64,000 bases of DNA from Rhodanobacter sp. AS-Z3. Lineage in GTDB: Bacteria; Pseudomonadota; Gammaproteobacteria; Xanthomonadales; Rhodanobacteraceae. Of the stretch, positions 1 through 64,000 are shown in pieces. A program made the translations under genes and the position numbers. The stretch spans positions 3,495,001 to 3,559,000 of the forward strand of contig NZ_CP119392.1 in assembly GCF_029224025.1 (NCBI RefSeq). The letters are read 5' to 3'. The notes under the pieces were generated by a model. The model was not told where the DNA came from. It saw only the letters and a list, made by a program, of their open reading frames with translations, and searched no databases. Position 1 is the first letter of the stretch, and the number at the start of each line of letters is the position of its first letter.

Positions 1-360
1 GTCGCGACTCTCGCGGCTTTCACGGAACCAGGCATGCTCGTTCGAGGTGTGACTGAGCACCTGATCGATCATCACTTTCAGATTCAGCGCATGCGCCTTC
101 GCCAGCAGTACATCGAAATCTTCCAGCGATCCAAACAGCGGGTCGACATCGCGATAGTCAGCAATGTCATAACCGAAATCAGCCATCGGCGACTTGAAGA
201 ACGGCGCCACCCAGATCGCATCCACGCCAAGGCTGGCCACGTAATCGAGCCGCGCGATGATGCCCGGCAAATCGCCTACCCCGTCACCATTGGTGTCGAG
301 GAAACTGCGCGGGTAGATCTGGTAGGTGACGGCTCCGCGCCACCAGGGTGCATCAGTCAT
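1..360 (-). CDS. GH13 alpha-glucosidase (oligo-1,6-glucosidase-like), N-terminal 120 residues
   Basis: The reverse strand reads open from an ATG at 358-360 to the left edge, so only the first 120 residues are present. The start MTDAPWWRGAVTYQIYPRSF and the following DTNGDGVGDLPGI and GYDIADYRDVDP blocks are the typical opening of cytoplasmic GH13 alpha-glucosidases, which hydrolyse maltose and isomaltose ends to glucose. There is no signal peptide. The catalytic residues lie beyond the edge. It diverges from the TonB receptor at 793 and shares a 432-base intergenic region with two copies of a palindromic box. Inferred role: last step of starch or maltodextrin breakdown inside the cell. Confidence 0.9.
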   Translation of the reverse strand, partial: MTDAPWWRGAVTYQIYPRSFLDTNGDGVGDLPGIIARLDYVASLGVDAIWVAPFFKSPMADFGYDIADYRDVDPLFGSLEDFDVLLAKAHALNLKVMIDQVLSHTSNEHAWFRESRESRD

Positions 361-456
361 TTAGCCTGTCCCCGCAACGTAAAACGGGGGCACTCGGCCA
401 CCCGTCGTTGAACATGAGTCAGCTTAACTTCGAGCCCATGACAACCGGTGCGTATG

Positions 457-470
457 TGCATACGTATTCA
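457..470 (-). promoter_or_regulatory. LacI-type operator candidate (box A)
   Basis: TGCATACGTATTCA, the exact reverse complement of the box at 627-640. The core ATACGTAT is a perfect palindrome with a central CG step, as in most LacI-family operators. It lies 97 bases upstream of the GH13 glucosidase start. Confidence 0.65.
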
Positions 471-626
471 TTTGTGCTGCGGTTGCGACATGTCACGTGC
501 ATCACAGCACCGGTTGCAGATCGCAGGTTCTTGGCACACCTTAGGCAGCGCGGGCGTTACCCCACCAATACCCGTCACCCGCACCGCCAATGCTGCGCCG
601 CAATAACCACCGGTTGGTGCCCAAGA

Positions 627-640
627 TGAATACGTATGCA
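627..640 (+). promoter_or_regulatory. LacI-type operator candidate (box A)
   Basis: TGAATACGTATGCA, identical in all 14 bases to boxes at 16202-16215 and 35468-35481 and on the opposite strand at 457-470. It lies 152 bases upstream of the TonB receptor start. Confidence 0.65.
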
Positions 641-792
641 GGAATTGCTTCACTGCAGAACGGCCGACCTACTATGAGCCCACGCTGCCGAAAGCCTCGA
701 CAGCGCACCTGCCGACGGTCGTCGCCGACGGAAGCGCGGGGGATTCACATAACCGAAGATCGACGGCGGCAAAATTTGCGGGAGGGGATTAC

Positions 793-3678
793 ATGGTTCT
801 GAAACATAACTTGCTGGCGTTGGCGATTGCATCGGTCTGCTTTGGCGTGAGTGCCACGGCTTATGCGGCAAGCGCTCCCCAGACTGATCAGCCGCAGAGC
901 AGTCAAGAGCAGTCGACTACGGCAACGACTGACAAGGACGCCAAGGCTGACGGCAAGCACAAGGCGCAGAAGCTGCAGGCCGTCGAAGTCAACGGCTTCG
1001 TCAGCAGCATCGAGAATTCCACCGCGCTCAAGCGCAACGCCAGCAGCATCGTCGAGGCCGTCTCGGCCGAGCAGGTCGGCAAATTGCCGGGCGTGAGTAT
1101 TGCCGACACGCTGGGCCGCGTTCCGGGTCTTGCCGTGCAGACCGTCAACGGCCGTCCGCAGGTGCTCACGATCCACGGTCTCGGTCCGGACTTCTCGACC
1201 GCCCTGGTCAATGGCGGCCAGCAGGTCAGCACCTCCAACAACCGCGACGTGCAGTTCGATCAATACCCCTCCAGCTGGTTCGACAACGTCGTGGTGCATC
1301 TGAGCCCGTCGGCCAACCTGATCGGTCAGGGCCTGACCGGCACGGTCGACATGCACACCATTCGCCCGCTGGAAAAGAACGGCCCCGAGGCCGCCGTGAA
1401 TGCCCATCGCATCTGGAACGACATGTCCCAGCTGGCCGATGGCCCCGGCGTGAGCAACAAGGGCTACAACCTCAACGGCGTGTGGGTGAACCAGTTCGCT
1501 GACCACACCATCGGCGTCACCTTGGGCGTGGACATGGAATCCAATCCGGCCCAGATCGAACATCAGGCGCCATGGGGTTATCCAGGCGACGTCAACGGCA
1601 ATGCCGTGGTCGGCGGCTCGAAGAACTACGGCATCTCCGACACGATGAAGCGCAACGGCCTGCTGGCCACCGTGCAATGGCAGCCGAACGACCACTACAC
1701 CGGTACGTTTGATGCCACCTACGACAACTTCAAGGAACGGGCGCAGGCCAAGGGCATGGAGTTCCCGTTGTTCTACAGCTCTGCCCAGTTGCAGCCGGGT
1801 GGCAACGTCGAAAACGGCTTCATCCAGAGCGGCACCTACACCAACGTCAAGCCGGTCATCCGCAACGACTACAACAGCACCAGCGCCCGGGTCAGCAATT
1901 TCAACTGGGACAACAAGTTCACCATCAACGAAAACTGGACGGCGGATTTCGACGCGAACTACTCGCGCGCCACCCGCCATGACATCAACCTCGAAAGCTA
2001 TTCGGGCACTGGCTTCGGCGGCACCGGCGCCACCGATACCGTCGGCTTCACCGAGCTCAGCAACGGCCTGCTGCATCTGAACCCGACGCTGGACTACAGC
2101 AATGGCGTGGTGTTGACCGACCCGCAGGGCTGGGGCGGTGGCAACGACGTGGTACAAGCCGGCTTCATCAACGCGCCGCGCACGGTCGACTCCCTGACCA
2201 ACCTGCACTTGAGCGTGGAGCGCAGCTTCTCCAGCGGCCCGTTCTCCAGCATGGAGTTTGGTATTGCACACAGCACGCGCACCAAGACCTACCACATCGA
2301 CCAGTCCTTCCTGACTTTGGGTGGCGGCACGCTGAGCGGCGGCAACGCGGTCAAGACCGCACCATTCACCGGCAGCAGCTGCAATCCGCTGGCGTGGATG
2401 GGCATCAGTTCGCAGCTTTGCTACAACCCACTCGCGCTGATTTCCGATGGCACCTTGCAGCAGGTTCCGACGTTCGGCTCGTCACTTTCGCTGCCGCCGG
2501 ACTGGAAGGTGCGCGAGAACGTGCTCACGCCGTACGTGCAATTCAACATTGACACTTACCTCGGCAACGTCAACTTGCGCGGCAATTTCGGTGTGCAGGC
2601 GTCACGTACCCAGCAAAGCGGCGTCGGCGAGCGCGTGGCACCGGGCAGCTCGGTCACCGGCGGGCAGACCCAGCTGATTCCGGTCAGCGCCAACACCACT
2701 TTCACCCGCTATCTGCCGAGTGCCAACCTGATCTTCGGTCTCACCGACAATGACGATCTGCGCCTCAGTGCCGCTCGCACCATGGCCCGCCCGCGCATGG
2801 ATCAGATGAATGCCAGCCTCGGGGTAAACAGCAACATTACCCGCCTGCAGTCCACTGACCCGAACCAGGCCTACTTCAGCGCTTCGGGCGGCAACCCGAA
2901 GCTGAAGCCGACCATGTCCGACAACTACAACGTCAGCTACGAGCACTACTTCTCCGGCGGCTCCGGCTATCAGTGCGGCGCCAACGATTCGAAGAACTCC
3001 GACCTGTGCCACAGTGGTGGCGGCTACTTCGCGCTGTCGGGCTATTTCCTGAAGCTGAGTGACTACATCAACCCGAACGCAGCCTATCTGTACGACTTCA
3101 GCTCGTTCCTGCCGTTCGGTCTGACCCCGGCGCAGCAAGCCCAGCTCGGCACCACCCAGGGTATCGTCTCCGGCCCCACCAACAACGGCCACGGCTACGT
3201 GAGGGGCGCCCAGGCCACCCTGAATCTGCCGATGAACCTGCTCACCCCGGCACTCGACGGCCTCGGCATGATCCTCACCGGCAACCGCACCGAGAGCTCG
3301 CTGGTGTTCGCCGGCAACAGCTCGCCGATCACCGTGCCTGGCCTGTCGAAGTGGGTCGCCAACGCCACGGTGTATTACCAGCACAGTGGCTTCGAGGCAC
3401 GCATCAGCGACAGCTACCGCGCGAGCTTCCTGGGCGATGTGTCAGGCATCAGTGCCTCCCGCGTCGAGCAGACCATCCAGGGTGGCAGCACCTACGATGC
3501 CCAGCTCAGCTATGGTTTCACCAGCGGCAGCTTGAAGGGTCTTACCTTGATCGTGCAGGGCTCCAACCTGTCCAACAAGATCTTTACCACTTTCCAGAAC
3601 AACGATCCCCGTCAGGTACAGACGTGGGAACGGTATGGTCGCCGCTACGATATCGGCGTCTCGTACAAGTTCCAGTAA
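793..3678 (+). CDS. TonB-dependent receptor, Xanthomonas/Caulobacter type, probably maltodextrin uptake
   Basis: 961 residues. A signal peptide (MVLKHNLLALAIASVCFGVSATAYA) is followed by a plug domain (about residues 70-200, with VGKLPGVSIADTLGRVPG and QVLTIHGLGPDFSTALVNG) and a long beta-barrel ending RRYDIGVSYKFQ. The plug motifs are those of the large receptor subfamily common in Xanthomonas and Caulobacter, often found beside polysaccharide genes. GGGAGGGG before the ATG fixes the start, and a strong terminator follows. It lies between a GH13 glucosidase and a halogenase/GH13/GH31 run and has box A upstream. Inference: energised outer-membrane uptake of starch fragments. The substrate cannot be read from the sequence. 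Confidence 0.92.
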   Translation: MVLKHNLLALAIASVCFGVSATAYAASAPQTDQPQSSQEQSTTATTDKDAKADGKHKAQKLQAVEVNGFVSSIENSTALKRNASSIVEAVSAEQVGKLPGVSIADTLGRVPGLAVQTVNGRPQVLTIHGLGPDFSTALVNGGQQVSTSNNRDVQFDQYPSSWFDNVVVHLSPSANLIGQGLTGTVDMHTIRPLEKNGPEAAVNAHRIWNDMSQLADGPGVSNKGYNLNGVWVNQFADHTIGVTLGVDMESNPAQIEHQAPWGYPGDVNGNAVVGGSKNYGISDTMKRNGLLATVQWQPNDHYTGTFDATYDNFKERAQAKGMEFPLFYSSAQLQPGGNVENGFIQSGTYTNVKPVIRNDYNSTSARVSNFNWDNKFTINENWTADFDANYSRATRHDINLESYSGTGFGGTGATDTVGFTELSNGLLHLNPTLDYSNGVVLTDPQGWGGGNDVVQAGFINAPRTVDSLTNLHLSVERSFSSGPFSSMEFGIAHSTRTKTYHIDQSFLTLGGGTLSGGNAVKTAPFTGSSCNPLAWMGISSQLCYNPLALISDGTLQQVPTFGSSLSLPPDWKVRENVLTPYVQFNIDTYLGNVNLRGNFGVQASRTQQSGVGERVAPGSSVTGGQTQLIPVSANTTFTRYLPSANLIFGLTDNDDLRLSAARTMARPRMDQMNASLGVNSNITRLQSTDPNQAYFSASGGNPKLKPTMSDNYNVSYEHYFSGGSGYQCGANDSKNSDLCHSGGGYFALSGYFLKLSDYINPNAAYLYDFSSFLPFGLTPAQQAQLGTTQGIVSGPTNNGHGYVRGAQATLNLPMNLLTPALDGLGMILTGNRTESSLVFAGNSSPITVPGLSKWVANATVYYQHSGFEARISDSYRASFLGDVSGISASRVEQTIQGGSTYDAQLSYGFTSGSLKGLTLIVQGSNLSNKIFTTFQNNDPRQVQTWERYGRRYDIGVSYKFQ

Positions 3679-3704
3679 GTCGTAACGACGTACCTCCCCA
3701 TGAG

Positions 3705-3739
3705 GCCCCGCTGAGTAAGTTCCAGCGGGGCTTTTTTTT
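3705..3739 (+). terminator. Rho-independent terminator after TonB receptor
   Basis: Arms GCCCCGCT (3705-3712) and AGCGGGGC (3724-3731) pair perfectly and are followed by eight T. It separates the receptor from the halogenase gene, which may be reached by read-through or have its own promoter. Confidence 0.9.
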
Positions 3740-3801
3740 CGTGAGTCGCGGCTCGGCAACAACAGCAGGGCAACGACGACAGTGTGAGCAGGAGCCACGA
3801 C

Positions 3802-5349
3802 ATGAACGACACCGCCATCCGCCATATCGTGATCGTCGGCGGCGGCACGGCCGGCTGGATGACGGCGGCCCTGCTCGCCAAGGCACTCGGCACACAAGTA
3901 AAAATCCAGCTGATCGAGTCCGACGAAATCGGCATTGTCGGCGTGGGCGAAGCGACCATTCCGCAGATTCGCCACATCAACGCCTTCCTCGGTCTCGATG
4001 AAGACGACATGCTCCGGGCCACCCACGGCACCTTCAAACTCGGCGTGCAACTGAACGACTTCGGCCGCCTCGGTGACTCCTATCTGCACGCATTCAGCGA
4101 CATTGGCCTGCCGCTGGGCCTGATCGGCTTCCATCACTACTGGTTGCGCGCCGTGCAGGGACATGGAAGTACCGCGGCAGCAGGCGCGACCGAGCGACCG
4201 CTCCACTCCGTCGGCGATCTTTGGTCGTACTCGCTCAACACCCAGGCCGCCAACGCCCACCGTTTCGCGCGCATGGACAAGGTCGGCAGCAGTGCACTGG
4301 GCGGCGTCAAATATGCCTACCACTTCGACGCCGGGCTGTATGGTCAATACCTGCGCAAGCACTGCGACCCTGCCGTGGTGAAGCGCACCGAAGGCAAGGT
4401 GGTCGACGTACAACGGCGTGAAAACGATGGCTTCATCGAATCGGTGCGATTGGCAAGCGACGAAATAGTTGCCGGCGATCTTTTCATCGACTGTTCGGGT
4501 TTTCGCGGCTTGCTGATCGAGGGGGCACTGAACACAGGCTACGAAAGCTGGCAGCACTGGCTTCCCTGTGACCGCGCACTGGCCGTTGCCAGCGCGCGCA
4601 CCGAACCACTATGGCCGTACACCCGTGCCACCGCGCGCACCGCGGGCTGGCAGTGGCGCGTGCCGCTGCAGCATCGCACCGGCAATGGCCATGTGTATTC
4701 CAGCCAGTTCCTCAGCGACGACGAGGCCAGCGCGATGCTGCTGGCCAACCTCGACGGCGAAGCCCTGGGTGATCCGCGTCCGCTGCGCTTCACCACCGGC
4801 ATGCGACGCAAGACATGGCAGCGCAACTGCATTGCGATTGGCCTGGCCGCCGGCTTCATGGAACCGCTGGAGTCCACCAGCATCCACCTGATCCAGTCCG
4901 GCATCAGTCGCCTGCTGGCGATGTTTCCTGATCGTCAGTGCGATCCGGTGTTGATGGAGGAATACAACCGACAGACCCGTTTCGAATATGAAAGCATCCG
5001 CGACTTTTTGATTCTTCACTACAAGGCGACCGAACGCGACGACACGCCGTTCTGGCGGCAGTGCGCAAACATGGACATCCCGCCGAGGCTGGCGCGCAAG
5101 ATCGCGCTGTTCCGTGGCAACGGCCATCTCCAGCGCGAGGCCGACGAACTGTTCACCGAAGTGGCCTGGTTGCAGGTGATGATCGGCCAGCACATCCAGC
5201 CAACAAGTCATCACCCGCTTGCCAATGCGATCAGCGACACGCAACTCGACGGCTTCCTCGGTGACCTGCGCACCCTGATCGGGCGCGCCACCAACAGCAT
5301 GCCCGACCATGCGCGCTTTGTTGCGGATCACTGCAAGACGAGAGACTGA
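3802..5349 (+). CDS. Flavin-dependent (tryptophan) halogenase family protein
   Basis: 515 residues from the ATG at 3802; a GTG at 3784 is possible but AGGAG fits the later start. It has the FAD-binding GGGTAGW (14-20) and a lysine at residue 79 (in GTFKLGVQ), the position of the catalytic Lys79 of PrnA. It also has the WxWx(I/V)P signature as WQWRVP and the late PLESTSIHLIQ block. Fully characterised members chlorinate or brominate tryptophan. Homologues beside TonB receptors and glycosidases in Xanthomonadales and Caulobacterales have no proven substrate. It sits 10 bases before the GH13 gene, suggesting cotranscription. Family membership is secure; halogenation activity and a link to sugar use are unproven. 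Confidence 0.88.
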   Translation: MNDTAIRHIVIVGGGTAGWMTAALLAKALGTQVKIQLIESDEIGIVGVGEATIPQIRHINAFLGLDEDDMLRATHGTFKLGVQLNDFGRLGDSYLHAFSDIGLPLGLIGFHHYWLRAVQGHGSTAAAGATERPLHSVGDLWSYSLNTQAANAHRFARMDKVGSSALGGVKYAYHFDAGLYGQYLRKHCDPAVVKRTEGKVVDVQRRENDGFIESVRLASDEIVAGDLFIDCSGFRGLLIEGALNTGYESWQHWLPCDRALAVASARTEPLWPYTRATARTAGWQWRVPLQHRTGNGHVYSSQFLSDDEASAMLLANLDGEALGDPRPLRFTTGMRRKTWQRNCIAIGLAAGFMEPLESTSIHLIQSGISRLLAMFPDRQCDPVLMEEYNRQTRFEYESIRDFLILHYKATERDDTPFWRQCANMDIPPRLARKIALFRGNGHLQREADELFTEVAWLQVMIGQHIQPTSHHPLANAISDTQLDGFLGDLRTLIGRATNSMPDHARFVADHCKTRD

Positions 5350-5358
5350 GAAATCCTC

Positions 5359-6921
5359 GTGCCGACTCGACGCCCAGGTTTCATCGCACTCGCCTTCGGC
5401 ATCTTGCTGGTCATGGCTGGCCAGCTGCAGGCCACGCCACCGACTGCGCTTAGTGCCACCACAACGAGCACATCCTCCGACGTCTGGTACGAAATCTTCG
5501 TGCGCAGTTGGTACGACAGCGATGGCGACGGCGTCGGTGATCTCAACGGCGTCACGGCGAAACTCGATTACCTGCAGTCGCTTGGTGTCAGCGGCATCTG
5601 GCTGATGCCGATCAATCCGTCGCCCAGTTACCACGGCTACGACATCACCGACTATGACGCGATCAACCCGCAGTACGGCAGCATGGCCGACTTCGCGCGC
5701 CTGCTGAGCGAAGCGCACAAGCGCGGCATCAAGGTGATCATCGACCTGGTGATCAACCACACCAGCGACCAGCACCCGTGGTTCAAGGCGGCCCGTGATC
5801 CGGCCAGTCCTTATCATCGCTGGTACCACTGGGCCGGTCCGCACACCGACCTGCGCGCCGAGGATGCTGCCGGCTCGCAGGCATGGCATGCACTCGGCGC
5901 AGCCCATTACCTGGGTGACTTCTCGTCGAACATGCCGGATCTCGACTACGACACGCCGGCGGTGCGTCAGCAGATGGTCAAGCTTGGCCAGTACTGGTTG
6001 CGCAAGGGCGTTGACGGTTTCCGCCTGGATGCCGCCCAGCACATCTATTACGACTTCAAGGCCGACGCCAACAATCCACTGACCCTGCAGAAGAATCTCG
6101 ACTGGTGGTCCGAATTCCGCCGTGGCATGAACGCGGTCAATCCCGCGGCCTACATCGTCGGCGAAGTGACCCGCGATTCCGCTGCCGAACTGGCGCCGTA
6201 TTTCAAGCCGCTCAGCGCCGTGTTCGACTTCCCGCTGGCTGCACGTTTGGTCGACAGCGCACGCGCTGAGCGTGCCGGCGATCTTGCCAGCATGCTTGCG
6301 CGCACCGACGCCGCTTACCGCAAAGTCACTGACAAATCTGCGGTTGATGCACCGTTCCTGTCCAACCACGATCAGCAGCGGGTGATGAGCCAACTCGGCG
6401 GCAACGCGCCGCACATGCGCATGGCCGCCGCGATGCTGCTCACCCTCCCCGGCCACCCCTTCATTTACTACGGCGAGGAACTGGGCATGCGCGGCAGCAA
6501 GCCCGACCCGAACCTGCGCGAGCCGATGCGCTGGCATGGAGACCCGCATGACCCAGGCCAGACGCGCTGGAAAACGTTCAGCGCCGGCGACAGCCCTGGG
6601 GTATCAGTGGATGCCGAACAAGCGGACGACGAGTCACTGCTGAATTACTACCGCACGCTGATCGGCTGGCGCCGCGATATCGGCGCACTGCGTGACGGCG
6701 CCCTTCGCACGTGGCCGCTGGCGAATCCGCATATCGCCGCATGGCAACTCGATGATGCCGGCGGTCCTGTGCTGGTGTTGCACAACTTGTCCAGCCAAGC
6801 GCAAGACATCCCGCTGGGAAACAGTCCATTCCACCATGTGCTGCGACACAGCCGATCAGACACCACCATTCAGCACGAACAGCTTTCGCTGCCACCGTAT
6901 TCCAGCGCCATCCTGAATTGA
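5359..6921 (+). CDS. Exported GH13 alpha-amylase family enzyme
   Basis: 520 residues with a GTG start; the N-terminal RRPGFIALAFGILLVMAGQLQA is a signal peptide, so it acts in the periplasm or outside. GH13 regions are intact: DLVINH (129-134), nucleophile D224 in GFRLDAAQH, acid/base E269 in VGEV and D338 in LSNHD. The DGDGVGDLNG loop recalls alpha-amylases and oligo-1,6-glucosidases. It lies 9 bases after the halogenase gene and 4 bases before the GH31 gene, so the three look like one operon. Likely substrate: maltooligosaccharides brought in by the upstream receptor. Confidence 0.92.
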   Translation: MPTRRPGFIALAFGILLVMAGQLQATPPTALSATTTSTSSDVWYEIFVRSWYDSDGDGVGDLNGVTAKLDYLQSLGVSGIWLMPINPSPSYHGYDITDYDAINPQYGSMADFARLLSEAHKRGIKVIIDLVINHTSDQHPWFKAARDPASPYHRWYHWAGPHTDLRAEDAAGSQAWHALGAAHYLGDFSSNMPDLDYDTPAVRQQMVKLGQYWLRKGVDGFRLDAAQHIYYDFKADANNPLTLQKNLDWWSEFRRGMNAVNPAAYIVGEVTRDSAAELAPYFKPLSAVFDFPLAARLVDSARAERAGDLASMLARTDAAYRKVTDKSAVDAPFLSNHDQQRVMSQLGGNAPHMRMAAAMLLTLPGHPFIYYGEELGMRGSKPDPNLREPMRWHGDPHDPGQTRWKTFSAGDSPGVSVDAEQADDESLLNYYRTLIGWRRDIGALRDGALRTWPLANPHIAAWQLDDAGGPVLVLHNLSSQAQDIPLGNSPFHHVLRHSRSDTTIQHEQLSLPPYSSAILN

Positions 6922-6925
6922 CGCG

Positions 6926-9340
6926 ATGATGCACGAGAAACCTCCAATGACTGCCAACCGCCGAACTCGCTCGTCCTTTCGCCGCCTCAGTGCCTGGCCG
7001 TGGCTGGTGCTCGCCGTGGCCGCTACCGGCAGCTTCACCGTGCGGGCTTCCGTGCCAGCGGCATCGGGGGCCATCGCTTCGACTGCTCACTCGCTGGTAG
7101 TCGATCTCGGCAGTGCTCGTCTGGATGTCCACTTCGTGACCGCAGGGATCGTGGGCATCCATTTCATGCCTGGCGATCAGACCACAGCACGCGCGATGGT
7201 GCTGGACCCGGCGCGGCTACCGACGACGTTTGCCGAGGTGCAGAAGACCGAGGATGCGAACGGCACGGAGTTGACTTCCGCTACGGCATCCATCCACTGG
7301 AATCGACAGCAGCATCGACTGGAGATCGCGGATAGCAAGCAGCACAGCCTGCTTGGCATCGACACCGATCGCCTGCAGCAGGGCCAGTTGCATGCGCGGC
7401 ACGCGGTCGGCGATGCCGTGTACGGCATCGGCGGCTACAACGCGACTGATGATGCCTCGGCGGGGCTGCTGCGCAACGGCAAGCTTGAGGCCAAGTCCGG
7501 CGAGCAGGGCCACGCCGGCGCGCCATTTGCATGGAGTACCGCGGGCTATGGCCTTCTTCTAGACGTCGATGGCGCCACCTTCACGCTGACAAAGGGAACG
7601 ATCGGCGCCAGCAGCCTGCGCAAGGACACGGACGTCTATATCCTGCTGGGTACGCCCGAACAGATCTTCGACTCGCTGGCCAGCCTCAGTGGTCACACCC
7701 CGCTGTTCCCCAAATGGGCAATGGGTTTCACCAATAGCCAGTGGGGCATCGACCAGCAGGAGCTGACCCAGATCGTCGATACCTACCGCGCCAAACACAT
7801 CCCGATCGACAACATCACGCTGGACTTCGACTGGAAAGCCTGGGGCGAGGACAACTACGGCGAGTTCCGCTGGAACCCGATCAAGTTTCCCGATGGCCCC
7901 AGCGGCGCACTGAAGAAACAGATGGAGGCGCGCGGTATGCACCTCACCGGCATCATGAAGCCGCGCATCCACGTGGATACCGTCGAAGGCCGCTACGCCA
8001 GCGCACACAAGTTCTGGGTGCCTGGCGAGAAAGTCAGCGACGACTATTTCTCGCACAAGCCGGTCAAGGACATCGACTTCGATATCCCCGCGGCGCGCCA
8101 GTGGTTCGGCGACCTGGCGATGAAGTACGGCTTTGCTGACGGCATTGCCGGCTGGTGGAACGACGAAGCGGATACCGTTGGCAGCACCACCGAATTCATG
8201 AACATGCAGCGCGCGCTTTACGACAGTCAGCGCGCCGTATCGAACCAGCGGGTGTGGTCGATCAACCGCAACTTCTGGCTGGGCGCGCAACGTTACGCCT
8301 ACGGCTTGTGGTCGGGCGATATCAATACCGGGTTCGAAAACATGGCCGCCCAGCGCGCACGCATGCTCAGCGCGATCAACGTTGGCGCGATGCAGTGGGG
8401 CATGGATGGCGGGGGCTTTCGCGGCGGCATGCCGACGCCGGAAAACTACGCGCGCTGGATTCAGTTCGGCGCATTCACGCCGATCTTTCGCGTACACGGC
8501 GACTTCGGCCAGAAGCGTCAGCCCTGGGTGTATGGACCGGTTGCGGAAAAAGCTGCCACCGCTGCGATACGCCTGCGCTATGCGCTGATACCGTACATCT
8601 ACAGCTACGAACATAGCCGCCGGATGACCGGCGTGGGCCTGGTACGACCGTTGCTGTTCGGCTGGCCGCACGACCCGCAGGTGCGCAACGACATTGACAG
8701 CTGGCTGTTCGGCGACTGGCTGCTGGTTTCGCCGGTGGTCGAGCAAGGGCAGACGGCGAAGAACATCTATCTTCCCGCCGGCCGCTGGATCGATTGGTTC
8801 AGCGGCAAGACCTACGACGGCGGCCAGATCATTCACCTCGCTACCGATGCGAAGCGTTGGAGCGATATTCCCTTGTTTGTACGCGCTGGCGCGATTATCC
8901 CTAGCCAGCCGGCGATGAATTACGTCGGCGAGCAGCCGCTTACCCAGCTTGAAGTCGACGTGTTTCCAGCGGCGCAGCACAGCAGCTTCAACTACTACGA
9001 TGACGATGGAATCAGCTACGACTACGAACAGGGTGCGTACTTCAGCCAGACCCTGTCGGTACAACGCGACGGCCATGAGGTGCAGTTTCAGACCGGTGCC
9101 GTCAGCGGCAGCTATCAGCCAGCCCTGAAGTTCTATCTGCTGAAAATTCATGGCGACGACGACATCGTCGGCACCGTCACCATCAACGGCAAGCAGCCGG
9201 CGCTTTTCACTGACCTTGACGCCTTGCAGAACGCGCAAGGTGAAGGTTGGGCGCGCGGAAAGGATCGTTTTGGCCCGGTGACCTGGGTGCGCGTTGTCGC
9301 AGGCGCCGCGCAAACCGTGCGGCTGGCACCGACGCATTGA
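6926..9340 (+). CDS. Exported GH31 alpha-glucosidase family enzyme
   Basis: 804 residues from the ATG at 6926; the ATG at 6947 (MTANRRTRSS) is an equally good start with GAGAA in front. RRLSAWPWLVLAVAATGSFTVRA looks like a signal peptide. An N-terminal beta-sandwich (about 50-250) is followed by a GH31 barrel. The probable nucleophile is D413 in GWWNDEAD and the general acid D465 in LWSGD. GH31 enzymes release glucose or xylose from non-reducing ends; the starch context favours alpha-glucosidase. It is the last gene of the halogenase-GH13-GH31 run, and no clear terminator is visible behind it on this strand. Confidence 0.9.
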   Translation: MMHEKPPMTANRRTRSSFRRLSAWPWLVLAVAATGSFTVRASVPAASGAIASTAHSLVVDLGSARLDVHFVTAGIVGIHFMPGDQTTARAMVLDPARLPTTFAEVQKTEDANGTELTSATASIHWNRQQHRLEIADSKQHSLLGIDTDRLQQGQLHARHAVGDAVYGIGGYNATDDASAGLLRNGKLEAKSGEQGHAGAPFAWSTAGYGLLLDVDGATFTLTKGTIGASSLRKDTDVYILLGTPEQIFDSLASLSGHTPLFPKWAMGFTNSQWGIDQQELTQIVDTYRAKHIPIDNITLDFDWKAWGEDNYGEFRWNPIKFPDGPSGALKKQMEARGMHLTGIMKPRIHVDTVEGRYASAHKFWVPGEKVSDDYFSHKPVKDIDFDIPAARQWFGDLAMKYGFADGIAGWWNDEADTVGSTTEFMNMQRALYDSQRAVSNQRVWSINRNFWLGAQRYAYGLWSGDINTGFENMAAQRARMLSAINVGAMQWGMDGGGFRGGMPTPENYARWIQFGAFTPIFRVHGDFGQKRQPWVYGPVAEKAATAAIRLRYALIPYIYSYEHSRRMTGVGLVRPLLFGWPHDPQVRNDIDSWLFGDWLLVSPVVEQGQTAKNIYLPAGRWIDWFSGKTYDGGQIIHLATDAKRWSDIPLFVRAGAIIPSQPAMNYVGEQPLTQLEVDVFPAAQHSSFNYYDDDGISYDYEQGAYFSQTLSVQRDGHEVQFQTGAVSGSYQPALKFYLLKIHGDDDIVGTVTINGKQPALFTDLDALQNAQGEGWARGKDRFGPVTWVRVVAGAAQTVRLAPTH

Positions 9341-9478
9341 GTGTATGGCAGCCCTGAGCGGTTGGCGCCGCCTGCCGGCTCTTCAACCTATTGCCGCGAT
9401 GCCCTGCAAATGCAGGACGGCCATGCAACGACAGGTCGTCCGTTGACAAGCAGGTCTTTCCGCCACACTGCGGTGACC

Positions 9479-9510
9479 AAAAAAAACCGCCTGCAAGTTA
9501 CGCAGACGGT
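9479..9510 (-). terminator. Rho-independent terminator for the minus-strand TonB receptor
   Basis: Read on the minus strand, ACCGTCTGC and GCAGGCGGT form a nine-pair stem (one G-T) followed by eight T. It lies 55 bases downstream of the receptor stop codon. Confidence 0.85.
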
Positions 9511-9564
9511 CGTTGGGGAGGAAAAGGTCAACGCGCACCGAGTGCGCGCCGACCGCTTGCCGAG

Positions 9565-12237
9565 TCAGAACTCGGCGCGTGCGCGGATACCAAAAGCGCG
9601 AGCGTCATTGAGGAAGCGGACGTTGATGCCCGAGCCGATCAATGCTTTCTGGGAGGCCTGCTTGTTGAACAGGTTGGATACGTAGCCTTCGAAACGCCAG
9701 ATGCTGTTGTTCGGCGTGAAGCCAAGGCCGAGGTTCACCGTGAAGAAGCCCTTCTGCTGGTCGGGGAACCCCGCCGCTGCGGCACCTTCGACCCGATCAA
9801 CCGTACCCAGGTTGTCCTTCACGAAGACCACCGGATCGAGGTTGTACTGACTCAGGTAGTAAGCCGAGCGGTAGCTGACCAGCGTTTGCCAGTCGAACGT
9901 GCCCTGCCCCAGGTCGATGTACTGCTGCAGACGCGCAGCGCCCCAGAACTTGGAGGCCAGCGGCAACTGATTGCCTTTCAGATCGATCAGCGAGGTGATA
10001 CCACCCGCATTGCCGGCAAAGTTCTGGCTGCGCGTGTCGGCCACGGTGCCGCTGACAATCTCGCTGTGCAACATCAACGCGTTGAGATCCAGCATGAAAC
10101 CATGATCGAAACGCAGTGTGCTCTGCAGCTCTGCGCCGTACAGCTTGGACTTCGCCACGTTGCGGTTCACCAGCGAGAAACCGGTCGCCTGACCAAACTG
10201 GTCCACCGCAATGGTGGTCAGGTCCTGGAACACCTGATCGGTGTAGTTGTAGTAGAAGCCGGATGCATTGAACAGACCCGGGTGACCACCCAACTCGAAC
10301 TGGTTCTTGGAGCCCAGTTCCCACGCCACCATCTTTTCGGGCTTGTACGTGCTCGGGATCACGGTCGGATCGAAGCTGTCATTGAAGCCACCAGACTTGT
10401 GACCGGTACTGACCGTGCCATACAACAGGTTCTTGTCGGTGACATCGAACTCGAAACCGGTGCGGAAGTCGTTGTAGTTGAATTTCGAACTGCCGCGTTG
10501 TGGACCGGGAATGGTGAGATTCAGGAACGAATTCTCGCCGTTCGGCGGACAGGTCACCGCACCACCGTTGTTGGTGTCCGGGCGATCCACGCACTGACCG
10601 TTCGGATGGCTGCCGTCGACTACACCGGCCAGTTGCTGCAGCAGCGTGTCACGCGCGCCGGGCTTGAGCACGCCGTCAATCAGGAACTTTGCCTTTTGCG
10701 CATTGGTGGTCAGGTCAGCCACGTCGAAGCTCGGACGGTCGAGTAACGAGGGCGCAAAGCCATCCGTACCCAGACGCGTGGCAAAGCAGCAGCTGTAACC
10801 GTCACCACCCAGGGTCAGCGCCCAGTTGCCGCCGATACCGATGCGCTGTTTGGTTTCCTCGGTATGCCGAGCACCTATTTTCAGACGCAGCCGATCGGTA
10901 ACCGGAAAGGTCATGTCGCCAAAGAAGGCATGCGAGCGACCGGGCACTTTCGGCATGGTGAACTCGGTTCCCGAGTAGCAGCAATAGCCTTTGTCGACCA
11001 ATGCGAGGTAACCGACTTGCTGGTTCTCCTTGAAGTAGAAGCCACCAAGCGTCCACACCAGCGCCGAGTCTTCCGGCGAGGTCAGCAGCAACTGATGGGT
11101 GGTCGCCTTCGAGCGCGTCTGCCAGTAGTTGTCCGACCAGACGTCATAGTCCTCACCCTGCGCACTGACATTGCGACCGGGCCACATGACGCCATCCGAT
11201 GCGGCGTTGGTCTGTGCAAAACGGACACTGCGATAGCTGCCGCTGTACTCGACGTTGAACGGATCGAAGCGATAGTCGATCTTGGTCTGGACGCCCCAGA
11301 TGTGATTGTCCAGCGTGCCTTGCGGGCCGCGGTAAACCACCTTGCGCATATCGAATTCGCCGGGGAAGTAACCCGCCTGGGTGGCCGAATAGATGTTCGC
11401 GCCGGGATAGCCCGTGCCACCCTCGTGGCCGTAGTCCGCCATCAGGAAAATCGACAGCCGATCCGTCGGCTTGCTGAGCAAGGACACGCGCACGTCACCT
11501 TCCTTTTGCAAGCCGGCAGGCTTCAGCCGCTGGTCGGTGCCGGCGTTGTTGAACTCGTTGGTTCCCTTGCGCAAGGCATAGCCGGAAATACGCAGCGCCG
11601 ACTTCTCGCCCAACGGGATATTGAACGCACCTTCGGCACCGTGCGAATTCGCATTGCCCATTTCGCCTTGAACATAACCGCCAAGCACACCCAGTTCCGG
11701 CTGCTTGGTAACGATGTTCAGCGTGCCGCCCAGCGCATTGCGTCCACGCAAGGTGCCTTGCGGACCCTTGTTCACTTCGACCCGGTCCAGGTCGTAGAAC
11801 ATCAGGCCCAGTCCACGCGGGCGTGGAATGTAGTCACCATTGAGATGTGGCGCCACGGCCGGATCGCCGAGCTCGGTGCTGTTGGCCGAACCCACACCGC
11901 GAATGAAGATTTCCACGTTGCCTTCCTGGTTGGCAACGCTGAGTCCCGGCACGGCGGTCTGCAGACTCTTCACACTGTTGATGGACATTCCGCGCAAGTC
12001 GTCCGAGTTCAACGCTTGTGCCGTGCCGGCATATTTCTGCAGGCTCTGCGAACGCAATTCCACCGTCACCGTCACCGGTTTCAGGTCGGTGGCGCTGGGT
12101 TTGGCTTTCTGTACTTTCGTGGTCTGCACGACGCCGTCTTGCGACGCGTCCTGGGCAACTGCCGTGACACTGAGCAATGCCAACAGGCCATACACGGCAC
12201 CCTTGGCAAGCCAGGCTTTGTGGCTGGACATGTTCAT
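9565..12237 (-). CDS. TonB-dependent receptor, probably beta-glucoside/cello-oligosaccharide uptake
   Basis: About 890 residues. Three ATGs follow GGGGAGG in frame at 12243, 12237 and 12231; the second has the best spacing. A signal peptide (WLAKGAVYGLLALLSVTAVAQ) precedes the TonB-box/plug region with SLQTAVPGLSV, EIFIRGVGS and VNKGPQGTLRGRNALGGTLNIVT, then a beta-barrel ending in a C-terminal Phe (ARAEF). It belongs to a different receptor group from the one at 793. It lies 171 bases downstream of the GH3 gene on the same strand and is probably cotranscribed. Substrate inferred only from that neighbour. Confidence 0.9.
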   Translation of the reverse strand: MNMSSHKAWLAKGAVYGLLALLSVTAVAQDASQDGVVQTTKVQKAKPSATDLKPVTVTVELRSQSLQKYAGTAQALNSDDLRGMSINSVKSLQTAVPGLSVANQEGNVEIFIRGVGSANSTELGDPAVAPHLNGDYIPRPRGLGLMFYDLDRVEVNKGPQGTLRGRNALGGTLNIVTKQPELGVLGGYVQGEMGNANSHGAEGAFNIPLGEKSALRISGYALRKGTNEFNNAGTDQRLKPAGLQKEGDVRVSLLSKPTDRLSIFLMADYGHEGGTGYPGANIYSATQAGYFPGEFDMRKVVYRGPQGTLDNHIWGVQTKIDYRFDPFNVEYSGSYRSVRFAQTNAASDGVMWPGRNVSAQGEDYDVWSDNYWQTRSKATTHQLLLTSPEDSALVWTLGGFYFKENQQVGYLALVDKGYCCYSGTEFTMPKVPGRSHAFFGDMTFPVTDRLRLKIGARHTEETKQRIGIGGNWALTLGGDGYSCCFATRLGTDGFAPSLLDRPSFDVADLTTNAQKAKFLIDGVLKPGARDTLLQQLAGVVDGSHPNGQCVDRPDTNNGGAVTCPPNGENSFLNLTIPGPQRGSSKFNYNDFRTGFEFDVTDKNLLYGTVSTGHKSGGFNDSFDPTVIPSTYKPEKMVAWELGSKNQFELGGHPGLFNASGFYYNYTDQVFQDLTTIAVDQFGQATGFSLVNRNVAKSKLYGAELQSTLRFDHGFMLDLNALMLHSEIVSGTVADTRSQNFAGNAGGITSLIDLKGNQLPLASKFWGAARLQQYIDLGQGTFDWQTLVSYRSAYYLSQYNLDPVVFVKDNLGTVDRVEGAAAAGFPDQQKGFFTVNLGLGFTPNNSIWRFEGYVSNLFNKQASQKALIGSGINVRFLNDARAFGIRARAEF

Positions 12238-12414
12238 GTTCATCCTCCCCGTACTGCGATCATTGAAATATCTGCTTTTAAGCGCGTCGTGGTTCGAGGA
12301 TCAGCGCATGCGGAGCCACGACGTTCACCGGTACAACCCCAAACTGACAGGACTCACTTCACCACACGCCCATGCGTGCGTTGCACTTCGCGTGTCGAGC
12401 CCGCTGAGCACTAC

Positions 12415-14943
12415 TCAACCGCGCGGACACGGCAACACCGTATCCGCGTGTGTATCCAGCCGCACCTGCGACAACGAAACCTGCAGCGGCACATGACTTT
12501 CCAGAACGAACGGTGCTTGCAGCGCGGACATCGTGGCGCCTGCCTTGCGCATGCACTTCAGCGCGATGCCGACCGTGCGCCATTGACCGCGAGGCAGCTG
12601 CGCCAGCACCGCACGGAACGGGATACGCGCCGTGCATTTCACCGCGCAATCCACGCCTAGCGACACATCGCCGGCCGCCGGCACAACATCCGCACGGACA
12701 CTCATTACCAACATCATGTCGCCGTTGGTCTCACGCTCCAGATTCACCGGCTGGGTCGATCGCAGCACCACGCTGCCACCGGCACCGTTCCACTGGATGC
12801 GCCGGGCATCTTCCTGGGCGTGATAGTCCACGCCGACAATCTGCAGGTTGCCCGCGACACTGCGCGCCGGCAGGCCATCAACCACCCGCGCAGCTCCGCC
12901 CGCATCAGCGATCGTCAGTTGCATGTTCGCGGTCGGTTTTCCGCGTGTCATGAAGATTCCAGCCACCGCTTGCTCGCCGACCAAACCGGATGCCTCGGAC
13001 AGGTCTGCAGTTTCATCGTGGTCGGCATAAGTGAGCCCATAGCCGTAGGCAAATTGCGGCTTCTCACCCGGCGCCTGCGCAACCTGTATGGCGGTGCGCG
13101 GCCACGCATAGGACAGCTTGCCACGGAAGTCGGTCGCAACGCTTCCATCGGGCTTGCGCATCAGCACGTCGGCGACGCCGCCGCCCTCGGAACCTGGCAG
13201 CCACGCCATCACGAACGCATCAGCGGCGTTGATCTCGCGATTGACCCAAAGCGGACGCCCGGCGAGAAACACCGCAACCACGGGTATTCCGGCGTGCTTC
13301 AAGCGAAGCAGCAAATCAAGGTTTGCGTCGTCTCCATTGCGGTACGCGAAGCTTTTCAGATCGCCCTGGAATTCGGCATACGGCTGTTCACCAAACACCA
13401 CGATGGCCAGATCGGGTTTGTGGACATAACTTCCGTCCGCTGACAGCGTGGCAGTACCGCCCGCCGCCACGACCTTCTGTTCGATGCCTGACCATATCGA
13501 TTGCGCGCCAGGCAATTGGGCCGCGTTGAGACCGGTACCCTGCCAGGTAATCGTCCAGCCACCGCTTTGCTGGGATACGTTGTCGGCACCACCGCCTGCG
13601 ACAAGAATGTTGGCGCGTGGATCAATCGGAAGCACACCGCCCCGATTCTTCAACAACACCAGTGATTCGCGTACGGCGCGGCGCGCCAGCGCACGATGCT
13701 CGGGAGAGCCAAGCGTTGCCAGGCTCAGACCCCCGGTGTTGTCGTGACGCGGATCGAACAAGCCTGCACGCAGCTTCACGCGCAAAACGCGGGTTACCGC
13801 ATCGTCCAGTCGCGCCGGCGAGATCTGTCCCGCTTTCACCTGGGCCAGTGTGTTTGCATACAGGCCACGCCAGCTGTCGGGTGCCATCAGCATGTCGACA
13901 CCTGCATTGATTGCGGCCGCGCAACTTTCATTACTGCAGCCATCGAGCTGACCGTGGGCATTCCAGTCGCCAACCACAAAACCATCGAAGCCCATGCGCT
14001 GCTTCAAAACGTCGGTGAGCAACGCATGATCACCATGCATTTTCACGCCGTTCCAACTGGAGAATGAGGCCATCACGGTCTGCACCCCGGCCGCGATGGC
14101 GGTGACATAGCCGGCCGCATGCACGTCACGCAGTACCTCCTCGCTGACACGCGCATCGCCCTGATCACGGCCTTCGAAAGTGCCGCCGTCTCCGAGGAAG
14201 TGCTTGGCCGTGGCCACCACGTGCTGGTTGCCCAGAAAGGCCTTGCTGCCCGCCGTTCCCTGCAGACCGTCAACCATCGCCGTGGCATAGCTGGCCACCA
14301 GTGCGGGATCTTGCGCATAGCCTTCGTAGGTGCGCCCCCAACGATCGTCCTGGGGTACGGCAAGCGTGGGCGCGAAGGTCCAATCGATGCCGATGGCACG
14401 CACTTCTTCCGCCGTGGCGTGCCCGATTTGTCGAATCAACTCCACGTCACGGGTCGCGCCCAGTGCCGAGTTCTGCGGGAACAGCGTGGCGCCGATCAGG
14501 TTGTTGTTGCCATGCACTGCGTCGATGCCAAACAACAACGGAATCGCGCTGTGACCGGATTCCGGCTGCAAGGCCGCGGCATGGAAGCGGGCAACCATTG
14601 CCTTCCATTGCGCTGCACTGGCGAAATCGTTGCCGCCCGGCCCGCTATTGCCACCCGCCAGCACCGAACCGAGCCGGTACGTCTTCAAATCATCCGGGGT
14701 GATAGTGGAAATGTCCGCCTGAATCAGTTGGCCGACCTTGTCCTCGACCGACATGTGAGCCAGCAGCTCGGTGATGCTTGCTTCCAGCGCGGGGTTGGCA
14801 GGCAACGCGCGCGGCACCACCGGCCAGCGATCGGGATGTACCACCGGCGACGTGGCGAACGCGCACCACGGCAGACATGCCGCCAGCGACAGCAGGCCCG
14901 CCCAGCGGAACGAGTGGTGACCACGGTGGGCAACTGACCGCAT
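12415..14943 (-). CDS. Exported GH3 beta-glucosidase (exo-1,4-beta-glucan glucohydrolase-like)
   Basis: 842 residues. The N-terminal FRWAGLLSLAACLPWCAFA is a signal peptide. The GH3 barrel includes KVGQLIQADI, HGNNN and KHFLGDGGT, with the nucleophile aspartate D326 in GFVVGDWNAH. The C-terminal domain (VFGEQPYAEFQGD) and an extra 150-residue tail match the long glucan 1,4-beta-glucosidases of Xanthomonadales. These release glucose from cello-oligosaccharides. A perfect 14-base palindrome (box B) lies 69 bases upstream of the start, so LacI-type control is likely, and the second TonB receptor follows. Confidence 0.92.
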   Translation of the reverse strand: MRSVAHRGHHSFRWAGLLSLAACLPWCAFATSPVVHPDRWPVVPRALPANPALEASITELLAHMSVEDKVGQLIQADISTITPDDLKTYRLGSVLAGGNSGPGGNDFASAAQWKAMVARFHAAALQPESGHSAIPLLFGIDAVHGNNNLIGATLFPQNSALGATRDVELIRQIGHATAEEVRAIGIDWTFAPTLAVPQDDRWGRTYEGYAQDPALVASYATAMVDGLQGTAGSKAFLGNQHVVATAKHFLGDGGTFEGRDQGDARVSEEVLRDVHAAGYVTAIAAGVQTVMASFSSWNGVKMHGDHALLTDVLKQRMGFDGFVVGDWNAHGQLDGCSNESCAAAINAGVDMLMAPDSWRGLYANTLAQVKAGQISPARLDDAVTRVLRVKLRAGLFDPRHDNTGGLSLATLGSPEHRALARRAVRESLVLLKNRGGVLPIDPRANILVAGGGADNVSQQSGGWTITWQGTGLNAAQLPGAQSIWSGIEQKVVAAGGTATLSADGSYVHKPDLAIVVFGEQPYAEFQGDLKSFAYRNGDDANLDLLLRLKHAGIPVVAVFLAGRPLWVNREINAADAFVMAWLPGSEGGGVADVLMRKPDGSVATDFRGKLSYAWPRTAIQVAQAPGEKPQFAYGYGLTYADHDETADLSEASGLVGEQAVAGIFMTRGKPTANMQLTIADAGGAARVVDGLPARSVAGNLQIVGVDYHAQEDARRIQWNGAGGSVVLRSTQPVNLERETNGDMMLVMSVRADVVPAAGDVSLGVDCAVKCTARIPFRAVLAQLPRGQWRTVGIALKCMRKAGATMSALQAPFVLESHVPLQVSLSQVRLDTHADTVLPCPRG

Positions 14944-15012
14944 GACATCCCCTTGATGATCGCCATGGCCGCGCTATCGCGGGCTGGCTTCGGCGCAAGT
15001 ATTTGCCAGTAA

Positions 15013-15026
15013 TGACAGCGCTGTCA
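15013..15026 (-). promoter_or_regulatory. LacI-type operator candidate (box B)
   Basis: TGACAGCGCTGTCA, a perfect 14-base palindrome upstream of the GH3 gene. The same 14 bases recur at 35548-35561. With its flanks it reads AATGACAGCGCTGTCAAT, close to the box reported for the LacI-type NagR regulator in Xanthomonas (recalled, not looked up). Confidence 0.75.
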
Positions 15027-15085
15027 ATAGACCGCGCAACGAACCCGCTGGTGCCGCAGGACGCACGTCTGGAAAGTTTGAGGAG

Positions 15086-16099
15086 CTAGCTCGGGATGCT
15101 GCCGGTGGAGCCGCGCAACTGCAGGGCGAAGGGAATCTGCACCATCAAGCCTGCACTTCGACCACGCAGCGACTCCAGCAACTGCAGTCCCGCCACTCGC
15201 CCCATCTCACGGCTGGGCTGGCGCACGGTAGTCAACGCGGGCAGCAACTGGCTGGCCAGCGGGATATCGTCAAAACCGCATACGGACACGTCACCAGGCA
15301 CCTTCAAGCCATGCTCGTTGGCTGCCCACATCACGCCGGCGGCCATATCGTCATTGGCCGCGAAAACTGCCGTAGGCCGATTCTTCAACGCAAACAATTT
15401 CCGCGCGGCCGCAACGCCCGAGCCGAACGTAAAAGCACCCTGCACCACCAGCGCCTTGTTGACGGCCAACCCCGCCGCCGCCATCGCCTCGCGGTAGCCG
15501 GCCAGGCGCCAGCGACTGGCGCCATGACCGTCCATACCCAGCACATGCGCAATACGCGTATGTCCCAAGCCCAGCAGGTGATCGACAATCGCGCGTGCCG
15601 CCGCCTGCTCGTCCATCCGCACGCCAATACACCCGCCACTTTCTGGTGACACGCAAGCGTAGGCCACGTTGCATTCGCGCAGGCGCTTCAGCAACGGCGC
15701 GTAGTCGGTAAGCGGTGGCGCGAGTACCACGCCATCGGGGTGGTGATCGGAAATCAGCGCATCCAGCCGTCGAATGAAGTCATCGTCACGCATCCGCAGC
15801 GGACGCATCATCATGCTGTAGCGGTGCGCATCGCAAGCCTCAAGTACGCCATCCTGGATCTCGGCCAGGTAGGTTGAGGTGGGGTTGTCGTTGTTGTCGT
15901 ACAGCATCGCCACCACGAACGAACGATTGCCAGCCAGGCTGCGTGCCGACGACAACGGCCGATAGTCCAGCGCCTCCATCGCGGCCAGCACGCGCTTGCG
16001 CGTGTCTTCACTTACGTTGGCCTCGTCGTTGAGCACGCGGGACGCCGTCTTGGGCGACACTTTCGCTGCGCGCGCCACATCTTCAAGACGTACCCGCAT
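15086..16099 (-). CDS. LacI-family transcriptional regulator
   Basis: 337 residues from the ATG at 16099, which has GGGA in front; an ATG at 16120 would add seven residues. The N-terminal helix-turn-helix MRVRLEDVARAAKVSPKTASRVLNDE is followed by the periplasmic-binding-protein-like sensor domain (VVAMLYDNNDNP, AVFAANDDMAAGVMWAANEHGLKVPGDVSVCGFDD). Such proteins release DNA on binding a sugar. It lies between the GH3 gene (box B) and the divergent glycosidase operon (box A at 16202), so which box it binds is not fixed by position. The recognition sequence SPKTASR differs from SQATVSR of the regulator at 32796. Confidence 0.93.
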   Translation of the reverse strand: MRVRLEDVARAAKVSPKTASRVLNDEANVSEDTRKRVLAAMEALDYRPLSSARSLAGNRSFVVAMLYDNNDNPTSTYLAEIQDGVLEACDAHRYSMMMRPLRMRDDDFIRRLDALISDHHPDGVVLAPPLTDYAPLLKRLRECNVAYACVSPESGGCIGVRMDEQAAARAIVDHLLGLGHTRIAHVLGMDGHGASRWRLAGYREAMAAAGLAVNKALVVQGAFTFGSGVAAARKLFALKNRPTAVFAANDDMAAGVMWAANEHGLKVPGDVSVCGFDDIPLASQLLPALTTVRQPSREMGRVAGLQLLESLRGRSAGLMVQIPFALQLRGSTGSIPS

Positions 16100-16201
16100 G
16101 GAATTTCCCGTAATGGTCATTGGTAACGATCGACTATGACTTCATCAGCCGCCGCATTACAAGAAGCCCGGATCGAAGTGACCCGAGGGCGACTGAGCGC
16201 A

Positions 16202-16215
16202 TGAATACGTATGCA
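16202..16215 (+). promoter_or_regulatory. LacI-type operator candidate (box A)
   Basis: TGAATACGTATGCA in the intergenic region between the LacI gene and the divergent glycosidase-MFS-amylase operon. It is identical to the boxes at 627 and 35468. Confidence 0.7.
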
Positions 16216-16376
16216 ACCACTGGTTGCTGCAGTGCGACGCTGCCTACCATGCAGTGGGTACCGCCAGCCGGCCGTGCTGATGATATCGCCGTCGTACCAT
16301 GCCGCAAGCAGGCAGCCACCGGAGCGCTTCCGCCGATGATCACCATGAGTTCCGTTTTCCAGCATAGCGCCTGCCC

Positions 16377-18581
16377 GTGCTGAGCCTGCTGGTCAGCGCG
16401 GCGATCGCCGCCAGCGCAGCGGCGAGCGTGGGCTCAGAAGGTTTGACCCATGACGGGCTGGACTGGCACGGCGTGCATGTCAGCATCGAGCGCGATACGC
16501 AGCAGCGCTACACGCTGGCATGGCCTTATGGTCAGCGCGGGATCGCGCCGCAGGCGCAGCGCAGCGACACCGCCAGCCCGCTGTTCGACGGCTTGTTCGC
16601 GATGGCGCAAGACGACCTGACGCTGGATTCGGTGAACGCGATTCGCGACGGTGCGTTCGACCACGGCCAGCCGATTCCCTGCCAGTGTTTCGTCACCGGC
16701 TTGAAATGGCCATATGTGTGGACGCGCGATCTGTCTTACGCGATCGACCTTGGCTTGTGGCGCTTCGATCCGCTGCGCTCACGCAACGGACTGCAGTTCA
16801 AGCTGTCCGGCGTACGCGTTGCCAGCGCGCCGCAGGGCCTCTATCCCATGCAGGACACGGGCTCCGGTGGCAGCTGGCCGATCAGCACCGATCGCGTGGT
16901 GTGGTTCCTCGGTGCGCGCCATCTGCTCGATGACAAGGCGTTTGCGAACGACGTATACCGCGCCCTCGGCGCCACCCTCGCGCAGGATCGGCAGTACACA
17001 TTCGATGCCCGCTTCGGCCTGTATCGCGGCGAGACCTCGTTCCTCGACTGGCGCGAGCAAAGCTATCCGGCATGGACTGCGGATGATGTGGGCTTCCTCG
17101 CGCAATCGTTCGCGCTGTCCACGAACGTGCTGCACTATCAGGCGTTGCAACTGGCAGCCAAGCAGGCCAACGCACATCACGAATCCGTCGCCGCCGCCGC
17201 TTACACCGCCCAGGCCGACGCATTGAAGGGGGCGATCAACGCGTACTTCTGGCGCGCCGAGCGCGGCATGTACATGAGCTACCTCGGCGGCGACGGCACG
17301 CCCTACGAAAGCTACGACCTGCTCGGCATCGCGCTGGCCATCGACAGCGGTGTGGCTGACGGCGAACGTGCCCGGCAGACACTGGCGAATTATCCAACCT
17401 GGCCGGCCGGCAGCCCAGTGATCTGGCCCGAACGTGCGGACCAGCCGATCTACCACAACCGCGCGATCTGGCCGTTCGTCAGCATGTATGCGTTGCGCGC
17501 CGCGCGTACCGTCGAACAACCCGCGCGTATCGCCCACGAGATCACCTCGATCATGCGTGGCGCTGCGCTGTATGGCTCCAACATGGAGAACTACGAACTG
17601 CTCACGCAAGGCCAGCATCTTGATGACGGGAAGCTCAGCGGTCCGGTGGTGAATTCGCCACGCCAGTTGTGGTCGGTGGCCGCCTACCTGGCGATGGTCA
17701 GCGAAGGCGTGTTCGGCTTGCAGCCCGATGGTCGCGTCGAACCGAAGCTGCCCACCTCGCTGGTAGCGATGCTGTTCGGCACGCGCCAGACGATCACGCT
17801 GGATCTGCGCGATCGCAAGATCACCCTGCAATTGCCTGCCGCACTGGATGGCAACTTGCTGGTCGCCGATCACACCAGCACCCAAGGCCGTACCACCACC
17901 GTCATGCTGAAGTCGGTGCAGGTCACCGACGCGCCACTGCGCACCGATGCACCGTTGTACGCGCCGTTCGCCCCCGCCACACCCGTTGTGCAAACCGCCG
18001 ACAAGCACTGGCAGATTCGCGTCGATGGCAAGCAGCGGCTCTACCTCAACGGCGTGGTACACAGCGATATCGACGGCAGCGCAACACTGGTGCAAGAACC
18101 CGGGCTGGCCTGCTTCAGCACCACACGGGTCGATGCGCACGGACTCGAATCGCTGCACAGCCCGACCACCTGCGTCGGCGATGTGATCAAGCTGGGCGGC
18201 GGCTGGCCACGGTCATGGACGGCCTCGGCCAACGGCGATTATCGCGTGGCGCTGGATTACACCAACGACCACGGCCCGATCAACACCGGCATTACTGCGG
18301 CAGTCAAGATGCTGATCATCCAGTGTGATGGCCACGCCGAACAGCGCCTGCCGCTGGTGATGCCGCACAGCGTACGCCTGCAGTCATCCAGTTGGGGGCG
18401 CTTCACGGCAAGCGCGGGTGCGGCCTGCCACTTCAGCATCGACGACGGATTCAACATGAGCTATCTCGACCATTTCGCCCACTACACCGGCGGCCATGGC
18501 GGTAGCGACGGCCCATTGAACCAGGCCGACGTACACGATCTGCGGATCGCCCCACTCGCTCCAGGCCACCACTCACCATGA
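16377..18581 (+). CDS. Exported (alpha/alpha)6-barrel glycosidase-like protein
   Basis: 734 residues with GTG as start. Blocks [43 protein letters not shown] and [11 protein letters not shown] point to a six-hairpin (alpha/alpha)6 fold as in glucoamylase-type and debranching enzymes. The C-terminal 250 residues form beta domains. The specificity is not clear. [19 protein letters not shown] is a signal-peptide core without a basic start. The proper N-terminus may lie in another frame from the ATGs at 16336/16345, with one C missing from the run at 16374-16376. The stop overlaps the MFS start by four bases. Box A lies 162 bases upstream. Likely role: trimming branched alpha-glucans. Confidence 0.8.
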
Positions 18582-20077
18582 CCCACAGCACGCCTTCCCG
18601 CGCCAAACCCGAACTGTCGTTCTGGCAGATCTGGAACATGTGCTTCGGCTTCCTCGGCATCCAGTTCGGCTTCGCCCTGCAGAACGCCAACGTCAGCCGG
18701 ATCTTCCAGACCCTCGGCGCCGATGTCAGCGACATTCCCGCACTGTGGATTGCCGCGCCACTGACCGGGCTGATCGTGCAGCCGATCATCGGCCATTTTT
18801 CCGACCGCACCTGGAATCGCTTCGGACGTCGGCGTCCGTATTTTTTCGCGGGTGCGGTGCTCGCCACGCTGGCACTGCTGGCGATGCCCAACTCGCCGAC
18901 ACTGTGGACCGCCGCAGGCTTGCTGTGGATCATGGATGCCTCGTTCAACGTATCGATGGAGCCGTTCCGCGCCTTCGTTGGTGACCAGTTGCCGCCATCG
19001 CAGCGGCCGTTGGGATATTCGATGCAAAGCGTGTTCATCGGCGTGGGCGCGGTGGTCGCCTCGTTCCTGCCTTACGTGCTGACCCAGTTCGGTGTGGCCA
19101 ATACGGCACCGGCGGGCGAAGTGCCGCTGACGGTGAAGTACGCGTTCTACGCGGGCGGCTTCGTGCTGTTGGCGGCCATGCTGTGGACCATTCTGACCAC
19201 GCGCGAATATCCGCCGGAGGAACTGGCAGCTTTCTCAGACAACCGCGTCGAGGAAGCCGCCGCACCGCCATCGGGCGCGTGGAAGATCGGCGCCCTGCTA
19301 TTGACCAGCGGCGTCATCCTGCTGGCGTGCATCAACCACTTCGCGCTCGAAAAGGAGTTGTACCTGCTGGCCGGCGGGCTGGCCGTGTTTGGCCTGCTGT
19401 TCGTGTGGCTGGGCTTCACCGCCAGCAGCGGTGCGCTACGGCAAATCATGGGCGATTTGTATGGCATGCCGCTGCCCATGCGTCGACTCAACTGGGTGCA
19501 GTTCTTCTCGTGGTTTGCGATGTTCGCGATGTGGATCAACACCACCTCTGCCGTATCCGCCTCGTTCTACGGCAGCAGCGACACCACCTCGGTCGCCTAC
19601 AACGAAGGGGCGAACTGGGCTGGCGTGTTGATGGGCACCTACAACGGCGTGGGCGTGCTGGCGGCGATCCTGATTCCGCTGATGGTTCGTGCGCTGGGCC
19701 TGCGCATCAGCCATCTGATCAACCTCTTCCTGGGCGGCTTGGGCCTGCTTTCGTTCCTGGTGATCCGTGATCCGCACTGGTTGATCGCCTCGATGGTCGG
19801 CGTGGGTTTCGCCTGGGCGTCGATCCTGTCGCTGCCTTACGCAATGCTGTCGGACAACCTGCCCAGCGCGAAGATGGGCATCTACATGGGCATCTTCAAT
19901 TTCTTCATCGTGATTCCGCAGTTGCTCGCTGCCAGTGTGCTCGGCGTACTGCTCAAGCTGTTCTTCCACAACCAGCCGATCTGGGCACTGGGACTGGGCG
20001 GCGCCAGCCTGATCGTCGCCGGCCTGTTCACCCTGCGCGTGCGTGAGCCGAGCACCAACGTCACCGCGCTGCCGTAA
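18578..20077 (+). CDS. MFS sugar transporter (SLC45/sucrose-maltose porter type)
   Basis: 499 residues with about 12 membrane segments. [19 protein letters not shown] between segments 2 and 3 is the signature of the proton-coupled sucrose/maltose porters related to SLC45. [25 protein letters not shown] at the start is characteristic of the bacterial members. The ATGA overlap with the upstream glycosidase gene indicates translational coupling. Inferred role: inner-membrane import of maltose or maltodextrin. The stop codon lies inside the left arm of a long hairpin. Confidence 0.9.
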
Positions 20078-20145
20078 TAGCGCACCCTGTGCGCGATGCT
20101 CTTCTTCATGTAATGGGAAGGCATCGCGCACAGGGTGCGCTATTA
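20075..20145. repeat. Long extragenic inverted repeat (REP-type hairpin), copy 1
   Basis: Two perfect 25-base arms (20075-20099 and 20121-20145) separated by 21 bases; the arm core is CGCACCCTGTGCGCGATGC. The left arm begins with the TAA stop of the MFS gene. The same arm core recurs at 41842-41914. It may stabilise upstream mRNA or weaken transcription into the amylase gene. Confidence 0.92.
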
Positions 20146-20198
20146 CGTGCGCACAACGGCCTTCCGCGCCATTCCATTGTTGCTGCAGGACACCCAAC

Positions 20199-21881
20199 AT
20201 GATCCGAATGAAACTCTTGCCAGTCATCGCCATGATGCTCACCTGCGGCTTGGCTCAAGCTGCAACCACGACACCGGAATTCGTCGGCACCGACGCGCCG
20301 TTCGCGTCCAGCGCGATCTACTTCCTGATGACCGACCGCTTCGTCAATGGCGACCCGTCGAACGACCAACGCAACCAGGGCGGCGTGCACCCCACCTTCG
20401 ACATACCTGTAACCGGCGCACCGAAAGGCGAGAGCGCAAACATCGGCTACCTCGGCGGCGACTTCAAGGGCGTGCTGGAAAACGCCGGCTATATACGAGG
20501 CATGGGTTTCGGCGCGGTGTGGATCACCCCGATCGTCGACAACCCGAATGAAGCATTCACCGGCGGCGATCCGGTCAGTTGGGGCTCCAAATTCACCGAC
20601 CGCGGCAAGACCGGCTTCCACGGCTATTGGGGCGTCAACTTCTACAAAGTCGACGAGCACCTGCCCAGCAAAGGTCTCGACTTCGCCCAGTTCACCACCG
20701 CCATGCGCGCGCAAGGTTTGAAGACCGTACTCGACATCGTCGCCAACCACGGCTCGCCCGCCTTCAGCATGCCCAAGCCGCAGCCGATGTTCGGCCAGAT
20801 CTATGACAAGGACGGCAAGCTGATCGCTGATCAGCAGAACCTGCCGCCATACCAACTCGATCCGGTACGCAATCCGCTGCATCGCTTCTATCACGCGTAC
20901 GACGACCTGGTGCAGTTGTCCAACAACGACGACCAGAACCCGGCCGTGCTGGACTACTTCGTCGGCGCGTACAACCAATGGGCCGACCAGGGCGCTGATG
21001 CGTTCCGCATCGACACCATCAGCCACATGTCCACCACGTTCTGGAAGCAATTCGCCGCGCGCATCCGCGCGAAGCATCCCGGCTTCTTCATGTTCGGCGA
21101 AGCCTTCGACTACAGCCCCGACAACATCGGCAAGTACACCTGGCCACAGAACGGCAGCATCAGCCTGCTCGACTTTCCGCTGCGCGGGCGCATCGCCGAC
21201 GTATTCGAACACCGGGGCAGCGACTACGCCACGCTGCTCGACCGCCTTTACCTCACCAATGGCCCGTATCAGAACCCGTACGAACTGGTCACCTTCTACG
21301 ACAATCACGACATGGCCCGCTTGAATGCCAGCGACAACGGCTTCATCGACGCCAACAACTGGCTGTTCACCGCGCGCGGTATTCCCGCGATCTATTACGG
21401 CTCCGAAACCGGCTTCGAGCGCGGCAAGGCCGAACATCAAGGCAACCGCAACTACTACGGCCAGCAGCGCATCGACAACGCGGCAAGCAGCCCGATCTAT
21501 CAACACCTGAAACGTATAGCGCAGTTGCGCGAAACGACTCCCGCACTACAGCGCGGACTGATGCTGCCGCTGCACTTCGCCGGCGACCAGGCAGCCTTCT
21601 ACCGCGTCTATCAGAAAGGCAAGGTGCACCAGATTGCGCTGGTGTTGCTCAACAAGGGCGACGCGCCGGCATCGTTCAACATCAGCAACTATCTGCAGCC
21701 TGGACATTGGGTGCCCGCGTTGGACGGTAACGCAGTCGACGTCAGCGCAAGCGGCACACTGCGAGCCATCGTGGCGCCGCACGACGTGCAGGTCTACCTG
21801 CTGGACGCGTCCGTCCAGCGCCCCGACCTCACCGCCGAACTGACACGGCTTTCCGTCGAGCGCGGACATCCGGCGCAATGA
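20199..21881 (+). CDS. Exported GH13 alpha-amylase/cyclomaltodextrinase-type enzyme
   Basis: 560 residues from the ATG at 20199 with CAGGA in front; an in-frame upstream extension would run through the hairpin and the MFS gene. Signal peptide MIRMKLLPVIAMMLTCGLAQA. The opening AIYFLMTDRFVNGDPSND and GGDFKGVLENAGYIRGMGFGAVWITPI are typical of bacterial alpha-amylases. Catalytic residues are D272 (DAFRIDT), E301 (FGEAFDY) and D371 (FYDNHD). It is the third gene of the operon under box A; together with the glycosidase it would produce the sugars taken in by the MFS porter. Confidence 0.93.
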   Translation: MIRMKLLPVIAMMLTCGLAQAATTTPEFVGTDAPFASSAIYFLMTDRFVNGDPSNDQRNQGGVHPTFDIPVTGAPKGESANIGYLGGDFKGVLENAGYIRGMGFGAVWITPIVDNPNEAFTGGDPVSWGSKFTDRGKTGFHGYWGVNFYKVDEHLPSKGLDFAQFTTAMRAQGLKTVLDIVANHGSPAFSMPKPQPMFGQIYDKDGKLIADQQNLPPYQLDPVRNPLHRFYHAYDDLVQLSNNDDQNPAVLDYFVGAYNQWADQGADAFRIDTISHMSTTFWKQFAARIRAKHPGFFMFGEAFDYSPDNIGKYTWPQNGSISLLDFPLRGRIADVFEHRGSDYATLLDRLYLTNGPYQNPYELVTFYDNHDMARLNASDNGFIDANNWLFTARGIPAIYYGSETGFERGKAEHQGNRNYYGQQRIDNAASSPIYQHLKRIAQLRETTPALQRGLMLPLHFAGDQAAFYRVYQKGKVHQIALVLLNKGDAPASFNISNYLQPGHWVPALDGNAVDVSASGTLRAIVAPHDVQVYLLDASVQRPDLTAELTRLSVERGHPAQ

Positions 21882-22108
21882 TCCCATCCGACCGGTACAA
21901 CGCTTCGAGCCTCCGGCCAGCAATTACGCCATTTCCGCCCCCGTTACACCCTCACTTCCGCACGCATAACTGTTACACCCCCAAAACTGCCGGATAACAC
22001 GGGCGGCGCGCATGCGTGTCTCCGCCCAACCCGCAGCGCAAACGCATGATCTTCTGCAGGAATTTCCTGCTTGTCCGGCAAAGCGTGGCAACGCATACTC
22101 CGGGCAAC

Positions 22109-22140
22109 ACCCCATATTTGGGGTCTACTAAGCGTTAGGT
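22109..22140 (+). other. Left boundary of cassette array: solitary core site GTTAGGT beside a short hairpin
   Basis: A short inverted repeat (ACCCCA/TGGGGT, 22109-22124) is followed by AGCGTTAGGT, whose GTTAGGT (22134-22140) matches the GTTRRRY recombination core. The ATG of the first cassette follows four bases later. It could be an attI-like site or the right part of a decayed attC. The 250 bases between the amylase stop and this point hold no gene, and no integrase lies nearby. Confidence 0.5.
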
Positions 22141-22143
22141 GCC

Positions 22144-22512
22144 ATGGGAAGTACGCTCGCTATTGCTACAGCATTGCTCGTCGGCTCTTGGTTTCCCATA
22201 GCCGGCGGCACATGGACACCCGAGCAAGCTGCTACAGCGCAGCTGCGAGCATCTATGCAGCCGTATGTAGTCGCCCACGCGAGTGACCAGCATCGGGAGC
22301 TTCGCCCTTGGTCAAGCTACTCGTTTCAGTACCAAGGTCGTGGCAGCGCAGACGGTAAATTCATCTTCATCAACGCCTTCTGCAGCGCTCCCGACGCATA
22401 TGCAGCCGAGCGGTTCGTGCAAGTTCTAGACGGTGGTACTTGTTACTTCGAACTCAAATACAATCCAAAGACCAAAACGTTTTACGATCTCGGGTTCAAC
22501 GGCGTAGCGTAA
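22144..22512 (+). CDS. Cassette 1: small exported protein of unknown function
   Basis: 122 residues. LAIATALLVGSWFPIAGG is a likely signal peptide or membrane anchor. The mature part carries YSFQYQGRGSADGKFIFINAFCSAPDAYAAERFVQVLDGGTCYFELKYNPKTKTFYDLGFNGVA and looks like a small secreted domain with two cysteines. I do not assign it to a named family. The ATG follows the leftmost core site by four bases, and the stop lies 12 bases before attC1, the usual place for a cassette gene. Confidence 0.75.
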   Translation: MGSTLAIATALLVGSWFPIAGGTWTPEQAATAQLRASMQPYVVAHASDQHRELRPWSSYSFQYQGRGSADGKFIFINAFCSAPDAYAAERFVQVLDGGTCYFELKYNPKTKTFYDLGFNGVA

Positions 22513-22523
22513 CGCGCTGTGGC

Positions 22524-22579
22524 ACCTAACCAGTCATCCAAGCGGACGGCTCCGCCGCCGCTTAATTCCAGCGTTAGAC
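22524..22579 (+). other. attC site 1
   Basis: 56 bases from ACCTAAC to GTTAGAC. The inner stem AAGCGG/CCGCTT encloses ACGGCTCCGCCG. Nearly identical to sites 2, 3 and 5. Confidence 0.93.
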
Positions 22580-22599
22580 CTTACAAGGAACACCTCTCC

Positions 22600-22815
22600 A
22601 TGGTCGTAAAGAAAAAGCGTGAAGGTTTTGGCCTTGAAATGAAAACGTTCGAGGGTGAGGACGGTAATTCGTACTTGGTCTTTCGTACTGGCACAGGCTC
22701 CTTCCATGTGTTCATGGAGGTCGAGGCTAAAGAGGCTGCGCGTCAGTGCGGAGCCACTTCCGGCAAGAACACTCGTGGTATGTGGTCGGATGTCTGGCGC
22801 GGCGGTAAGGTCTAA
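22600..22815 (+). CDS. Cassette 2: small protein of unknown function
   Basis: 71 residues starting MVVKKKREGFGLEMKTFEGE at the ATG at 22600, with AAGGAA in front. The frame is open further upstream, but that part would translate attC1. It is a soluble, basic small protein with GNSYLVFRTGTGSFHVFMEVEAKEAARQ, suggesting one small alpha/beta domain. No family recognised. The TAA stop is part of the next attC core (GTCTAAC). Confidence 0.75.
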   Translation: MVVKKKREGFGLEMKTFEGEDGNSYLVFRTGTGSFHVFMEVEAKEAARQCGATSGKNTRGMWSDVWRGGKV

Positions 22816-22865
22816 CATCTCATCCAAGCGGACGGCTGCGCCGCCGCTTAATTCCAGCGTTAGGC
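22810..22865 (+). other. attC site 2
   Basis: 56 bases from GTCTAAC to GTTAGGC with stem AAGCGG/CCGCTT. The left core contains the stop codon of cassette 2. Confidence 0.93.
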
Positions 22866-23170
22866 GGTCAGAACAGCATCCTTTTTGTGTTGCGTCGCGT
22901 GCGCCGCTTTCTGGCTTTGCATTGGCTGCGCGGGTCATGTTGTTTCACGCTGGCCTGCGTTGTCGTCTTTCGTGCGCTTGGTCGTTCGTTGCGTCTTGCG
23001 CGCGTTGTCCTATTTCGCATCTTCGTTCTTCGCCGTACGCGCGGTTCGTCGCACGTGGCGTTTGTCGTCAGCGGTTTCGTTCTTCGCACGCAGGCCACAA
23101 CCTTCGCGGCATTGCCGGGCTTTCAAAGCAGCGCTATCGTGTCGCTCACCGACGGCGTAACTTGGCTGCC
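22866..23170 (+). other. Cassette 3: no convincing gene
   Basis: 305 bases between attC2 and attC3. Several overlapping frames are open but give arginine- and cysteine-rich translations. The only one ending at the attC core is 22937-23176 (79 residues, ATG start, no good ribosome binding site). The sequence is rich in CGTT/TCGT words, unlike its neighbours. It may be a non-coding cassette. Confidence 0.5.
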
Positions 23171-23226
23171 GTCTAACCAGTCATCCAAGTGGACGGCTTC
23201 GCCGCCACTTAATTCCAGCGTTAGGC
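23171..23226 (+). other. attC site 3 (with compensatory stem change)
   Basis: 56 bases from GTCTAAC to GTTAGGC. The stem is AAGTGG/CCACTT rather than AAGCGG/CCGCTT: both strands changed so pairing is kept. Confidence 0.93.
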
Positions 23227-23233
23227 CAATGAA

Positions 23234-23560
23234 ATGCACTCCACATCGCTTGATCTAATACTGGACGCCGCAGGCATATATTTTGTGTTGTACGGCGCCG
23301 CGCTACTAGCAGCCATTTGGTTTTTTCCATCGCTCAAGAGGCAAGTTCAGCTTCATCCGCGGCTTTGGGGAAGGCTTCCGCAGGAAAATTTCCGAGCGTC
23401 GACACAGGGGCTTTTTTATCTACTCTTCGGAGCATATTTTACGTGTGGTAACTTGGGTTACCGCGTGATGAGCTACAGCTTGTTTGGGCTATTTGCCATA
23501 TGTGCGGTCGTCATGTTTTGGCAACGATTCAACCATCGTAACGGTCAGGGGCGGGCCTAA
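23234..23560 (+). CDS. Cassette 4: small inner-membrane protein
   Basis: 108 residues with three predicted membrane segments (about 8-30, 58-75 and 80-97) and a basic tail. It shares a pattern with cassette 5: AAG.......YG...L...W..P in the first segment and (S/I)CAV near the end, and both end in a His/Arg-rich tail, so the two look like diverged copies. An ATG at 23229 is in another frame; 23234 is the best start. The stop is the TAA of attC4. Function unknown. Confidence 0.75.
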   Translation: MHSTSLDLILDAAGIYFVLYGAALLAAIWFFPSLKRQVQLHPRLWGRLPQENFRASTQGLFYLLFGAYFTCGNLGYRVMSYSLFGLFAICAVVMFWQRFNHRNGQGRA

Positions 23561-23617
23561 CCACTCGTCCAAGCGGACGCGCGAAAAGCCGCGCGCCGCT
23601 TAACTCCAGCGTTAGAC
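23555..23617 (+). other. attC site 4 (second subtype)
   Basis: 63 bases from GCCTAAC to GTTAGAC with a longer inner stem-loop GCGCG-AAAAGC-CGCGC. It shares this subtype with site 6. Confidence 0.92.
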
Positions 23618-23635
23618 CTCACAGGAAGTGTCTCG

Positions 23636-23938
23636 ATGATCGACAATATTTTGATCGCTGCCGGCCTTGCTATGGCGGTCTACGGTTTTATTGGTCTCGT
23701 GGGGGTTTGGTTAGTCCCCGCAATCGGAAGCTCACGGCTCTATGGTGCGGGCATGCTCACCGGGCGCATGGAGCCTACTCGCGTCAATAGAACGGTCACG
23801 GTGCTCTGGGCTCTTCTCTTTGGTATGTGTCTGGCTTCGTTGTCTTCGGGTCACCGCACACTGGGCAATCTTTTCTTGGTGGCGTTCTCGCTATGCGCCG
23901 TCGCGGTTCTGTACATGCGGCATCGACATGGCAGGTGA
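23636..23938 (+). CDS. Cassette 5: small inner-membrane protein, relative of cassette 4
   Basis: 100 residues, starting MIDNILIAAGLAMAVYG after AGGAAG. Three hydrophobic segments (5-30, 54-70 and 74-92) and a tail YMRHRHGR. Alignable by eye with the cassette 4 product over the first and last segments. It ends with TGA two bases before attC5. Function unknown; small membrane proteins are frequent cargo of chromosomal arrays. Confidence 0.78.
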   Translation: MIDNILIAAGLAMAVYGFIGLVGVWLVPAIGSSRLYGAGMLTGRMEPTRVNRTVTVLWALLFGMCLASLSSGHRTLGNLFLVAFSLCAVAVLYMRHRHGR

Positions 23939-23939
23939 G

Positions 23940-23995
23940 GTCTAACCAGTCATCCAAGCGGACGGCTCCGCCGCCGCTTAATTCCAGCGTTAGGC
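23940..23995 (+). other. attC site 5
   Basis: 56 bases from GTCTAAC to GTTAGGC; identical inside to site 1 over the stem and loop. Confidence 0.93.
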
Positions 23996-24011
23996 CTCAC
24001 AAACGAAATCT

Positions 24012-24314
24012 ATGACCAACCAAGTTGACGACAATTTCTACAACCGTGCAGATGGATACATTGCGCTAGCTAACGAACATTGCTTGTCTACTGGCAAGGG
24101 TAAAGTTAGTGCGTCGTTTCTCTATGGCGCCGCCAGATTCAATGCTTACGTTGGAGCTATCAATTCCGGTTCACTTCAGCGCATGACGGAAGAAAAAGAA
24201 AACATTGTCAGCTACTACTTGAAAGAGTACGAAGATATGCTCCGCGAGAACCTCACTGACTACATCGAAAATTACGACGACTACATGGCAACACCGAGCG
24301 GCGGTGAGGCCTAA
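24012..24314 (+). CDS. Cassette 6: DUF3144 family protein
   Basis: 100 residues. FYNRADGYIALANEHC, GKVSASFLYGAARFNAYV and the ending DYIENYDDYM match the DUF3144 family, short cytoplasmic proteins of unknown function in proteobacteria. The helix-rich, acidic C-terminus (EEKENIVSYYLKEYEDMLRENLTDY) is typical. The stop is the TAA of the next attC core. That attC is cut by the IS1182-type element just downstream. Confidence 0.85.
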   Translation: MTNQVDDNFYNRADGYIALANEHCLSTGKGKVSASFLYGAARFNAYVGAINSGSLQRMTEEKENIVSYYLKEYEDMLRENLTDYIENYDDYMATPSGGEA

Positions 24315-24367
24315 CAATTCGTCCAAGCGGACGTGCGAAAAGCCGCACGCCGCTTAACTCAAGCGTT
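24309..24367 (+). other. attC site 6, interrupted in its right core
   Basis: GCCTAAC, the stem and AAGCGTT are present, but the core GTTAGAC is split: GTT at 24365-24367, then the IS, then GTTAGAC at 26118-26124. The inner stem GTGCG/CGCAC differs from site 4 (GCGCG/CGCGC) by a compensatory pair. Confidence 0.9.
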
Positions 24368-26117
24368 GAGGCTGTAGAAAAAGCTCTTTTCGCACGCAGA
24401 TAGACGGCCATAACCGCGACGAGTGAATGCCGTCACTTGGCGATGCCGATTTCGGCGCATCCGCATGGCGCAATATTTGGTTCTATCTGACACCGCTGAC
24501 ACGCGTTCCAGACAGCGCAACGCGCGCCTTCTGCCCGGTCACGCCACCTTGCGGTAGTTCGCCCACTTCTCGATGTTGTGGACCAGGGCGAACAACTTCC
24601 ATTGCCCGTCCACTTTGGGTTGGCTGCGCAGCGTGAAACGGTCGAGCCGCTTGTTCGCGCGCACGTTGCCGAACACCGGCTCGACGATCGCGAAGCGTCG
24701 GCCATACTGCTCACGTCCGCGCTCGCTGTCGATGCGCTCGCGCATGCGCTGGCTGTGGGTGGGCTCGACTTTGCGCGTGAGCACGGCGACCTGTCGTGAC
24801 CGCGTGGTTTGCGGCTTGCGCAAGCACTTAGGACGCAGCGGGCAATCCTTGCAGGCGGCTTCCGATGCACGGAATTTGATCGCGGCGTAGCCGCCGATGG
24901 TGCAGTCCTTGCCGTTGCGATACAGGTGCTTTCCGGCTGGGCAAACGGCATGGGACTGGTCCGGCGCGATGATGAAATCGGCGCTGCCGAACAGCCGTGA
25001 CTTGGCCTTCTTGCGTGACTTGTCGTGCAGCGGATCGGGCTTGGCCAGGTGCTTGTCCTGCTCGACGAATCGTTCATCGCGTCGACGCATGGCGTTGTCG
25101 GCGATCAAGGCATTGATCTGCCTTTCAGCCAATCCGGCGAGGTTGGCTTCGGAGTGATAGCCGGCATCGGCAGTGATCAAGGTGGTGGCTGTGCGCTGGG
25201 CAGCGCATGCGTCAAGCACGGGCAACAGCAGCTCTTGCTCGGCGCCGGTGCCGTGAGCCGAGGCCTCGACGATGACTTGATGCTTGTCATCGACCACGGC
25301 CACGGCACAGTAACCCTGGATCACGCCCTTGTCGGTGGCCAGCTTCGCCGACTCGTTGTCTGTGCGGTTGGACTTGCGAATCTTGCCGCGCGAACCGGGT
25401 CGATCGTCGGGGTGCTCGGCCAACCACTGGCGGATCTTGATCGCGTCGCTGGTGAGGCGGTCGATGCGAGCAGCCGCCTTGGCGTCCAGCACATCTTCGG
25501 CCGTGCCGGCATCGTTGGCCTGATGGCGCTCCAGCATCGTCGCTGCGGCGCGCTCCATCTTCTGCGCCTGCGCGAGGAACTCGGCACGCGTGCCGGAGCG
25601 GTGTTTGGATGCGTTGGATGGCAGCTTTACGCCATCAATGGCAAACATCTCCCGGCCGATCAGCCCCTCGCCATCGAGTAGCGTGAGCACCTGGGAAAAC
25701 ACCGACGCGATGGCGTCGCGCGAGCGGCTGACAAAGTCGGCAATCGTGGTGAAGTGCGGCTTGGCGTCGCCGGTCAACGCGATGAACAGCACGTTGTCGC
25801 GGCAAGCGCGCTCGATCGACCGCGAGCTCACCATGCCCTGCGAATACGCCAGCAACACCGCCTTGAGCAACATCGTCGGTGCGTGCGCTGGCGCGCCGTT
25901 CTGGTCGTTGCGGTAGTGCGCATCGAACGCCGACAGGTCCAGTTGATCCACCAGGTGATGCAGCGCGTGCGCGAACGACCCCGGCACCAGCTGCGCCTGC
26001 AGATCCACCGGCAACAGCCGTGGACTCATGTCGATGTGTCGGTAACGCGCCATGCTCGTGCCTCTTGTTCGCCTGAGGCTATTGAAGCAAGATCGCCGGA
26101 GGTTTTTCTACAACCTC
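24368..26117 (-). mobile_element. IS1182-type insertion sequence, complete
   Basis: About 1750 bases. The left end GAGGCTGTAGAAAAAGCTC and the inverted right end GAGGTTGTAGAAAAACCTC are imperfect terminal repeats. GTT flanks both sides, consistent with a 3-4 base target duplication. It carries one intact transposase on the minus strand and no passenger gene. Confidence 0.9.
24539..26053 (-). CDS. IS1182-family transposase
   Basis: 504 residues, full length. The N-terminal SPRLLPVDLQAQLVPGSFAHALHHLVDQLDLSAFDAHY, then FAIDGVKLPSNASKH (first DDE aspartate), LITADAGYHSEANL (second) and the C-terminal FGNVRANKRLDRFTLR block are those of DDE transposases of the IS1182 group. A cysteine patch (ACKDCPLRPKCL) lies near residue 400, as usual for this family. 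No frameshift, so the element may be active. Confidence 0.93.
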   Translation of the reverse strand: MARYRHIDMSPRLLPVDLQAQLVPGSFAHALHHLVDQLDLSAFDAHYRNDQNGAPAHAPTMLLKAVLLAYSQGMVSSRSIERACRDNVLFIALTGDAKPHFTTIADFVSRSRDAIASVFSQVLTLLDGEGLIGREMFAIDGVKLPSNASKHRSGTRAEFLAQAQKMERAAATMLERHQANDAGTAEDVLDAKAAARIDRLTSDAIKIRQWLAEHPDDRPGSRGKIRKSNRTDNESAKLATDKGVIQGYCAVAVVDDKHQVIVEASAHGTGAEQELLLPVLDACAAQRTATTLITADAGYHSEANLAGLAERQINALIADNAMRRRDERFVEQDKHLAKPDPLHDKSRKKAKSRLFGSADFIIAPDQSHAVCPAGKHLYRNGKDCTIGGYAAIKFRASEAACKDCPLRPKCLRKPQTTRSRQVAVLTRKVEPTHSQRMRERIDSERGREQYGRRFAIVEPVFGNVRANKRLDRFTLRSQPKVDGQWKLFALVHNIEKWANYRKVA

Positions 26118-26143
26118 GTTAGACCTTTAAGGGAGAGATCACA

Positions 26144-26500
26144 GTGGCTTGGAGCATTAAAGCGAAGGTTTTGGTCGCGGTCGCGTTACTGGTCGTAGCA
26201 TCCGGTGCTATGGCTGCAGGGGGCAAGTTAGGGTTTGGCAGCCAAGTCAGCGTCTCCGGCTTCTTCAGCCCGACGCTCGAGCAGGTCAAAGTATCAACCG
26301 TGACTGCTGGTTCGCCTGCGGCGACTGCGGGCCTAAAGCCAGGCGATTATATCGTCGAGGTTAATGGCAAGCCGGTCAGTGGCGCACCGGCTCGCGCAAT
26401 GGCAAGTCAATTTAAAAGCTTGCAGCCGGGTCAGCATCTGCTACTTAAACTTAAGCGTGGCAATAAATTCGTAAACGCAGATATCGTGGCCGGCGCGTAA
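26144..26500 (+). CDS. Cassette 7: exported single-PDZ-domain protein
   Basis: 118 residues from GTG at 26144, with GGGAGAG in front. KVLVAVALLVVASGAMAAG is a signal peptide. The rest is a PDZ fold: QVKVSTVTAGSPAATAGLKPGDYIVEVNGKPVSG and a final strand GQHLLLKLKRGNKFVNADIV. PDZ domains bind protein C-termini or peptides; alone and exported, it may modulate a periplasmic protease or envelope protein. This is inferred from the fold only. Before the IS inserted, its ribosome binding site followed attC6 directly. Confidence 0.85.
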   Translation: MAWSIKAKVLVAVALLVVASGAMAAGGKLGFGSQVSVSGFFSPTLEQVKVSTVTAGSPAATAGLKPGDYIVEVNGKPVSGAPARAMASQFKSLQPGQHLLLKLKRGNKFVNADIVAGA

Positions 26501-26502
26501 AG

Positions 26503-26559
26503 GTCTTGCATCTCGTTCCAGGCGGACGGCTACGCCGCCGCTCAACTCCATCGTTAGGT
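26503..26559 (+). other. attC site 7, left core degenerate
   Basis: The right core GTTAGGT and the stem GGCGGACGGCTACGCCGCCGCTC remain, but the left core reads GTCTTGC instead of GTCTAAC. Confidence 0.8.
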
Positions 26560-26563
26560 CCCC

Positions 26564-26947
26564 ATGACACACGATCGCAAAATGGAAGAGTACAAGCGCC
26601 TGATGGCGGAAAAGGGAATTGGGGCAGCGACTGCGTGTCCGCCTCTTTGGAAGCTGCTCTGGTCAATGGGCATTCCGCTTCCGCCACCGCTGTACATGCG
26701 TTTTCTGCCGCTTGCCCTTCTTGGCGGCGCATTCTTTGGACTCATGTTTGGTGCTTTTGCTTGGTACATGGGTAATAGGGGCATTCGCACCATGTCGTTC
26801 AAAGAGGCGTGTGATGTCGCCCTGATCACCGGCGCGGCTTTCGGTATTAGTGTCGCGTGGCTCACCCGTCGTCAGGCTCGCAAACTCGGGTTAGGTACTT
26901 GGTCTGCACTGGGCGCAGCCCGGCTGCATACCCAAGAGTTCCTTTAG
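26564..26947 (+). CDS. Cassette 8: DUF6404-like small membrane protein, C-terminus probably altered
   Basis: 127 residues. PPLWKLLWSMGIPLPPPLYMRF followed by two membrane segments (45-67, 86-102) and RKLGLGTWSAL resembles the DUF6404 family, known from integron cassettes. The match is from memory and moderate. Family members seem to end soon after the W-x-x-L motif; here 15 further residues (GAARLHTQEFL) run into the IS110 remnant, so the natural C-terminus and the attC were probably lost to that insertion. Confidence 0.65.
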   Translation: MTHDRKMEEYKRLMAEKGIGAATACPPLWKLLWSMGIPLPPPLYMRFLPLALLGGAFFGLMFGAFAWYMGNRGIRTMSFKEACDVALITGAAFGISVAWLTRRQARKLGLGTWSALGAARLHTQEFL

Positions 26948-27685
26948 TCAGGTTCTCTCCGGGTGGGTCTGACGCGTTGCCTATCACTTCGCGCTGGCGA
27001 TGAAACGAACTCGGTACTTCAGGCGGCTTGAACTGAGCGACGCATTGGATGACGCAGGCTGGCACAGGGGTCGTAGTGCACATCCTGCGCCAGCGTCACC
27101 CACAGTTGGCGTGCATGTTTGTTCGCCAGGTCGTGAACCAACACCGTGAACTCGATGGGCAGCGCGGCCTGTTCGTGCAGCTCGGCCAGCACCCGGCGCA
27201 GCGCCTCGGCCTTGTAGCCTTCGCGCACCCGGCGCCAGGCCAGCCGTGCCTGCTGGTCGATGGTGTTGATCGGCACGAAGTGCATATTGCCCTGACGAGC
27301 GACCGCGGTAATCGCCTCGGCGTCGTTGCGATGGTTCTTGCTGTGCTGGCTTTTGCGATACGGTTTGACCAGTTGCGCGGCCATCCACCGTGGCTGTAAG
27401 CCGTATTCCAGACACCGTCGCGCCCAGTGATGCGCCCCGCTGCATGCTTACATCGCCACCATCGCACCCGTCGGCACCTGTGCCAGCCACTGGCCAAACA
27501 CGTCACGGCGCAGATCCTGCCGCCGCAACCCGCTGCTCGAGGCATCTACCTCGCAAACCGAAAACACGCTCTTCGCCAAATCCACGCCGATGGTTATAGT
27601 GCTCATGGAGACGTCCTCTTCTGTTGATGGTTGTTTCGCAACACCATCATGGCCCTCGAGGTCTTAGGGGGAGGAAGTCTCTTTT
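26948..27685 (-). mobile_element. IS110-type insertion sequence remnant in an attC
   Basis: The region between the DUF6404-like gene and the truncated attC8 is occupied by a decayed IS110-type element. Its transposase is broken. On the right it abuts attC8 exactly where the left core should be. Members of the IS1111 group of IS110 are known to target attC sites. Outer boundaries are approximate. Confidence 0.7.
27019..27606 (-). pseudogene. Broken IS110-family transposase
   Basis: Read from the ATG at 27604-27606, the protein starts MSTITIGVDLAKSVFSVCEVD, the DEDD-type N-terminus of IS110 transposases, and continues to residue 52. There an in-frame TAA (27448-27450) stands where the family has GAA in the motif M-E-A-C-SGAHHWAR. 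The frame then continues with PYRKSQHSKNHRNDAEAI. Further on, EGYKAEAL joins directly to RRVLAELHEQAALP, suggesting an internal deletion, and the C-terminal serine domain is missing. It cannot make an active enzyme. Confidence 0.85.
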
Positions 27686-27740
27686 TACTCGTTCAAGCGA
27701 ACCGCTGCGTTCCAGCGGCCACTTAATTTCGGCGTTAGGC
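27686..27740 (+). other. attC site 8, left core replaced by IS end
   Basis: ACTCGTTCAAGCG, a stem CCGCTG/CAGCGG and CACTTAATTTCGGCGTTAGGC are present. The TAAC of the left core is missing and TTTT from the IS110 remnant stands in its place. Confidence 0.8.
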
Positions 27741-27755
27741 AATTAGGAGAGGTAT

Positions 27756-28049
27756 ATGGTCACCAATGGATGGAACCGCTTGTTGCTTGTTCTATCGGCA
27801 GCTTGGCTCTTGCTCGCAGGCCTGTGGATTTTCGCAAACTATCCGAATGTAACGCCAGATTTGGCCGCTTCACCGGTGAACGATCCATTTTTTAGCGTAG
27901 TTTCTACGGGAAATAGCGCCAGTCCGTTTCAGATCAGCGCGCATCCTTTGGCCATGGCAAGTTACATCGTCATCCCTATTCTTCTGTTGTGGGCTTTTGC
28001 CGGCGTCGTTCGCTGGATTAGACGCGGCTTTCGGCAAGACATTGCCTAA
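27756..28049 (+). CDS. Cassette 9: small membrane protein
   Basis: 97 residues with AGGAGAGG before the ATG. Membrane segments at about 8-28 and 66-86 flank an extracytoplasmic stretch (NYPNVTPDLAASPVNDPFFSVV...). The basic tail RWIRRGFRQDIA suggests that both ends are cytoplasmic. No family recognised. The stop is the TAA of attC9. Confidence 0.75.
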   Translation: MVTNGWNRLLLVLSAAWLLLAGLWIFANYPNVTPDLAASPVNDPFFSVVSTGNSASPFQISAHPLAMASYIVIPILLLWAFAGVVRWIRRGFRQDIA

Positions 28050-28100
28050 CCACTGGTCCGAGGCGGACGGCTGTGCCGCCGCTCCATTCCAACGTTGCAC
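28044..28100 (+). other. attC site 9, right core degenerate
   Basis: The left core GCCTAAC is intact. The stem GGCGGACGGCTGTGCCGCCGCTC remains. The right core reads GTTGCAC instead of GTTAGRC. Confidence 0.8.
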
Positions 28101-28117
28101 CTCACTGGGAGAATTTC

Positions 28118-28363
28118 TTGGGTACTGGATTTTGGGTCAAGCGTCTTCTTACCGTTCTTGTGGGCGCGTTCGCGATCATCTTCGCCGTGCAGCTGCTCAA
28201 GGGCCATAGCTTCGGTTATGCCGCGGCGCAGGGGGCCATTTGGGGCACTCTGGCTACGCTTATCTTCGGCGTCACCCGGTTCTTTCGAGCAAGACGTGGT
28301 CAGCATTGCGCGATGTGCAGGGACACGCCGGAGATGCAGCAAGACTCTCGCGGGGATGTCTAA
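28118..28363 (+). CDS. Cassette 10: small membrane protein
   Basis: 81 residues from a TTG at 28118 with GGGAG in front. The upstream ATG at 28073 lies inside attC9 and is unlikely. Two membrane segments (about 7-22 and 32-50) precede a cytoplasmic tail with CAMC. No family recognised. The stop is the TAA of attC10. Confidence 0.6.
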   Translation: MGTGFWVKRLLTVLVGAFAIIFAVQLLKGHSFGYAAAQGAIWGTLATLIFGVTRFFRARRGQHCAMCRDTPEMQQDSRGDV

Positions 28364-28411
28364 CCGCATTCGAGGCGGACGCCACGCCGCCGTTCAACTC
28401 CAGCGCCACGC
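28358..28411 (+). other. attC site 10, decayed
   Basis: The left core GTCTAAC and the stem region GGCGGACGCCACGCCGCCGTTC remain. The right core reads GCCACGC, so recombination there should be lost. Confidence 0.7.
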
Positions 28412-28414
28412 CTT

Positions 28415-28861
28415 ATGAAGAATGCGCCGCCCGGATACGAGTGTCCGTTCTGCGGCATTGCGGAGACGCTGCCCTCGTCCGCCCCGGAATCCGCCGTTGT
28501 GTTGGTGGATGCGAACCTGTTCGCCCTGGTCCCGACTCACCACTACGCTGGCATACGAGGCAACTGCCTGGTGGTACCTCGGAGCCACTATGAGAACGTG
28601 CTGGACATCCCGGACAACCTCGGTAGCGACTTCTTTCGTGCCACGCGTCGTCTCGCGGGTGCGATGCGGGAGGCTTTTGGGTGTGAAGGAATATCTACCC
28701 GCCAGCACAACGGTCCGGCCGGCGATCAAGACGTGTGGCACTACCATCTGCATGTATTTCCCCGCCAGCCAAATGACGGGCTGCATGCGGGGCGGAAAGT
28801 GCCGTACACGACCGAGGAACGCATTGCGGTGGCAGCAAGCCTGCGGGCCGCTTTGCGGTAG
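28415..28861 (+). CDS. HIT family nucleotide hydrolase/transferase
   Basis: 148 residues. The start YECPFCGI (a possible zinc-binding CxxC) and the active site HYHLHVFPR (HxHxHxx), preceded by QHNGPAGDQDVWH, define a histidine-triad protein. These act on nucleoside phosphoramidates or dinucleoside polyphosphates in the cytoplasm. It lies between two decayed attC-like sites and is therefore probably a fixed former cassette. Its codon use is closer to the chromosome than that of the cassettes further left. Confidence 0.88.
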   Translation: MKNAPPGYECPFCGIAETLPSSAPESAVVLVDANLFALVPTHHYAGIRGNCLVVPRSHYENVLDIPDNLGSDFFRATRRLAGAMREAFGCEGISTRQHNGPAGDQDVWHYHLHVFPRQPNDGLHAGRKVPYTTEERIAVAASLRAALR

Positions 28862-28903
28862 GTGTACGTTGCGTGCGAGTCGAGTTACCCGGATGCACCA
28901 TGC

Positions 28904-28961
28904 AAGCTTGGTCCGCAGTCCACGCGTACGGCCACGTCACCGCTCAGTTCCCGCGTCGGGC
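28904..28961 (+). other. Possible fully decayed attC (site 11)
   Basis: GCGTACGGCCACGTCACCGCTC followed by AGTTCCCGCGTCGGGC can be aligned with the right half of the other sites (GCGGACGGCTACGCCGCCGCTC, AACTCCAGCGTTAGGC). Both cores are damaged. It would mark the old right end of the array. Confidence 0.4.
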
Positions 28962-29008
28962 GGCACAAGGCCCCTCCGCGCCATTCACCGCATTCTGGGA
29001 AATTATTG

Positions 29009-29410
29009 ATGCACGCACGCAAGCAGATCGAAGACCTCGCGAAGTATTACCAGGAGTTCCACCATCGCTGCATGACCTGGTACATCCTCGTGCTGGGTTT
29101 GTTCATTGCCGGAGTGATCTCGTCACCGGCGGGGCTGCCTGGCGCAAGGCTCTGGATCGTGCCGATTCTCGTCTCCGCGGTGTTCATCGGCTTGGTCTTC
29201 TTTTATTACATGAATGTCTACGGCGCGAGGATCGACAAACTCAACGCCTATCTCGCCAACGAGGATCTCGATCCCCCGAAGGACTGGCGCACTGACCATC
29301 GGAATGTATCGTTCGGGCTACATGGCGTCGGCGCCGTGTTCATTGCCCTGGTTCTCGCAGGTCTGCAGGCAGCGCTGTTTTCCCTGGCGATCATCAAGTT
29401 CTATCTGTAG
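29009..29410 (+). CDS. Membrane protein of unknown function
   Basis: 133 residues from the ATG at 29009 with GGGA in front; the longer frame upstream has no good start. The N-terminal amphipathic part (MHARKQIEDLAKYYQEFHHR) is followed by membrane segments at about 23-43, 51-70 and 107-130. Between them lies a soluble loop with DKLNAYLANEDLDPPKDWRTDHRN. No family recognised. It may be another old cassette, but no attC is visible after it. Confidence 0.65.
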   Translation: MHARKQIEDLAKYYQEFHHRCMTWYILVLGLFIAGVISSPAGLPGARLWIVPILVSAVFIGLVFFYYMNVYGARIDKLNAYLANEDLDPPKDWRTDHRNVSFGLHGVGAVFIALVLAGLQAALFSLAIIKFYL

Positions 29411-29440
29411 CGCAGACTGAAGAACAACGAGGTGACTGCA

Positions 29441-29755
29441 ATGAAAGTGGGTCGCCTTGTCGCAGTACTGGCAGTGGCAGTTGCACTGGCTCTTGCCAGC
29501 GCCTTCGCGCTGGCAACGCTCGCCTCGAACAACTTGATCCCTTCAGTGGTTCGCGATCCTCTCCATGATTTCGTGCAGCCCGGCGTGACCGTCTGGTGGT
29601 TTTTGCTGGGTGGACCGTTTCGCAGCGCCCCCTCATCACCAGCAGGCATAGCCTTTGCGTCGGCGGTAAACGCGGCACTGTGGCTGGCCTTGCTTTGGCT
29701 CTTGTTGGCGTTGCTGCAGGTGATTCGCCGGCGATTGGCAACACGCCGTCACTGA
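29441..29755 (+). CDS. Small membrane protein of unknown function
   Basis: 104 residues from the ATG at 29441, with GAGG nine bases upstream; a GTG at 29432 is less likely. Hydrophobic segments at about 5-27 and 71-92 surround a periplasmic loop NLIPSVVRDPLHDFVQPGVTVWWFLLGGPFRSAP. The tail RRRLATRRH is strongly basic. It converges with the GGDEF/EAL gene. No family recognised. Confidence 0.6.
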   Translation: MKVGRLVAVLAVAVALALASAFALATLASNNLIPSVVRDPLHDFVQPGVTVWWFLLGGPFRSAPSSPAGIAFASAVNAALWLALLWLLLALLQVIRRRLATRRH

Positions 29756-29829
29756 ATGCGAGTACGTGATGGCAGACGCAACTTGGCGCGAGGCGCCTGG
29801 CTGGCGACTGGCAACGGCTGCTTGAACGG

Positions 29830-32712
29830 TCAGGCGCGTGCGGAACGCAGGCGCGCCTCAGCTTCTGCCACGCATAACCCCGGGTCGAGCAGAAAGCCCT
29901 GCAATTCATCGCAACCCGCGGCGAGCAGGAAGTCGGCCTGCGCCGCGGTCTCCACGCCTTCTGCGGCAATGCTCATGCGCAACTCATGGGCAACGGTGAT
30001 CACGGCTCGCACGATCGCCGTGTCGGCGGAATCCTCGGGCAGACCGCGCACAAAGCTCTGATCGATCTTCAACTTGTCGATCGGGAATTGCTTGAGATAG
30101 GCCAGTGACGAATAGCCGGTGCCGAAGTCGTCCAGCGATACCCGCACACCCAATGATTTCAATTCAGTCAGTGCGTTCTGTACCCGCGCCACGTTTTCCA
30201 TCAACGCGCTTTCGGTGATCTCGATGTCCAGCATGCTGGATGGAACGGCGTGACGCTGCAGGGCTTCGGCTACCTGCGCAACCAGGCCGGGGCGCTGCAA
30301 TTGCTGCGCCGAAACATTCACTGCCACCGTGAAGTCGCGATAGCCACGATCCAGCCACTGGCGTATCTGCCCGCAGGCAACATCGATGACCCATTCACCG
30401 ATCTCGGGCATCAGGCCGAGTGCTTCGGCAATCGGAATGAAACGGCCCGGCGACACCCTGCCCAACTGCTGACTGTTCCAGCGCAGCAGTGCTTCGAAGC
30501 CGGTCAACCGGTGCTCGGCCACGTCATGTTGCGGCTGGTAGTGCAGTTCGAACTCACCCAGGCGGATCGCATCACGCAGGTGATTGCCGAGCAGTAAACG
30601 ATCCTCGAGTTCGTGCATCTGTGCTTCGGAAAATTCGCAGACGCGATCACGGCCGTCCTGCTTGGCCTGATTCATCGCTGCTTCGGCCCGTTGCAAAAGG
30701 GTCTTCGCGTTGGTGCCGTGTTCGGGCGAATGGCTGATGCCGACGCTGGCCGTGAGCAACAATCGATAGTCATCACCTTCGATGGGCTCGGCTACCGCCG
30801 CACGCAGGCACTCGGCAAGCTTCAATGCGGCCGACGACGAAAGCCCCGCCGCTGTGACGAGAAATTCATCACCGGCGAAGCGGGCAATCCGGCCGTTGCC
30901 CTCGAGGGCAAGCTGAAGCTTCCACGCAAGCCGCTGCAAGACATCGTCGCCGGCCGGATGACCAACCGAGGCATTGACCAACTGGAATCGATCCAGCCCC
31001 ACCACCATGACCCATGCGGGGACCGATGGATCGCGCAGCATGTCTGCCAGCGCCTGCTCCAGCAGCAAATGGTGCGGCAGGCCGGTAACTGCATCGTGAC
31101 TGGAGGCGTAAGCCAGCTCCGCTTCTATCCGGCGTCGCTCGGTGATGTCGCGGGCGACGGCGTAGACCAGTCCATCGGGCGCCACGAACGACGCCCACTC
31201 CAGATACTTTTGACTGCCATCCCGACACAGGCAGCGGCAGGTAAAGGTTTGAACCTGCTGCCCGGCAGCATTGAGCTGCAACATGGGATCGGCGTCGGAC
31301 ATCGCGTCCTCCGCACGAAGAAATTCGCGGTAGCCGCGCGAGGTCAACTCATCGACGGAATAGCCGGTAACGCGCGACAGCGACGGATTGAACTGTACCA
31401 GCCGGCCAGCCGCCAGATCGATGATGCAGAAGATTTCCAGCGACATTTCAAAGAAGCGGGTGCGCTCGCGAAGACGGTGCGTGAGCTGCTCGCTTTCGAT
31501 TGCCACGGCGGTGAGCGGAAGCATGCGGTCAATGCTTTGCAGCTCCTCCGGACGCGGCTCGCGCGCTTCGCGAAAGTACACGGCGAACGTACCCAGCACC
31601 TTGCCGTCACGGCCGAGAACCGGGGTCGACCAGCAGGCTTTCAAGCCATGCACCAAGGCCAGTGACCGGTAATTCTCCCAATACGGATGCGTGGCGATGT
31701 CGGCCACCACGACGCGCTCGCGACGCCAGGCGGCGGTGCCGCAGGAGCCCCGCGCTTCGCCGATTTCAAGTCCGTGCAGGGCTCGGTTGAAGGTCTCGGG
31801 CAAACAGGGTGCGGCGCCGTGCAACACGTGGCGACCGCTCTCATCCAGCAGCAACAGCGAGCACAGCGCACCGGGATTCATCGTCTCGTGCAGGCGCGCA
31901 ATCTGATCCAGACTTTGTGCCAGCGAATGCCGCGCGGCAATGCCGGCAAGGATTTCATGCTGGCCGGCGTCCAGCTGTTGGGCGCGCTTGCGCTCGGTAA
32001 TGTCCTGGCAGGCACCCATCATGCGGAGCGGCTGACCAGCCTCATCAAAATCAACGCTGCCGCGGCTGAGCAGGGTACGCACCACGCCGTCGGCACGCTG
32101 GATGCGTTCCTCGAACTCGAACGGCTGGCGACTGTTCAATGCCTGCCCGATCGTCTGTTGCACCCGTTCACGATCGTCCTGATGCACCAGGGCGAGGTAG
32201 GCCTCGAACGTCGCCCCGTGCTGCTTCGGTGACACACCATAGATGCGGTACAACTCATCCGACCAGGTCACCCGGTTGCCGGCAATGTCCCAGTCCCAGC
32301 TACCGAGGTGTGCCTCCCGCTGCGCATACGACAGCATGTGCTGCTGTTCCTGCAACTCCTGTTCGGTGCGCTTGCGCTCGGTGATGTCGAGGAAGTAAAT
32401 GGTCAGCCCATCCGCCGACGGATAGATCCGATTCTCGAACCAGCGATCTTGCGGCGGGTACCGGACCTCCATGTGCACTGGCTGCTGCTCGGTCATCGCC
32501 CGTTCGCAGGCCAGCTGGAACGGAAGCCCATGGGTATCCGGAAATACTTCCATCACCTGGCGGCCAAGCAGCTCGTCGGCACGACGACCCAGCTGCTCGC
32601 ACGCCTTCGCGTTGACGTAGGTGCAGCGCCAGTCACGATCCAGCGCCACGTACGCATCGGCGATGCGTTCGAACACCTGGTGAAACTCCAATTCGGAGAT
32701 GGTCCGTTGCAC
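29830..32712 (-). CDS. PAS-PAS-GAF-PAS-GGDEF-EAL cyclic-di-GMP signalling protein
   Basis: 960 residues with a GTG start and no membrane segment. Order by motif: two PAS domains (about 5-120 and 125-245, each ending DITERKR), a GAF domain (250-410, EARGSCGTAAWR), a third PAS (415-540), GGDEF (545-700) and EAL (710-955). The GGDEF signature is changed to AGDEF (RIARFAGDEF), so cyclase activity is doubtful. The EAL motifs are complete (FEALLRW, NVSAQQL, EITES, LDDFGTGYSSL, KIDQSFV, EGVET). A phosphodiesterase controlled by cytosolic sensing is the likely role. It stands alone, with the LacI gene 83 bases behind it on the same strand. Confidence 0.92.
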   Translation of the reverse strand: MQRTISELEFHQVFERIADAYVALDRDWRCTYVNAKACEQLGRRADELLGRQVMEVFPDTHGLPFQLACERAMTEQQPVHMEVRYPPQDRWFENRIYPSADGLTIYFLDITERKRTEQELQEQQHMLSYAQREAHLGSWDWDIAGNRVTWSDELYRIYGVSPKQHGATFEAYLALVHQDDRERVQQTIGQALNSRQPFEFEERIQRADGVVRTLLSRGSVDFDEAGQPLRMMGACQDITERKRAQQLDAGQHEILAGIAARHSLAQSLDQIARLHETMNPGALCSLLLLDESGRHVLHGAAPCLPETFNRALHGLEIGEARGSCGTAAWRRERVVVADIATHPYWENYRSLALVHGLKACWSTPVLGRDGKVLGTFAVYFREAREPRPEELQSIDRMLPLTAVAIESEQLTHRLRERTRFFEMSLEIFCIIDLAAGRLVQFNPSLSRVTGYSVDELTSRGYREFLRAEDAMSDADPMLQLNAAGQQVQTFTCRCLCRDGSQKYLEWASFVAPDGLVYAVARDITERRRIEAELAYASSHDAVTGLPHHLLLEQALADMLRDPSVPAWVMVVGLDRFQLVNASVGHPAGDDVLQRLAWKLQLALEGNGRIARFAGDEFLVTAAGLSSSAALKLAECLRAAVAEPIEGDDYRLLLTASVGISHSPEHGTNAKTLLQRAEAAMNQAKQDGRDRVCEFSEAQMHELEDRLLLGNHLRDAIRLGEFELHYQPQHDVAEHRLTGFEALLRWNSQQLGRVSPGRFIPIAEALGLMPEIGEWVIDVACGQIRQWLDRGYRDFTVAVNVSAQQLQRPGLVAQVAEALQRHAVPSSMLDIEITESALMENVARVQNALTELKSLGVRVSLDDFGTGYSSLAYLKQFPIDKLKIDQSFVRGLPEDSADTAIVRAVITVAHELRMSIAAEGVETAAQADFLLAAGCDELQGFLLDPGLCVAEAEARLRSARA

Positions 32713-32795
32713 AGCGATCTCGACCCCGTCATGCGGAGAAACCTGGACAGCCCCTGCAGACTACGGGATCAACGGCGTCGACCGCAATGACGGCC

Positions 32796-33815
32796 TCAGC
32801 GCAGGCTGGAGCGGCGCACCATCAGCTTTACCGGCAGCACTTCGCTATCCACCGGCTCGCCGCGAATCAGTCCGAGCAGGCTATCGACCAGCACTTCGCC
32901 GGCCTGGCGGGTGTCCTGCAGCACGGTGGTCAGCGGCGGATTGACGAAGCTGGCAGTGGCAATATCGTCGAAGCCGACCAGCGCCACGTCTTGCGGCACG
33001 CGCAGGCCGTGATCACTGAGCGCGCGCATGGCGCCAATCGCGATCAGGTCGCTGGCGGCGAACACCGCATCGAAACCGGTTTCGTTGAGAATCAGGCCAC
33101 GCATGGCCTCGTAGCCGGAGTGTTCGGTGCTTTCCGCGTTCTGCTGCAGGGCGGGGTCGACCTCGACACCGGCCGCTTCCAGTGCCTGCACATAACCGCG
33201 ATAGCGACCGAAGAATTCCGGGTAATGACTGGAGGCGTCACCAAGGAAGGCAATCCGGCGACAGCCGCGTTCGAGCAGATGCTCGGCAACCGCCAGACCA
33301 CCGGCGAAATTGTCGCAACCGATCGACACGCCGGGTTGATCCGGCAGCACCGCGCCCCAGCGTACGAAACGGGTGCCCTGGGCGACCAACTTTTCCAGCT
33401 TGTCGGTATAGGCCAGGTAGTCGCCGTAACCCAGCAGGATCAACCCATCGGCTTTTTTGCTGTCGGCGAAATCGGCATGCCAGTCATGCGAGAACTGCTG
33501 GAAGGAAATCAGCAGGTCGTAGCCCTGCAGCGCGCAGGCGCGGGTGATCGAGCCAAGCATCGACAGGAAGAACGGATTGATGTGTGACTCGTCGGCGGTG
33601 GGGTCTTCGAAGAACAACAGCGCCAACGTGCCGGTATGCATCTTGCGCAGGTTCGACGCGTTCTTGTCGACCTTGTAGTTGAGCTGGTCGGCGGCAGCCT
33701 GAATGCGCCGCCGGGTTTCCTCATTGACCAGGGGGCTGCCGCGCAGCGCACGTGACACCGTGGCCTGGGATACCCCGGTCAGGTGGGCAATATCGATGGA
33801 GGTCGCCTTTGCCAT
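32796..33815 (-). CDS. LacI-family transcriptional regulator
   Basis: 339 residues from the ATG at 33815; the open frame further upstream lacks HTH-compatible sequence. The HTH MAKATSIDIAHLTGVSQATVSRALRGSPLVNEETRRRI is followed by the sensor domain (LALLFFEDPTADESHINPFF, FAASDLIAIGAMRALSDHGLRVPQDVALVGFDD). It lies 159 bases downstream of the MFS hexose porter on the same strand and may be read with it. The porter has both box A and box B upstream. This protein is a candidate for one of them, most simply box A if the regulator at 15086 takes box B. That assignment is inference. Confidence 0.92.
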   Translation of the reverse strand: MAKATSIDIAHLTGVSQATVSRALRGSPLVNEETRRRIQAAADQLNYKVDKNASNLRKMHTGTLALLFFEDPTADESHINPFFLSMLGSITRACALQGYDLLISFQQFSHDWHADFADSKKADGLILLGYGDYLAYTDKLEKLVAQGTRFVRWGAVLPDQPGVSIGCDNFAGGLAVAEHLLERGCRRIAFLGDASSHYPEFFGRYRGYVQALEAAGVEVDPALQQNAESTEHSGYEAMRGLILNETGFDAVFAASDLIAIGAMRALSDHGLRVPQDVALVGFDDIATASFVNPPLTTVLQDTRQAGEVLVDSLLGLIRGEPVDSEVLPVKLMVRRSSLR

Positions 33816-33847
33816 CTGTCGCAGCACCATCCGCCAGCAAGTCGCGC

Positions 33848-33864
33848 GACGGCACCGTGCCGTC
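33848..33864. promoter_or_regulatory. Palindrome upstream of LacI gene
   Basis: GACGGCAC-C-GTGCCGTC: two perfect 8-base arms around one base, ending 33 bases before the LacI start. It could be an autoregulatory operator. No second copy was seen in the window, and in DNA this GC-rich chance is not negligible. Confidence 0.35.
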
Positions 33865-33974
33865 ACCTCCGAATCCTAGCCGGTTTGCGCGCCGCGTGTC
33901 GTATCGCGCACGTCGCTGCTCCCACGCCGCACAGGCAGCGGGCCTGGCGATGGGCGCGATACGATGTTCCATGT

Positions 33975-35399
33975 TCACGCCCGCATGTCCTCAAGCTCGA
34001 CGCCCTTGGTCTCGCGCACGCCTGACAAGACGAACAGCAACGACAGCACGGCGAAGCCCGCGTACAGGCCATAGGCGAAGGTGAGCCCCCTCTCGGCCAG
34101 CGCGGGGAAGCTGCTGGTGATCGCGAAGTTGGCCAGCCATTGCGCGGCAGCCGCCACCGCCAGCGCGGTAGCGCGAATATGGTTGGGGAACATCTCACCC
34201 AGCAGCACCCACACCACCGGGCCCCAACTGACACCGAAGAACACCACGTAGGCATTCGCCGCCACCAGCGCCACCATGCCGACCGAACCGGGCAGACTCA
34301 GTTCCGCGCCGCTTCCGGTCGCCTGCGAGAAGCACCACGCCATCGCACCGAGGGTTATCGCCATGCCCGCCGAACCCACCACCAGCAGCGGCTTGCGGCC
34401 GATTTTGTCGACCAGTGCAATCGCCACCAGGGTCACCAGCACGTTGACGATCGAGGTGACCACCGTGATGGTGAACGAGTCTGCCTCACTGAAGCCCACC
34501 GAATGCCACAGCGTGGACGAATAGTAGAAAATCACGTTGATGCCCACGAACTGCTGGAACACCGACAACAGAATGCCGACCCAGACCACCGGCAGCAGCC
34601 CGGCGGCCTTGCCACGCAGGTCGCTCAAGCGCGGCTTGTGTTCCGACTGCAAGCTGCCCGCGATGTCACTCAGCTTGCTTTCGAGGGCGGCGTCGCTGTG
34701 CATGTTCAGCACCTTGCGCAGCACCACGCGGGCTTCGTCGATGCGGCCCGTGGCCACCAGATGGCGTGGCGATTCGGGAACGCCCAGCACCAGCACGCCG
34801 TAAATCAGCGCCGGCACGGTGGCCACCAGGAACATCCAGCGCCACGCAGCCAGGCCCAACCACAGCGGCTGGCTGGAACCGCCGGCAGCGCCACTCAACC
34901 ACGCGTCGCTGAGCAGGGCGGCGAAGATGCCCAGCACGATCGCCAGTTGCTGCATCGAGCCCAGCCGGCCACGAATATGCGCCGGCGATACTTCGGCGAT
35001 GTAGGTCGGCGCGATCACCGAGGCCACGCCGACACCGATACCGCCAACCAGTCGCCACAGAATCAGATCCCAAACGGCGGTTGCCATGCCTGAACCGATG
35101 GCGCTGGCGACCAGCAGCACTGCAGCCACCTGCATGGTGCGCACGCGGCCGAAACGGTTGGCCAGCATGCCGGCGTACCAGGCACCCAACGCCGAACCCA
35201 GCAGCGCACAAGACACCGCAAAGCCGATTTGTGCCGCGTCCAGCGCGAAGCTGCCGCGAATCGCATCCACGGCGCCGTTGATCACCGCCGTGTCAAAACC
35301 GAACAGGAATCCCCCCAGTGCCGCCGCGGCGGAAATCAGCACCACGCGTGCCGTGGCGTGCTGGCCCAGCCCATCACCTGTTGCTTGCATCGTGCTCAT
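33975..35399 (-). CDS. MFS sugar porter (hexose:H+ symporter type)
   Basis: 474 residues with 12 membrane segments. The sugar-porter signatures are present: GGFLFGFDTAVINGA, RFGRVRTM, RLVGGIGVGVAS followed by PTYIAEVSPAHIRGRLGSM, GVPESPRHL, and QQFVGINVIFYYS in the second half. This is the XylE/GalP/GLUT family, importing monosaccharides such as glucose. GGGGAGA precedes the ATG. Its promoter region carries one copy each of boxes A and B, tying it to both the alpha- and the beta-glucan loci 14-35 kb away. Likely function: uptake of the glucose released by the periplasmic glycosidases. Confidence 0.92.
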   Translation of the reverse strand: MSTMQATGDGLGQHATARVVLISAAAALGGFLFGFDTAVINGAVDAIRGSFALDAAQIGFAVSCALLGSALGAWYAGMLANRFGRVRTMQVAAVLLVASAIGSGMATAVWDLILWRLVGGIGVGVASVIAPTYIAEVSPAHIRGRLGSMQQLAIVLGIFAALLSDAWLSGAAGGSSQPLWLGLAAWRWMFLVATVPALIYGVLVLGVPESPRHLVATGRIDEARVVLRKVLNMHSDAALESKLSDIAGSLQSEHKPRLSDLRGKAAGLLPVVWVGILLSVFQQFVGINVIFYYSSTLWHSVGFSEADSFTITVVTSIVNVLVTLVAIALVDKIGRKPLLVVGSAGMAITLGAMAWCFSQATGSGAELSLPGSVGMVALVAANAYVVFFGVSWGPVVWVLLGEMFPNHIRATALAVAAAAQWLANFAITSSFPALAERGLTFAYGLYAGFAVLSLLFVLSGVRETKGVELEDMRA

Positions 35400-35467
35400 C
35401 GCGTCTCCCCAACGTCATGGCGTGTCATCGCAGTCGATTCTGCGGCGTGTGTGCAGCGCTGTCCGGC

Positions 35468-35481
35468 TGAATACGTATGCA
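35468..35481 (+). promoter_or_regulatory. LacI-type operator candidate (box A)
   Basis: TGAATACGTATGCA, 68 bases upstream of the MFS hexose porter start. Fourth copy in the window. Confidence 0.7.
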
Positions 35482-35547
35482 GCGGCCGCTGACCGCGCAG
35501 CCGTACGCCGCCCCGTTGCGCCGGATGGCTTGTTTGCGCGACAACTA

Positions 35548-35561
35548 TGACAGCGCTGTCA
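35548..35561. promoter_or_regulatory. LacI-type operator candidate (box B)
   Basis: TGACAGCGCTGTCA, a perfect palindrome identical to the one before the GH3 gene, 148 bases upstream of the porter start and 66 bases beyond box A. Confidence 0.75.
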
Positions 35562-35610
35562 GCATTCGCCAAGCATGGCCTTTCAAAGTGGAGAAAGCGG
35601 TGTTCCTCCG

Positions 35611-35703
35611 GTAGGGCGGGCAACGCCCGCCGGTCGTTTTCCACAAAGCAGCGGGCAGTGCACGCCAAGCCCTTCACAAAGCGGCGGGCTTTGCCCGCCC
35701 TAC
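35611..35703. repeat. Extragenic inverted repeat with 21-base arms
   Basis: Arms at 35611-35631 and 35683-35703 (core GTAGGGCGGGC) are complementary with one mismatch, and each arm is itself nearly palindromic. Such paired REP-like palindromes are common in Xanthomonadaceae and Pseudomonas. The sequence differs from the two hairpins at 20075 and 41842. It lies between the MFS promoter and the recQ stop. Confidence 0.85.
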
Positions 35704-35732
35704 GCGACTCCGTTGGACCAACGTACTCGGCG

Positions 35733-37559
35733 CTATTGCGCTGCGTTGATCACCGCGAGGAAATCGCGACCGTAGCGTTTGAGCTTGGCTTCGCCCACAC
35801 CGCTGACGCTGGCCAGTTCATCCTCGTTGGCTGGCAGTGCGCGCAGCATGGCCAGCAAGGTCGCGTCGTGGAACACCACATACGGCGGCACGCCCTGCTG
35901 CCTGGCCAGCTGGGTCCGCAGCGCGCGCAATTCATCCCACATCGGCTGCTCGTAAGCCTCGATGCCGAGGCTGCCGCCGCTGCGTGGATCGCCGGTGATC
36001 AACTTGCTGTCACGCCGACGCCGGGTAGCGCGCTCGGGCCGCGCATCCTCGCGCAGCTTCACCCGCTGGCCGCCACTGAGCACGGCCCGGCTGGCGGCGG
36101 TGAGGCGCAGCGTGCCATAGCCTTCGGCATCTGCTTCCAGCAGGCCGGCCGCAAGCAGCTGCCGGAATACCGAGCGCCACTGCTTGTCGTCCATGTCGGC
36201 ACCGATGCCGAAGGTGGTCAGTCGATGATGATCGAGACTCAGCACACGCTCGGTTTCTTCCCCGCGCAGCACCGCAATCACATGACCGGAACCGAAGCGC
36301 TGACCGGTGCGATATACCGCCGACAACGCCTTCTGCGCGGGCACGGTGGCATCCCAGGTCTTCGGCGGCGCAATGCAGTTGTCGCAATGACCGCAAGGCC
36401 CGGGATAGCTTTCGCCGAACGCACCAAGCAGCATCTGCCGACGACAGTCGATCGCCTCGGCATAGGCCAGCAGCGACTCCAGCTTCTGCCGCTCGACCCG
36501 CTTGCGCTCGTCGGCCGATTCGGATTGCGCAATCATCTGGCTCATGGTGACTACGTCGGACAAGCCGTAGATCATCCACGCTTCCGCCGGCAGACCGTCA
36601 CGACCGGCGCGACCGGTTTCCTGGTAGTAGCCCTCGATGCTGCGCGGTAGATCAAGATGTGCCACGAAGCGCACGTCAGGCTTGTCGATGCCCATGCCGA
36701 AGGCGACCGTGGCCACCATCACCACGCCGTCTTCGCGCAGGAAGCGTTGCTGGTTTTTCGCACGCGTCGCCGAATCCAGCCCAGCGTGATACGGCAGCGC
36801 CTCGATACCCGCCTCGGCCAACCACTCGGCGGTGTCGTCGACCTTGCGCCGACTGAGGCAATACACGATGCCGGATTCGCCTTCGTGACCAAGCAGGAAT
36901 TCCCCCAGCTGACGCTTCGCGTTATGGCGCAAGCCGACCCGATAGCCGATGTTCGGACGATCAAAACTCGAGACGAATTGCCGGGCACTTTGCAGTGCCA
37001 GTCGCTCGACGATCTCCTCGCGAGTGCGCTGGTCGGCGGTGGCGGTAAGCGCAATGCGCGGCACCTGCGGAAAGCGCTGATGCAGGATCGCCAGCTCGCG
37101 ATATTCCGGCCGAAAATCGTGCCCCCATTGCGATACGCAATGTGCCTCGTCGATCGCGAACAGCGCCACTTCGGTGCGTTCGAGCTGATCGAGAAAGCGC
37201 GAAGTCAGCAAACGCTCCGGCGCCACATAAAGCAGGTTCAACTCGCCGGCCAACAGTTGCCGCTCGACTTCGCGCTGCTCGTTGGCCGCAAGACTGGAGT
37301 TGAGAAACGCGGCGGCCACGCCGGCCTCGCGCAGTGAGTCGACCTGGTCCTGCATCAACGCGATCAGCGGCGACACCACGATGCCGGTGCCCTGACGCAG
37401 CAGCGCGGGAATCTGGAAACACAGCGACTTGCCGCCGCCGGTAGGCATCAGCACCAGCGCGTCGCCGCCCTCGCTGAGATGTTCCACCACGGCCTGCTGC
37501 TGGCCGCGGAAACTGGGATAACCGAAAACACTTTGAAGAATGTCGAGTGGGGTGGGCAT
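35733..37559 (-). CDS. recQ: ATP-dependent DNA helicase RecQ
   Basis: 608 residues from the ATG at 37559 ([25 protein letters not shown]); the frame continues upstream but that part is not RecQ-like. Motifs: LMPTGGGKS (Walker A), [30 protein letters not shown]-like [12 protein letters not shown], a zinc-binding RQC region (CGHCDNC) and a C-terminal HRDC domain ([11 protein letters not shown]). It unwinds DNA 3'-5' in recombination and fork repair. The alkyltransferase-like gene lies just upstream on the same strand. Confidence 0.97.
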
Positions 37560-37711
37560 TCGGGGAATGCTAGCAAATGGAGCGGGCAGCTTCGCGAAAA
37601 TGCGTGTGCGCCGGATGCCCGGGCGCATGTCGGCTGACGGCGACAGTGCATCCCTCTCCTCAGTCCTCTCGCGCAAGCGGACGAGCAGGCGAACGCGAAA
37701 AGCAGGTTGCT

Positions 37712-38056
37712 TTATTGATGCGGCGGCATGCCCCACAGCGCGTGATCGAGGTCACCATCGAGCCCGAAGCGCGACAACGGCACCCGGCCATTCTTCACTT
37801 CGATCCCTTCGGCGCGCAGCCGCCGCGACTGTTCACGGAATCCGCGGCTGCCCGGCGGCATCGCGATATGCCCGCTGGAGCGCAAAACCCGGAACCACGG
37901 CAACTCCATGCCTGCGGGCACTTCGCCCAGCAGCCGACCGACCATGCGTGCACGACCCGGCAATCCCGCGCGTGCGGCGATGGCGCCATAACTGGCAACC
38001 CGCCCGGACGGAATGGCGGCAATGGCGGCGTAGATGCGGGCAGCGGCATCATTCAT
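37712..38056 (-). CDS. Alkyltransferase-like (ATL) protein, MGMT family without the active cysteine
   Basis: 114 residues. The MGMT-type DNA-binding fold is clear: [29 protein letters not shown] and a helix-turn-helix arginine finger. Where methyltransferases have PCHRV, this has PWFRV with Trp54, so it cannot accept the alkyl group. ATL proteins bind O6-alkylguanine and pass it to nucleotide excision repair. It lies 152 bases upstream of recQ, in the same direction. This class is well known; the call is firm. Confidence 0.9.
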
Positions 38057-38124
38057 GGTTGGCGCGACGCAAGGGGGAAACCGTGTCAGAGTAGCTTTCG
38101 ACCTTCGCCAGCGGAAGCCGCCCC

Positions 38125-38529
38125 ATGCGCCACTTCGAAGCCGTGCGTTCCCACATCGGCAGCCTGCACGAGCTGCACAGCAACGATCCGTACCTGATCA
38201 GTTTCGACCTGCCACTGGAGCAGGAGCGCTGGCAGGGCATTTATCTGGCCGAACTGGAGGACGAGACGGGCCGGCGCTATTTGCGCATTTCCACGCCGGT
38301 CGGCCCGCTCGCCGGCACCGACCCGAACCGCTGTCTGCGCTTCAACTGGCAACAGCGCACCGGCTTTCTTGCGGTCGCGGATCTGGACGGTTCGCCGTAT
38401 CTGCACCTGTGCGAAAACCGTCCCTACGAGTTCCTCGACGCCGCCGAACTGGAGCGGCTGGTCAGTGAATTGGGCGTGCTCGGCGATGCGCTGGAGCAAC
38501 TCATCGCCGAGGGTGTCGACGCGCTGTAG
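38125..38529 (+). CDS. Conserved protein of unknown function
   Basis: 134 residues from ATG at 38125, soluble and acidic, with no signal peptide. Recognisable blocks are LISFDLPLEQERWQGIYLAELEDETGRRYLRISTPVGPL and a helical end LERLVSELGVLGDALEQLIAEG. The shape recalls small chaperone-like or secretion-chaperone folds, but I cannot assign a family. It diverges from the ATL gene and converges with the phosphate transporter, the stops 17 bases apart. Confidence 0.7.
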   Translation: MRHFEAVRSHIGSLHELHSNDPYLISFDLPLEQERWQGIYLAELEDETGRRYLRISTPVGPLAGTDPNRCLRFNWQQRTGFLAVADLDGSPYLHLCENRPYEFLDAAELERLVSELGVLGDALEQLIAEGVDAL

Positions 38530-38546
38530 AAACCAGCGCTTGCGCG

Positions 38547-39659
38547 TCAGAACGCCAGCTTGAACAACAGCACCAGGCCATAGGCCAGCAGTGCGGTGAT
38601 CGGCAGGGTAAGTATCCACGCCCACACCATGCGTTCGACCACCGACCAGCGGATCGAGTTGAAGCGCTTGGCCGCGCCCACACCCATGATCGATGCGGAC
38701 ACGTTATGTGTGGTCGACACCGGGATACCGAACACGGAAGCGACCAGGATCACCACTGCCGAACTGGTCTCGGCGGCAAAACCGTTGATGGGGTGCAGCT
38801 TGACCATTTTGTGGCCCAGCGTCTTGATGATGCGCCAGCCACCGCCGGCCGTACCGGCGGCCATGGTCAGTGCTGAAACCACCTTCACCCACACCGGAAT
38901 CTCGAAGCCGCCCGCAGGATCGCCGGCGATACGCAGGAAATCGAGCCATTGCGGCAGTTGGTCAAACTGGTGCGTGGCGGTACCGCCAGCCAGCGCCAGC
39001 GCGATGATGCCCATGCTCTTTTGCGCGTCATTCATGCCGTGCGCCACACCCATCGTGGCTGCCGAAACAATTTGTGCCTTGCCGAAGAACGAGTTGACGA
39101 ACGGCGTGCGCCCGAACCGTCGTGACCAGCCCTGGCGATTGGCGAACCACGCCAGCAGCGCATACAGCGCGCCCATCAACAGGAAGCTGATGATGAAGCC
39201 CGCGGCGGGTGACAGCACCATCGGGACGATCACCTTGGGAATCACGCCGTGCCCTTTCAGCCAGCTACCTTCTACCCAGATCACCGAATCGAAATTGTTG
39301 CCGGAAGCGGCGATGGCTGCGCCCACCAGCGAGCCGACCAAGGCATGGCTGGAACTGGACGGCAAACCGAGCCACCAGGTGATCAGGTTCCACACAATCG
39401 CCGCCAGCAAGGCGCAGATCAGCAGTTGCGAGCTCATTTCGAGCACACCGGCATTGATCAGGCCGGACGCGATCGTGGCGGCCACGGCGGTACCCATGAA
39501 CGCGCCGAACAGGTTGGTGCCGGCGGCCATCAACACGGCTTGACCCGGGGTCAGCACCTTGGTTGCCACCACGGTGGCAATCGAGTTGGCGGTGTCGTGA
39601 AAACCGTTGATATAAGTGAAGATCAACGCGATCACCACCACCGTAATGACGATGGTCAT
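38547..39659 (-). CDS. pit: Low-affinity inorganic phosphate transporter, Pit family
   Basis: 370 residues with about 10 membrane segments. The two inverted repeats of the PiT family carry GFHDTANSIATVVATKVL and GVAHGMNDAQKSMG. It imports metal-phosphate by proton symport across the inner membrane. It lies 87 bases downstream of the DUF47 gene on the same strand, the usual Pit accessory pair, so the two are likely one operon. Confidence 0.94.
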   Translation of the reverse strand: MTIVITVVVIALIFTYINGFHDTANSIATVVATKVLTPGQAVLMAAGTNLFGAFMGTAVAATIASGLINAGVLEMSSQLLICALLAAIVWNLITWWLGLPSSSSHALVGSLVGAAIAASGNNFDSVIWVEGSWLKGHGVIPKVIVPMVLSPAAGFIISFLLMGALYALLAWFANRQGWSRRFGRTPFVNSFFGKAQIVSAATMGVAHGMNDAQKSMGIIALALAGGTATHQFDQLPQWLDFLRIAGDPAGGFEIPVWVKVVSALTMAAGTAGGGWRIIKTLGHKMVKLHPINGFAAETSSAVVILVASVFGIPVSTTHNVSASIMGVGAAKRFNSIRWSVVERMVWAWILTLPITALLAYGLVLLFKLAF

Positions 39660-39746
39660 GCGCGTTCACCGGTAACGAACCGGACGCCGCCCGGGGGAAC
39701 ACCGCATGTTGGGTGGAGTGCAGTACACAGGGTCACGGGCGTGGCC

Positions 39747-40376
39747 TCAGGAATTCTTCAACACAATCGAATAGACGATATTGCCGACATCTCGGCACTT
39801 GTCGATCGCCTTTTCGATCAACTCGAACAGGTCCTTGGCCAACATCGCGCGCATCACGTCGCCGCCCTCGACATACAAGGTGCGATAAGGCGCCAGCAAC
39901 ATGCGGTCACCCTCGGATTCCAGCGCCTGCAGGCGATCCTGCAATTTCTTCACCGGGTCGATGCGCAGGCCGCGGCGCAACTCGTGGACCATCTGCACCA
40001 CCACCGCGCTGGACTGCTCCAGCACCTGGGCGCGCTGGGCAAAATCCACGCCGACCAAGCGCTCGGTGACAATCTCGTAGCGCTCGGCAAATTTCTCGAT
40101 CGTTTTGGGGATCTTGTACAAAGCCGAGTTCAACGCCTCGATATCCTCGCGGTCGAGTGCGGTGACGAATGTATTGACCAGGCCTTCGCTGATCTGCGCG
40201 GCCAGTTCCTTTTCCCGTGCACGGGTCACCGTGAAAGCCGCCATGCCCTGCTCGGCGCCGGGCTTGGTCAACAGTCCATGCAGCGCCTTGGCGCTTTCAT
40301 GCGCGGTCTCGGCACTCTGTTCGAGCAGGCCGTAGAACTTGTCGCCTTTACCGAAGATCGTCTGCAGTGAAAACAT
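39747..40376 (-). CDS. DUF47 (PhoU-like) Pit accessory protein
   Basis: 209 residues, all helical, with no membrane segment: FGKGDKFYGLLEQSAETAHESAKALHGLL and the end LFELIEKAIDKCRDVGNIVYSIVLKNS. It belongs to the DUF47 family, related to PhoU. Members accompany Pit transporters and are thought to modulate them. First gene of the pair with the phosphate transporter. Confidence 0.92.
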   Translation of the reverse strand: MFSLQTIFGKGDKFYGLLEQSAETAHESAKALHGLLTKPGAEQGMAAFTVTRAREKELAAQISEGLVNTFVTALDREDIEALNSALYKIPKTIEKFAERYEIVTERLVGVDFAQRAQVLEQSSAVVVQMVHELRRGLRIDPVKKLQDRLQALESEGDRMLLAPYRTLYVEGGDVMRAMLAKDLFELIEKAIDKCRDVGNIVYSIVLKNS

Positions 40377-40428
40377 GCTGGTCGAGCCTGAGGGAAGTCA
40401 ATAGCCGGAATGGTACAGGACAGCCGTG

Positions 40429-40476
40429 TTGCTCTGCATCAATGACCGAGTGACGCCGGGGTGATGTACAGAGCAA
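40429..40476. repeat. Inverted repeat in the divergent intergenic region
   Basis: TTGCTCTG (40429-40436) and CAGAGCAA (40469-40476) are exact reverse complements 32 bases apart, between the divergent DUF47 and CNNM genes. It may be a regulatory site; nothing identifies a protein that binds it. Confidence 0.4.
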
Positions 40477-40522
40477 ACAGCCTTTACACTGTGTCCATGC
40501 AACCTCCCCCATCATCACCCCG

Positions 40523-41845
40523 ATGCTGACCCAAATCGCGCTCGTCCTCTTTCTGGCCCTGTGCAATGGCTTCTTCGCGCTATCGGAGATGGCCTTGGTG
40601 GCCTCACGCAGGAGCCGTCTCAAGCAGATGGCGCGAACCAGCCGGCGCGCGGCTGCGGCCCTCCGTCACGTCGAGGCCCCGGAACATTTCCTGTCCACCG
40701 TGCAGGTGGGCATCACCCTGGTCATGCTGATCACCGGCGCGGTCGCCGGGGACGCGCTGGGCGGGCATATCGCCGCGATGTTGCAGGATGAGCGCCTGGG
40801 CTGGCTGCTGCCCTACGCGCACATGATCGGCATCGTGCTCGGCTTCGTGCTGATTTCATTCATCCAGATCGTGATTGGCGAACTGGTACCCAAGAGGCTG
40901 GCGCTTTCTGCACCAGAAAAAGTTGCCGGCTTCGTGGCGCTGCCGATGCTGGTGCTGTCGCGGATCACCGCGCCGTTCGTGTGGTTGCTGAATGTGTGCA
41001 GCAACCTGCTGCTGCGCATGCTGCGGGTGAAGCAGACTGGCAGTGGCGTGGTTACCGAAGACGAGATCCGTCTGCTGGTGGCCGAAAGCGCCGAACAGGG
41101 CGTGCTCGACCCCGACGAACACAACATGGTCAACCGCGTGCTGCGGCTGGGTGATCGCACGGTGGACAGCGTGATGACCCCGCGCATGCGCATCGCCTGG
41201 CTGGACATCGCCGGTACGCGCGAAGAAAACATCGACGTACTCCGGGCCACGCCGTATTCGCGTTACCCGGTGTATCGCGGCGACGAAAGCGACGTGGTCG
41301 GCGTGGTCGAGGTCAAACGCCTGCTGTCCAGCTTCGCCGAAGGCAAGCCGGAATTGTTCGAGCATTTGTCCAAACCGCTGTTCGTGCCGGCCGCAGCGCG
41401 TGCGTTGGACTTGCTGGAGGAATTCCGTGATGCGGAAACGCCACTGGCGCTGGTGGTCGACGAATACGGCGACATCGAAGGCGTGGTCACCGTCAACGAC
41501 CTGCTCGCCGCCGTGGTCGGCGCCAGCCAGATCGGCCATGGCAGTGGCAATGAGGATAGTCCGATCATGCAGCGTGCTGACGGCAGCTGGCTGATCGACG
41601 GCAGCCTGCCCACCGATGACCTGCGCGAACTGCTACAGCTGAGCACCTTGCCCGGTGAGGACGAACACGATTTCCGCACCGTCGCCGGGATGGTGATGAC
41701 CGCCCTCGGGCACGTGCCGCAGACCGGCGAAGTGTTTGCGTGGCACGGCATCCGCTTCGAAGTCGTCGACCTCGACGGCGCCCGTATCGACAAGCTGCTG
41801 GTAACCCCGGCGCCGTCGCTGGAACTGGCTGACGACGAGCAGTAG
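40523..41845 (+). CDS. CNNM/CorC-type membrane protein (hemolysin family) with CBS pair
   Basis: 440 residues. An N-terminal DUF21 membrane domain (four segments to about residue 175, starting ALVLFLALCNGFFALSEMALV) is followed by two CBS domains (TVDSVMTPRMRIAWLD; DEYGDIEGVVTVNDLLAAVVG). A C-terminal CorC_HlyC domain ends it (GSWLIDGSLPTDDLRELL). Members of this family handle Mg2+/Co2+ efflux or envelope stress; the name hemolysin is historical. The TAG stop is inside the left arm of the second REP-type hairpin. Confidence 0.92.
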   Translation: MLTQIALVLFLALCNGFFALSEMALVASRRSRLKQMARTSRRAAAALRHVEAPEHFLSTVQVGITLVMLITGAVAGDALGGHIAAMLQDERLGWLLPYAHMIGIVLGFVLISFIQIVIGELVPKRLALSAPEKVAGFVALPMLVLSRITAPFVWLLNVCSNLLLRMLRVKQTGSGVVTEDEIRLLVAESAEQGVLDPDEHNMVNRVLRLGDRTVDSVMTPRMRIAWLDIAGTREENIDVLRATPYSRYPVYRGDESDVVGVVEVKRLLSSFAEGKPELFEHLSKPLFVPAAARALDLLEEFRDAETPLALVVDEYGDIEGVVTVNDLLAAVVGASQIGHGSGNEDSPIMQRADGSWLIDGSLPTDDLRELLQLSTLPGEDEHDFRTVAGMVMTALGHVPQTGEVFAWHGIRFEVVDLDGARIDKLLVTPAPSLELADDEQ

Positions 41846-41914
41846 GAGCGCGCCCTGTGCGCGATGCTTTTCCTCACCTCACGCAAAAGCATCGCGCACA
41901 GGGTGCGCTCCTAC
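41842..41914. repeat. Long extragenic inverted repeat (REP-type hairpin), copy 2
   Basis: 30-base arms at 41842-41871 and 41885-41914 with one mismatch and a 13-base loop. The arm core CCTGTGCGCGATGC is shared with the hairpin at 20075. The left arm contains the TAG of the CNNM gene and the right arm, on the minus strand, the TAG of trmJ, so one hairpin closes both convergent genes. Confidence 0.95.
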
Positions 41915-42672
41915 GGGTTCTTTTTCGCCAGCCCGGCCATCCGCTGCGCGTCAGCAAGAATGCCATGCAACACGCGCAGCTCGCGCTCGTCCGGTTGCGC
42001 GCGCTGGAACAGTTTGCGCAGACGCAGCATGATCGTGGTGGGTTCGCGCCCCTTGTGGAACTCGATGTCGTCCAGCGTCTGCCCCAGATGGCGATAGAAC
42101 TGCTCCATCTGGCTGGCATCGGCCGGCGGCTCGTCGTGCTCTGGCGGTGGCGCAGGCAGTTCGTCGCCCAGCATTGCCAGGCGCATCTCGTAAGCCATCA
42201 CCTGCACCGCCTGCGACAGGTTCAGCGAACTGAAATCGTCCACGCTGGGAATCCGCACCATCGCGTGGCAGCGCGCCAGCTCCTCGTTTTCCAGCCCGGT
42301 GCGCTCGTTGCCGAACACCAGGGCCACCTGTTCGCCGCGCATGGCGGCAGCCAGCACCTGCTGCGCCGCTTCGCGGGGTGACAGTTCCGGCAGGTTGACC
42401 CCACGCCGACGTGCCGACAGGCCCAACGCCAGGCTGCTGCCGGCCAGGCCATCGACCAGTTCGCGATGAATACCGGCGCGTTCCAGCACATCGTCGGCGC
42501 CCGCAGCCAGTGCATTGGCTTCCGGATCAGGGAAACGATACGGCGAAACCAGCTCCAGCCGCTCGAAGCCCATGGTGCGGATCGCCCGCGCGGCGCTGCC
42601 GATATTGCCCGGGTGCGAGGTGCGTACCAGCACATAGCGGATGCGGGCGGCGAGGTCGTGAAGATCGGTCAT
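41911..42672 (-). CDS. trmJ: tRNA (cytidine/uridine-2'-O-)-methyltransferase TrmJ
   Basis: 253 residues from the ATG at 42672 (MTDLHDLAARIRYVLVRTSHPGNIGSAARAIRTMGF). SpoU-family knot motifs: HPGNIGSAARA, ALVFGNERTGLENEEL and IPSVDDFSSLNLSQAVQVMAYE. It methylates ribose 32 in tRNA anticodon loops. It diverges from suhB, a common gammaproteobacterial arrangement. Its stop lies inside the REP-type hairpin. Confidence 0.95.
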   Translation of the reverse strand: MTDLHDLAARIRYVLVRTSHPGNIGSAARAIRTMGFERLELVSPYRFPDPEANALAAGADDVLERAGIHRELVDGLAGSSLALGLSARRRGVNLPELSPREAAQQVLAAAMRGEQVALVFGNERTGLENEELARCHAMVRIPSVDDFSSLNLSQAVQVMAYEMRLAMLGDELPAPPPEHDEPPADASQMEQFYRHLGQTLDDIEFHKGREPTTIMLRLRKLFQRAQPDERELRVLHGILADAQRMAGLAKKNP

Positions 42673-42785
42673 GCGTGGTGCGGATTGGCGGCTGGGGTCT
42701 ACTAGGATAGTGGACAAGGGCGTCCGAGGCCCGCCTCTGCTAGAATCGCCGACCGCAAACCCGCTCTCTTCCAAAGTCGAAACCC

Positions 42786-43589
42786 ATGGCCCGACCACAC
42801 GTCACGATCGCGGCGCGCGCCGCCCGTTCCGCAGGCAACATCATCCTGCGTTACATGAACCGCATCGACGGCCTCAACATCGTCGAGAAGCAGCAGATGG
42901 ACTTCGTCTCCGAAGTCGACAAGCTGGCCGAAGCGGAAATCATCAAGGAACTGCGTCGCGCCTACCCTGACCACGCGATCCTCGCCGAGGAAAGCGGCCA
43001 GACCGGCAAGGGCCCGCTGACCTGGGTGATCGACCCGCTCGATGGCACCCACAATTACTTGCGCGGCATCCCGCACTTCAGCGTGTCCATCGCGCTGCTG
43101 GAAAAGGGCGTGCCGATCCACGCGGTGGTGTTCGATCCGCTGCGCGACGAGCTGTACACCGCCAGCAAGGGCGACGGCGCCTATATCAACGACCGCCGCA
43201 TGCGCGTGGGCAAGCGCGAGAACCTGGGCGGCGCGATGATCGCCACCGGCTTCCCGTATCGCCAGCGCGAACACCTGGTGCCGCAGATGGACATCACCCG
43301 CGCGATCCTCGGCCAGGCCGAAGACATCCGCCGTTCGGGCTCAGCCGCGCTGGATCTGGCCTACGTCGCCGCCGGCCGCTACGACGGCTATTTCGAGATC
43401 GGCCTGAAGCCGTGGGACCTGGCCGCAGGCGTGTTGCTGGTACACGAAGCCGGTGGTCGCTACTGCGACTTCGCGGGCCGTGACGGCATCCCGGAAAGCG
43501 GCAACATCGTTGCCGGCAACCTCAACGTGGCCAAGGCGCTGGTTGATGCGATCGGCCAGCAGGCGACGCCGGCGTTGTTGAAGGTTTGA
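42786..43589 (+). CDS. suhB: Inositol-1-monophosphatase family protein SuhB
   Basis: 267 residues. The metal-binding motifs are complete: LAEESGQTG, WVIDPLDGTHNY and KPWDLAAGVLLVHEAGG. The enzyme hydrolyses myo-inositol phosphate; in gammaproteobacteria SuhB also joins the rRNA antitermination complex. Start is the ATG at 42786. A rho-independent terminator follows. Confidence 0.96.
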   Translation: MARPHVTIAARAARSAGNIILRYMNRIDGLNIVEKQQMDFVSEVDKLAEAEIIKELRRAYPDHAILAEESGQTGKGPLTWVIDPLDGTHNYLRGIPHFSVSIALLEKGVPIHAVVFDPLRDELYTASKGDGAYINDRRMRVGKRENLGGAMIATGFPYRQREHLVPQMDITRAILGQAEDIRRSGSAALDLAYVAAGRYDGYFEIGLKPWDLAAGVLLVHEAGGRYCDFAGRDGIPESGNIVAGNLNVAKALVDAIGQQATPALLKV

Positions 43590-43613
43590 ACGCCACGTCC
43601 CATCGAAATTGAC

Positions 43614-43636
43614 AAAGGCGCCGCAGGGCGCCTTTT
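43614..43636 (+). terminator. Rho-independent terminator after suhB
   Basis: AAAGGCGCC and GGCGCCTTT around the loop GCAG form a GC-rich stem, followed by TT. It lies 25 bases after the suhB stop. The remaining 250 bases up to 43889 hold no credible gene. Confidence 0.88.
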
Positions 43637-43888
43637 TCTTGTGCTGTTCGACGAGGGCGCCAAGTCGAACATGGGAACCATCAGCGCAGGCGTCCATCTA
43701 CTGAGTGAGCCCTCGACGCGAAGCTGTCTGTGCAACCGACTCCGCGCTGCCCTACCAGACCAACCCGGTTGCCGCCGACTGTGCAGGTCCACCAACGTGC
43801 GTTTCGAGCTGCTCCATCCCAGTTGGGACACCTCTGCGCGATATACCAATGACCGGCATCTACCGCGGCATGGCATCGGGAGCCTTCG

Positions 43889-44662
43889 ATGAACCGCGTG
43901 GCGCAACGACTCGGCGGGGCGCTGGCACGCTACCTCAACCATCCCGCCCGCGGACCGTACCCGCACTTGCCGGCCGACCTGGTGACCTTGCGGCGCATCC
44001 TGCGCCCGGCCGATGTGGTGCTGGTCGAAGGTCGCGCACGCATCAGCACCGCGATCAAGTACCTGACCCAATCCACCTGGTCACACGTCGCCCTCTACGT
44101 GGGCGACTACGCCGGACAAACACTCGCCGGCGAGAGCGATTTGCTGGTCGAGGCCGATACCGAGCTTGGCGTGCACCTGCTCAGCCTGCAGCAATTGGGC
44201 GGCTATCACTTGCGCGTTTGTCGGCCGATGGGGCTGAGCGACAGCGATGCCCACCGCGTGGTGGATTACCTGATGGCTCGACTAGGCCAGCGCTACGACC
44301 TGAAAAATGTGTTCGACCTGGCACGCTACCTGCTGCCGACCCCGCCGGTTCCCGGCCCGTGGCGACGCCGCATGCTGGCCCTGGGCAGCGGTGATCCGAC
44401 CCGCGCCATCTGCTCCACGCTGGTGGCGGAGGCTTTCCAGTCAGTGCCGTTTCCGATCCTGCCGGTGGTACACACCGAGTCCGCGGTCACGCCGGAATGC
44501 CACGACTGCGTGCGCGAGATTTTCCACATCCGCGACCATAGCCTGTACACCCCGCGCGACTTCGACGTCTCGCCCTACTTCACGGTGATCAAGCCAACCC
44601 TGGCCAAGGATTTCGATTATCACAAATTGACCTGGGAAGCCGGCGCGCCACCGCCGCACTGA
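43889..44662 (+). CDS. YiiX/YebB-like NlpC/P60-family cysteine hydrolase
   Basis: 257 residues, no signal peptide. RPADVVLVEG followed by STWSHVALYVGD (candidate catalytic histidine) and AICSTLVAEAF (candidate catalytic cysteine) fit the permuted papain-like YiiX group. These enzymes may act on peptides or acyl bonds; the substrate is unknown. It converges with hda, the stops 16 bases apart. Confidence 0.82.
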   Translation: MNRVAQRLGGALARYLNHPARGPYPHLPADLVTLRRILRPADVVLVEGRARISTAIKYLTQSTWSHVALYVGDYAGQTLAGESDLLVEADTELGVHLLSLQQLGGYHLRVCRPMGLSDSDAHRVVDYLMARLGQRYDLKNVFDLARYLLPTPPVPGPWRRRMLALGSGDPTRAICSTLVAEAFQSVPFPILPVVHTESAVTPECHDCVREIFHIRDHSLYTPRDFDVSPYFTVIKPTLAKDFDYHKLTWEAGAPPPH

Positions 44663-44678
44663 GACACGAAACCCTGGC

Positions 44679-45386
44679 TCAACTCGCCGGCTCGCCGGCC
44701 TCGCGCAGGAACTCGCGCAGGAACGGCACGGTGATCCGCCGCTGCGCCGCCAGCGAAGCCTGGTCCAGCCGATCGAGCAGGTCCAGCAGGGCGCCGAGAT
44801 CACGCGCGTAGCGGGCGAACAGCCAGTCGAGCACCACTTCGTCAAGCTGGATGCCGCGCAAGCCTGCCTGCTCTTTGAGCACCTCGCGGCGCTCGGCGTC
44901 GTCCAACGTCTTCAAGGCAAACTGCGTGCACGCGCCGAGGCGCGAGCGCAGGTCCGGCAAACCCAGTGCCAGCTGCGTCGGCGTGGCGTCGGCAGTGAAC
45001 AGCAACGCGGTGCCTTCGGCCCTGGCCTGGTTGTAGAGATCAAACAGCGCATGTTCGGCCTCGCGATTACCCGCGATCGCCTGCAGATCATCCAGCGCCA
45101 ACAGTTCGCTGCCGGCGACACCACGAATCGCTGCGGCTTGATCGGTCAACCTGGCGAGTGGCAGGTATTGCACGGTGCGACCGGTCGCATTGGCCGCGTG
45201 GCAGGCGGCCATCAGCAGATGACTCTTGCCACTGCCGGCGGCGCCAGCGAGATACACCCACGGCGCGCCGACCTGCGACGCAAGAGTCTGTACCGCGGCC
45301 AGAGCAGCGGCATTCATGCCGGCGTGGAAATGTTCGAAGCGCTGGCGACGTGGCCAGCGCAGGGCGAGCGGCAACTGCGGAATCAT
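44679..45386 (-). CDS. hda: DnaA regulatory inactivator Hda
   Basis: 235 residues. It starts MIPQLPLALRWPRRQRFEHFHAG (a clamp-binding QLPL motif near the N-terminus) and has GAAGSGKSHLL (Walker A) and LLALDDLQAI (Walker B), as in DnaA domain III but without the DNA-binding domain. Hda with the loaded clamp stimulates ATP hydrolysis by DnaA after initiation. The start overlaps the stop of the upstream AI-2E gene by four bases (ATGA). Confidence 0.94.
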   Translation of the reverse strand: MIPQLPLALRWPRRQRFEHFHAGMNAAALAAVQTLASQVGAPWVYLAGAAGSGKSHLLMAACHAANATGRTVQYLPLARLTDQAAAIRGVAGSELLALDDLQAIAGNREAEHALFDLYNQARAEGTALLFTADATPTQLALGLPDLRSRLGACTQFALKTLDDAERREVLKEQAGLRGIQLDEVVLDWLFARYARDLGALLDLLDRLDQASLAAQRRITVPFLREFLREAGEPAS

Positions 45387-46549
45387 GGTGACGGTGGCTG
45401 ATCCGTGGGCAGCACGACAACGACATCCCCGCCAGCCGGTTCGGTGACTGCGTCGACCTCGGCGATCACCGGATCGTCCGGACCTTCTTCGTTGTAAAGC
45501 TCACTCATCCGATAGCGCTCGATCAGATAGCGCAGCAACACCATGATCACCGACGCCGCCGGCAGTGCCAGCAGCACACCGAGGAAACCGAACAGATAAC
45601 CACCCGCCAGCACCGCAAACATCACCGCCACCGGATGCAGGCCGATCTTGTCACCGACCAGCTTGGGTACCAGTACATAGCCTTCCAGCAACTGGCCGAC
45701 AGCGAACACGCCGCAGACCAGCAGCACGTGGGTCCAGTCGCCGTATTGCACCAGTGCCGCGATGATCGCCGCAACAAAACCGATGATGAAACCCAGGTAC
45801 GGCACAAAGCTGAGCAAGCCCGCCACCAAGCCGATCAGCAGGCCTACCGACAATCCGACCAGACCGAGGCCAACGCCGTAGAAAGTACCCAGCGCGAGCA
45901 TCACCAGCATCTGACCACGCACGAAGGCGCCAAGGATTTTGTCCGATTCGCTGGCCAGATGGGCGATGGTCGGCTGGATCGAGCGCGGCAGCATGCCGTC
46001 GACCTTGGCCACCAGCCGATCCCAGTCGCGCAGCAGATAGAACGCCACCACCGGAATCAGCACCAGGTTGGTCAGCCACATGGCGATGCCCACACCCGAG
46101 CGCGAGACCTTGCCGATCACGACCGTGGCGACACCGCCGATCGAGCCGATGTGCTCCTTGATTGCACTCAGCATACGATCGCTGTCGAAGGTGTGCGGGT
46201 CCAGATGCAGACGCGCCTGCAGCCACGGCCACGCGGTGTTTTGCGCCCAGTCGCCATAGCGCGGCAGGTTGCTGACCAGGTTCTCGACCTGGCGCGCAAT
46301 CAGCGGAATCAAGAGCAACAGCACGCCAACCACGGCCACCATGATCACCACGAACACGATCGTCGCCGACCACATCCGGTTCAGCCCGAGCCGCTCCAGC
46401 CGGTCGGCCAGCGGATCACCGAGATAGGCGAACATCCCGGCGATCGCGAATGGCATCAGCACCGGCCCGAGCAGCCAGAGCAGGTAGCCGATCACCGCCA
46501 CAATGGCGAGCAGCTGCCAGCGACGCGAAATGTCCCTGTCGTGATTCAC
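45383..46549 (-). CDS. AI-2E/PerM family inner-membrane transporter
   Basis: 388 residues with about eight membrane segments and a central soluble part (residues 90-150). LLWLLGPVLMPFAIAGMFAYLGDPLADRLE and the late GGYLFGFLGVLLALPAASVIMVLLRYLIERY match the AI-2E/PerM family, exporters of varied or unknown substrates. Its position directly before hda is widely conserved in gammaproteobacteria. Confidence 0.93.
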   Translation of the reverse strand: MNHDRDISRRWQLLAIVAVIGYLLWLLGPVLMPFAIAGMFAYLGDPLADRLERLGLNRMWSATIVFVVIMVAVVGVLLLLIPLIARQVENLVSNLPRYGDWAQNTAWPWLQARLHLDPHTFDSDRMLSAIKEHIGSIGGVATVVIGKVSRSGVGIAMWLTNLVLIPVVAFYLLRDWDRLVAKVDGMLPRSIQPTIAHLASESDKILGAFVRGQMLVMLALGTFYGVGLGLVGLSVGLLIGLVAGLLSFVPYLGFIIGFVAAIIAALVQYGDWTHVLLVCGVFAVGQLLEGYVLVPKLVGDKIGLHPVAVMFAVLAGGYLFGFLGVLLALPAASVIMVLLRYLIERYRMSELYNEEGPDDPVIAEVDAVTEPAGGDVVVVLPTDQPPSP

Positions 46550-46633
46550 TTCACGCGCCCCTGCAGGTAAAAATCACCCGTTTGGAAAAAGCATGTCGGG
46601 ATGCATGGCATGGTGCGCAAGCCTTTCATCGGG

Positions 46634-47617
46634 TCAACGCAACCAGCGCAGATTGGCGTCCGCTCCCGGGTGCGGCTCTCCCTGCAACAACAGGTGACCA
46701 CCTGCGGCCAGGTTCGCTGCCAGCGCACTGATCGGCACCGTGGCCTGGACGTCCAGCAACACGGCGTCATTCTGCGCGGCCACCGTCTGTACCTGCTTGA
46801 CCGTAGGATCATTCTGCAACGCAGCCAGCAGGTTGGCGTAGGCCGTCGCGTTGTCCAGCCCGCTGACCCATAGCTTGCCTTCGCTGGGCCCGGAACCAAT
46901 CACGTTGAGCTGTTTGCCCAGGCGGTCGACCAGTCCATTGCCCGCATCGCCGAGCAGGCCGGCAACGCTGGTGCCGCGCGCCACCCAATGCTGCGCCTGA
47001 CCACCGGAGATCAAGGTCCAGTCGGCGCCATCGCCGTGCACCGTGCCAAGCAACACCAAGCCGGTCCGGTACTGCCGGTTGATCAATGCCAGTGCCGCGG
47101 GATCGGCGGCCGCCACTTTGGCCGAATCGGGCAGATTGGCGGTATCGGGATACACCACATTGGTGCCGCGCGCGGCAGCGGAGGCGGCCAGGTCGGCCAG
47201 TGCGGCATGGTCCAGCAAGTGTCCACTGCTGTCCTGCACCAGCAGCAGCACGGGCGGTTTGATGCCCGCGCTCTGCACGCCCAGCTTCGATACCAGGCGC
47301 CGTACCGCGCCTGATTCGAAGTCCACATTCAGGATCAGCCCGGTCGCTGCGCGCTGATATTGAAACTTCTGCACCAGCGAGGCTGCATTGCCCAGCGCAT
47401 CGGCATAACCAGCGTTGCTGCGCAGATCCTGCCCGCCCGCGACCCGTGTCAGCACCTGGCTGAGTGCAGTGGCGAACGCCTGATTGCGCTGGGCGTCGCT
47501 GGTATCCGCCACCGGCACAACGACCGAATACGGCGAGCCGGCAGCTTGGGCATGCAGCGACGGCAAGGCCGCAAAAGCCAGCAACAAGGTGACAATCAGC
47601 AATCGAAACACGCGCAT
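46634..47617 (-). CDS. DUF2066 domain exported protein
   Basis: 327 residues from the ATG at 47617. Signal peptide MRVFRLLIVTLLLAFAALPSLHAQA. SPYSVVVPVADTSDAQRNQAFATALSQVLTRVAGG is the DUF2066 opening; the function is unknown. It diverges from purM and precedes the AI-2E/hda pair on the same strand, the typical arrangement of this neighbourhood. Confidence 0.9.
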   Translation of the reverse strand: MRVFRLLIVTLLLAFAALPSLHAQAAGSPYSVVVPVADTSDAQRNQAFATALSQVLTRVAGGQDLRSNAGYADALGNAASLVQKFQYQRAATGLILNVDFESGAVRRLVSKLGVQSAGIKPPVLLLVQDSSGHLLDHAALADLAASAAARGTNVVYPDTANLPDSAKVAAADPAALALINRQYRTGLVLLGTVHGDGADWTLISGGQAQHWVARGTSVAGLLGDAGNGLVDRLGKQLNVIGSGPSEGKLWVSGLDNATAYANLLAALQNDPTVKQVQTVAAQNDAVLLDVQATVPISALAANLAAGGHLLLQGEPHPGADANLRWLR

Positions 47618-47768
47618 GGGGCAGGCATCTTCAGGAGAATTCTCCCGGGAAGTCTGCCCAATAGTGTCTCCAGCGTCCATCACGGGCGTTGGCAGAGGCA
47701 AATGCGGTGGGCGGCAACGTGGCCGCAAGCTGCTAAACTTGCGCGTTTAATCCACCCCGGTTTTCGCC

Positions 47769-48797
47769 ATGTCTGACGCCCTCACCTACCGCGCCGCCGG
47801 CGTCGATATCGATGCCGGCAATGCGCTGGTCGAACGCATCAAGCCAATGGTCAAGCGTACCTTGCGCCCCGAAGTGATGGGCGGCCTGGGCGGCTTCGGC
47901 GGCCTGTTCGACCTGAGCGGCCGTTACAAGGAACCGGTGCTGGTTTCCGGTACCGATGGCGTGGGCACCAAACTGAAACTGGCGCAGATGCTCAATCGCC
48001 ACGACACCATCGGCATCGACCTGGTCGGCATGTGCGTCAACGACGTCTTGGTGCAGGGCGCCGAGCCGCTGTTCTTTCTCGACTACTTCGCCACCGGCAA
48101 GCTGGACGTGGATACCGCGGCGGCGGTGGTCAGCGGCATCGCCACCGGCTGCGAACTGGCCGGTTGCGCGTTGATCGGCGGAGAAACCGCCGAGATGCCG
48201 GACATGTATCCGCCGGGCGAATACGACCTGGCCGGCTTCACCGTGGCCGCCGTCGAAAAATCGCAGATGCTCACCGGCGAAGCGATCGTCGCCGGCGACG
48301 TGATTCTCGGCGTCGCCTCCAGCGGCCCGCATTCGAACGGTTATTCGCTGGTGCGCAAGATCCTCGAACGCGCAGGCAGCCCACTCGATCTCGACCTCGG
48401 TGGCGTAAAGCTGGTCGATGCGCTGATGGTGCCGACCACGATCTACGTCAAGCCCATGCTGGAGTTGTTGAAGGAAAGCCCGGTGCACGGCATGGCCCAC
48501 ATCACCGGTGGCGGCCTGAAAGAAAACATCATCCGCGTAGTGCCGGATGGCCTCGGCATCGCGCTGCAGGCATCAGCCATCGTGTTGCCGCCGGTGTTCG
48601 ATTGGCTGATGCGCGAAGGCAAGGTGGCGCGCGAGGAAATGTGGCGCACATTCAACTGCGGCGTCGGCTTCACCGTGATCCTGCCGCGCGACGCGGTTGC
48701 CGCCGCTTCCGCCCTGCTCGCAAAGCACGGTCTGGCCAGTGCGGTCATCGGTGAAATCGTGCCCGCGCAGGGCGACGAACGCGTGCACATCGGCTGA
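47769..48797 (+). CDS. purM: Phosphoribosylformylglycinamidine cyclo-ligase
   Basis: 342 residues. Key blocks are [45 protein letters not shown] and [14 protein letters not shown]. It closes the imidazole ring to aminoimidazole ribotide in purine synthesis. The purN gene follows after eight bases, so the two form an operon. Confidence 0.97.
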
Positions 48798-48805
48798 TCC
48801 GTTCC

Positions 48806-49471
48806 GTGTCCGATACCTCTGTGAAAGTGGCCGTGCTCGCATCCGGGCGCGGCAGCAACCTCGCCGCGCTGCTCGACGCGCGCGAGCGCGGAGAGTTGCC
48901 GGTCGACTTCGTGCTGGTCGGTAGTGACAAGGCGGCCGCCGGCGCCTTGCGACTGGCCGAGGCGGCGAACATCCCCACTCTTGCTTTGGACCCGCGCAGC
49001 TATCCGGATCGCCGCGCGTTCGACCTGGAGCTGTTCGCCCGTATCAGCGCCAGCGGTGCCCACTGGCTGGTGCTGGCCGGCTTCATGCGCATCCTCGATG
49101 GCGAGGCACTGGCGCCCTGGCTGGGTCGCATCATCAACATCCATCCCTCGTTACTGCCGAAGTATCCCGGCCTGCATACTCATCGCCGCGCATTGGCGGC
49201 AGGTGACGCCGAACACGGCGCCAGCGTGCATTTCATCACCGCGGAACTCGATGGCGGGCCGGTGATAGCACAGGCACGCCTGCCGATCATCGCTGGCGAC
49301 ACCGAACAGTCGCTGGCCGAGCGACTGCTGCCACTGGAACATCGCCTGCTACCGGCAGTGCTGGCCGAACTGGCCAGCGGCCGGCTGCAGTGGCATGAAC
49401 AAGCGCCGCGATTCGATGGCCAGCCACTGTTGATCCCGCTGCAACTGAGTGAGCACGGCCTGCAGCCTTAA
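48806..49471 (+). CDS. purN: Phosphoribosylglycinamide formyltransferase
   Basis: 221 residues with GTG or the first ATG-like start at 48806. Motifs: VLASGRGSNLAALLDA, LAGFMRIL, NIHPSLLPKYPGLHTHRRAL (catalytic Asn-x-His) and HFITAELDGGPVIAQ (catalytic Asp). It transfers formyl from formyl-tetrahydrofolate to GAR. Second gene after purM. Confidence 0.96.
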   Translation: MSDTSVKVAVLASGRGSNLAALLDARERGELPVDFVLVGSDKAAAGALRLAEAANIPTLALDPRSYPDRRAFDLELFARISASGAHWLVLAGFMRILDGEALAPWLGRIINIHPSLLPKYPGLHTHRRALAAGDAEHGASVHFITAELDGGPVIAQARLPIIAGDTEQSLAERLLPLEHRLLPAVLAELASGRLQWHEQAPRFDGQPLLIPLQLSEHGLQP

Positions 49472-49506
49472 AGCTGGTTCAGTCCCGCGCAAGCAGACTT
49501 GGGCCC

Positions 49507-50217
49507 ATGACTATTCGATCCCTGCTCACCGCCCTGCTCGGTCTTGGCCTGTTGTTTGCCACGCCAGCCATGGCCGCCACCTCGCCAGCCAAGGCATTCA
49601 GCGCCACCTACAACGTGCTGCGTGGCGGAGAACCGATGGGCGTAGCCACGATTCAGTTGCGCGCTGCCGGCAACGGTCAGTGGCTTTACAGCAAGAACGT
49701 CAAGGGCACGTCCGGACTTGCCGCCATGCTCGGCGCCAACGTCAGCGAATCCTCGCGCTTCCGCTGGAAAGGCGACGTGCCCGAAGCCATTAGCTACGAC
49801 TACGAAATGCAGGCGGCGATAAAGCACAAGCAACGCCACCTGGTCGTCGACTGGACCAACAACCGAGTCAGTGTCGACGAAGGCAAGGGCAAGCAGAGCT
49901 ATCCGGCCAGTCCCGGCATGGTCGAGCGCAACACCCTGGCGCTGGCGCTGGGACTGGCGCTGCGCAATGGTCAACAGCAGATTGCACTGCCCGTAGCGGT
50001 GCGCCAGGAAGTGCAGACGCAGAACTTCGAGGTCATTGGCAGGGAAACGGTCACGGTGCCTGCCGGCAGGTTCAATGCCGAGCGCGTCGACCGCACCGAC
50101 GCCGACCACGGTTTCAGCGCGTGGTACGCCGCTGACCGCTATCTGCTGCCAGTGAAGATTTCACAGCATGACGGCGGCGATCTGGTGATGGAGTTGGTGA
50201 GCTACACGACCCGGTGA
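49507..50217 (+). CDS. DUF3108 exported protein
   Basis: 236 residues, signal peptide SLLTALLGLGLLFATPAMAA. FSATYNVLRGGEPMGVATIQLRA, then YEMQAAIKHKQRHLVVDWTNNRVSV and the C-terminal WYAADRYLLPVKISQHDGGDLVMELVSY are the DUF3108 pattern, a predicted periplasmic beta-rich domain. Found after purN in many relatives. Function unknown. Confidence 0.88.
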   Translation: MTIRSLLTALLGLGLLFATPAMAATSPAKAFSATYNVLRGGEPMGVATIQLRAAGNGQWLYSKNVKGTSGLAAMLGANVSESSRFRWKGDVPEAISYDYEMQAAIKHKQRHLVVDWTNNRVSVDEGKGKQSYPASPGMVERNTLALALGLALRNGQQQIALPVAVRQEVQTQNFEVIGRETVTVPAGRFNAERVDRTDADHGFSAWYAADRYLLPVKISQHDGGDLVMELVSYTTR

Positions 50218-50301
50218 AATTCACCAACGCTCTGAACTCCTGCTGCAAAAACCCCACGGGACGCGAATAGTCGCGCCCCGCCGGAACCATCATTCAACCC
50301 A

Positions 50302-50616
50302 TCAGGTCCACTGCGTGATTCGGTTTCCGTCGGAATCGGTGAAGCTGCCGCACAGAATGATGATGAAGTCGATCAGCGCCCAGATTCCAAAGCCACCCAA
50401 AGTAATGAGCTGCAGAATCCCAGTCCCTACTTTGCCCACGTAAAATCGATGGATGCCAAAGCATCCAAGAAAGAAACAGAGCAAAAAGGCCGGCAGTATC
50501 CGCTTGCTGCTTGCCGACTGAGGAACCACATTACCCTGCGGCGCACCGCATTGCGGGCAGGTAACCGCCGTACTGTGAATCTCCTTGCCACAACCCCGAC
50601 AAAACACCATCCCCAT
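50302..50616 (-). CDS. Zinc-ribbon TM2-domain membrane protein
   Basis: 104 residues. An N-terminal zinc ribbon (CRGCGKEI...CPQCGAPQ) is followed by a TM2 domain with two membrane segments and the motif [28 protein letters not shown], then [13 protein letters not shown]. Function unknown, but the fold is common as a single gene. Confidence 0.9.
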
Positions 50617-50666
50617 GAACTTCCCCTGTTTGCCGGGTGATTTCAGGCGTCACCCGTTCGCCCTGA

Positions 50667-52212
<1,546 letters not shown>

Positions 52213-52422
52213 CGGAGAGTGTTCCATACGGTTAGGTCGGCCAGCTGGGGGCAGATTCCGGGGTGTTCGGAATCCATTGCGCTGGCTTATGACGTTAAAA
52301 TGCGAAGATGCCATGGTAATGGAAATCTGCTGGCGCAGAAATGACACCTGTCTCACGACAGGCGCAGCCGGGCGGCTCCCCTGGGCCTTCCGGATCTTCT
52401 GCAGCATCTTGATCGAGCCCAC

Positions 52423-53433
52423 ATGAACGCACGTATCGCCCCATCCGCACCGACCACGCTGGACCATGACCTGATCACGCGCAGCGCGCGCGCCGTGGTC
52501 AACTCCGAAGCCGCTGCGGCGTTGGCGTTGGGCGCGCGCATCGGACCGGAGTTCGTCGAAGCGTGCCGACTTATCCTGAACTGCACGGGGCGTGTGGTGG
52601 TCAGCGGCATGGGCAAGTCAGGCCATATCGGCCGCAAAATCGCCGCCACGCTGGCCTCCACCGGCACGCCCGCGTTCTTCGTGCACCCGGGCGAAGCCAG
52701 CCACGGCGACCTCGGCATGATCCTGCCGCAGGACGTGGTGCTGGCGCTGTCGTATTCCGGCGAAACCGACGAACTGCTGCTGATTCTGCCGGTAATCAAG
52801 CGCCAGGGCATTCCGCTGATTGCGATAACCGGGCGTACAAGCTCCTCTCTGGCAACCCAGGCCGACGTGCACCTGGATGGCAGTATCTCCAGCGAAGCCT
52901 GCCCGCTTGGCCTGGCGCCAACCACCAGTACCACGGTCGCGCTGGTCTGGGGTGATGCGCTGGCGATTGCGCTGCTGGAAGCACGCGGCTTCACCTCCGA
53001 CGACTTTGCCCGCTCGCACCCGGCCGGAGCTCTGGGCCGCCGCCTGCTGCTGCACATCAAGGACGTGATGCACACCGGCGACGACGTCCCGAAAGTGTCA
53101 CCCGACGCCGGCCTCACCGCCGCGCTGGTCGAAATGACCCGCAAGCATCTGGGTATGACCGCCGTGGTCGACGCCGAACAGCACTTGCTCGGGGTATTCA
53201 CCGATGGTGATCTGCGTCGCGCACTGGACGACGAGGGCGTCGACCTGCGCGGCTCCACCGTCGCCGACCTGATGACTCGCGGACCGAAGACCATCGGCGC
53301 CGACAAGCTGGCCGCCGAAGCGGCGCAATTGATGGAGAAGTACCAGATTCACGCGCTGCTGGTGGTCGACGACGAGCAACGCGTGGTCGGCGCGCTGAAC
53401 ATTCATGATCTGCTCCGTGCGCGTGTGGTTTGA
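52423..53433 (+). CDS. kdsD: D-arabinose-5-phosphate isomerase (KpsF/GutQ family)
   Basis: 336 residues. A SIS sugar-isomerase domain (GRVVVSGMGKSGHIGRKIAATLASTGTPAFFVHPGEASHGDLGMI) is followed by two CBS domains (DVMHTGDDVPKVS; DLMTRGPKTIGAD). It converts ribulose-5-phosphate to arabinose-5-phosphate, the first Kdo-specific step for lipopolysaccharide. First gene of the kdsD-kdsC-lptCAB run. Confidence 0.96.
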   Translation: MNARIAPSAPTTLDHDLITRSARAVVNSEAAAALALGARIGPEFVEACRLILNCTGRVVVSGMGKSGHIGRKIAATLASTGTPAFFVHPGEASHGDLGMILPQDVVLALSYSGETDELLLILPVIKRQGIPLIAITGRTSSSLATQADVHLDGSISSEACPLGLAPTTSTTVALVWGDALAIALLEARGFTSDDFARSHPAGALGRRLLLHIKDVMHTGDDVPKVSPDAGLTAALVEMTRKHLGMTAVVDAEQHLLGVFTDGDLRRALDDEGVDLRGSTVADLMTRGPKTIGADKLAAEAAQLMEKYQIHALLVVDDEQRVVGALNIHDLLRARVV

Positions 53434-53501
53434 TGCGGATTCGTCTCGACGAATCCACTAAATCGAACAAGCCTCACCGCTGACCTTCCTCCGCAAACCC
53501 C

Positions 53502-54062
53502 GTGCCTGAACCCGTGCCCGAAAGCTATCTCGCCAATCTCTCTGACGACATCCTCGCCCGTGCCGCGAAAATCCGCCTGGCGGTATTCGACGTGGACGGC
53601 ACGCTGACGGACGGCCGCCTGTGGTATGGCGAGGATGGCCGCGAAACCAAGGTGTTTCATGTGCACGACGGACTGGGCCTGAAACGATTGCAGGCCAACG
53701 GCATCGAGGTCGCCATCATCACTGCGCGCATCAGCCATCCGGTTTCACTGCGCGCGGAGGAACTGGGCATCAATCATGTCTACCAGGGCCAGAGCGACAA
53801 GCGCGCCTGCCTGCACCAACTGCTGGATGCCTTGCACCTGATGCCTGAACAGGCCGCATTTGTCGGCGACGATCTGCCCGACCTGCCGCCCATGCATATC
53901 GCCGGCCTCGCGGTTGCGGTGGCCAACGCGCACCCGTGGGTCGCCGAAGCCGCACACTGGCGGACTACGCGGAGTGGCGGCATGGGCGCGGCGCGCGAAG
54001 CCTGCGATCTGATCCTGCACGCGCACGGCGACAGCAACGCGGAACGGGAGCGCTGGCGGTGA
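53502..54062 (+). CDS. kdsC: 3-deoxy-D-manno-octulosonate-8-phosphate phosphatase
   Basis: 186 residues, GTG start. The HAD nucleophile motif FDVDGTLTDG (D30, D32), IITARISHP and FVGDDLPDLPPM are complete. It removes phosphate from Kdo-8-phosphate. The stop overlaps the lptC GTG start (GTGA). Confidence 0.96.
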   Translation: MPEPVPESYLANLSDDILARAAKIRLAVFDVDGTLTDGRLWYGEDGRETKVFHVHDGLGLKRLQANGIEVAIITARISHPVSLRAEELGINHVYQGQSDKRACLHQLLDALHLMPEQAAFVGDDLPDLPPMHIAGLAVAVANAHPWVAEAAHWRTTRSGGMGAAREACDLILHAHGDSNAERERWR

Positions 54063-54661
54063 GCCTGCGCCTGTGGCTGCGCGACCGCCGTCTGCCGGCT
54101 GCGACCGTTGCCCTCGCACTCGTCGCCGGCATTGCCCAATTATTGCTCTGGTGGCTCGGGCCAGCGCCAAAAACCAACAGCTTCGTCGGCCCACCGCGTG
54201 CCGGCTATATCCTTATCGACGCGCGAATGACCGAGTTCAATGCCATCGGGCAGCCCAGCTTCTATCTGCAATCGCCACGTCTGGAACGCCGTGAGGGTGA
54301 CGACTCGCTATACCTCAATGCGCCTACGTTCCAATTGCCGGCAAAGCAGCCGAATACACCTGACTGGCAGGGCCAGTCGCTGTACGGCTGGGTCAACAAG
54401 GCAGGCACGCAGATCAAGCTGCAAGGCCCGGTGCACATGCACCGGCCACCGTTCGGCAGCACGCCGGCGACCAACCTGCAAAGTTCCGACGTAACGGCAT
54501 GGCCCAAGGAAAATCGCCTGGAAACGGCTGCGCCAACGCGGATCGTTCAGGGAGCCTCTACAATCAGCGGGGTCGGCATGCGCGCCAACCTCACCACCAA
54601 ACACTTGGAGTTGCTCGATGATGTCCACAGCACGTTCATGCCAGCCAAGCCGCGCGGTTAA
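54059..54661 (+). CDS. lptC: LPS export protein LptC
   Basis: 200 residues from a GTG at 54059 overlapping the kdsC stop. One N-terminal membrane segment (LPAATVALALVAGIAQLLLWWL) anchors a periplasmic beta-jellyroll (ARMTEFNAIGQPSFYLQSPRLE). LptC passes lipopolysaccharide from LptB2FG to LptA. The frame upstream of 54059 is open but overlaps kdsC and is not LptC. Confidence 0.93.
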   Translation: MSLRLWLRDRRLPAATVALALVAGIAQLLLWWLGPAPKTNSFVGPPRAGYILIDARMTEFNAIGQPSFYLQSPRLERREGDDSLYLNAPTFQLPAKQPNTPDWQGQSLYGWVNKAGTQIKLQGPVHMHRPPFGSTPATNLQSSDVTAWPKENRLETAAPTRIVQGASTISGVGMRANLTTKHLELLDDVHSTFMPAKPRG

Positions 54662-55178
54662 GCTCGCGATTCTGGGCCTCGGCCTGCTGATGCTGCAGCC
54701 CGCGATGGCGCGCCGGGACGATCGCGAAAAGGTCGCCAACATCTCGGCCAAGTCGTTCGACGCAACCCAGCAAGCCAACGGGCTCATCCACTACAAGGGC
54801 AACGTCCTGCTCACCCAAGGCACCATGAAGGTGACCGGCGCGTTGGCCACCGCCTATCTGGACGACAACAACAGCATCACGCGCGTCGTCGTCACCGGCA
54901 CCCCGGCACGTATCGAGCAACTCGACGACAACGGCAATCTGATGCAGGGCGAAGCCGCTACGCTGGACTACGACAACATCAAGCAGATTGCCGTGTTGTC
55001 GGGCAATGCATCGGTCACCCAGAAAGGTCGCGGCAGCGCGCAGGGTGACACCCTGACCTACAACACCCAGACCAGCCAGATGAGCGGCGAAAGCCATGGC
55101 GATGGCCTGGTGCACATGACGTTCCGCCCGAAGGCCAAACCCGCCGCGCCTGCCCCAAAGCCACAGGGACAGCCGTAA
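54618..55178 (+). CDS. lptA: LPS periplasmic transport protein LptA
   Basis: 186 residues, starting 44 bases inside lptC with GGAG at the right distance. Signal peptide VKLAILGLGLLMLQPAMA. OstA-type repeats: NGLIHYKGNVLLTQGTMKVTGALATAYLDD and EAATLDYDNIKQIAVLSGNASV. It forms the periplasmic bridge for lipopolysaccharide. Translational coupling to lptC is likely. Confidence 0.94.
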   Translation: MMSTARSCQPSRAVKLAILGLGLLMLQPAMARRDDREKVANISAKSFDATQQANGLIHYKGNVLLTQGTMKVTGALATAYLDDNNSITRVVVTGTPARIEQLDDNGNLMQGEAATLDYDNIKQIAVLSGNASVTQKGRGSAQGDTLTYNTQTSQMSGESHGDGLVHMTFRPKAKPAAPAPKPQGQP

Positions 55179-55181
55179 CCG

Positions 55182-55901
55182 ATGCTTTCCGCCGAACGTC
55201 TGCAAAAAAGTTTCAAGTCGCGCCAGGTTGTGCGTGAGTTCGGCTTCTCGATCCGTGAGGGCGAGGTAGTCGGCCTGCTGGGTCCCAACGGCGCCGGCAA
55301 GACTACCTGCTTCTACATGGTGGTCGGCCTGATCGAAGCCGACGCTGGCAGCATCACGCTGGACAAGCACGACATTACCGGCCTGCCCATGCATGCGCGG
55401 GCCAAGCTGGGCATCGGCTACCTGCCGCAGGAAGCCTCGGTGTTCCGGCGCCTCAGCGTCGCCGACAACATCATGGCGGTGCTGGAACTGCGCGACGGAC
55501 TCAGCTCGGCGCAACGCCAGACCGAGCTGGAAAACCTGCTGGACGAGCTGAAGATCGGCCATATTGCCGAACAGAAAGGCGTCAGCCTGTCGGGCGGTGA
55601 ACGACGCCGGGTGGAAATTGCCCGTGCACTGGCCGCCAATCCACGTTACATGCTGCTGGACGAACCGTTCGCCGGCGTCGATCCGATCTCGGTCGGCGAA
55701 ATCCAGCGCATCGTGCGTCACCTCAAGGAACGCGGCATCGGTGTGCTGATCACCGACCACAACGTGCGCGAAACCCTGGGCATCTGCGATCGCGCCTACA
55801 TCCTCAACGAGGGCGAGGTGCTGTCTCGTGGCACACCGGCGCATATCCTGGCTGACGAAAAAGTTCGCGAAGTCTATCTGGGTCGCGAGTTCCGGCTCTG
55901 A
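55182..55901 (+). CDS. lptB: LPS export ABC transporter ATPase LptB
   Basis: 239 residues. Walker A GPNGAGKT (34-41), Q-loop YLPQEASVF, signature [16 protein letters not shown], Walker [13 protein letters not shown]. It powers lipopolysaccharide extraction from the inner membrane. It follows lptA after three bases. Confidence 0.97.
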
Positions 55902-55998
55902 AGAAGCTGTCGCGACACCGAAGCACTTCCGCGTTCAACTATGGCCGCATCCGCTGGCACGGGTTAGGATGGAGTCGTCTCCTTTCGACCCGGCTGGC

Positions 55999-57456
55999 AT
56001 GAAACCCGCATTACAGTTTCGCCTCCACCAGCAGCTCACGCTGACGCCGCAATTGCAGCAGGCCATCCGCCTGCTGCAACTGTCGCAACTGGAACTGGAA
56101 GCCGAATTGCGGCAGATCGCCGAGAGCAATCCCTTGCTGGAGTTCGCCGAGGAAGCCGAGGACGAAGAGTCCGCCGAGGTCAGCGACGCAGAGTTCGACT
56201 ATCCCAGCGCCGAGACCGTGGCCACCGCCGACAGCGCGGACGAAAGCGACTGGTCCGCTGATAGCGGCGGACCCGCAGAGTCGCCGATCGACTTCTCTTC
56301 CAGCAGTGCTGGCAGCAGTTCGAGTTCAAATTCGCGTGGCGACGACGACTTCGAACCGCAAAACGCCGCACCGGAAACCCTGCAACAGCACTTGCTGTGG
56401 CAACTCAATCTGGCCTCGTTCAATCCGCGCCAGCATCTGATCGCCACCGTGCTGATCGACGCGTTGAACCCCGCCGGTTACCTGATTGATGGACTGGACG
56501 CGGTAATCGCCGCGCTGCCCGCCGATTTCAATGCCAGCATCGCCGAAATCGAAGTCGTGCGTCACCAGCTGCAGGGTTTCGACCCGGCCGGCGTCGGCAG
56601 CCTGGACCTGCGCGATTGCCTGCGTGTGCAGCTGGAACAGTTCGATCCGGACACACCGCAACGCGACCTCGCGCTGCGGATTGTCGACCATGAACTGGAT
56701 CTGCTCGCCCGCAACGACATCGTCCGGCTTGCGCGACGCCTGCGCGCCGAAGCGGACGACGTGGCCGAGGCCGCCGTGCTTATCCGCAGTCTCGACCCGC
56801 GCCCGGGCGCGGCACTGGACACCACGCCGGTCGAATACGTGGCGCCGGATGTCTACGCCTTGCGTGACGGCCCGCGCTGGCGGGTCAGTCTGAATGCCGA
56901 TGCGCAGCCGCGGCTTGGCCTGAACCAGCATTACTGCGGCTTGATCGCCAAGGCCCGCGGCGAAGACGCCAGCTGGATGCGCGGTCAGTTGCAGGAAGCC
57001 CGCTGGCTGATCAAGAGCCTGGAATCACGCGCGGAAACCCTGCTCAAGGTCGCCGACGCGATCGTGCGGCGGCAGAGTGCATTTCTGGACTACGGCCCCG
57101 AAGCCATGCATCCGCTGGTATTGCGTGAAGTCGCCGAAGAAGTCGGCATGCATGAGTCGACCATTTCCCGCGTGACCACCCGCAAGTACCTGCACACGCC
57201 GCGTGGCACCTTTGAACTGAAGTATTTTTTCTCCAGCGGCGTGTCCACCGAAGATGGCGGCAGTGCGTCTGCCACCGCCATCCAGGCAATGCTGCGCAAA
57301 CTGATCGATGCCGAAGATCCGCGCAAACCGCTATCCGACCTCGCCATTGCAGAGGAGTTGAAGCGCAAGGGCATTCAGGTTGCCCGTCGTACCGTCGCCA
57401 AGTACCGGGAAGGCCTGCGCATTCCCACCTCCAGCGAACGTCAGCGCGCCAGCTGA
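55999..57456 (+). CDS. rpoN: RNA polymerase sigma-54 factor
   Basis: 485 residues from MKPALQFRLHQQLTLTPQLQQAIRLLQLS, the typical start; an ATG ten codons upstream (55969) is possible. The glutamine-rich region I, an acidic and serine-rich region II (about 50-130, longer than usual) and the RpoN box VARRTVAKYREGLRIP are present. Its position after lptB and before hpf and the PTS genes is conserved in proteobacteria. Confidence 0.95.
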   Translation: MKPALQFRLHQQLTLTPQLQQAIRLLQLSQLELEAELRQIAESNPLLEFAEEAEDEESAEVSDAEFDYPSAETVATADSADESDWSADSGGPAESPIDFSSSSAGSSSSSNSRGDDDFEPQNAAPETLQQHLLWQLNLASFNPRQHLIATVLIDALNPAGYLIDGLDAVIAALPADFNASIAEIEVVRHQLQGFDPAGVGSLDLRDCLRVQLEQFDPDTPQRDLALRIVDHELDLLARNDIVRLARRLRAEADDVAEAAVLIRSLDPRPGAALDTTPVEYVAPDVYALRDGPRWRVSLNADAQPRLGLNQHYCGLIAKARGEDASWMRGQLQEARWLIKSLESRAETLLKVADAIVRRQSAFLDYGPEAMHPLVLREVAEEVGMHESTISRVTTRKYLHTPRGTFELKYFFSSGVSTEDGGSASATAIQAMLRKLIDAEDPRKPLSDLAIAEELKRKGIQVARRTVAKYREGLRIPTSSERQRAS

Positions 57457-57615
57457 ACGACTTTGTTGCGTGAAGGAACTTGGTTAACGAAAAATCGCTC
57501 CCATACCTGTTACATCTGTTCCATCAAGGAATGTTTGACGATGCGCCGGCGCCACCCGGCCCGGCATGTCTACCCGCCGCGAAATGCGGCACTGCACCAC
57601 CAGAGGAGGCGACCC

Positions 57616-57939
57616 ATGCAATTCCAACTCAGCGGCCAGCAGATTGAAGTCACCCCGGCCTTGCGCGAACACGCCACGGCCAAGCTCGACCGCCTTACGC
57701 GCCTCGACGAGAAGTTGATAAGCCTCGCCATCGTGCTCTCCGTCGACAAGCTCCAGCAGCGCGCCGATGGCACCCTGAACGTGATCGGCGCCACCCTGCA
57801 TGCCGAGGCCACCGAAGCCGACATGTACGCTTCGATCGACATCCTGTTCGACAAGCTGGTTGCACAGTTGCGCAAACACCGCGAAAAAGTCGCCGACAAG
57901 CATCAACGCGAAGCGCGCGAAGAACGCCAGTACGGCTGA
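57616..57939 (+). CDS. hpf: Ribosome hibernation promoting factor
   Basis: 107 residues from the ATG at 57616 with GAGGAGG in front; the open frame further upstream is not homologous. MQFQLSGQQIEVTPALREHATAKLDRL and the basic helix QLRKHREKVADKHQREAREE define a short HPF, which binds 30S subunits and promotes 100S dimers. It follows rpoN by 160 bases and is closed by a terminator. Confidence 0.95.
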   Translation: MQFQLSGQQIEVTPALREHATAKLDRLTRLDEKLISLAIVLSVDKLQQRADGTLNVIGATLHAEATEADMYASIDILFDKLVAQLRKHREKVADKHQREAREERQYG

Positions 57940-57962
57940 TTCCACTTCCTCCTTTCAACCGC

Positions 57963-57993
57963 AGCGGCCCGCCTTGTGCGGGCCGCTCGTTTT
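57963..57993 (+). terminator. Rho-independent terminator after hpf
   Basis: AGCGGCCCGC (57963-57972) and GCGGGCCGCT (57978-57987) pair perfectly, followed by CGTTTT. It separates the rpoN-hpf unit from hprK, where related genomes often have ptsN. Confidence 0.88.
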
Positions 57994-58083
57994 CCAACGC
58001 GTGCCTGCGCCCAAGCTGGCACAATGGTGATGTGACCGTCAGGCCCTGCCGGGCAACCGTACGCGGCACAAAGGACGCAAGAC

Positions 58084-59034
58084 TTGGATCGGATCAGCGC
58101 ACGACAACTCTACGACAACGTCCACGAGCGCATGGCCTTGCGCTGGGTCTCGGGCATGCGTGGCGAGTCGCGCGCGCTGGAACCGGGCGTGGCGCAAGCA
58201 CGCCGGCCATCGTTGATCGGCTACCTCAACGTCATCTACCCGAACAAAATCCAGATCATCGGCTCGGAAGAACTGAACTTCCTCGACGGTCTGGATTCGC
58301 GCCAGCGCTGGGAAGTGATGCACAAGATCGCTGCCTACCAGCCGGTGGCGTTGATTGTGACCAAGGATCAGCCGATACCGGCGGACCTGCGCGAGGTTGC
58401 CGAGGAAACCGGAACGCCGCTGTGGAACAGTTCCAAGCGCGGTCACGAATTGCTGACCTACCTGCAATATCACCTCGCCCGCATGCTCGCCGCGAAAGTC
58501 ACCTTGCACGGCGTCTTCCTCGAAGTCTTTTCGATCGGCGTGCTGATCACCGGCGAGGCGGGCTCGGGCAAGAGCGAACTGGCGCTGGAACTGATCAGCC
58601 GCGGCCATCGACTGGTGGCCGACGATGCCACCGAGTTCACCCTGATCGCGCCGGACGTGATCGACGGCACCTGCCCCGAACTGCTGCAGGATCTGCTGGA
58701 AGTGCGCGGGCTAGGCGTGCTGAACGTGCGCGAGATGTTTGGCCACATGTCGGTAAAGACGTCCAAATACCTGCGCCTGGTGATCCATCTGAAACCGCTG
58801 CGCGATGGCGAGGACGTCGACGCCATGACCCGCCTAACCGGCGATATCGGCCATCGCGACGTGCTCGACGTGCAGGTGCCGATGATCACCCTGCCCGTTG
58901 CCTCCGGCCGCAACCTCGCCGTGCTGGTCGAGGCCGCCGTGCGCAGTCACGCACTGAAGAGCAAGGGTATCGACCCGGCACAGACCTTCATTGACCGCCA
59001 GGCGCATCAGATGCGCCGCCTGCCCCCTTGGTGA
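58084..59034 (+). CDS. hprK: HPr kinase/phosphorylase
   Basis: 316 residues with a TTG start. The N-terminal domain is followed by the catalytic part: His141 region [17 protein letters not shown], Walker A GEAGSGKS (157-164) and the later [15 protein letters not shown] signature. In proteobacteria it phosphorylates HPr on Ser46. First gene of the hprK-rapZ-IIA-ptsH-ptsI run. Confidence 0.95.
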
Positions 59035-59038
59035 TCGC

Positions 59039-59944
59039 ATGAACGAGAACATTCCGCTGCTCAACCCGCAGGTCGATCCCAACGAGATCCATCTGATCGT
59101 ACTCACCGGCATGTCCGGTGGGGGCAAGACGGTGGCGCTGCGCACACTGGAAGACCTGGAGTTCTACTGCGTCGACAACCTGCCCTCGGTGTTGCTGCCG
59201 CAACTGGTCAGCGCCGCGACCAGCGGTGACCGTCGCGGGCGGCCGCGACGCATCGCCGTCGGGGTGGACGTACGCAATACGGGCGAGGATTTCCAGCACA
59301 TGCCACAGGTGCTGTCCGAGTTGGCCGGTGCGGGCGTCCAGGTGCACCTGGTGTTCCTGGACTGTCGTGATGAGGTGCTGATCAAACGGTATTCGGAAAC
59401 GCGTCGGCGCCATCCGCTGGCCATCCGCGACATGTCGCTGGCCGACGCCATCGCGGTGGAGCGCAGGCTGCTGCGCCCGCTGATGGCGATCGCCGAAAAG
59501 GTCATCGATTCCAGCGAACTCAACGTGCATCAGCTGCGCCGCCTGGTTGCCACCGGTTACGCCGAGTCCACCGAAGGCCTGACCCTGATGTTCCAGTCGT
59601 TCGCGTTCAAGCGCGGCCTGCCGCTGGATGCTGATTTCGTCTTCGACGCGCGCTGCCTGCCCAATCCGCACTGGCAGGCTCATCTGCGTCCGCTGTCCGG
59701 CAAGGACGAACCGGTACGCCAATACCTCGCAGCCCAGCCGCTGGTCGACGAATTCTTCGCCGACACCGCGCGCTGGCTGGATGCCTGGCTGCCTCGTTTT
59801 GAACAGGACGATCGCAGCTACGTGACCATCTCGATCGGTTGCACCGGAGGCCGGCACCGCTCGGTTTATCTGGTCGAGAAGCTGGCCGCCTACTATCGCG
59901 ACTCCCGCGAAGGCGTGCTCACTTTCCACCGAGAACTGGATTGA
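59039..59944 (+). CDS. rapZ: RNase adapter protein RapZ
   Basis: 301 residues from the ATG at 59039, five bases after hprK. Walker A GMSGGGKT (24-31), VDVRNTGEDF and the C-terminal SIGCTGGRHRSVYLVEKLA are the family hallmarks. In enterobacteria RapZ binds small RNAs that set glucosamine-6-phosphate synthase levels and senses that sugar. Confidence 0.95.
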   Translation: MNENIPLLNPQVDPNEIHLIVLTGMSGGGKTVALRTLEDLEFYCVDNLPSVLLPQLVSAATSGDRRGRPRRIAVGVDVRNTGEDFQHMPQVLSELAGAGVQVHLVFLDCRDEVLIKRYSETRRRHPLAIRDMSLADAIAVERRLLRPLMAIAEKVIDSSELNVHQLRRLVATGYAESTEGLTLMFQSFAFKRGLPLDADFVFDARCLPNPHWQAHLRPLSGKDEPVRQYLAAQPLVDEFFADTARWLDAWLPRFEQDDRSYVTISIGCTGGRHRSVYLVEKLAAYYRDSREGVLTFHRELD

Positions 59945-59981
59945 ATCGCATGATTCCCGCAGTCCGCGCGAAGCAGCAGCC

Positions 59982-60374
59982 ATGAGCGTCGGCGTGCTGT
60001 TGATGACCCACGAGGCGGTCGGCAAGGCGATCATCTCGGCGGCACACCACGTGATGCCGAAATTGCCGCTGCAGGTAGCTGCCGTTGAGGTTCCGCCCAG
60101 CGCCGACCCTGACGTGATGCGCACGCTCACTGCCCACCACGCCCGTGACCTCGACAAGGGTGACGGTGTGCTGATCCTGGCCGACCTTTACGGCGCCACG
60201 CCGTGCAATATCGGCCTGTCGCTGGGCGCCCTCGGCATCCACCTTCGGTGCGTGTCAGGCCTCAACCTGCCGATGCTGCTGCGCGTGCTCAACTACTCCG
60301 AAAAACCCTTGGACGAACTGGCCGAAATCGCAGCCAGCGGTGGCCGTGGGGGAATATTCATCGACCATGCCTGA
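59982..60374 (+). CDS. Mannose-type PTS IIA component
   Basis: 130 residues. SVGVLLMTHEAVG places the phosphorylated histidine at residue 10, and LADLYGATPCNI follows the family. There is no IIB or IIC domain and no permease gene nearby, so this IIA is likely a regulatory phosphate acceptor rather than part of a sugar transporter. Confidence 0.93.
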   Translation: MSVGVLLMTHEAVGKAIISAAHHVMPKLPLQVAAVEVPPSADPDVMRTLTAHHARDLDKGDGVLILADLYGATPCNIGLSLGALGIHLRCVSGLNLPMLLRVLNYSEKPLDELAEIAASGGRGGIFIDHA

Positions 60375-60382
60375 TCCTTCCC

Positions 60383-60652
60383 ATGATTGAACAAGAAGTT
60401 GTCATCTCCAACAAACTCGGACTGCACGCCCGCGCCTCGGCAAAGCTCGTGCAACTGGTGCAGGGTTTCAAATCCACCGTATGGCTGATCAACAAGGGCC
60501 GCGAGGTCAACGCGCAAAGCATCATGGGCGTGATGATGCTGGCGGCCGGTTTGGGCAGTACATTGACGGTTCGCGCGGAAGGCCCCGACGAGGAGGCCGT
60601 CATGACCGCGGTGGTCGATCTGTTCGAGCGGAAATTCGACGAAGGAGCGTAA
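60383..60652 (+). CDS. ptsH: Phosphocarrier protein HPr
   Basis: 89 residues. His15 (LGLHARAS) accepts phosphate from enzyme I, and Ser46 (AQSIMGVMML) is the site for HPr kinase, whose gene is nearby. Start is the ATG at 60383, nine bases after the IIA gene. Confidence 0.96.
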   Translation: MIEQEVVISNKLGLHARASAKLVQLVQGFKSTVWLINKGREVNAQSIMGVMMLAAGLGSTLTVRAEGPDEEAVMTAVVDLFERKFDEGA

Positions 60653-60785
60653 GGCAGATGGGTACGGCGCAGCGGAAATCCGGAACCAGCGCAAGCGCGG
60701 CACGACCCGCTGCCACGCTTGCTGCGAGCGCGCCACTGTCCGCTCTTCTTGGCGGCCCCCCTATCAGCAACGCAAGGAGCGATGC

Positions 60786-62531
60786 GTGAGACATATCCTG
60801 CCCGGCACGGTAGCGGCCCACGGCATGGCGCTGGGACGCGCGCGACTGGTACAACCCAGCCGCTATGTCGTCGACACCCGCCCGTTGGGCGAAGATGAGG
60901 TTGAGGCCGAGCTGCAACGCCTGCATCACGCTCTCGACATGGCGCGGCAGGAACTGCGTGAACTGCGCAGTCGCCTGCACGGCGCGCTGGCGCGCGAGGT
61001 GAATGAATTCATCGACGCGCACAGCTTGCTGCTCGACGATGCCGAACTGCTGCGTGGACTGGACGACATGGTCCGCATCGGCCACTACCGCGCCAGCGCC
61101 GCGTTGAAGAAACAGCGCGACCGTCTGTCCGCCGTGTTCGAAGCCATGGACGATCCCTACCTGCGCAGCCGCAAGGAAGATGTCGAACAGGTGATCAACC
61201 GGGTGATCTCCGCCTTGCAGCGGCAGACCAGCCCGGAAGAACGCAAACTCGCCGCGCGGGTGGGCGAGATCCTGGTCGCCGACTCCATCGCGCCGGGCGA
61301 CATGGCCCAGCTTGCCGGCAATGGCCTGCTCGGCGTGGTCGCCAGTTCGGGCAGCGCCTATTCGCACAGCGCCATCCTTGCGCGCAGCCTTGGCTTGCCG
61401 ATGCTGGTCGGCACCCGTGATGCCCTTTCCAATATCCACGACGACGACCTGATCCTGCTCGACGCCGAAGGTGGTGAAGCCGTCGTCCATCCGACCGCGC
61501 AAGACTTGTCCCGCTATCGCGCCTGGCAACGTCAGGCAGCAAACGAGGGGCGACGGCTGGCCAAGCTGGCCAATGCCCCCACGCGCACCCGTGATGGCGT
61601 CGAGGTTGCGCTGTTGGCCAATGCAGAAACACCCTCTGACGTGGCGATGGCGCGCGCACGCGGTGCTGATGGCGTCGGCCTGTATCGCACTGAATTCCTG
61701 TTCCTCAAGCACAAGGGCCTGCCCTCGGAAGACGAACAGTTCATCGCCTATCGCGACCTGGTGATGGGCATGGGCGGGCTGCCGGTAACGATCCGCACAC
61801 TTGATCTGGGCGCCGACAAGGCGGACGCCGCCGGGCTCAGCCTGCGCGGCGAAGACAACCCCGCGCTCGGTGTGCGCGGCGTGCGCCTGTCACTGCGTTA
61901 TCCCGCCGTGTTCACCACACAGATCCGGGCCATTCTGCGCGCCGCCTGCTATGGGCCGGTGCGCGTGCTGGTGCCGATGGTGACCCAGCCCGATGAGTTG
62001 ATCGCCGTGCGCACGCTGTTCAACCTCGCGCGCCAGGACCTCAAACGCGAAAGCATCGACCTGCCGGAAAAGCTGCCGCTGGGCGCGATGATCGAAGTGC
62101 CGGCCGCCGCAATCAACGTCCGCGCGCTGCTCGAATATGCCGACTTCCTTGCCATCGGCACCAACGATCTCGCCCAATACGTGCTGGCCGCCGACCGCGG
62201 CAACGATGCGCTGGACAACATCTACAGCCCGCTGCAACCGGCCCTGCTGCGGCTGATTTCCCACGTGATCAGTGCTGGCCGCCGGGCCAAAAAGCCGGTC
62301 AGCCTGTGCGGCGAAATCGCCGGTGACGTGAACTTCACGGCCTTGCTTCTGCTGCTTGGCCTCAACGAATTCAGCATGCATCCGGCGCAGATCCTGCAAG
62401 TGCGCGACCGCCTTGCCACGCTGGATCACGCCAACCTGCGGCGCCATCTTGCTCAGTTGATGCGTGCGCACACGCACGAGCAGGTCGGCGCGATGCTGAG
62501 CAAAATCGTGGATGGCGCACAGCCTTCCTGA
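60786..62531 (+). CDS. ptsI: PTS enzyme I (PEP-protein phosphotransferase)
   Basis: 581 residues from GTG at 60786, with AAGGAG in front. Active-site His194 in SGSAYSHSAILARSLGLPML, the PEP-binding region GLYRTEFLFL and the C-terminal CGEIAGD are all present. It starts the phosphate relay to HPr. The 133 bases between ptsH and this start show no gene. Confidence 0.96.
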   Translation: MRHILPGTVAAHGMALGRARLVQPSRYVVDTRPLGEDEVEAELQRLHHALDMARQELRELRSRLHGALAREVNEFIDAHSLLLDDAELLRGLDDMVRIGHYRASAALKKQRDRLSAVFEAMDDPYLRSRKEDVEQVINRVISALQRQTSPEERKLAARVGEILVADSIAPGDMAQLAGNGLLGVVASSGSAYSHSAILARSLGLPMLVGTRDALSNIHDDDLILLDAEGGEAVVHPTAQDLSRYRAWQRQAANEGRRLAKLANAPTRTRDGVEVALLANAETPSDVAMARARGADGVGLYRTEFLFLKHKGLPSEDEQFIAYRDLVMGMGGLPVTIRTLDLGADKADAAGLSLRGEDNPALGVRGVRLSLRYPAVFTTQIRAILRAACYGPVRVLVPMVTQPDELIAVRTLFNLARQDLKRESIDLPEKLPLGAMIEVPAAAINVRALLEYADFLAIGTNDLAQYVLAADRGNDALDNIYSPLQPALLRLISHVISAGRRAKKPVSLCGEIAGDVNFTALLLLLGLNEFSMHPAQILQVRDRLATLDHANLRRHLAQLMRAHTHEQVGAMLSKIVDGAQPS

Positions 62532-62556
62532 GCCGCGTCGGCGACGCGATGCGACG

Positions 62557-63450
62557 TCAGCGAAGGCGCTCGACTTCAATGCTTTCGAGAAAGGCATCCA
62601 GCAGCGCACCGCGATATTTCTGCCGATGCAGCAGCAGCGACAGTTTCCTGCTCAGATCGAGAAACGGGGTCTTCAATGCCTTCAAGCGCCCGGTGGCCAG
62701 CGCATCGACCACCGCCACCGAAGGCAGGCATGCAATACCCAATCCCGCCACCACGGCCTGCTTGATCGCCTCGATCTGATCAAGCTCCAGCACCGTCTCG
62801 CCCGGCGGCAGTTGCGACAACACCCGCTCGGTGGTCGCTCGGGTCGCCGAGCCGGGCTCGCGCAATACCCAGCGTGCACCCGCAAAATCCGCCGGCTTCA
62901 AACCCCGCTTGCGTGCCAGCGGATGCTCGGGCGGCGCGCAAACCACCAATGAATCCTCGCGCCACGGGCGCACTTCAAGCAAGGGATTGGCCACCGGGCC
63001 TTCGACACAGCTGATATCCAGACTGTGTTCCAGCATACCGGCGGTAATCGTCTCGGTATTCGCCACGCGCAAGCGGATCGCCACCTGGGGATGTGCGCGC
63101 ACGAAACCACCCAGCAATTCGCCAACCAGATAGTTGCCCACCGTATTGCTGGCCCCGATGCGTAGTTCACCGCCCAGCAGCGCCCCTTCCTCACGGCCAC
63201 GTCGACCAAACTCGGCGTGGCGTTCCAGCAACTCCTGCGCCAGCGGCAACAACTCGCGCCCACGCGCGTTCAAGTGCAACCGCCCGCGCTCACGATCAAA
63301 CACCGGTGCATCGAGTTGTCGCTCCATCTCGGCCAGCGCCATGCTCGCCGCGGGCTGAGTCAGGTGCAGCCGTTCGGCAGCGGCACGCACGCTGCCAAGC
63401 AAGGCGATCTGCACGAACACATCCATCTGCCGCGGACTGATATTGATCAT
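62557..63450 (-). CDS. LysR-family transcriptional regulator
   Basis: 297 residues. HTH MDVFVQIALLGSVRAAAERLHLTQPAASMALAEMERQL, then a substrate-binding domain (LRIGASNTVGNYLVGELLGGF). It is divergent from a YeiH-type transporter gene, as YeiE-like regulators are. A role in controlling that gene is inferred from position. It converges with ptsI, 25 bases apart. Confidence 0.92.
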   Translation of the reverse strand: MINISPRQMDVFVQIALLGSVRAAAERLHLTQPAASMALAEMERQLDAPVFDRERGRLHLNARGRELLPLAQELLERHAEFGRRGREEGALLGGELRIGASNTVGNYLVGELLGGFVRAHPQVAIRLRVANTETITAGMLEHSLDISCVEGPVANPLLEVRPWREDSLVVCAPPEHPLARKRGLKPADFAGARWVLREPGSATRATTERVLSQLPPGETVLELDQIEAIKQAVVAGLGIACLPSVAVVDALATGRLKALKTPFLDLSRKLSLLLHRQKYRGALLDAFLESIEVERLR

Positions 63451-63537
63451 CAGTCAATCTTATACAACCAATCACATATTCAAAGTTCTACTTATCACAG
63501 CGCAAGCGGACAATGACGGCCATTACAGGAGTCCATC

Positions 63538-64000
63538 ATGTCCAGCACCACCACCCCCAACCTCTTGCTGCAACGTGCGCCCGGCCTGCTGTTGGCCGTG
63601 GCGATTTCGTTGTTGGCCTGGCTGCTGGGTCGGTGGATGCCGCTGATCGGCGGCCCGGTGATCGGTATCGTGCTGGGCATCGTGGTTGGCAATGCGCTGT
63701 CGCTGGGCACGCGTTATACGCCGGGCATCGCGTTCGCCGGCAAGAAAGTGCTGCAGTGGTCGATCATTGCGCTGGGCTTCGGGCTCAGCCTGGACCAGGT
63801 CGCGAAGACCGGGCTCGAGTCGCTGTCGGTAACGCTGGTCACGATGACCGTGGCCTTCCTGTCGGCCTGGGCACTCGGCCGCTGGCTGGGCGTGCATGAC
63901 AAACTGATGATCCTGATTGGCGTGGGCACGGCGATCTGCGGCGGCTCGGCGATTGCTGCGGTGACTCCGATCATTCGCCCCGACGATCACGACACCGCGT
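63538..64000 (+). CDS. YeiH-type putative sulfate exporter family protein, N-terminal part
   Basis: 154 residues up to the right edge, from the ATG at 63538 with CAGGAG in front. Membrane segments start LLLAVAISLLAWLLGRWMPLIGGPVIGIVLGIVVGNAL, then KKVLQWSIIALGFGLSL and GVGTAICGGSAIAAVTPII. This glycine-rich pattern is the Cons_hypoth698/YeiH family (putative sulfate or organosulfur exporters). The rest lies outside the window. Confidence 0.88.
   Translation, partial: MSSTTTPNLLLQRAPGLLLAVAISLLAWLLGRWMPLIGGPVIGIVLGIVVGNALSLGTRYTPGIAFAGKKVLQWSIIALGFGLSLDQVAKTGLESLSVTLVTMTVAFLSAWALGRWLGVHDKLMILIGVGTAICGGSAIAAVTPIIRPDDHDTA

Follow-up and report, generated by a model that had tools for sequence, protein, structure and literature searches.

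The window, by which we mean the whole 64,000-nucleotide stretch of Rhodanobacter DNA analysed, contains an array of small genes and attC sites with an amylase as its left neighbour, as a preliminary description had stated. The array is preceded by an attI platform without intI (21936-22138, plus strand), recognised by its homology to the intI-attI region and by a profile score of 169.5 bits, the window copy being itself in the profile. On the same strand of the platform are an inverted repeat, CCCC/GGGG, together with the 17-base attI core (22110-22136; core, 22120-22136), a predicted crossover point between G22134 and T22135, and a possible Pc (TTGTCC, 17 nt, CATACT; 22071-22099; 8/12, scored by eye), whose position is conserved in the alignment. 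A scan of the window attI for promoters and terminators detected none; across the putative Pc block, the window copy shares just 54-60% identity with its relatives.

Rightward of the platform, all on the plus strand, lie cassette 1, with a gene for 122 aa of no Pfam family (22144-22512), and attC 1 (22525-22581; 81.4 bits, fold z -3.4); the 286-bp cassette 2, with a gene for 71 aa (22600-22815), and attC 2 (22811-22867; 81.0 bits, z -2.3); cassette 3 (22868-23171), with no clear gene and an open frame (22887-23258) without a Pfam match, and attC 3 (23172-23228; 81.1 bits, z -2.6); cassette 4, with a gene for 108 aa (23234-23560), and attC 4 (23556-23619; 67.3 bits, z -3.4); cassette 5, with a gene for 100 aa (23636-23938), and attC 5 (23941-23997; 83.6 bits, z -2.3); and the 376-bp cassette 6, with a DUF3144 gene (24012-24314), and attC 6 (24310-24373; 45.3 bits), which has an insertion sequence in its right core. 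This insertion sequence (24368-26117, minus strand) has terminal inverted repeats and encodes a DDE transposase (24539-26053; Pfam DDE_Tnp_1_6 and DUF772). Beyond it, again on the plus strand, are a cassette 7 gene with a PDZ domain (26144-26500), attC 7 with a changed 5' core (26504-26561; 72.0 bits, z -1.3) and a DUF6404 gene in cassette 8 (26564-26947), followed by an insertion-sequence remnant (26944-27690, minus strand; 89-92% identical to L153 over two pieces). The right-hand end, on the plus strand, comprises a worn attC 8 (27680-27742; 55.0 bits, z -0.6), the cassette 9 gene (27756-28049; 97 aa), a worn attC 9 (28045-28102; 63.0 bits, z 0.0), the cassette 10 gene (28073-28363; 96 aa), a worn attC 10 (28359-28413; 50.3 bits, z -0.6), a cassette 11 gene with a HIT domain (28415-28861) and, at the end of the array, an attC relic (28906-28963; 22.2 bits, E 0.6, z +0.5). 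The same direction of the genes and the location of several cassette stop codons inside the TAAC core were both confirmed, and the cargo is indeed mostly without known function: four of the ten cassette proteins tested reached the Pfam cut-off (PDZ, HIT, DUF3144 and DUF6404), and an eleventh candidate frame had no Pfam match. The remnant at 26944-27690, in which two frames gave no Pfam match, is presumably IS110/IS1111-like; IS1111-attC insertion sequences are elements of that family inserted in attC. It abuts an attC, and its relatives lie beside attC in L010 and L153.

attC calls and folding

An attC site is defined by the fold of its bottom strand, with complementary R boxes (TAAC/GTTA) and an L stem carrying an extrahelical base. 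Nine of the window sites were used to build a covariance model, with which the genome, a complete 4.09-Mb Rhodanobacter chromosome, was scanned (150 of 1724 first-look candidates scored; threshold E<=1). We found 31 matches spread over five places, 11 in the window array, 7 at the intI locus, 10 in a prophage-like region, and 2 and 1 elsewhere. When 43 loci were searched with a covariance model, ten of the window sites scored E<=1.4e-6. The cassette array claimed at 22134-28961 stands, with ten attC sites called and one more marginal. Since the model had been trained on the window sites, DNA folding of the bottom strands served as a separate check. Six of the 11 gave more stable structures than dinucleotide shuffles (z -2.3 to -3.4), and the other five, all at the right-hand end, folded no better (z -1.3 to +0.5), 26 to 138 of 200 shuffles folding equally well. 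The complete canonical shape was present in five of the 11 sites, the rest having the stem only or being damaged. Because five sites fold no better than shuffles, the earlier count of eight well-formed sites is generous, and we list five as canonical, one as interrupted by an insertion sequence (24310-24373), four as recognisable but worn, and one as a relic. With ten sites and intI absent nearby, the array corresponds to a CALIN (at least two attC sites and no neighbouring intI), a cluster of attC sites lacking integron integrase, conserved loci of which are described in Xanthomonas (PMC12444791). Rfam at gathering thresholds matched nothing within the window.

The distant integrase and the attI copies

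The earlier statement that there is no integrase holds locally, none being present upstream of or among the cassettes, but not genome-wide: TIGR02249 identified one full-length IntI (483.9 bits, against a cut-off of 265; C1:435769-436710), which rules out a genome without integrase. This intI, overlooked in the preliminary description together with the attI platform, lies about 1.01 Mb from the window array if the chromosome is circular, and its locus has its own attI and array. Residues 18-330 of IntI align with the solved integron integrase 2A3V; one IntI query began with about 50 read-through residues ahead of the genuine start of intI, and matches there represent attI DNA. Over 212 bp, positions 21941-22151 of the window share 75% identity (E 5e-34) with the chromosome's intI-attI region. 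Judged by this homology, the window array is headed by an attI, a diverged relative of the intI-linked one. The 2 kb preceding the window attI contained no intI, so that the adjacent intI of a complete integron is absent here. We weighed an IntI secondary site at GTTACACC as the left edge of the platform but do not claim one, because the edges of 20 copies (G038a being left out of this count) vary between profile positions 317 and 406. Two type B attI copies outside the count, L221 and L250, retain longer or other pieces of intI. With the 77-copy profile, attI was not found at the other attC clusters of the chromosome (L152, L153 and L154).

Across the family, the exact 17-base attI core had 77 matches in 43 of 233 genomes (reversed control, 0), with two to four copies per genome in 23 of these 43. 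A largely intact intI (at least 200 aa of it encoded within 2 kb upstream of the core) accompanied 31 copies, a remnant 6, and none 40. When counts were restricted to copies with at least 600 bp downstream (13 of the 77 are shorter), a same-strand attC occurred within 3 kb downstream in 24/25 copies with intact intI, 5/6 with a remnant and 31/33 with none, and no attC was found in the 1.5 kb upstream of any of the 77. A profile search for attI gave 46 non-redundant matches, 35 of which were named and used (14 intI-linked, 21 not); three of the 21 (G032a, G038a and G006a) are partial or poor and were left out of a comparison of 17 hand-picked pairs, in which the core block was 81-100% identical and the spacer 36 to 91%. 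This contrast between core and spacer was alike for intI-less and intI-linked copies. In Rhodanobacter, the core was present in 24 of 37 intI-bearing and 0 of 8 intI-free genomes (p 9e-4, for species that are not independent and with intI-linked copies included); among genomes of the genus with a core copy lacking a largely intact intI, only 13 of 18 have a full-length intI. No clear correspondence between attI type and the type of the resident IntI emerged: at the amylase of G009 the attI is of type A, yet the sole intI of this genome is truncated and shares about 70% identity with the G000 intI.

Identical cassettes were found in different arrays. For example, the 286-bp cassette 2 has a 100% identical copy in the prophage-like array (L152) of the same chromosome, and the 376-bp cassette 6 has one at the intI locus, only the left break of the latter being clean because its right end falls where the insertion sequence cuts in. 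A further case is G016, where the cassette next to an intI-less attI also stands, 100% identical over 352 bp, at an inner position of another array. These comparisons cover the retrieved loci, which often extend about 3 kb downstream of an attI. Because the window array possesses an attI and shares two cassettes, at 100% identity, with other places in the chromosome, it is not best read as one that keeps foreign genes in place, as had been proposed. Furthermore, at locus X, which has an orthologous intI-less attI in three species (G001, G008 and G044), the right flanks are 93-95% identical over about 1.5 kb and the attI copies are related, and no common array segment of at least 120 bp was found among the three. 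Their intI is truncated or broken, suggesting that these locus-X arrays may now be static. The concern that the repeats might be unlinked to cassette gain and loss was not borne out, since at orthologous loci of other species, as distinct from strains of one species, related flanks enclose different cassettes or none.

A candidate attI port filled in trans

We consider that the window array is probably a satellite integron array whose attI port the distant IntI fills in trans. The platform of about 200 bp would provide an attI, and perhaps a cassette promoter, with no intI of its own; a circular cassette would enter by recombination of its attC at the G^TT core of attI and leave by attC recombination, both carried out in trans by the single full-length IntI about 1.01 Mb off, whose own attI is 75% identical. 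Action of IntI on the window attI, a working Pc and the manner of platform copying are what we infer here. The support consists of the attI homology, the lack of a local intI, the distant full-length IntI, the identical cassettes, the recurrence and the conservation of the core; in addition, G016 and locus X offer comparative sequence evidence consistent with cassette insertion at an intI-less attI. Counted against it are the presence of a full-length intI in only 13 of the 18 Rhodanobacter genomes mentioned above, the truncated or broken intI of the locus-X species, the worn right-hand attC sites, the two insertion sequences interrupting the array, the 25% difference between the window attI and the intI-linked attI, a Pc that the scan did not find and whose putative block is poorly conserved, and the identical cassettes, which could be two separate captures from outside.

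The worn sites and the insertion sequences could also come from a relic, in which a former complete integron filled the array here and then lost intI, leaving the array static and decaying. Decay of intI is common in the genus, and remnants adjoin some attI copies elsewhere (6/77; in G004, 41 codons are kept). We regard this origin as unlikely, since no intI was found downstream of the amylase in 36 relatives (36 of 80 loci examined, in available sequence of up to 9 kb, several contigs ending sooner) or within 2 kb ahead of the window attI, the attI core is conserved while the spacer diverges, and the window shares identical cassettes with other arrays. A plain CALIN, with cassettes at a non-classical genomic site (attG) and no attI, would agree with the lack of an adjoining intI and with the attG integration cited in PMC12444791, but is very improbable given the 212-bp homology to the intI-attI region that heads the array. 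That the repeats are ordinary intergenic elements and the genes not cassettes is scarcely credible: we found no point in its favour, and it is contradicted by the five sites whose bottom strands fold canonically, by sites of the same kind behind a genuine intI, and by cassette-sized identical units in different arrays.

The same arrangement occurs in relatives, which points to the possibility of a single enzyme supplying several docking ports with cassettes. We lean slightly towards a broader model, a multi-port integron of the Rhodanobacteraceae, and probably of the Xanthomonadaceae too (with another attI core), in which a chromosomal IntI would serve scattered attI ports, modules of about 200 bp would be copied to and kept at cross-species loci independently of intI, and many CALINs may be attI-headed capture platforms. 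Tools seeking intI and attC need not look for a lineage-specific attI, and arrays without a neighbouring integrase get listed as CALINs. If many of these start with a hidden attI, they would be additional ports for capture, perhaps for expression; this would help to explain the recurrence of CALINs at fixed loci, and one enzyme could place cassettes at several chromosomal positions. Recombination of attI with attI has been reported for IntI (PMC8946536), and multiple attI would then be sites where such recombination could rearrange the chromosome.

In the open-access literature, subscription papers being mostly outside the scope, we found no account of dispersed chromosomal attI ports. A functional IntI can mobilise CALINs in trans, according to PMC12444791. 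The arrays described here resemble the Xanthomonas CALINs of that paper in that attC-bounded cassettes lie at a distance from intI and at chromosomal positions that recur, but differ in that the window array starts with an identifiable attI, none being reported at CALINs in its main text. One published precedent of a CALIN with its own attI comes from the Shewanella prophage M16-3, where, as described in PMC9892861, a single inactive prophage carries both arrays; the copies described here, in contrast, sit in the chromosome, in this genome at a distance of about 1 Mb from intI, and number two to four in 23 genomes, at common loci in several species. From a sedentary chromosomal integron, the window array differs in being without intI. 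In the delta-attI cassettes of mobile integrons, displaced attI pieces are still recombined by IntI1 (PMC12901181); there a partial attI lies within a cassette, whereas here a whole attI region heads the array.

The window array and its attI site

Covariance scoring with a model built from nine window sites called ten attC sites (cassette-end sites) at E≤1.4e-6 and an eleventh marginally, indicating that the cassette array described from sequence at 22134-28961 is real. When the attC bottom strands were folded as single-stranded DNA, five took the canonical form, with TAAC/GTTA arms and an inner stem carrying an extrahelical base; a sixth, cut by an insertion sequence, retained its stem, and the five right-hand sites folded no better than shuffles. 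By inspection of this one array, attC quality declines from left to right, which would fit entry of new cassettes at the left. The preliminary description had reported no integrase; this holds at the array itself, but a genome-wide TIGR02249 search of the single 4,092,380-bp contig revealed one full-length integrase gene, intI, at C1:435769-436710 on the same chromosome (483.9 bits, cut-off 265), about 1.01 Mb from the array if the chromosome is circular. Residues 18-330 of the product align with 2A3V, an integron integrase of solved structure, and seven attC calls lie next to the gene.

Window 21941-22151 matched a stretch of the intI locus that starts shortly within intI and runs up to the first cassette (75% over 212 bp, E 5e-34). 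In alignment, the window attI (the cassette docking site, 21936-22138), with the amylase stop codon about 55-60 bp upstream, keeps the surroundings of the intI start codon, the inverted repeat CCCC-N6-GGGG and the core TCTACTAAGCGTTAG, and lacks intI itself. By definition the array is a CALIN (an attC cluster without a neighbouring integrase), not a complete integron. The earlier reading of an array without its own integrase is refined: judged from sequence, it is headed by its own attI and was most likely filled in trans. CALIN cassettes can be captured or excised in trans, according to PMC9668308. CALINs also occur at conserved Xanthomonas loci (PMC12444791), in passages that do not describe attI there. 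Searches of an open-access library brought up no description of attI ports (platforms that would take cassettes) scattered over a chromosome.

A putative promoter-like hexamer pair was seen by eye in the window attI; a promoter scan did not call it, and this block shares only 54-60% identity with three relatives. The inverted repeat before the core (22110-22123 and in relatives) often keeps its pairing despite letter changes, other lineages having CCGC/GCGG or TCCC/GGGA in place of CCCC/GGGG, with exceptions such as CCTC/GGGG; these paired changes hint at a structural or binding role. Within the array, one attC site is interrupted in its right core by an insertion sequence that encodes a DDE transposase (24368-26117). 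Three related insertion sequences, which may be IS110/IS1111-like, adjoin attC in this chromosome (window 26944-27690, L010 2370-3870 and L153 about 3810-5364).

Recurrence of attI with and without intI

Used as a DNA query, the window attI found matches in 23 of 45 Rhodanobacter genomes, several having two or three long copies. The exact core GGGGTCTACTWAGCGTT gave 77 matches spread over 43 of the 233 family genomes and 8 of the 26 genera, with two to four copies in 23 of the 43, and the reversed core gave none in the same 233; in an order-wide sample it occurred in 29 of 398 genomes, one outside the family. Thirty-one of the 77 copies had ≥200 aa of intI within 2 kb upstream, 6 had a remnant and 40 had none, one of the last having only 588 bp of upstream sequence. 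Where copies had 600 bp or more of downstream sequence, attC on the same strand lay within the next 3 kb in 24/25 with intI, 5/6 with a remnant and 31/33 without, and no attC was found in the 1.5 kb upstream of any of the 77 cores. Contig breaks do not account for the missing intI in five genomes, the present one (G000), G001, G008, G009 and G044, since their chromosomes are in one or two contigs.

Within Rhodanobacter, 37 genomes had an intI match and 24 of them carried the core, which was absent from all 8 genomes lacking such a match (p 9e-4, in a test that ignores kinship and includes intI-linked copies). A full-length intI was found somewhere in 13 of the 18 Rhodanobacter genomes having a core without a largely intact intI; some genomes carry more than one intI, so that "one enzyme" can be asserted for the present genome alone. 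In the neighbouring family a different attI core gave 26 matches across 20 of 297 genomes, six of which had two; by a coarse tblastn count over 1.5 kb upstream, intI was matched over ≥200 query residues for nine copies, as fragments for twelve and not at all for five. Several fragments, repeatedly those beside attI in loci L268, L270, L271, L273 and L288, stop near query residue 152-154, as if at a preferred breakpoint.

Cassettes common to different arrays

The fetched loci yielded 386 delimited cassettes, including 62 first cassettes, which were compared at thresholds of ≥95% identity with ≥85% coverage. Among the matches, window cassette 6 is identical to a cassette of the intI locus (376 bp, 100%), and cassette 2 to one in a prophage-like array at C1:2.358 Mb (L152; 286 bp, 100%). 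In genome G016, an attI without intI is followed by a first cassette that also occurs at an inner position of another array (352 bp, 100%); the attI of that other array has upstream only a 50-residue intI-like stretch. Junctions of the 100%-identical cassettes fall at the G^TT core, except at the right end of the cassette 6 pair, which is an insertion-sequence cut in the window copy. Judged by position, the DNA immediately after the G004 attI, where 41 intI codons are kept, is 98.3% identical to an inner cassette of G007. Independent capture of these cassettes from outside would look the same; in G016 and G004, however, it too would require an integrase acting at attI without an intact intI.

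L152 (C1:2354000-2366000) has ten attC-type sites at 3860-7080, with small open frames that seem antisense to them, next to a phage-type tyrosine integrase (PHROG integrase, E 6e-33) and a phage-like DNA methyltransferase gene, and is probably a prophage-borne cassette array. Window 22938-23223, in cassette 3, which has no clear gene, shows 75% similarity to L154 3788-4071, beside a lone attC at C1:3.256 Mb.

Conservation of attI copies and their loci

In 17 hand-picked attI pairs, identity was 81-100% in the core block, 74-98% in the upstream block and 36 to 91% in the spacer, the lowest spacer values (36 and 40%) belonging to two pairs without intact intI; intI-less copies look to be under constraint. 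Homology ends about 10-40 codons into intI in 20 measurable copies, with the start codon placed from the consensus, and does so in G033a despite 96.5% identity to its intI-linked sister; either the copied unit may have a preferred end, or function may keep only that much.

At locus X, an orthologous intI-less attI locus in several species, four copies (G001b, G008a, G043a, G044a) share 85-95% mutual identity and 81-89% with G033b, vs 78-81% with the intI-linked attI from the same genome, which three of the genomes have. In G001, G008 and G044, the upstream genes are related and the right flanks are 93-95% identical over about 1.5 kb and 87-88% further out, and the arrays (~4.2, 0.9 and 2.4 kb) have no common segment of ≥120 bp; this turnover may predate intI loss, since intI is truncated or broken in all three. 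In G009 (L166 about 5780-5820) and G044 (L178 about 5244), intI is missing its N-terminal portion, with an attC or cassette directly at the break; in G044 the sequence there resembles window cassette 1 by eye.

Among 36 examined of 80 amylase loci returned, five (L072, L073, L074, L082, L086) had an attI-like core ≤1 kb downstream of amylase, with three core types read, and L080 had an attI profile match. No intI was found downstream of amylase in the 36, in sequence of up to 9 kb, several contigs ending much earlier. The attC calls behind these cores ranged from none in L082 to 13 in L072. L072 and the window share a conserved right flank (EAL gene), and their arrays have no common segment of ≥120 bp. 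In a Rhodanobacter MAG (L076 12206-15698), the attC sites at the amylase locus point the opposite way, towards amylase.
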